IMG/VR virus record: IMGVR_UViG_3300009605_000148
Span: 1 to 23,713 of that record
Direction: 5' to 3' (one strand)
DNA: 23,713 bases
Source of the DNA: a virus
Below, one piece after another: positions 1 through 23,713 of the stretch; positions within the stretch are counted from its first letter, which is position 1; every line of letters begins with the position of its first letter. The translations under genes and the position numbers were made by a program. The notes beneath the pieces were generated by a model that was given only the letters and a program-made list of their open reading frames with translations, was not told the DNA's origin and made no database searches.

Positions 1-3000
1 TTCTAGAAGTAAGCATAATATCTGTATAATCTAAGGTTTCAGTATCGGGTCGAAGTTTAATACCATCTGGAGTAATAATAATTCTTTTATTCTTAAAGCT
101 CGCCACTAAATCTATTGCTGAATAAAGGTCTATTCCTCTAAAGTCAGGCGAAACAAAATAGGGAAAGGAATTAGTAGTAGTAGTATAATCTATATCTTCT
201 GTTTCTAATAAGTCATTTATGATTTGTTCTGCCTCTTGACAAATAGTTACTGATGAGGCTATGTTAGCAACCTTTGGATTTTTAATCTTAGGAGTTAGCG
301 GGGTCTTAATAGTAAATATTTCCCCAATAGAAACAACACCAACCATTTTATCAAAAGAATCACTAAAGGTTAATTTACAACTTCTAACAGATGAAGCCGC
401 CGTTTCAACAAACATGGTTCTTCGGGTTTGGGCATTACCATCATTAAGCAATATATCATAGGATTTTGGGTCTTCAAATTTCTTATCAACACCAAAAACA
501 TCGGAATAATTTCTAGGAACAATATAATTCATAGAACCATCTCCACCATCCATTTCCACAATAACATACATTGATTGAATGGCTTCATTATATCCATATT
601 TATCCTTTAAGGCATACACATTATCCTTTTCCCATAACGATATATGGGCAACATCATTATACATTTCATCCGAATCTGGTCTTTTTGTGTATTTAGAAGT
701 CATCTTGTATAAATCAATCGAAGTAGGTGTTTTAGGCCAAAAACAGGTTTCAGCAGGTTGCATAACTCTATAAAATTGTGAGGGTTTAAATGACCCACCA
801 CCAAAAATTAAAGAGTCACAATTATCCACAGTTAGATAATGTTTTTGCCCCGTTCCACTAGTCGAAACCGTATGAGAAATAATATAGTGCATTTTATTTG
901 GGTGGGTGTTTTCCATTGAAACTGCTGCTGCTTTTCCAATATCAACGGTATTACTATAACTCCCATGTGATTGTGAATCAAACCATGTTCCTTCAAAACC
1001 ACCCGCATCTGCACTATTTAAATCATTAGTTCCATAAATGAACGCTTCCGTTCCAACTAAATAACAACCGGTTAAATTAGGGCAAAACCGTAACCAATAG
1101 TTATCCGAATTATTTGTAGCATTATCACTTAAGTCAAATTCCCATGTTTGAATATTACGGCCATGTTCATTATTATGATTATATCTAGTTCCTCCTGTAA
1201 TTGTTCCTGTTCCATCACCCATATGTAATATTGGTTTTAGGATAAAATGCTGCCCATCAGCAATTGTATCAGGCGAAGTGGTAGTAATAACTGTTCCATG
1301 AATATCTGTTTCCATAAAATTAGCATCCATAGCAGAATAATTATGAACAACAGACCCATTATGTTTTTTTTGTTCTGTTTCTGTATGGAAAAATGTCCAT
1401 TCGTCTGTTCCTCCGGGATTATCTTTAACAACAGAATCACTAATGTCCACAATTGCACCTAATCCTGCTTGCCATTCCCCTTTATTCTCAATATCGAAAC
1501 GACCAATATTTACCGCCTTACACCCACGATAAACTTCCGGGGCAGAAAATCCTTCATGTAGTAGTAAATTAATAAATGCTGAAGGGTGTAATTTGTAATG
1601 AGAAGTATCTTGTGCAGTAGTAGTATAAATCGCATTTTGTGTATTTGCTAGTGGGCTGCGAAAATCAACATCACTTCCTGTTGAAAAGACAGGAGGCATA
1701 ATAACAGCATCAAGCCCGCTTAAATCAGCCGCAGAACCCCAATTATTATCCCAATTTGTTGAAGTGCCGCCATTAGGATAATCTCCGTTAAGAATTGCTC
1801 CTTGCGTCATAGATAGTTTCTTTGGACTACTTACATTTAAATCACATAAAGAAGATTGCCCCTCCCTTCCATGTAATTTAGTTGAACGCCATGAAGGATT
1901 TGCTGAACCTGATTTATCTGTATATGATAGTTTATATACTAATCCCGTATATAATTCACCATCTATCATCTTTACCTTAGAAGTTAATGTAATTGCACTT
2001 GTTGTCGCAGAAGAAACTGTGCCTAAAAATCTCCCATTAATCGTATAAAGTCTATCATCGGTATCAAATACATTTCCACCTACTCCATCATCATTATCCG
2101 TAGTAATTACATCCTTATTAGAATTATATTCTGAAGTATCAGCAATAGTTACATCATTCGCATAAGCCGTATAAAAGGAAGTATTCTTTACAGGCATAAA
2201 TACCGTATAATCAAAAGCATCCACCCCATCATTTACCGGGTCAGGTGGGAGTTCAGGGTCAATAGCATTAAAATGCCAATCAAAGGTTAATTCTCTTAAT
2301 CGCATTAATCCTGTTCGCTTAATTTGGTTTCCTGTAATAGAAGATTCTTTTATGTTAATTACCTCAAATGAATTATCAGTAATAATTTCTCTAGAAAATT
2401 CACCCAAATAATTTTGGTGTGAAATTCCTGTTGATTCTTTAGTAGTTTCTCCTTGAATAATAATACTATAATCGGTTAAATCCCTAGCAGAAAATCCTAA
2501 ATGGTGTTGTCTTTGCATACTATCTGGCCACATATCACCGGGAGCAAAAATAAACCATCTAGCCATCTTTGGGTCAATAACTTCTAATTTATCTTTGGCT
2601 CTAATAATGGCATTTTCTTTGTAACCCTCTATTCTATCTGTTCCGGTCGTTGAAGCCCAATCCGAACCATCTCCACCATCCGAAGCATCATGGTAATGAG
2701 CCATTTTATTTAATGCGGGAGTAATTGCTGCATCATTGTAAATTTCAAAATCTTCAAAGGCAGAACCGTGAGCAGGGGAATTTCCTCGCTGTTCGTGAGA
2801 ATGTTGATTAGTGCGTATTCTATTAGTAATACTTGTTCCATAAGGTGCAACCCAACTTGGTAAAAATTCATTTTGATTAATACGACTACGCTTTCTTCCC
2901 CAAACGGATTTAAATGCAGTAGCGTAACCATTAACATTACCCTTTTCATCAGAATAAGATTTATTAGCCCCACTTCCTAAACCCTTAATATTAAAATAAA

Positions 3001-6000
3001 TGCTTCCCAAATTACCCTTATGTAAATCATAGTATCTAAAAACAGGATTACCAAATTGCCCCACATTGGACATAATACCCCCAACCCCGCCATCAATTGT
3101 CGCACTAACTGTTGCATGGTGTTCAAAAGAATATGAAATTGGTTTAGTAGCACTAGAATACTCCGAATTAACCATATGAAGTATTCCACCTAAACCTAAC
3201 CCTTGAGTATTTAGGAAATATATTTGGTGGTTGCGGTCGCCTTGAGTATTAGTGCTACTAATATACAAATCATCATTATCGGCTAAAGCAACAGGTAATG
3301 CTCTATCAAATAATATTTCCCATTCTGTAATTGTAGCAGTAGCAGCAGTATAATCCGAAACCTCTATTCTTTCGACTGTCCCAATATATGTTCCGTCGGA
3401 TTTAAATACCGGCTTTCCTCTCCCTAAATGTAAATAAATTGTTGCAGGAAGATTAACATTTGTGCCATCAATTAATACTCTTCCTGTGCTTCCTTTAGAA
3501 ACTGCGCCTTTAACATTCATTGTGGTATCAGTAAGTGTTCCCTTAAATCTAGTATCTAACGGGTTAGAATCTACTCTAGCCAAAATTGCTGGACAATTAG
3601 GAGCCAATTCTATAACTGTATCAACCTCTTGCCCATCAATCGAAACAATATTAAAATTAGTCATAGAACTAACAGTATGAACCTCCGAATGAGTTATTGG
3701 TGAAGATAATTCATCGGATAACTTGGACATAAATGGTAATGTTGTATCAAAGATTGCTATTGGGGAATTTATGTAATAACCCCTTGCATTCACATCACTA
3801 TGGGCAGAAGTTTCAATTAATTTTGCTCCGTCTGTTTCTGGAATACCACTATTCTTAGTAAGTTTCAATCCAGAATTAAAGTAAAGACCCTTATTTGCTG
3901 CGCCCCTTAAAGTAGTTACAGTTTCACTTGCTGATGGGCTGGCTTGAATTGATTTACCAAAAGCGACATAATCATGAGTTGTTTGTTTATTAATTGTGTC
4001 ACTAGCCGCTAATGTTACTAATGCTCCTTCTTCTAATGTAACTGTTGTTCCAGAAACAGAAGATGCTCTTCCAATAAAAGAATAAAATTCACTTACTCCT
4101 AATGGCCCAAATAATAAATCACCGGCAGAAATTACATCTGAATGCGCTGTGGTAAACGAAGTATCACCTACATTAATTATTCCCGTAGTGGTTGTTGTGC
4201 TGCTAGAAATAATCAAGGGTATTATACTTGAATAAATCCAATCCTTAGAATACAAGAAATTTTTATTAATAATTGGCCCAAGTAATTTACTAATATCGTT
4301 TCGGCCATGAATAGTATAAGTAAATGCTCCCTGTTCAATGCTTTCTTCAATATTTTCAATAGTGCCACTAAATATTATTTTATCTACAGTAAATGAGCCA
4401 CTAAAATAATCTAAAATATTTGGATAATCTAAAGATTCTTTTTGATATAATGTTTCTCTTGGGGTGGTAATTTTTACATATCCATTTACTGAATCACCAT
4501 ATTTTACAGTAAAGCGATGACCAGAATATTCTCCACCCATAAGTGTTAATTCTAAATTATTAATTCTAGATTCCGAAAAGGCGGTTAACGCCACCCCATT
4601 GTAATTTACTGCGGTAGCCGCAACAGTAACAGAACTTTTTGTTATGTGGTTTACTTCAGTATCAATGGGAAAATCAACCAAAAGAGTGTTTGTTATCTTA
4701 CTCCATCTTTGTCTTTTAGCAGTTCCATCTACAATATTTTCTTGTAAATTACCCACAGCGAAAGCCACATCAGTATTTTTTCTATATTGGTTTATTGTAA
4801 CTACTTGCTCAATTGATGCGGTTCCCATTCCATATGCCGGAGCAGCAATAGCAGAAATACGATAATGATAGTCATTAATTTTAATTGTGTCATAAGTTGT
4901 TCCATTGTATAAAATAATGCGTAAGTCTTGGTCTTGACTAAGTTTAGAAAAGGTTAAAGTTGCAGTTCCAGATGTTCCATTAACCGTTCCAAATAAATTA
5001 GCATCATTCTTAGCGGTAATGCTTCCCTCAGCAATAGTATTTCTAACTTTAAGTTTATCAAATCGTTGAATTTTACTACCCATAATTCTATGAGGGTCTA
5101 AAAGTTTTCCTTCAAAATAAGTGCCAGTTTTAGTTATTGATTGAAAAACACTAGCATCCATAACTCTAGGAATGAAATTATTTTTTGTGGCAGAAGTTCC
5201 ATAATGAATATATCTAGTTGGGCCGGTAAAAGAACCACTAGTAGTAGAAGCAATTTTATTATCAGTAGTCCTTTGAATGTTTTTAAAACAGGAGTTCCAA
5301 GCAGTATAAGTGTTTGTGTAATTAATAGCAGAAGATGAACCATATCTTTCAGTTGCTCCATCAGTTATTGATGGGGTATCATTTACTCTATTTGTGTCCA
5401 CTAAAGTAGCAGAAGTAGTATAAGGACTATAATCCTTTACTTCAAGACCATAATCCTGCTCTGTAACAAAATGAGTTATAGCATGAGTTTCTGTTGTGCC
5501 ATCCCATCTCGAATAATATAGGGCATACTTCGTATTGTGATTTAGTTGATTATTTTTATCCAGACGAGTGTTATAGAAGTAAAATAGCGGCCTAGAACAG
5601 TTAGTGTAAATGTCATGGCGAGAATCCGAGCCGTCACCGCTTCCCTGCCCCCCATACATGAGGGCAACCACGCTAGTATCACTCAATAGGGGGCCTTCAA
5701 AGATGGTAAATTTGGTATCTTTTGGTAATTCATCCCCATAGGCAGGTTCAAATTCAAATGAATCCCCTAAAGCATCATCAGTAGTAATTTCTTTAATGCG
5801 AGCAAAATGATGCTTTTTGTAATCATCGGCAAATATCATTACAAAAAAATCTTGAGTTGTGAGAGATAGAGCAGAAAGGTCTGTTCCTATAGCAGTAACA
5901 GTATCATAACATTTTATTCTATAACCCGGAGTATTCTCTAAATTATCTAAATAAGATGCTACTGTTGCATCGGATGGGTAAATTCTATTTAAAGTAGAAT

Positions 6001-6205
6001 AAGTGGCACTTTCGGTTACACCATTACCTGCTTGATTATTTAAGGCTGAATTATCATCATGAATTTCATAACACACAACAGAAGCAGCAGCAGTTAAATC
6101 ATTCTTAAATATTGGATTAGTTGGACAATCCCAATTAATATTTTGACTAGCCGCCAAAGGTGCAGTTGAAAATGTGCTGCCAACAGTAAGAGCATATTGC
6201 GTCAA
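1..6205 (-). CDS. Giant tail hub / fibre-like protein, 3' end outside the window
   Basis: One frame stays open from about 6205 to the left edge, giving at least 2,068 residues. Frame continuity was checked by position at four ATG codons (5081, 3173, 2702 and 1220), all in the same phase. I place the start at TTG 6205-6203, overlapping the TGA of the LamG gene, with GAGG about 10 bases upstream; there is no ATG in this frame nearby. The product is rich in Thr, Ser, Asn and Gly and probably beta-structured. Residues about 600-645 (motif FSGTIENIEES, then YTIHGRNDISKLL) resemble the N-terminal half of tail-hub (gp27/Tal-like) proteins. Residues about 1985-2060 (FRGIDLYSAIDLVASF, then IIITPDGIKLRP) resemble a hub C-terminal half. 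About 1,300 residues lie between them. As the last gene after the tape measure and distal-tail genes, it suits a tail-tip hub with receptor-binding insertions. The hub assignment is from motif memory; a plain tail fibre is the alternative. Confidence 0.75.
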   Translation of the reverse strand, partial: MTQYALTVGSTFSTAPLAASQNINWDCPTNPIFKNDLTAAASVVCYEIHDDNSALNNQAGNGVTESATYSTLNRIYPSDATVASYLDNLENTPGYRIKCYDTVTAIGTDLSALSLTTQDFFVMIFADDYKKHHFARIKEITTDDALGDSFEFEPAYGDELPKDTKFTIFEGPLLSDTSVVALMYGGQGSGDGSDSRHDIYTNCSRPLFYFYNTRLDKNNQLNHNTKYALYYSRWDGTTETHAITHFVTEQDYGLEVKDYSPYTTSATLVDTNRVNDTPSITDGATERYGSSSAINYTNTYTAWNSCFKNIQRTTDNKIASTTSGSFTGPTRYIHYGTSATKNNFIPRVMDASVFQSITKTGTYFEGKLLDPHRIMGSKIQRFDKLKVRNTIAEGSITAKNDANLFGTVNGTSGTATLTFSKLSQDQDLRIILYNGTTYDTIKINDYHYRISAIAAPAYGMGTASIEQVVTINQYRKNTDVAFAVGNLQENIVDGTAKRQRWSKITNTLLVDFPIDTEVNHITKSSVTVAATAVNYNGVALTAFSESRINNLELTLMGGEYSGHRFTVKYGDSVNGYVKITTPRETLYQKESLDYPNILDYFSGSFTVDKIIFSGTIENIEESIEQGAFTYTIHGRNDISKLLGPIINKNFLYSKDWIYSSIIPLIISSSTTTTTGIINVGDTSFTTAHSDVISAGDLLFGPLGVSEFYSFIGRASSVSGTTVTLEEGALVTLAASDTINKQTTHDYVAFGKSIQASPSASETVTTLRGAANKGLYFNSGLKLTKNSGIPETDGAKLIETSAHSDVNARGYYINSPIAIFDTTLPFMSKLSDELSSPITHSEVHTVSSMTNFNIVSIDGQEVDTVIELAPNCPAILARVDSNPLDTRFKGTLTDTTMNVKGAVSKGSTGRVLIDGTNVNLPATIYLHLGRGKPVFKSDGTYIGTVERIEVSDYTAATATITEWEILFDRALPVALADNDDLYISSTNTQGDRNHQIYFLNTQGLGLGGILHMVNSEYSSATKPISYSFEHHATVSATIDGGVGGIMSNVGQFGNPVFRYYDLHKGNLGSIYFNIKGLGSGANKSYSDEKGNVNGYATAFKSVWGRKRSRINQNEFLPSWVAPYGTSITNRIRTNQHSHEQRGNSPAHGSAFEDFEIYNDAAITPALNKMAHYHDASDGGDGSDWASTTGTDRIEGYKENAIIRAKDKLEVIDPKMARWFIFAPGDMWPDSMQRQHHLGFSARDLTDYSIIIQGETTKESTGISHQNYLGEFSREIITDNSFEVINIKESSITGNQIKRTGLMRLRELTFDWHFNAIDPELPPDPVNDGVDAFDYTVFMPVKNTSFYTAYANDVTIADTSEYNSNKDVITTDNDDGVGGNVFDTDDRLYTINGRFLGTVSSATTSAITLTSKVKMIDGELYTGLVYKLSYTDKSGSANPSWRSTKLHGREGQSSLCDLNVSSPKKLSMTQGAILNGDYPNGGTSTNWDNNWGSAADLSGLDAVIMPPVFSTGSDVDFRSPLANTQNAIYTTTAQDTSHYKLHPSAFINLLLHEGFSAPEVYRGCKAVNIGRFDIENKGEWQAGLGAIVDISDSVVKDNPGGTDEWTFFHTETEQKKHNGSVVHNYSAMDANFMETDIHGTVITTTSPDTIADGQHFILKPILHMGDGTGTITGGTRYNHNNEHGRNIQTWEFDLSDNATNNSDNYWLRFCPNLTGCYLVGTEAFIYGTNDLNSADAGGFEGTWFDSQSHGSYSNTVDIGKAAAVSMENTHPNKMHYIISHTVSTSGTGQKHYLTVDNCDSLIFGGGSFKPSQFYRVMQPAETCFWPKTPTSIDLYKMTSKYTKRPDSDEMYNDVAHISLWEKDNVYALKDKYGYNEAIQSMYVIVEMDGGDGSMNYIVPRNYSDVFGVDKKFEDPKSYDILLNDGNAQTRRTMFVETAASSVRSCKLTFSDSFDKMVGVVSIGEIFTIKTPLTPKIKNPKVANIASSVTICQEAEQIINDLLETEDIDYTTTTNSFPYFVSPDFRGIDLYSAIDLVASFKNKRIIITPDGIKLRPDTETLDYTDIMLTSR

Positions 6206-7329
6206 ATATCCACTTCCTCAAATCTATAATAGAGTAGTGTCCTGTCAAATTTAGGAGCAAGAGTAAAAATTGAATCATATTGGGTCTTAAATCCATCTAT
6301 GACAGCAAATTCATGAATTTCACCAAAAAATTGCGTAGTATGCCCCCCTGATACATTTTGCCCAATATACATATCTTCTTCCGGCATTTGAAAATTAAAC
6401 GGTAATGAAGCAGCAGAAGTGTGTGTTTTACTACTTATTAATTGACCATTGTAATAAATGTGCATAGCACCAGAATCAGGATTAAATGCTGCGGCAATAT
6501 GATGAGAAGTTAATAAATAAGGTGCTTCTCTATATGCAGAAGTATAAAGTGTGGCTCCTGTTATTGATGGGGTAATTGCTTGACTCATGGTGATTGTTGA
6601 TGAAACTATAGTTTGAATTGTTCCTATTGAAGTAAATGTTTGCCCACTACGGGTATAAAGGTCTTGACCCACCCAAAAATTTTCATTCCCTGTGCCTGTT
6701 ATTGTAAAATCCGATAACCCATCAGTATGTGCTAAAACTGTTGTTAATGCCTCTTGATACTTATTACTATTATTCCCTGTATGATAAACATTATCAGTTG
6801 CTCCACCCGCTCCGGGTTTAGTGTAATCTAAAGTTCCTGTTGATTCTGTCCTTGAAGTAAATATAGTGTCTGAAGTTAATGTATCAAAACCGTTAGCATT
6901 TACACCAAAACTAATTGTGTATTCCGCAGGTTGATTATGAGAAGTGCTTGTAGAATTTATTAACGATAGGTCAACATCACCATTAGAAAATATAGTCATT
7001 GTATTGTTTGTTCTATCACTATCATAATTAAAATCTTGAAATTGTGTTTCGGTGGTATTGTAACTTTGAACATTTGGAAAAGTTTTCACCGAAGTTATTA
7101 CTCCAGATTCACCTGCGGGATTATCCCCGGTCGTGCTTCCTTCTAATTTCCACCCATTACCATTAATGTCATAAGGGGTAATTATCGCCTCAATAGTAAA
7201 CGAGTCACTATGGCCAAAAATACCTATTGGTTGGCCCGCTACTTGATTACTATAATCAATTCGTAAATAACCTTCACACAAGGCTGGAAAAACCAATGCC
7301 CGTTTTGCCCCAATATACAATGATTTCAT
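6202..7329 (-). CDS. LamG / concanavalin A-like tail protein, probable adhesin
   Basis: A 375-residue protein. The N-terminal strand SFTIEAIITPYD (residues 43-54), then HHIAAAFNPDSGAMHIYYNG (about 276-295), then MYIGQN and FFGEIHEFAVIDG (about 320-346), follow the strand order of LamG/concanavalin A-like jelly rolls, which often bind glycans. Between the first and later strands lies a long insertion (about 65-265). Its end, GQDLYTRSGQTF to GATLYTS (about 221-264), looks like a small beta module also seen in the giant downstream protein. Start is ATG at 7329, two bases after the TAA of the preceding gene, with only a weak AGG upstream. The stop TGA overlaps the TTG start of the giant gene. Its place between the distal-tail gene and the hub suggests a receptor-binding or adhesion component of the tail tip. 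No catalytic residues were recognised. Confidence 0.8.
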   Translation of the reverse strand: MKSLYIGAKRALVFPALCEGYLRIDYSNQVAGQPIGIFGHSDSFTIEAIITPYDINGNGWKLEGSTTGDNPAGESGVITSVKTFPNVQSYNTTETQFQDFNYDSDRTNNTMTIFSNGDVDLSLINSTSTSHNQPAEYTISFGVNANGFDTLTSDTIFTSRTESTGTLDYTKPGAGGATDNVYHTGNNSNKYQEALTTVLAHTDGLSDFTITGTGNENFWVGQDLYTRSGQTFTSIGTIQTIVSSTITMSQAITPSITGATLYTSAYREAPYLLTSHHIAAAFNPDSGAMHIYYNGQLISSKTHTSAASLPFNFQMPEEDMYIGQNVSGGHTTQFFGEIHEFAVIDGFKTQYDSIFTLAPKFDRTLLYYRFEEVDI

Positions 7330-7330
7330 A

Positions 7331-8050
7331 TTAAAGACCTATTGTGATTGCTACTTCAAAATCCATAGTAAATGTAACGAAAGGGCTACCACCATCAAAA
7401 CTCGTATTAAAATTTCTAATAAACCCTTTAACACCTTCTATATTTTCTGTATTAGTAGTAATCGGTACAGGAAAGGCTGACCCACCAATAGAACCCCTAG
7501 CGTCTAAACCGGCAATAGTTCCTGCATCTCTAACTCCCCAATTAAAAGGAAGCATTTTTGCATCTTCAAGAACAGATGTTGCACTTAACCCGGTATGATA
7601 TTCCCAATGTTTATTAATATATGATGGGTAAAGAATTACCATTTCATTTAAATTTTGTTGTTTTTGCATAAATGAAGAATCAACATAAGAATGTAATAAT
7701 TGTGCAATCTCTTGTGCTGTCATATTACGAGTTGCTCCCCCATCTACCCCAACATCTTCTGTAGCAATTTCCCCATCTTTAAATTTCTTTTTAACCTCAT
7801 GTTCAGTAATAATACCAGTAAGATTAATCGTTTTAGATGCCATACCTAAATCTATTGCTAATGAAGTAGATTCACCAGTGACCATACCAGAAAAAGGAAC
7901 AGGAAAGGCTGCTACGGTTTTTCCTGTTGTAATACTAACTGATTCACATTGTAACCAAATTCTATTATAGTTACCATCATCTCCGGGGTTATTAGCCACT
8001 TTAATAAATACCCACGCATTATCAACACCGGTTGTCGGGCCTATTGTCAT
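7331..8050 (-). CDS. Putative distal tail / baseplate protein, 239 aa
   Basis: I do not recognise the family with certainty. The protein begins MTIGPTTGVDNAWVFIK and has a central stretch, AAFPVPFSGMVTGESTSLAI followed by DLGMASKTINLTGIITEHEV (about residues 49-88), typical of beta-rich tail proteins that set a reference frame for the tail tip. The C-terminal region (GVKGFIRNFNTSFDGGSPFV, then a strand with TFTMDFEVAI) is again beta-like. A short helical segment (about 110-140) lies between. Start ATG at 8050 overlaps the tape-measure stop by four bases (ATGA), preceded by a GGGGG run as ribosome binding site. The position immediately after the tape measure is that of distal-tail (Dit-like) genes in siphoviruses, and this is the basis of the call. 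The repressor-to-lysis genes that might otherwise sit here are absent. Confidence 0.55.
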   Translation of the reverse strand: MTIGPTTGVDNAWVFIKVANNPGDDGNYNRIWLQCESVSITTGKTVAAFPVPFSGMVTGESTSLAIDLGMASKTINLTGIITEHEVKKKFKDGEIATEDVGVDGGATRNMTAQEIAQLLHSYVDSSFMQKQQNLNEMVILYPSYINKHWEYHTGLSATSVLEDAKMLPFNWGVRDAGTIAGLDARGSIGGSAFPVPITTNTENIEGVKGFIRNFNTSFDGGSPFVTFTMDFEVAITIGL

Positions 8051-9720
8051 AATCTAACCCCCGATGCCGTTGTTCTGTTAATTTCTCTACTAATCATGGA
8101 ACCAACCTTTTGTGCAATTTGTCTTAATTCGGTATCGGAAGCACCCAACCGACCATTTACATGAACATTAATTGTGTTACCCATAGCATGATTTGGAGTA
8201 ACATTAGCACCACCGGGTAAATTAACTAATTCCGGGCCTTGTTCTCCTACTAAATATTGCCCACTACGCCCAACAAAACCACCCCTTGCTAATCGGCCTT
8301 GCGCTTGCATAGCAGCATATTGAGGGGCAATAGTACCAAAAACAGTATATTTTTTAGGCACTCTAACTCCCTTTTCGTTAACATATCCCCAATACACTTT
8401 TTCTCCAGTAACGGGGTCAATTTGAAACATGGTTGATTGATTACCTAATGTTGCTACTTGTTTAACTGTTTTCCCCGTTTCTTCTATATTTGATATAACC
8501 TCGGGGTCTATCCGGTCTTGATTAGCCCATTTTTTTGCTTGTTCAACAGGGCTTTTGTTTTTCCACCAAGCAATAAACATATGATATAGTTTTTCTAAAC
8601 CATTCCATAACATTATGGGGCCTTCATTAAGAATCCAATCAAATACTACTCCAATAACTGTAAGTGCTAATGTGAATAATAAGGGGATAGATGCTAAAAG
8701 TGTGCCTATTACTGCCCATGCTAATGACCCTATTAATTTCATTACTGCAACAATTGTGTCCCAAAATGATGCTTTGGGGTCTTTGAGTAATGCCCATACT
8801 GATTGAATATTTTCCCAAACAGAAACCCATAGTGGTTGAATAAAATTCCAAAAATTAGTGAACATAGATGATACTGTATTTTTCATTTTCTTGGCGGATT
8901 CCCAAAAAGATTTAATAAAGGGCTTAAGAATAATTATCGCTAAGAAAATTGCGGCACCCCACAATAAAAATTGTCCAATAATTATTAATGCCCCTTTAAA
9001 ATAAGCCTTAATCATTTTTCCTAAACCACTCGCTAATTCGCCCACTTGAGTAGCAAGTTTACCAATTTTTGCCCAGCGTATTTTAAAGAATTTTTCTACT
9101 CCTGTATATTCTGTAAAATTATGTATTATATTACCCTCATAATCTGTAGTTTGGGTTAATTCACCTACACCCCTATCAGCAAGTAATTGCGCTCTTTGTA
9201 TTGCTTCTGGTTCATAATCAGACATAAATGCGGGAATGGATTTTAATAAGTCCTCAGTAGGGGCATTATCTTTGATATCTTTCATTTTTTTTGCTTGAAC
9301 ATCATATGCTTCATTTATTTGTCTAGCCATTTCTATTCGTGCATATTCTTGACCATACATGGCTTCTAATCCTCTATAGATTTCATTATTAATATTAAGT
9401 TCAGATTCTTTCTGTTTATTAATATCTTCATAAACTTTAACTTCTTTTGCTAAATTTGCTATTTGCTCCATTCTTTGTTTTCTTTGTTCTATACCTGATT
9501 CATTCCATGAAGTTATGGTAATACCAATTGCTTTAATATAATTTAATTGTTTCCAAAGGCCTGTTCCTGAAGCAAAACGCATAATAACTTCCATTAGTGG
9601 GCCACCTTTGGCCGCTTCACCAAAAGAAGTAACTAAATTCTTAGCAGGTTCATTTGCATCATGTAATAACTGAACAATGTGACTCATTGTTTTTTCAGTC
9701 TCTTTTAACTCAGAAACCAT
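8047..9720 (-). CDS. Tail tape measure protein
   Basis: A 557-residue protein. The N-terminal 240 residues are helical and charged. Two strongly hydrophobic stretches follow, at about residues 243-270 (ALIIIGQFLLWGAAIFLAII) and 325-362. The C-terminus has the signature shared by many tape measures: RGGFVGRSGQYLVGEQGPEL, then VNLPGGANVTPN, then a beta segment INVHVNG (about 479-523). Tape measures fill the tail tube, set tail length and help DNA entry. At the roughly 1.5 Angstrom per residue of siphovirus tape measures, 557 residues imply a short tail of the order of 80 nm (inference). Start ATG 9720 shares one base with the stop of the frameshifted chaperone (TAATG), and AGGA lies upstream. 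It directly follows the tail-assembly chaperone, as in lambda-type gene order. The call is secure; the lengths of the membrane-like segments are estimates. Confidence 0.9.
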   Translation of the reverse strand: MVSELKETEKTMSHIVQLLHDANEPAKNLVTSFGEAAKGGPLMEVIMRFASGTGLWKQLNYIKAIGITITSWNESGIEQRKQRMEQIANLAKEVKVYEDINKQKESELNINNEIYRGLEAMYGQEYARIEMARQINEAYDVQAKKMKDIKDNAPTEDLLKSIPAFMSDYEPEAIQRAQLLADRGVGELTQTTDYEGNIIHNFTEYTGVEKFFKIRWAKIGKLATQVGELASGLGKMIKAYFKGALIIIGQFLLWGAAIFLAIIILKPFIKSFWESAKKMKNTVSSMFTNFWNFIQPLWVSVWENIQSVWALLKDPKASFWDTIVAVMKLIGSLAWAVIGTLLASIPLLFTLALTVIGVVFDWILNEGPIMLWNGLEKLYHMFIAWWKNKSPVEQAKKWANQDRIDPEVISNIEETGKTVKQVATLGNQSTMFQIDPVTGEKVYWGYVNEKGVRVPKKYTVFGTIAPQYAAMQAQGRLARGGFVGRSGQYLVGEQGPELVNLPGGANVTPNHAMGNTINVHVNGRLGASDTELRQIAQKVGSMISREINRTTASGVRL

Positions 9721-10288
9721 TATTTCATCTTCCTATTCATTTCTTCTGCTTTATATTTCTCTACTTCAGTATGCAACATTAATAAATCTAAAACTAAAGT
9801 GGCTGGCATATTGTAAATTTCCATTGGGCTAATAGAGAAGGCTGTCGCTAGACTATAAACCACAAATAGCGACGATATATCAGGGCTAACGGCCCCGCCT
9901 CTAATCGCCCGCCTTATTGTTCGTTTTTTTCTTCATCCCCCTGCGAAAAACCAGCAAGGGGGTTAGGGAGAATTTCTTTTAATTGGCTCCCAACATAAGG
10001 ATTAAGTTTAAGAATTTCAACGGCGGATAAACTAGGCTCAGTTTTCTCAATGAAATTATCCACAATAAAACGATACATAGCGTTTAAATCTATGTCCATT
10101 TCTTGCGTTTTAGAATTTAACTTCATTACTGAAGTCATCGCCTGTTCAACTTGAAGCCATGTGGGTTCTTTAACCCATATTTTCAAGTATTCTTCTTTAT
10201 CTGGGTGAACTCGAACATATTGAGGTTCGGTTTCAGTTTTAATAAACAAGTCACTTTTGTTTGTTACTACTTTTTTTCCGTTTAACAT
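9720..10288 (-). CDS. Tail assembly chaperone GT-type fusion made by -1 frameshifting
   Basis: If ribosomes slip back one base on the A AAA AAC heptamer (9929-9923), the upstream frame continues for 67 more codons, from CGA at 9923 to TAA at 9722-9720, giving about 189 residues in total. The added part reads RTIRRAIRGG, then a helical domain with SLFVVYSLATAFSISPMEIY, then MPATLVLDLLMLHTEVEKY and a basic end. This helical, Glu/Lys-ended domain resembles the T part of lambda-type G-GT chaperones, which recruits tape measure and tube subunits. The extension has no start codon of its own in a sensible place, occupies the whole gap before the tape measure, and ends with a stop that shares a base with the tape-measure ATG. 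Frameshifting is inferred from sequence only. Confidence 0.8.
9871..9909 (-). other. Possible nested stem-loop downstream of the slippery site
   Basis: The stretch after the heptamer is unusually G/C-rich for this AT-rich window. By eye, GGCGAU (9909-9904) can pair with AUCGUC (9876-9871), enclosing a hairpin GGGGC-CGUUA-GCCCU (9896-9882). The outer stem begins 13 bases after the heptamer, somewhat farther than the 5-9 bases usual for a stimulatory structure, so its role is uncertain. No folding program was run. Confidence 0.35.
9914..10288 (-). CDS. Tail assembly chaperone, G-type (unshifted product)
   Basis: A 124-residue protein starting MLNGKKVVTNKSDLF and ending GFSQGDEEKNEQ. Residues 20-45 are rich in strands with a YVRVHPDKEEYLKIWVKEPT pattern; the rest is helical (MYRFIVDNFIEKTEPSLSAV, then EILKLNPYVGSQLKEIL). 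Such small proteins between tube and tape measure are the G component of siphovirus tail chaperones: they coat the tape measure during tube assembly and are not in the virion. A GTG three codons upstream (10297) is possible, but the ATG at 10288 has AGGTG six bases before it, so I prefer ATG. The gene overlaps the preceding lysine-rich gene by about 38 bases. The acidic, unstructured C-terminus carrying the slippery heptamer is the usual arrangement for this family. Confidence 0.85.
   Translation of the reverse strand: MLNGKKVVTNKSDLFIKTETEPQYVRVHPDKEEYLKIWVKEPTWLQVEQAMTSVMKLNSKTQEMDIDLNAMYRFIVDNFIEKTEPSLSAVEILKLNPYVGSQLKEILPNPLAGFSQGDEEKNEQ
9923..9929 (-). promoter_or_regulatory. Slippery heptamer A AAA AAC for -1 ribosomal frameshifting
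   Basis: In the chaperone reading frame the bases run GAA GAA AAA AAC GAA CAA TAA. The heptamer fits X XXY YYZ with X and Y both A, so both tRNAs can re-pair after a one-base backward slip. It lies nine bases before the zero-frame stop, and the -1 frame opens into a 67-codon chaperone-like extension. Confidence 0.8.
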
Positions 10289-10385
10289 TTTTCGCACCTA
10301 CTAACTTACTTGTCTTGGTGGACTTTATTTTCTTTATTGGTTTTTCCTTATTACGCTTAAGTGCTAATTTTTCCCACTTATCCAT
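10251..10385 (-). CDS. Lysine-rich 44-residue protein of unknown function
   Basis: An ATG at 10385 follows GGTGAT by three bases, and that GGTGA contains the TGA stop of the tail-tube gene, so initiation is well supported. The product has 16 Lys and 2 Arg in 44 residues, with motifs such as KPIKKIKS and KNVKRKKSSNKQK, only three acidic residues, and no hydrophobic core. It is probably disordered and nucleic-acid or polyanion binding, but I cannot name a function. It overlaps the chaperone start by about 38 bases. Longer reading from 10460 would run back into the tube gene and lacks a ribosome binding site. It might be a translational-coupling leader for the chaperone rather than a protein with its own role. 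Confidence 0.6.
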   Translation of the reverse strand: MDKWEKLALKRNKEKPIKKIKSTKTSKLVGAKNVKRKKSSNKQK

Positions 10386-10389
10386 AATA

Positions 10390-12189
10390 TCACCCCTGTA
10401 ATACCCAATGGGTTTTAACGGTGCAAGTATTAAGATTTCTAGGCATAACGGTGGCATCAACAGTAATTGGTCCTTTATCCTCTGGTATTGTCCAATTACT
10501 TGCCGTTAAGTGATAATCTTGGAATTTCATTATTATTTGCTCACCATTAGGCTTATCAAATTGTAAATCAATAGTGCTAGTGCCAGAAGCAACCTCCGTT
10601 TCTGTAAATAACTCTTGAAATAGTGCATCATCGGTTACTATAGCCGTAAATGTTAATTCATAATTTCTTTGTCCCGGTAATGCGGATTTAATATCCTTTG
10701 ACCCAACCCCAACAAATCTCTTATCCATTAAATTATTATTAATAGTTAAACTTAAGGTTGAAATTTTAAGGAATTGCTGACCAAATATATTAAAGGTTCC
10801 ACTTGAAAAGAAGAAAGGTTCAAGTAATTCTGCATCCCCCGATGGGGCATAATTAAATAAATCAGTATTAGTGGTTGTTCCTGCTCTTGCTTCATATTTA
10901 GTTGTGCCTATTACTTGGTTAATATCAGTAACTCCCCTTGTATTCAAATCAAGAGTCATTTTAACCTCTTCATTTTCATTTGCTGTCATTGTTAATGTAT
11001 TAACTCTATTTCCTCTAGCAACCCTAACAAAAGTATTAGATTCAGCCTTTGGGCTGAACATTAAAGTTTGGCTTGATAATGAACCACCAGTTGTTGCGTC
11101 TGATAATTCAAATTCAGTAACACTAGTAACAGAAGCAACAGTAGCACCTACTGGAATACCTGTTCCCGATACTGTATCACCAACACTAATTACTGTGCCT
11201 GTTCCCGCTGTTGAAGTATGAGTAATAGTTGGGTCATTATTATATGCTCCACCACCGATAGTATGTTGGTCTGTTAATAATGAAGATGGATTTTTTGCAA
11301 TTGATTGTTCAAGGGCAAATGAGGGTAAATCTTCTCCTTCTAATTCAATAAATCTATATGTAATTGCATTAGTTATATCAATAGCAGTGGAAGTTGTTCT
11401 AGTTAATAATTCTAAATCCGTATATGTATCTGAAGTTTTTAGAACAGGGGGAACTAAAGTAGTAGAATCTTTTGCTGTCCTATAAAAGATTGGCCCAGTA
11501 TTAACATGGTCCTCAACAGCATCATCAGTTCCACCACCCACATTCGCTGTATCAATATACACATCATTATTATTAGCAGCATCATATTCCGATGTAGGGG
11601 CAGTAGTAGCAAATGTGCAAGTAACTTGGTCACAAGAGCCTAACGCATAATAAAGCCATGCAGCATGATTAGCCACCAAAGCAATATTACCACCAGAAGC
11701 AGTTTTAATTCCCTTATACTGATGAGTAAAATTTCTTGAACCACCAAGAGCCAAATTTAATTGTTTCATTTCTACATCAACATTAGGAAATGTTCCTGTT
11801 TCTACTAATCCTAACCAATTATCTGCATTAAGCCGAGCAATTGCGCTATTTTTTTCTCCGGGGCAAGGAGTTCCATAACTTCTAATTACTGCAAAACTAC
11901 TAGCATCAGCAATAGTAATTGAATGAGCAGGAGAAATAGTAAAGGCTGTGGCAGTATTACCTGTAATAGTATGGGTTGAATCAGGAACAGTAGCAGATGG
12001 TGATTCATATAGGTCAAGAGTAGAACCTATGTATAAATCAGGAACCAATGCAAAATTACTATTAAATAACGCATCAGTTTCTAAAGTTGTAGAGTCACTA
12101 GAAATATCTAATAACACAAACAAATCCACTTCAGGAACAAGGGTTAAACTTGCTCCGCTTCCTAAAAATATATCGGTGTTTACTGCCAT
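10390..12189 (-). CDS. Major tail tube protein, large multi-domain form
   Basis: A 599-residue protein. The segment SAIARLNADNWLGLVETGTF to GIKTASGGNIALVANHAAWL (about residues 116-176) and the C-terminal DLQFDKPNGEQIIMKFQDYH, TVDATVMPRN region (about 545-590) look like tube-protein strands. The order tube, chaperone with frameshift, tape measure supports the role of building the tail tube. At 599 residues it is much longer than simple tube proteins (often 150-300), because of apparent beta insertions: one at about 40-105 (TITGNTATAFTIS) and one at about 318-375 (GDTVSGTGIPVGATVASVTS), a module type common in phage structural proteins. Start: ATG 12189, preceded by GGGAG; the in-frame GTG at 12198 lies next to that GGGAG and is less likely. 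The stop TGA forms part of the next ribosome binding site. Confidence 0.75.
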   Translation of the reverse strand: MAVNTDIFLGSGASLTLVPEVDLFVLLDISSDSTTLETDALFNSNFALVPDLYIGSTLDLYESPSATVPDSTHTITGNTATAFTISPAHSITIADASSFAVIRSYGTPCPGEKNSAIARLNADNWLGLVETGTFPNVDVEMKQLNLALGGSRNFTHQYKGIKTASGGNIALVANHAAWLYYALGSCDQVTCTFATTAPTSEYDAANNNDVYIDTANVGGGTDDAVEDHVNTGPIFYRTAKDSTTLVPPVLKTSDTYTDLELLTRTTSTAIDITNAITYRFIELEGEDLPSFALEQSIAKNPSSLLTDQHTIGGGAYNNDPTITHTSTAGTGTVISVGDTVSGTGIPVGATVASVTSVTEFELSDATTGGSLSSQTLMFSPKAESNTFVRVARGNRVNTLTMTANENEEVKMTLDLNTRGVTDINQVIGTTKYEARAGTTTNTDLFNYAPSGDAELLEPFFFSSGTFNIFGQQFLKISTLSLTINNNLMDKRFVGVGSKDIKSALPGQRNYELTFTAIVTDDALFQELFTETEVASGTSTIDLQFDKPNGEQIIMKFQDYHLTASNWTIPEDKGPITVDATVMPRNLNTCTVKTHWVLQG

Positions 12190-12221
12190 TTTATTCACAC
12201 TCCCGTTTAATTACAAACGGA

Positions 12222-12779
12222 CTAGGGTAGGGAGGTTGCGAATCTTTTTAATTCTATCGTAACTTTATATCCAAATATTCTTTTATTTCTATCATTAGAT
12301 TCTGTTCTTGAACCTACAAAAATTTGATTGAACTTAGCCGAATTACCACTTACTGTTATAGTGGCTCCCCGCCTGTTCGCTTCAAGCCTATGACGGGCTA
12401 TCTTATAGAGGCTTTCCAATCTATCCCTCGCAAAGTTTGCATCGGAGGCTCCCCTATCATCTTGAATACATCTAATGTGCATTGTAAGGCTATAAGTTTC
12501 ATCTCTAATTACCCAATCAATTGTAGGATAATTAATTGATTGTGAATCTTCAAAAACCACAATTAAGTCTGATGTTTGACTTGCAGTTGGATTAGAAAGG
12601 TCATAGCGCAATGCTTTATTTTTATTCATATTGCGAATATCTACAATTGTCGGTGTAACTTGATGACCCGATAAACCTGCTGCTGTTGCGGAACCTGCCC
12701 AAGTATTAGTGCCAGAATAATCAGATTGAGTAATATTAGTTCCGTTGAGTAATTCAACGAGATAAGTTACTTCATCCAA
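12222..12779 (-). CDS. Putative tail terminator / tail completion protein
   Basis: A 185-residue protein starting at TTG 12779, four bases after GGTGAT (a GTG at 12788 lies inside that site). The N-terminus LDEVTYLVELLNGTNI is followed by a loop and the segment VTPTIVDIRNMNKNKALRYD. Then comes a core of alternating strands: SDLIVVFEDSQS, IDWVIRDETYSLTMHIRCI. A helix follows (ANFARDRLESLYKIARHRLE), and the end is FGYKVTIELKRFATSLP. This helix-strand layout and size, and its place just before the tube gene, fit tail-terminator or tail-completion proteins that cap the tube and join it to the head. The Arg-rich helix is characteristic of neither alternative. Family name not established from sequence alone. 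Confidence 0.6.
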   Translation of the reverse strand: MDEVTYLVELLNGTNITQSDYSGTNTWAGSATAAGLSGHQVTPTIVDIRNMNKNKALRYDLSNPTASQTSDLIVVFEDSQSINYPTIDWVIRDETYSLTMHIRCIQDDRGASDANFARDRLESLYKIARHRLEANRRGATITVSGNSAKFNQIFVGSRTESNDRNKRIFGYKVTIELKRFATSLP

Positions 12780-12784
12780 ATATA

Positions 12785-13315
12785 TCACCTTCTCATTAAG
12801 TTAGTTATCATTTCATTTAATGCGTTATTAAATATATTAGCATATAAATCATTTCCTTGAGCATGATATGTTGAATTAATTAAAGTATCTCCACCTAAAT
12901 CTCTCCACATTAATTCAACGGCTATCCTATAATCATTATTTGCTTCTGGTAATCTTGCGGTAATTTCGTTAAATAATAATCTAAATGCTTTTCTTCTAAT
13001 TAAATTAGTTAAATCATCAATATCTATAGTTCCATCTTCATTTCTTTGGACTTTTGTATTAGAATCTATTTCCCCAACTTTAGATTGTGCAGCGTGAATT
13101 GCCTCATGACTTATGCTATCTCCTATTCTTTCAAGTGCCTCTTCTTCTGTAAGGTCATAATCCCCTTCTCCTACATCATTTAATAATTGTGTCATACTAG
13201 ATAAATTCATTATTATTTTATCTTCATTAATAACATATCTTCCATATTTCGTTGGTCTATCTGGATTATGTTCAAAGTCAATATCCGTTTTAAGTATGGA
13301 AAACCAATCAGCCAA
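12785..13315 (-). CDS. HExxH metalloprotease-like protein in the neck-gene position
   Basis: A 176-residue protein with the zinc-protease motif HEAIH (residues 70-74 from the chosen start, within SISHEAIHAAQ) and, 43 residues later, FNEITARL, whose Glu117 could be the third zinc ligand in a gluzincin-like arrangement. The N-terminus (LADWFSILKTDIDFEH) and the C-terminal helices (YANIFNNALNEMITNLMRR) are unassigned. The preferred start is TTG 13315, five bases after GGTGA; the GTG at 13324 is inside that site. The gene occupies the slot between connector and tail terminator where HK97 gp10-like neck proteins usually sit. So it may be a structural neck protein with a degenerate protease fold, or an active protease acting on virion proteins or host surfaces. 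Activity is inferred from motifs only. Confidence 0.6.
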   Translation of the reverse strand: MADWFSILKTDIDFEHNPDRPTKYGRYVINEDKIIMNLSSMTQLLNDVGEGDYDLTEEEALERIGDSISHEAIHAAQSKVGEIDSNTKVQRNEDGTIDIDDLTNLIRRKAFRLLFNEITARLPEANNDYRIAVELMWRDLGGDTLINSTYHAQGNDLYANIFNNALNEMITNLMRR

Positions 13316-13520
13316 GTTTCTCACCTAACTCTTTTTTAAATGATTCTGCTATTTGTTGTGAAACTTTTACTTCAACTTCCCTCATAATGTCCTTATCGGA
13401 GCGCATTATAGCCATATCAGGAAAAACATCTGCAATTATCTGTTCTCTTTCCTTTTCCAAGGCTACTAAACGCTTAATTTCCTTACGAATATTTTTCGCA
13501 ATATTAATAGTATTTTCCAT
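13308..13520 (-). CDS. Small charged helical protein, 70 aa
   Basis: Starts at ATG 13520, three bases after GAGTGAT, whose TGA is the stop of the connector gene; the in-frame TTG at 13532 is inside the upstream gene and has no site. The product is almost wholly helical and charged: KNIRKEIKRLVALEKEREQI in the first half, then EVEVKVSQQIAESFKKELGE at the end, with a short break (VFPDMAIMRS). It probably forms a helical bundle or coiled coil. It overlaps the metalloprotease-like gene by eight bases. I recognise no family; a small head-completion or neck factor is the natural guess from position. Confidence 0.6.
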   Translation of the reverse strand: MENTINIAKNIRKEIKRLVALEKEREQIIADVFPDMAIMRSDKDIMREVEVKVSQQIAESFKKELGEKLG

Positions 13521-13524
13521 GTAA

Positions 13525-14622
13525 TCACTCAATAAGGAATATAGTTTCTGTTAACATACCTAATAGTTTATCCGATTCTGCTTTAAGTAAATCATATTTA
13601 CTTTTAATGTCAATTTGCGCCCCACTTTCAGCAATTAAAACCGTCGAATCATCATGCCTTAGCACTTCACACGCCACTAATTTAGTAGTAGCATCCGAAA
13701 TAATACCCGGAACTCGGCCCTTTCCAGCAATATATGTTGCCCTAATTGATTGTCTTTCTTGGTAAGGAAAATTTCTCCTAAAGAATATTTTTCCATCGGA
13801 TTCTATTGCCCAATAATCACCTAGACGACGCATTTCTTCATTATCAGTAAAATCACCTTTAGATAATCCTGTTCCTGTAACTGCAATTGTGCTATTTGAG
13901 CCATCTTCACCCGGTAAAAGGGAAGAAATAATAACTTTAACATCATTATCTTCGTAATCAGTTGTCGCATAAAAATAATTTGAAATATTAACTGAAGCGG
14001 CTCCATCTTGTAGGGATTTAGCGGCAGTTGCACCTGTAACATCAGCAGTTCTTGAAGGATAAACTTCGTTAATTAATGCTACAATTTCTTCTGCCGCAGT
14101 TTTATTACCATAAGTGTCATTAAAAGTAGTAGCGGTTGAACCAGTGGATAATGTAAATACCCTAGAAGTCCCACTAAAACCCGGAGCCTTTAATACAATA
14201 GAAGTTAGATTGGTATAATCTGAAATAGTTACTGTTGCAGTAGCCGACGCTAAATCTTTCCAAGAATTACCTTGCCATACTTCTAACCTAATTATTTTTC
14301 TAATGTTTGGGCTTCGTAATTGGGTATAGCCTACAAAATCTGTCCAATAAGCCGGTAAATTTCTATGCACACCCGAAAAAGAAAAATTATGATATTCTTG
14401 AGTATAAGTAATTGGTCGCCATGAAGTATCAGTTAGTTCATCAATATAATCTTCTGTCCTTTTAATAAACTCCCCAATTTGAGCATATGTTGGCGAACTA
14501 CTTGCAGTAAAGGCAGGAATTTGTAATAAGTCGGCTACTAAACCAGAATTAGTATAATATCCTTGCCCCGTAGCATAATCGGGAGCAATAGCCGTATAAT
14601 CAGATGGTGATGAGTATTTCAT
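13525..14622 (-). CDS. Head-tail connector (adaptor) protein with a large insertion
   Basis: A 365-residue protein. The N-terminal helical segment (QIGEFIKRTEDYIDELTDTS, about residues 47-66) and the C-terminal segment with VPGIISDATTKLVACEVLRH followed by a helix (about 307-360) match the helical core of head-tail adaptors (HK97 gp6-like), which dock under the portal. Between them lies a beta-rich insertion of about 130 residues (about 128-260), including TVTISDYTNLTSIVLKAPGF and AAEEIVALINEV, resembling domains found in many phage structural proteins. The start ATG 14622 overlaps the upstream stop as ATGA, with GGGGAT ahead. Simple adaptors are about 100-200 residues, so the insertion is what makes this one large; it may project from the neck. 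Confidence 0.65.
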   Translation of the reverse strand: MKYSSPSDYTAIAPDYATGQGYYTNSGLVADLLQIPAFTASSSPTYAQIGEFIKRTEDYIDELTDTSWRPITYTQEYHNFSFSGVHRNLPAYWTDFVGYTQLRSPNIRKIIRLEVWQGNSWKDLASATATVTISDYTNLTSIVLKAPGFSGTSRVFTLSTGSTATTFNDTYGNKTAAEEIVALINEVYPSRTADVTGATAAKSLQDGAASVNISNYFYATTDYEDNDVKVIISSLLPGEDGSNSTIAVTGTGLSKGDFTDNEEMRRLGDYWAIESDGKIFFRRNFPYQERQSIRATYIAGKGRVPGIISDATTKLVACEVLRHDDSTVLIAESGAQIDIKSKYDLLKAESDKLLGMLTETIFLIE

Positions 14623-15740
14623 GATAATCCCCGAATGGCTTGTTCTAATCTTTTAATTCGACCTTTAATTTCTTGAATGAGTTCTGTTCTTGCTTCCGAG
14701 CGTTCATGTAATTGAAATCTACTTAATTCTCCTTTCTTTTTCTTTTTGGCTGGTTTTATTGCAGAAGTGGTCTGTGGAGTTAAAAGTTCTGAAGGCATTT
14801 CGTGAGTAGTTTCTATTTTACCACTATAACTTAGTTTATTGTCAGATGTTTTAAGTGGAACATTAATCATGATGCCAAAATATTTACCTTTAATAGACAT
14901 TGTTGTTACATATCTTGGGTTTAATATGACATTTTTGTATTCTCGGCTCTTTCTTTCTTTCTTAATATTATCATAAATTTCTTTCATAATAAATTCTTTA
15001 AGATTATCTTGATTATTTAATAATAGTATTCTCGCCGCATCTACTTCTAATGAATCCTCCATATTAGAAGTAGAACCCTTTGGTTCAAACTTAGGACTAT
15101 CTAATCCTAATTCCGTTAATTTTTCTGTATTATCATCAACAGTTTCATTATATTCTAATGTAAAATCAAAACTTACATTATTTTCCGAACGGGTTTTAGG
15201 TTTAAACTCATCTACTGAGTGTTGAAAATTAATAATATCTAATTGATAATCTACGGATAAAAACTCTTCTAAAGATTCTTCATATCTATTACTTAGAATT
15301 TGCATAGTATCATCAGTAGATTCAAACTCAATCATTTTAAATTCACTTAATTTATTACCAGATTGACCCAAAGTAATATCTTCAAACTTGCCTAGAATTG
15401 ACATTCCTACTTCACCATATTCCATCGCTATAAGAGAATCGTATAACGAGGCTTTTTTAATTTTTTCTAACCCAACAAGAAAAATCTGTTTCGCTTTATC
15501 AGCATTATGAGAATAATTTTCACTTTCGGCTATTTCTGGTAATTCCAATTCGATAATATAATCTAAGTTAATAACATCGCCTAAAGGTCTATTCTTAACT
15601 TGGGTTGCCTTTCCACCAAAGGCTCCACCAACAACATAACGCAACATATCATAATAAATGATTTCTTGCATCGGTAAAGAGGATAAATTTTTAGCCTCTT
15701 CTTCGGGGGGAAACCAAGGATAAAGCGTTACGCCAGCCAT
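14619..15740 (-). CDS. Unassigned morphogenesis protein, 373 aa
   Basis: I do not recognise this protein. It starts MAGVTLYPWFPPEEEAKNLS (ATG 15740, no clear ribosome binding site; it overlaps the preceding stop by 13 bases). The middle (about residues 60-240) is acidic and mixed, with EIAESENYSHNADKAKQIFL and YEESLEEFLSVDYQLDIINF. A region of basic strands follows (YKNVILNPRYVTTMSIKGKY, about 273-292). The end is a Lys-run linker (KPAKKKKKGELSR) and a C-terminal helix with alternating charge, likely a coiled coil. It sits just before the connector gene, so a head-vertex, portal-associated or packaging role is possible. Nothing in it looks like a portal or terminase. Confidence 0.5.
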   Translation of the reverse strand: MAGVTLYPWFPPEEEAKNLSSLPMQEIIYYDMLRYVVGGAFGGKATQVKNRPLGDVINLDYIIELELPEIAESENYSHNADKAKQIFLVGLEKIKKASLYDSLIAMEYGEVGMSILGKFEDITLGQSGNKLSEFKMIEFESTDDTMQILSNRYEESLEEFLSVDYQLDIINFQHSVDEFKPKTRSENNVSFDFTLEYNETVDDNTEKLTELGLDSPKFEPKGSTSNMEDSLEVDAARILLLNNQDNLKEFIMKEIYDNIKKERKSREYKNVILNPRYVTTMSIKGKYFGIMINVPLKTSDNKLSYSGKIETTHEMPSELLTPQTTSAIKPAKKKKKGELSRFQLHERSEARTELIQEIKGRIKRLEQAIRGLS

Positions 15741-16381
15741 TTAGCCCAAGCCGCCCCCTTAGCAATCATTGAACCTAAGTGTATTCCACTAGTAGGGGGA
15801 GTATAGGTCATTTGACCAGAATTAGGGTCAACCCAATAAGGATTATTCATTTGGTCGTAACCAACCGGAGGAACGGGATAACCGGAATCATTCGCCATAC
15901 CGCCCATAGGTTGCCCCGTAGGGCCGCCATACGCAGGGCTAGTCGGCTGCATGGGCATTTGTGCTGCCGGGGCTGCTGCCGGTGATTGAGGGGCAAATCC
16001 TTGCGACTCAAGGTATTGCTGTTTAGCCAATTTACGCTGCATAACCACTTCATCGTTTAATGTTGAGGCTAAAAGTTGTTGCAGGTCTAAAGTAATGTTT
16101 TCTTGAGTAATTCGTTCATATTCTCTTAATGAATTCTCCTGTAATTTAATATGGCCAGAGGTAGTTTCATGCACAAATTCTAATTTGGATAACATTTGTG
16201 ATACTACTCTTTCAATAACATCTTCCATTAATTTTTCCAATGCAATAAAAAAGCCTTCTCCATGATATTGAAAAAATTCTTCTACATGATTTTCCTGTAA
16301 AGTTAACAGGTTATTCACTGTCTTAAAATTCTGTTGATTTGTGTCTTGCACCGCTCTCATTATTTTTCTATTCGTCATCAT
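15728..16381 (-). CDS. Helical protein with Pro/Gly/Met-rich C-terminal tail, 217 aa
   Basis: The first 125 residues are helical, with coiled-coil character (FFIALEKLMEDVIERVVSQM, then SLREYERITQENITLDLQQL and a helix rich in Gln/Lys). Residues about 128-195 are a low-complexity tail of Pro, Ala, Met, Gly, Gln and Tyr (for example MPMQPTSPAYGGPTGQPMGG, then YPVPPVGYDQMNNPYWVDPN). The last 20 residues (IHLGSMIAKGAAWAKWLA) could form an amphipathic or membrane-touching helix. Two adjacent ATG codons at 16381 and 16378 both follow GGAGTGAT; I take the first. The start overlaps the upstream stop by 14 bases. The tail resembles flexible linkers in membrane-associated or scaffold proteins; no function can be assigned. 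Confidence 0.55.
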   Translation of the reverse strand: MMTNRKIMRAVQDTNQQNFKTVNNLLTLQENHVEEFFQYHGEGFFIALEKLMEDVIERVVSQMLSKLEFVHETTSGHIKLQENSLREYERITQENITLDLQQLLASTLNDEVVMQRKLAKQQYLESQGFAPQSPAAAPAAQMPMQPTSPAYGGPTGQPMGGMANDSGYPVPPVGYDQMNNPYWVDPNSGQMTYTPPTSGIHLGSMIAKGAAWAKWLA

Positions 16382-16994
16382 TATTAATCACTCCTACTAA
16401 ATTTTGTATTTGTTGTAATTTATTTCCAATTTCAGCCATAAGCCTAATATACTGTTCTTTTGGATTTTCTTTAGTTCCTTTTGGTGGAGAAATTAACCAA
16501 CCTGCTGAAATTAAAGAAGTCATATCGGAATCAGTTAAATCTGTTAATGGGCCTCTATTAATTATTGGTAACCTAGCCTTTGGTAAAAATGCTTTAAATT
16601 CTAAACCATGTTCTTCTGCTAACATTTGTTGCTCAAGCATTTCCATTTGTTTAAAAATACCTGCGTGTTTTGGGCAATAAGTTCCCTTTAATGGGCGGCC
16701 TTTATTAACTTCACTTAAAGGTATTCCCGGCCTCATTGGGTCGGAAACTTCCCATTGATGTTGTGAGCCACAAATAACACAACGATGAACTAAATTAAAT
16801 TTGTAACCATAACGAATAATAAATCGTTTCTTTTCTGGAAGTAATACTTTACGAATTTCTTTTAATTGTTTCTTAGGTTTAATTTCTCTAAAATCATAAG
16901 GAATAACAGGGCCGGGACTTCTAGCCACTAAACGACTAGAACCGAGTGATTGTGTTTGACCTGTGCCAATAATATTTGGATTAAAACCTAACAT
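16368..16994 (-). CDS. Zinc-finger protein of unknown function, 208 aa
   Basis: Starts at ATG 16994, which shares its first base with the TGA of the preceding microprotein (TGATG), seven bases after GGAGG; an ATG two codons upstream is also possible. Cys72-x2-Cys75 (RCVICGS) and Cys107-x2-His110 (TYCPKHAG) form a likely zinc site of the C2CH type. The N-terminal 70 residues are basic (EIKPKKQLKEIRKVLLPEKK, residues about 37-56). After the finger comes a helix rich in Met/Gln/Glu (IFKQMEMLEQQMLAEEHGLE). Residues 145-175 have TDLTDSDMTSLISAGWLI, and the end is a coiled-coil-like helix. It may bind nucleic acid or a partner protein. It directly follows a 23-residue zinc-ribbon gene, suggesting a split or paired zinc module. 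Confidence 0.6.
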   Translation of the reverse strand: MLGFNPNIIGTGQTQSLGSSRLVARSPGPVIPYDFREIKPKKQLKEIRKVLLPEKKRFIIRYGYKFNLVHRCVICGSQHQWEVSDPMRPGIPLSEVNKGRPLKGTYCPKHAGIFKQMEMLEQQMLAEEHGLEFKAFLPKARLPIINRGPLTDLTDSDMTSLISAGWLISPPKGTKENPKEQYIRLMAEIGNKLQQIQNLVGVINNDDE

Positions 16995-17065
16995 CACCAT
17001 CCCTCCAATCCACACTTATGACAATTACCTTCTAATGTTGTTTGTTTGCATCTAGGACATTTCAC
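16994..17065 (-). CDS. 23-residue zinc-ribbon microprotein
   Basis: A GTG at 17065 opens a 23-codon frame ending TGA at 16996-16994, whose A is the first base of the next gene's ATG. The product is MKCPRCKQTTLEGN followed by CHKCGLEGW. It has two CxxC knuckles at Cys3/Cys6 and Cys15/Cys18, the spacing of a minimal rubredoxin-like zinc ribbon. Upstream is GGTGGATGAT, the same initiation cassette that precedes the 75-residue gene. Coding is supported by the knuckles and by the tight overlap with the next start. It may be a free microprotein or a detached zinc domain of the neighbouring zinc-finger protein. It is too short for ordinary gene finders, so it is likely to be missing from annotations of related genomes. 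Confidence 0.65.
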   Translation of the reverse strand: MKCPRCKQTTLEGNCHKCGLEGW

Positions 17066-17082
17066 TAGTAATCATCCACCAT
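17058..17082. repeat. Direct repeat copy B (initiation cassette before the microprotein)
   Basis: On the minus strand it reads ATGGTGGATGATTA followed by CTAGTGAAATG. It matches 22 of 25 bases of the copy at 17305-17329, with 14 identical bases in a row. Here the ATG-led codons MVDDY and a TAG are an isolated five-codon frame outside any gene. The GTG start of the microprotein aligns with the ATG start in the other copy. Confidence 0.7.
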
Positions 17083-17084
17083 GC

Positions 17085-17312
17085 CTAATTTAATTTTTGT
17101 AATACTGCTTGTAATTCTTCCTTAATATGAGTTAAATTTAATTTCACATGATTAGGATTTATTGGGTTTTCGGGCATAGTAGATATGTTATTTTCTATTT
17201 CCCCTATTAAACCTTCAATCAATTCTTTAATAGTTCCTAATTCACGCCTAGACTCATCAATTTGCTGTAAGTTATCCCCAATATTTTTTTGTATAATTGT
17301 TTCCCATTCCAT
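17085..17312 (-). CDS. Helical 75-residue protein downstream of the GTPase
   Basis: Starts at ATG 17312, overlapping the GTPase stop as TAATG. The sequence MEWETIIQKNIGDNLQQIDE, ELGTIKELIEGLIGEIENN, then a Pro-rich turn (TMPENPINPNHV) and LTHIKEELQAVLQKLN describes a helical hairpin, likely coiled coil, acidic overall. The coding region sits between two near-identical 25-bp sequences (17058-17082 and 17305-17329), so it may have been inserted or duplicated as a unit. Adjacency and translational overlap with the GTPase make it a candidate partner, regulator or effector of that GTPase. No family recognised. Confidence 0.65.
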   Translation of the reverse strand: MEWETIIQKNIGDNLQQIDESRRELGTIKELIEGLIGEIENNISTMPENPINPNHVKLNLTHIKEELQAVLQKLN

Positions 17313-17329
17313 TAATAATCATCCACCAT
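17305..17329. repeat. Direct repeat copy A (GTPase 3' end)
   Basis: On the minus strand it reads ATGGTGGATGATTA followed by TTAATGGAATG. It covers the last codons of the GTPase (MVDDY, stop) and the start of the 75-residue gene. It differs from the copy at 17058-17082 at three positions, and the two copies lie exactly 247 bp apart. Confidence 0.7.
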
Positions 17330-17980
17330 TGTTAATACTCCACGATAAACCATTTCCGGGTCAGACTTTGCACTTATTATGTATCTAAAGGTTGGGATTC
17401 CCCGTTCTTGGAGTTTTTGCATACCATAACGGAACGGTTCAAAAATAGGGTGTTTGTCGGGTGGCCCGTCGTATTCGATATTTTTCCAGAGGTCATATTT
17501 ATTCGCCCATAATCCTATTGCTAGTGGATAATCATGATGTTTTTTCTTTTTAAGTTTATGATTATCCCGCCAATAATCATCACAAATTAAATCTACTAAA
17601 TAATGCCATGCTAATTGATTTTGCATATTTGCTGTATTAGTTAAATGTCTATCATCAATCATAAAAATAATATATTTAACATGACGCTTTCTCATATCCT
17701 TTTTCCAAAGATTCCAATATTGTGATTCACCGCCAACATCTGATGTTTTAACTGTATGAGCATTACCATCCATTTTAACAAATTTTCGTAATGGTTTATG
17801 TAAGCCTACTGTTCTCTTTGTTATTTCCGGCACTTCACCCCTAGTTCGTAATTGTTCATGTAAAGTTGTTTTTCCTACTTGGCTTGCTCCATATATTCCA
17901 AAATTAATTGCGTGAAATTTCTTGTAAAGTGATGCTATTCCTTCCACACATATTACTGCGAACCCTGCGAGAACCGACAC
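17312..17980 (-). CDS. Arf/Ras-like small GTPase encoded by the virus
   Basis: A 222-residue P-loop GTPase with all five G motifs. G1 is GASQVGKT (31-38). G2 is Thr57 in KRTVGLH. G3 is DVGGES (81-86), followed by QYWNLWKKDM. G4 is ANKYD (159-163), within IGLWANKYDLW. G5 is SAK (203-205). The DVGG with the following LW, the TVG switch I and the ANKYDL segment resemble Arf/Sar/SR-beta proteins more than translation-factor or Era-type GTPases. The position matching the catalytic Gln of Arf is Glu85, so intrinsic hydrolysis may differ. A hydrophobic N-terminal stretch (SVLAGFAVICVEGIASLYKK) could be a membrane helix analogous to the Arf amphipathic helix. About 45 residues between the IIFMIDDRHL strand and G4 form a long basic insertion. 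Start GTG 17980 lies five bases after GGTGAT, whose TGA ends the preceding membrane-protein gene. The targeted process is unknown. Confidence 0.85.
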   Translation of the reverse strand: MSVLAGFAVICVEGIASLYKKFHAINFGIYGASQVGKTTLHEQLRTRGEVPEITKRTVGLHKPLRKFVKMDGNAHTVKTSDVGGESQYWNLWKKDMRKRHVKYIIFMIDDRHLTNTANMQNQLAWHYLVDLICDDYWRDNHKLKKKKHHDYPLAIGLWANKYDLWKNIEYDGPPDKHPIFEPFRYGMQKLQERGIPTFRYIISAKSDPEMVYRGVLTMVDDY

Positions 17981-17986
17981 ATAAAA

Positions 17987-18190
17987 TCACCAAATTAATT
18001 CTTTAACTACCGTAGACAAAAATCCAAAAATATTTAATCCTATTGCTCCTGTAATGTTACCAAGACAAAAAAGAGCAACAGCGGAGGTAATCCCCCAAAA
18101 CCATGCTCTTGCTTTTATGAACCAAACATCGGCTGAATGCGCCCTTTGTAGGTCATAAGCCATAGCAGTTTCATCAAAACCGAATACCAT
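17987..18190 (-). CDS. Small membrane protein, 67 aa
   Basis: Starts at ATG 18190 with GAGGG upstream. The soluble N-terminus (FDETAMAYDLQRAHSADVWF) is followed by a hydrophobic helix at about residues 26-48 (ARAWFWGITSAVALFCLGNI) and a second weaker hydrophobic segment at 49-62 (AIGLNIFGFLSTVV), ending KELIW. The stop TGA lies inside the GGTGA that serves the GTPase, so the two are translationally coupled. It may anchor or recruit the GTPase to membrane. A holin cannot be excluded, but no lysis gene is nearby. Confidence 0.65.
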   Translation of the reverse strand: MVFGFDETAMAYDLQRAHSADVWFIKARAWFWGITSAVALFCLGNITGAIGLNIFGFLSTVVKELIW

Positions 18191-18200
18191 CTAATTGCCC

Positions 18201-18581
18201 TCATTGTTCAATCGCCGCCAAAAACTCATTTGAGATTTCCGACTCTTGATAAGGCTGAATAAAATTGCCTCTTTGTGTTTGAGTCATAGACTGTCGAATT
18301 TTTTCCATTTGTTGTTGTTCTCTTTGTTTCTTTTCCCAATAAACAGATATTTTTCTATCAAGTAACCATAATTCCATTCTATCGTTCATAGCAAGGTCAA
18401 AGATGGCTTTAATACCCATAATCCCACCAACCGTTATTAAGCCAAATAAAACTGCATGACTTAATGGCGACCAAGGCAATTCTGCACCATAATTAGCATA
18501 AAAATAAACATTGGCCCCACTAACGGTTCCAACGAATAAAATTGTCATAACTAATCTAGTATCTTTGTCTAATGAGGCCAT
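18201..18581 (-). CDS. Membrane protein with C-terminal helical tail, 126 aa
   Basis: Starts at ATG 18581, ten bases after GGTGGAG; a TTG three codons upstream is too close to that site. Two hydrophobic helices are visible: about residues 9-29 (RLVMTILFVGTVSGANVYFY) and 41-63 (HAVLFGLITVGGIMGIKAIF). Between them is a short loop (ANYGAELPWSP). The C-terminal 60 residues are charged and Gln-rich (KKQREQQQMEKIRQSMTQTQ), likely a coiled coil facing the cytoplasm. It ends eleven bases before the start of the 67-residue membrane protein. It probably forms a membrane complex with that protein and the GTPase; direct evidence is lacking. Confidence 0.65.
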   Translation of the reverse strand: MASLDKDTRLVMTILFVGTVSGANVYFYANYGAELPWSPLSHAVLFGLITVGGIMGIKAIFDLAMNDRMELWLLDRKISVYWEKKQREQQQMEKIRQSMTQTQRGNFIQPYQESEISNEFLAAIEQ

Positions 18582-18582
18582 A

Positions 18583-18864
18583 TTATGCAAACTCCACCGT
18601 TACTGATGCTGTTCCACCAGAAATATCTGCATAAAGTCCTGTATCGCATATAACTCCATGCATATCGTATTCTCTACAATCAGTTGCAGGAATAATTAAT
18701 TTAGCGACAATGGTTCCAGAACCCGCTGTATTATCATAAATATTAATTGTAGATGCTGTGCTTCCATGAGAATTAGCAACATGAACGCTAATTAAGCGCA
18801 CTCTCCCGCTAAATACCAATGCACTACTAGTCAATGCGCCACTTGTTCGACTAGAAAATGTCAC
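18583..18864 (-). CDS. Small beta-rich virion protein, 93 aa
   Basis: Starts at GTG 18864 with GGGGAT nine bases ahead. Strands are evident throughout: RVRLISVHVANSHGSTASTI, NIYDNTAGSGTIVAKLIIPA, then REYDMHGVICDTGLYADISG and TASVTVEFA at the end. The layout, with GLYxxxSGGTASVTVxF at the terminus, is that of a widespread small beta-sandwich family encoded near capsid genes in many tailed phages, often decoration or head-fibre proteins. The protein is preceded by the only sizeable noncoding gap in the window (54 bases). Assignment as a capsid decoration protein is inferred from position and pattern. Confidence 0.5.
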   Translation of the reverse strand: MTFSSRTSGALTSSALVFSGRVRLISVHVANSHGSTASTINIYDNTAGSGTIVAKLIIPATDCREYDMHGVICDTGLYADISGGTASVTVEFA

Positions 18865-18901
18865 TTTATCCCCGCCTTGATTGGGCTACTATGGCTCCAC
18901 T

Positions 18902-18910
18902 CTATAATAG
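18902..18910 (-). promoter_or_regulatory. Candidate archaeal TATA-like element
   Basis: CTATTATAG lies about 40 bases upstream of the GTG of the 93-residue gene, in the largest noncoding gap (18865-18918). An archaeal TATA box about 26 bases before the transcription start would leave a leader of roughly 12-15 bases with the ribosome binding site. It is not distinguished from AT-rich background, and no upstream BRE was recognised. Confidence 0.25.
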
Positions 18911-18918
18911 TGACGGTG

Positions 18919-19254
18919 TTATTTTTCCACTTGTGGTTTTTGTGCTACTTTAGGCGTTGATTTCTTTTTAGGAATACTTGCCTTTAATCGCCGCTTAGGT
19001 ATTAAATGTTTTTTTAATTCTGCAACACTTAATTCATTTTCCAAATCCAATACTCGATTAAGACTTAGTAATCTTAAATCAGATAATTCATCTAATGAAT
19101 CATCAGAAGTAAATTCAACTTTTAGATTTGGGTGACCCAAATAGCAAGTCGCATGAACAGCCGTCACTTCTAACGACTCTTTAGGCATTAAACGGAAGCC
19201 ATTTGCGCCCCTTGAAGAGAAGCGCACTTCGCTAATGTTAGTGACCTTAGCCAC
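18919..19254 (-). CDS. Unassigned capsid-adjacent protein, 111 aa
   Basis: Starts at GTG 19254 three bases after GGTGAT. Residues 1-50 contain strands (AKVTNISEVRFSSRGANGFR, LEVTAVHATCYLGHPN). Residues 50-85 are helical (LSDLRLLSLNRVLDLENELS) and the C-terminal 30 residues are Lys/Pro-rich (RRLKASIPKKKSTPKVAQKP), probably disordered. It lies two genes after the major capsid gene. The basic tail may contact DNA or the inner capsid. No known family recognised. Confidence 0.5.
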   Translation of the reverse strand: MAKVTNISEVRFSSRGANGFRLMPKESLEVTAVHATCYLGHPNLKVEFTSDDSLDELSDLRLLSLNRVLDLENELSVAELKKHLIPKRRLKASIPKKKSTPKVAQKPQVEK

Positions 19255-19263
19255 TTAATCACC

Positions 19264-19620
19264 TTAAATTAAGCCCCAAACACGAACCCTAATCATACCA
19301 ACATCAGTAGTATTTGTGGCTTGTGCGTTTGTTCCATCTAAATTTGTTAAAAAGACCGTAAATGATGATGCAGAAGCATATTCACCTGCGGTGCTGATAT
19401 TCAAAGCATAAATGAATCCGGTATTACCAATATTTTGTTCGGCACCACAAAGGGTAACGGCTGTAATTGTGCTTAATCCTAAGTCAGCCGCATTAACCGT
19501 TTCACCCCCTGTTGGGTATGAAGTGATATTTACTGTTGCATTAACAACATATTCATCGCCAACCACTTTAGGGCGAGCAACGCCCCTGTGGTCTGCTACA
19601 ATTGCTACTGTTGAAGCCAT
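19264..19620 (-). CDS. Putative capsid decoration or cement protein, 118 aa
   Basis: Starts at ATG 19620 with GAGTGAT five bases before it. The whole protein reads as beta strands: STVAIVADHRGVARPKVVGD, EYVVNATVNITSYPTGGETV, then ITAVTLCGAEQNIGNTGFIY and a Thr-rich end MIRVRVWGLI. Genes of this size and composition directly after the capsid gene are usually decoration proteins in tailed viruses. Direct homology was not established. Confidence 0.5.
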   Translation of the reverse strand: MASTVAIVADHRGVARPKVVGDEYVVNATVNITSYPTGGETVNAADLGLSTITAVTLCGAEQNIGNTGFIYALNISTAGEYASASSFTVFLTNLDGTNAQATNTTDVGMIRVRVWGLI

Positions 19621-19632
19621 ATTTAATCACTC

Positions 19633-21018
19633 TCACTTAATGTTAGTTACTTTACCTTGACCCTTAAAGAAAGAGCAGCCAATTTCACCCATTGTGCGGA
19701 ATAACCCTCGATTACCGAGAGTGCCAACACCGAATGGGTTTCCATGATTAATACCATCTTCAAAGTATTGGGTGGGTTTTAATGTTGCAAACCACAAATG
19801 GTCTGTATCAAGGAATAACATATCACTAATGCCTGTTGTTAAAGTATCGTGGGTAGTAGTTGGCATATCCTTACAAGGGATTAGGGGAATATCCATATAA
19901 GTTGCTACACGGAATCCAACCTCTTGACCCTTTACTCCCCTAACTCCATTGTGTGAAGGGATAATAGTTTTACCATCAATATATCGCTCTTGTGCTTGTA
20001 ATAGGTCAGCAATTGCTTGAATTGTGTCATATCCTGTTAGAATAACCTTCGGGGTTCCCCCATTGGTTCTTAGGCTTTGAATCAAGTTATTAAGAACAGT
20101 TAGTGTTAATGCTCTTTGTTCTGTTGAAGCATAACCATCACCCAAATTCAATTCTGCATCCATAAATCCAACCGATGCTCCAACGGCTGTTGAAGCCTGT
20201 CTATCAGTATTTCCATATAAGGAGGCAATATCTGTTGAAGCACCTGCACCATTAGCCGACGCAATAATGTTCTGTGTCGCTAATTCATGAATTTCTGCAC
20301 TTGAGGAAATAACCTTATGCAAAGAAGTATAATTACGCTCCATATCTGCATAAGTTTGTGTTCCCGCAGGAGAAGCAGAACCACCGCTATCAAGGTCATA
20401 ATTCTCAATAGGCATAACTATCATCTTTGATTGCACTTCAGCGTGAATTTTACCCATATCCTCTCGGATAATGGCTCTAAGGTCGCCAATTCCATCATCA
20501 ATTTTAGCCATTTCTGCTGCTAATTCTGAATAATCAAACATATGCGCTACTGTTTTAGGCGACATAAATAGAGTTGTGTATTCTGGCGCAACAGCCTTTA
20601 ATCCGGTTGAATCCAAAGCATGATTTTCTTGAACACCGCCAATTTCATCAGCATGAGGAGTATCTAATGCTGAACCTGCTGAATAAGCAGTTGTTCCAAT
20701 ACCAAATGCCGCATTTGCACCGCCTAATGGCCTACGGGTCATAACTCGCCATCCACTTTGAGTATATGGCCTCTTAGGTAATACTGATAATGGATTAATT
20801 TCTTGATTAATCATTGACCATACTTTTTGTCCATAGATTTTATTGTAAAGAGCCGATAGATTAGGCCCTGCTGTTCCATTTAGGCCAATTGCTGAATCGT
20901 GGCCTGTTACTAGACCACCAACAATACCTGCACCCTTAAGCAATTGATTTCCACCAACGGGGCTTAATCCGTAAGTGGCTGCTTCCAAATCTCTAATCGT
21001 GTTAATATACTGCACCAT
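19633..21018 (-). CDS. Major capsid protein, HK97 fold
   Basis: A 461-residue protein following the prohead protease gene. Recognisable features are an N-terminal arm, the segment ALYNKIYGQKVWSMINQEIN then PLSVLPKRPYTQSGWRVMTR (about residues 55-95), the long spine-helix region (MAKIDDGIGDLRAIIREDMG, about 165-185), and the later strands KVILTGYDTIQAIADLLQAQ (about 335) and GQEVGFRVATYMDIPLIPCK (about 365). The sequence ISDMLFLDTDHLWFATLKPT close to the C-terminus is typical of the closing strands of HK97 capsids. ATG 21018 follows GGTGA by six bases. The protein assembles the icosahedral head and is cut by the upstream protease, whose site I cannot locate. The first 40 residues may be removed. 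Confidence 0.9.
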   Translation of the reverse strand: MVQYINTIRDLEAATYGLSPVGGNQLLKGAGIVGGLVTGHDSAIGLNGTAGPNLSALYNKIYGQKVWSMINQEINPLSVLPKRPYTQSGWRVMTRRPLGGANAAFGIGTTAYSAGSALDTPHADEIGGVQENHALDSTGLKAVAPEYTTLFMSPKTVAHMFDYSELAAEMAKIDDGIGDLRAIIREDMGKIHAEVQSKMIVMPIENYDLDSGGSASPAGTQTYADMERNYTSLHKVISSSAEIHELATQNIIASANGAGASTDIASLYGNTDRQASTAVGASVGFMDAELNLGDGYASTEQRALTLTVLNNLIQSLRTNGGTPKVILTGYDTIQAIADLLQAQERYIDGKTIIPSHNGVRGVKGQEVGFRVATYMDIPLIPCKDMPTTTHDTLTTGISDMLFLDTDHLWFATLKPTQYFEDGINHGNPFGVGTLGNRGLFRTMGEIGCSFFKGQGKVTNIK

Positions 21019-21020
21019 TT

Positions 21021-22196
21021 TTATTCACCTGTTAATCTTTTAATTTCTGTGTCCAATTCGCCCCAAGACATTTTAGCAATATCTTCGGATGAAGGGACTT
21101 GTAATTCTTCGATAACTTGTTGTTGTTTAATAATTGTGTTATCCTTATTATCTTGTAAATAAGTTAAAAGTTCACTAAATTGCTTTTTTAATTCAGTGAC
21201 TTCACCATGAGCGTCATATTTTGACCTTGCGAGTTCTTCTTTCTTAACTACTACTTCTGAATTAAATCTATCTTGGAAAGTTTGTGATAAATTATCATAC
21301 GCTATCTTTTCAAGTTGTTCTGCCTTAAATTGTTCATAGGCCTTTTCAAGTGTTGGAGTTGATAAATCCAATGAAGGCACATCAAATCCTTTTACTACAC
21401 TAATCTGGTCATGTTTGTTTTTAGGATTACCACCTTCAACAATTACTTCACCTGCTTCACCCGCTTCTACTTGGCCTGTGGGTAAATCGGGAGTTGATTT
21501 TAATTCATCATCTTCAAATTCATCCATTTCCGCATCTAAGTTTTCTACATCATCGGGTAATTCCTCTAAAGGCTCTTCTAAAGGAGCCTCTTCATCCATA
21601 CTATATTCATCTGCCATATATTCACCATCTTTCATTAATTTATTCAATTCTTCAATCGCATTTTCTAATTTGCTCATATTTTCTCCATCCATTTTTAATA
21701 TATCGAATTTTGCTTCGGGGTTAATACCTTTTTCACAAATTGTTACTTCGTGGAGTTCTAATTTACTGATTTCATTATACTCGCCATGTTCAGCGTGTTC
21801 TTTCTTTACTTTTTCTAGTGCTTGACCACCAATACTAAATGAACGGAGATTACCTTTTCTAATATCCCTTGAAACTTCTTTTGCCTTTTCAATATCATTT
21901 CTTAATTTAATTACGACAAAGAATCCAACATCATCTACTTCAGTTTTCCATAATCTTCCGGTAGTATCTCTATATTCTTTTACTACTTCTCCGACTTGAA
22001 CATTTGAATGGTTTGTCATTACATTACGATACTTTGGGTCTTTAACATATTTATGAACTGCTTCTCGTAATGCTTTAAGTGTAATTAAATCGTTTTGTTT
22101 ATCTACAATTTCTATTGATGCGTAACCGGCAATATGTAAATCATTTGACTTGAGAATAGTAAAGTCATGCTGCTGATTCGCTACTACACTTGACAC
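21021..22196 (-). CDS. Prohead serine protease with scaffold-like C-terminal extension
   Basis: A 391-residue protein. The N-terminal 180 residues match HK97-type (U35) prohead proteases: NVMTNHSNVQVGEVV with His63 as the catalytic base, LRSFSIGGQA with Ser121 as nucleophile, and LELHEVTICEKGINPEAKFD as the closing strand motif. Residues about 190-250 are very acidic (DEEAPLEEPLEELPDDVENL), and the rest is helical (KAYEQFKAEQLEKIAYDNLS, EVTELKKQFSELLTYLQDNK), as in scaffold (delta) domains. So one polypeptide probably supplies both scaffold and protease. Start: GTG 22196, six bases after GGGGTGG; a TTG at 22211 lies at the edge of that run. It is immediately followed by the major capsid gene. 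Confidence 0.85.
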   Translation of the reverse strand: MSSVVANQQHDFTILKSNDLHIAGYASIEIVDKQNDLITLKALREAVHKYVKDPKYRNVMTNHSNVQVGEVVKEYRDTTGRLWKTEVDDVGFFVVIKLRNDIEKAKEVSRDIRKGNLRSFSIGGQALEKVKKEHAEHGEYNEISKLELHEVTICEKGINPEAKFDILKMDGENMSKLENAIEELNKLMKDGEYMADEYSMDEEAPLEEPLEELPDDVENLDAEMDEFEDDELKSTPDLPTGQVEAGEAGEVIVEGGNPKNKHDQISVVKGFDVPSLDLSTPTLEKAYEQFKAEQLEKIAYDNLSQTFQDRFNSEVVVKKEELARSKYDAHGEVTELKKQFSELLTYLQDNKDNTIIKQQQVIEELQVPSSEDIAKMSWGELDTEIKRLTGE

Positions 22197-22232
22197 ATTG
22201 AGCCACCCCAACTATACTATATGAAGAGAGCG

Positions 22233-23713
22233 TCACTCAAGCCCTTCAAATGATAAATTATTATACTTATCATGTGTAATATCCCACACTCCATCATCCG
22301 ACGCCTCATTAACGGGTTTTGTTTCTGTTCCTGTAAAGGCTAACCAATAATTTTCGTCTTTAATGGGTAATACTCTAAAATGTAATTTAGTATTGAATTT
22401 ATTACCAGACAACATATATTCATGATAACCATGCCGTTGCACACCTAACTCTAATTTACCTTGGTCAATTAATTTATCTCTAGACATTTTAGATTCTACT
22501 CTTGCTGGAAATCGCTTTGATTTACCAAATAAGTTGAAAATATCATCTACTGTATTTATTTTAATTGTCCAAGCAAGTAATTTATCGGTTTGAATTAAAA
22601 ACTGCAAATCCCCATCTTCCCTCTGATATAATTTAAATTTAGCATCACGAGTCTCTTCGGGAGTTTCATATTTAGCAATAATATCTTCTTCTACTTTAAA
22701 TTTATCTTTTTCTATATGAATGAAAAATGATTCGCTAGTATCAGTTGAACCGGTTTGGTTTATCATATAATTTTTAAGCCCTTTTTTATTAGAACGGAAT
22801 ACCTCTTCATAAAGTGGAGCAGTTTGTTTATTATTTAGTAAATATTTATCTATTTGAGTAATACTTGATTCCCCTCTATCTTTTAAAAAATTAACTATTG
22901 ATGTGCGTAAGAATCCTTTCTTTTCTTTGTAAATTTCTTCAATTTGTTCTTTCCAAAGGTCAATATCTATAATTGCATTTTTAGACATTAAGTTATATCT
23001 ATCAAAGGTAATAAATCCATCAAGATTTGCTTTTACTATGGTTTCTCCGTGAATATAGTCAGTAAGTAGCACTCCTTTGGTTAAAGCCTCAGTCTTGTAT
23101 GATAAAGATTCCTTTGTATCAGCCGCTAATAATTTAATAGTAACTAATTTATCAGGAGCAGTAACTTCTGGCAATTCAATTACTTGAGCATTAAATATTC
23201 TAAACCCTTTGGGAGATTGTTTTACTTCATCCACCTTCACTCTCACAATTGTTCCTTTTTCTACTTCTATTTTAGTATTGACTGAACGCCCAAGAGGAAT
23301 ATAGGAATTTTCACCATATTTTACAGATTTTATGTTTTTACTCTCTTCGGGAGTAAGTGGGCCAGCCCCAAGAAGATAATTAAACATTTTTGATTTAGTA
23401 GCCTTAAAATCCAAGGCGATTAAGTCTAAATCTACAAATTTCTTCCATTTTATCCACTTTGGATTCTTTTTTGTCCCAACAAAATAAGTAGATTCAATAT
23501 CCTTAATAACTACACCCTCAGCAGATGGAATTTTCATAATTTCTTTAGCATATTCTTCCACTTCTGCTAAACTATCAGCAATACGGGTGTCTTTTTTAGA
23601 AGGAAATGCTAATTTTTCATCGGAATGTTGAGAATAATTATTAAAAAGTAATTGAATCCTTTCTTTTAGTGGTTTATCAGTAAAATCATCATCATTATGT
23701 CGCATAATATCAA
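22233..23713 (-). CDS. ATP-dependent DNA-ligase-like protein with extra C-terminal region, 5' end outside the window
   Basis: The frame is open to the right edge and no start is proven; ATG 23705 is probably internal. At the edge, DIMRHNDDDFTDKPLKERIQ matches the region around ligase motif III. Counting from that Met, EGVVIK (63-68) is motif IV and KWIKWK (83-88) is motif V, followed by an OB-fold-like segment up to about 190 (GTIVRVKVDEVKQSPKGFRI). The adenylation lysine (KxDG motif I) would lie outside the window. Residues about 190-490 are not part of standard small ligases; they include a possible winged-helix segment (SITQIDKYLLNN) and a C-terminal region (KLELGVQRHGYHEYMLSGNK) that I could not assign. 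The gene would seal nicks in viral DNA. It directly precedes the protease gene, an odd place for a replication enzyme. Confidence 0.7.
   Translation of the reverse strand, partial: DIMRHNDDDFTDKPLKERIQLLFNNYSQHSDEKLAFPSKKDTRIADSLAEVEEYAKEIMKIPSAEGVVIKDIESTYFVGTKKNPKWIKWKKFVDLDLIALDFKATKSKMFNYLLGAGPLTPEESKNIKSVKYGENSYIPLGRSVNTKIEVEKGTIVRVKVDEVKQSPKGFRIFNAQVIELPEVTAPDKLVTIKLLAADTKESLSYKTEALTKGVLLTDYIHGETIVKANLDGFITFDRYNLMSKNAIIDIDLWKEQIEEIYKEKKGFLRTSIVNFLKDRGESSITQIDKYLLNNKQTAPLYEEVFRSNKKGLKNYMINQTGSTDTSESFFIHIEKDKFKVEEDIIAKYETPEETRDAKFKLYQREDGDLQFLIQTDKLLAWTIKINTVDDIFNLFGKSKRFPARVESKMSRDKLIDQGKLELGVQRHGYHEYMLSGNKFNTKLHFRVLPIKDENYWLAFTGTETKPVNEASDDGVWDITHDKYNNLSFEGLE

Follow-up and report, generated by a model that had tools for sequence, protein, structure and literature searches.

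A very probable programmed -1 frameshift with a conserved three-part signal in the tail assembly chaperone gene of a magrovirus-like archaeal virus

The window (the whole stretch of 23,713 nucleotides of viral DNA analysed here) contains 193 nt between the zero-frame stop of a tail assembly chaperone gene (G) and the ATG of the tape-measure gene, and the question raised by this locus is whether these nucleotides are translated and, if so, how. The initial annotation proposed a programmed -1 frameshift at the heptamer A AAA AAC, joining the chaperone to an extension (T) in the -1 frame, and on the evidence presented below the locus of this magrovirus-like tailed archaeal virus very probably uses programmed -1 ribosomal frameshifting as in lambda G-GT.

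Layout of the locus and identity of G and T

All of the genes and elements described here lie on the minus strand. The zero-frame G open reading frame occupies positions 9914..10288 and ends with a TAA stop at 9916-9914; an in-frame GTG is also present at 10297, but the ATG at 10288 is preferred as the start, and the protein beginning MLNG from this codon has the same starting point in close relatives. The 3' end of G reads ...CAG GGG GAT GAA GAA AAA AAC GAA CAA TAA in the zero frame, with the A AAA AAC heptamer at 9929-9923 in the correct X XXY YYZ phase, as the initial annotation had stated. The distance to the stop, previously given as nine bases, is 6 nt from the end of the heptamer or 13 nt from its start. 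The T extension runs for 67 codons in the -1 frame (9723..9923), from CGA at 9923 to a TAA at 9722-9720, and has the predicted translation RTIRRAIRGGAVSP...NRKMK; the last A of its stop also opens the tape-measure ATG (9720). The open -1 frame, the base shared by stop and start and the 193-nt interval were thus all found as first described.

The gene order is tail tube, G, T and tape measure, with the overlapping G and T frames immediately preceding the tape-measure gene. The tail tube protein gene, just upstream of G, is at 10390..12198 (PF18906 Phage_tube_2, E 3.6e-14), while the tape-measure protein (8047..9720, 557 aa) matches phrog_1535 and other tape-measure families with a best E of 2e-8. 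A Ras/Arf-like small GTPase is also encoded among the head and tail genes, at 17312-17980 on the minus strand (Pfam Ras, E 5e-5).

G is a tail assembly chaperone on the basis of its PHROG match, its fold and its gene order. The protein matched the tail assembly chaperone family phrog_25860 (E 1.3e-6), and the only match to G by tblastn among 50,697 phage records was gp40/41 of HCTV-2, a tail assembly chaperone annotated as a joined CDS. The AlphaFold model of G (pLDDT 83.5) gave a Foldseek match to the tail assembly chaperone of the haloarchaeal virus HHTV-2 (E 2e-7, TM 0.72), and a fold search of the PDB with the same model returned nothing significant (the HK97 chaperone 2ob9 was at E 2.5).

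In the T alignment of 59 sequences (A3), the residues Y23, P33 and P40 were invariant, and Ka/Ks was 0.17-0.49 in most close pairs. By comparative genomics T is therefore conserved as a protein in the -1 frame, under purifying selection. It is predicted to be a compact segment of four helices (AlphaFold pLDDT 93.6). A T profile matched the T domain of HVTV-1 weakly, and in a search of viral folds the best match was a 56-residue viral protein (E 1.7e-3).

The slippery heptamer across related loci

Two scans of viral contigs, the second of which retained 80 loci from 409 candidates, gave together with the window a total of 125 loci, some contigs having been fetched twice. Counts were made on a non-redundant set of 67 loci at 90% DNA identity, made up of heptamer-bearing loci. 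The comparison of relatives for heptamer and frame, which had been put forward as a check with the initial annotation, showed an in-phase X XXY YYZ heptamer within the -1 overlap in 122 of the 125 loci, and no case among the 125 in which G and T were fused in a single frame. The three exceptions (L092, L095 and L096) are near identical to one another and have T in the -2/+1 frame. Across the non-redundant loci the zero-frame stop lies 7 to 52 nt past the start of the heptamer and the extension is 67-81 codons long. Heptamer, phase and extension are thus kept while the heptamer sequence and the position of the stop drift, which supports a -1 frameshift joining the chaperone to its extension.

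The heptamers of the 67 loci were AAAAAAC (49), AAAAAAA (6), GGGAAAC (5) and GGGAAAA (2), with GGGAAAT, AAAAAAT, TTTAAAA, AAAAAAG and GGGAAAG seen once each. In the long open reading frames of the non-redundant loci the background rate of in-phase heptamers was 0.0074 per codon (711 in 95,665 codons); the occurrence of a heptamer in the short overlap at all 67 loci corresponds to a naive log10 p of about -88, a value which ignores relatedness and comes from a set preselected for the heptamer. Among the 56 loci whose A-site codon specifies Asn, 54 use AAC, compared with a background in which AAC makes up 24% of Asn codons, and the E. coli dnaX site, A AAA AAG, occurs at one locus only of the 67. 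This heptamer preference may be tied to the tRNAs of archaea.

These sequences bear on the possibility that RNA polymerase rather than the ribosome slips, so that mRNAs that had gained one A (or lost two) would be translated normally into GT. The window does have a run of seven As, and polymerase is known to slip on A-runs (in bacteria, where 9 As or Ts follow one another; PMC5009743). However, relatives with G GGA AAC/T/A/G or T TTA AAA have no long homopolymer at the site, the favoured A-site AAC shortens the A-run compared with AAA or AAT, and slippage by polymerase would not explain a selected match to the anti-Shine-Dalgarno (anti-SD) sequence or a hairpin in the mRNA where the ribosome would meet it, both of which are described below. 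As the heptamers vary between A AAA AAN, G GGA AAN and T TTA AAA, ribosomal slippage is favoured, and transcriptional slippage is considered very unlikely.

Stimulatory elements upstream and downstream of the heptamer

The initial annotation overlooked a Shine-Dalgarno (SD)-like element upstream of the heptamer and a hairpin downstream of it, which are the more informative part of the locus. In the window the SD-like element is AGGGGG at 9937..9942 (minus strand), 7 nt upstream of the heptamer. Its conservation was most apparent from codon choice: Gly a few codons before the heptamer is encoded by GGG in 43 of 44 loci (GGG background, 11% of Gly codons), Glu at the same place by GAG in 20 of 21 (background 15%), and the commonest codon preceding GGG or GAG is CAG for Gln (28 loci), although CAG accounts for 14% of Gln codons. 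The resulting element is AGGGGG or AGGAGG, with AGGTGAT in a few redundant loci. The 3' tail of archaeal 16S rRNA, CACCUCCU, is complementary to all three, this being a general tail that may differ from that of the host. With this general tail the predicted anti-SD duplex had a mean of -10.7 kcal/mol, compared with -1.9 kcal/mol elsewhere in G. A first test by synonymous recoding gave a weak result (median 7%) since GGT GAT is itself a good partner for the anti-SD, and the codon counts were adopted as the more telling measure. The comparison of genomes supports the element as a conserved, putative stimulator. One non-redundant locus (L031) has a weak element. SD sequences precede the starts of most genes in the window, and the host would therefore be expected to use SD pairing.

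In 66 of 67 loci the SD-like core ends 6-9 nt before the heptamer, slightly closer than the 9-14 nt between SD and heptamer at bacterial -1 sites (PMC5009743), while its distance to the stop varies. This spacing is relevant to a second alternative, in which T is a separate gene with its own start, or is reached by termination and reinitiation, the SD-like element serving coupled initiation. SD sequences near the ends of genes can serve such coupling (PMC5009743), and about one third of the non-redundant loci do have an ATG, GTG or TTG within 6-12 nt of the heptamer start, in some cases overlapping the stop. In the window, however, the first start codon in the T frame comes after 66 nt, past the conserved N-terminal region of T (its first ~20 residues), and many loci have no start codon in this frame for 50-123 nt. 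The SD spacing is fixed relative to the heptamer but varies relative to start codons and to the stop (7 to 52 nt past the heptamer start), and conservation of the heptamer would be needless for a separately initiated gene; we regard independent translation of T as highly improbable. An artefact of sequencing or assembly, or the decayed remnant of a gene after G, can practically be dismissed, since, although indels are possible in single-record metagenome observations, the arrangement recurs in 122 of 125 loci (67 non-redundant at 90% identity) and T is under purifying selection.

Downstream of the heptamer, most loci can form a long two-tier hairpin that begins about 0-9 nt after it and has a median of 20 pairs; in the window the predicted stem-loop is at 9868..9913 (minus strand). 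Stability was compared with that of synonymous recodings of the segment that preserve the T protein. Over the 67 loci the mean minimum free energy (MFE) was -18.1 kcal/mol observed and -9.0 kcal/mol recoded (mean z -3.1, Stouffer -25), and the empirical value was at or below 0.05 in 81% of loci; these significance values treat related loci as independent and are hence optimistic. For the window hairpin z was -3.6 to -3.8, and none of 200 synonymous recodings was equally stable. Control segments 123-183 nt downstream gave z of about 0 and no structure signal.

RNAalifold found no consensus structure on an alignment of 28 sequences (A1, MAFFT) because bulges shift the register, and it was replaced by folds of each sequence against the synonymous controls and by a covariation count in one fixed register, defined from the individual folds, over 54 gapless sequences. 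In this register 68.8% of cells were paired (62.1% shuffled, 42-54% slid), 126 cells were altered on both sides (59 shuffled, 44-71 slid) and the covariation score was 0.327 (0.226 shuffled, 0.146-0.174 slid), the slid controls being those that keep relatedness. Several pairs vary through U-A, C-G and G-C at third codon positions of both arms. Both the recoding z and the covariation thus mark the stem-loop as a conserved candidate stimulator. The signal is weak or absent (z above about -1.4) in about ten of the 67 loci, including four with the stop adjacent to the heptamer, and the hairpin is therefore not obligatory.

In the frameshift mechanism proposed, most ribosomes would stop at the zero-frame TAA and release G. 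A minority would pause, with AGGGGG paired to the 16S anti-SD and the stem-loop at the mRNA entry, and the two tRNAs on AAA AAC would slip to AAA AAA; translation would then extend across T, a helical domain of 67 codons, yielding GT. On the lambda model (PMC5009743), G would coat the tape measure and T would recruit the tail-tube protein, both G and GT being absent from the virion.

Natural variants, known systems and the virus

The signal is likely to have undergone at least two evolutionary departures, one being loss of the hairpin with a stop adjoining the heptamer and the other a lineage switch to -2 frameshifting. In four loci (L018, L020, L022 and L028, around 4345-4351) the stop follows G GGA AAY or A AAA AAT with no bases between, the SD-like element is retained and the hairpin is lost (mean MFE -5.0, z +0.6); slow termination perhaps replaces the hairpin at these sites. 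HCTV-2 resembles them, in that its stop adjoins the heptamer and there is no hairpin. The hairpin is also absent from L117, which keeps the SD-like element.

The initial annotation had named relatives with a disrupted heptamer and an intact extension among the cases that would speak against it; the sole lineage in which the -1 arrangement is disrupted (L092, L095 and L096) has not lost T but carries it in the -2/+1 frame. These loci (L095:2825-3100) have one base fewer after A7, which shifts T, still intact, to that frame, and they keep the A7 run, the SD-like element (-12.1) and the hairpin (z -2.5). Judged from sequence, a switch from -1 to -2 frameshifting is probable, and a -2 slip on A7 fits the arrangement, with a +1 shift as a possible alternative. 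The tail chaperone of phage Mu uses a -2 frameshift (PMC5009743) and in this respect resembles these three loci, whereas the window and nearly all of its relatives use -1.

G-GT frameshifting itself is not new and is ordinary for tailed viruses. The locus resembles lambda G-GT in having a tail chaperone, a -1 shift towards the end of G, a T extension and the tape-measure gene next, the likeness being one of architecture; it differs in its likely archaeal host and in the conserved three-part signal. It also resembles E. coli dnaX, which has an upstream SD, an A-rich heptamer and a downstream stem-loop (PMC5009743), but dnaX is a different gene with A_AAA_AAG, whereas AAC is strongly favoured here and the ribosome would be archaeal. 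The signal combines a putative SD stimulator of bacterial type with heptamers of mammalian type.

Among archaeal viruses, -1 G-GT frameshifting has been reported for HVTV-1, HCTV-1, HCTV-2 and HCTV-5 (PMC5009743, PMC8211752), all four of which show the same arrangement annotated as a joined CDS, and a frameshift has been proposed for Hardycor1 (PMC7911831). The site A_AAA_AAC has been reported for HCTV-2, as summarised in PMC5009743, which cites Sencilo 2013. Homology to the haloarchaeal chaperones is seen for G (HCTV-2) and weakly for T (HVTV-1), the -1 architecture is common to them, and the HCTV-2 heptamer is identical to that of the window. In HCTV-1, HCTV-2, HVTV-1 and HCTV-5 the sequence downstream of the heptamer folds no more stably than the synonymous control (z 0 to +2.4), and their anti-SD match ranges from weak in HCTV-2 through moderate in HCTV-1 to good in HVTV-1 and HCTV-5. 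In the latter two (L142:15378-16132 and L143:15378-16132) a GGAGG lies 10 nt upstream of G GGA AAG, with an anti-SD value of -9.3. The only archaeal -1 frameshift with experimental support is that of Saccharolobus solfataricus fucA1 at A_AAA_AAT (PMC8211752), a cellular gene of one species in which the site is not conserved in relatives; here the signal is found across a virus group. A 2021 review lists this single well-studied archaeal case and annotation-level cases in haloarchaeal viruses (PMC8211752).

No report of frameshifting in a magrovirus was found in the open literature searched, an earlier mention of the SD-like element or hairpin in subscription papers being possible, and what appears to be new is a three-part signal resembling that of dnaX and conserved across a group of archaeal viruses. 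The initial annotation had expected a clear case with this heptamer to be informative about recoding in archaea; the expectation stands for the conserved three-part signal, while the heptamer in a G-GT gene had already been reported in HCTV-2. The combination of SD, heptamer and hairpin has so far been known mainly from bacteria, and here dozens of diverged genomes support it, with base pairing in its elements and with variants that occur in nature. Given this breadth of support, a response of elongating archaeal ribosomes to internal SD sequences and entry-site hairpins, similar to that of bacteria, becomes testable; if true, the anti-SD of the elongating archaeal ribosome would scan the mRNA as it does in bacteria. 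Its interest is to specialists, as a three-part signal with natural variants on presumably archaeal ribosomes. The reading also corrects tail-gene annotation in a common group of ocean viruses, in which T is likely to have been missed or called as a short separate open reading frame.

An archaeal host is well supported by sequence comparison, and the hosts are very probably marine archaea. The major capsid protein (MCP) matched only haloarchaeal and methanogen-associated viruses among the 50,697 phage records, and G was not found in host genome contigs. The features that define Magrovirales here are a genome of 90-100 kb, a split PolB, an ATP-dependent DNA ligase, a chaperonin, an HK97-type capsid and the lack of a tail sheath. 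Both of two relatives, G009 (96 kb) and G015 (87 kb), encode PolB and an ATP-dependent DNA ligase, PolB being present as two partial open reading frames in G009, and G015 encodes a Cpn60 chaperonin. PCNA was not found in 18 records, and MCM gave matches below the cut-off only. PolB, ATP-dependent DNA ligase and chaperonin have been described for magroviruses of Poseidoniales (PMC10768690). The virus is accordingly called magrovirus-like, and its host may belong to the Poseidoniales. At the edge of the window (22233-23705, minus strand) lies the C-terminal part of an ATP-dependent DNA/RNA ligase-like protein; relatives encode ligase-domain proteins of ~820-840 aa alongside a second, ordinary DNA ligase.
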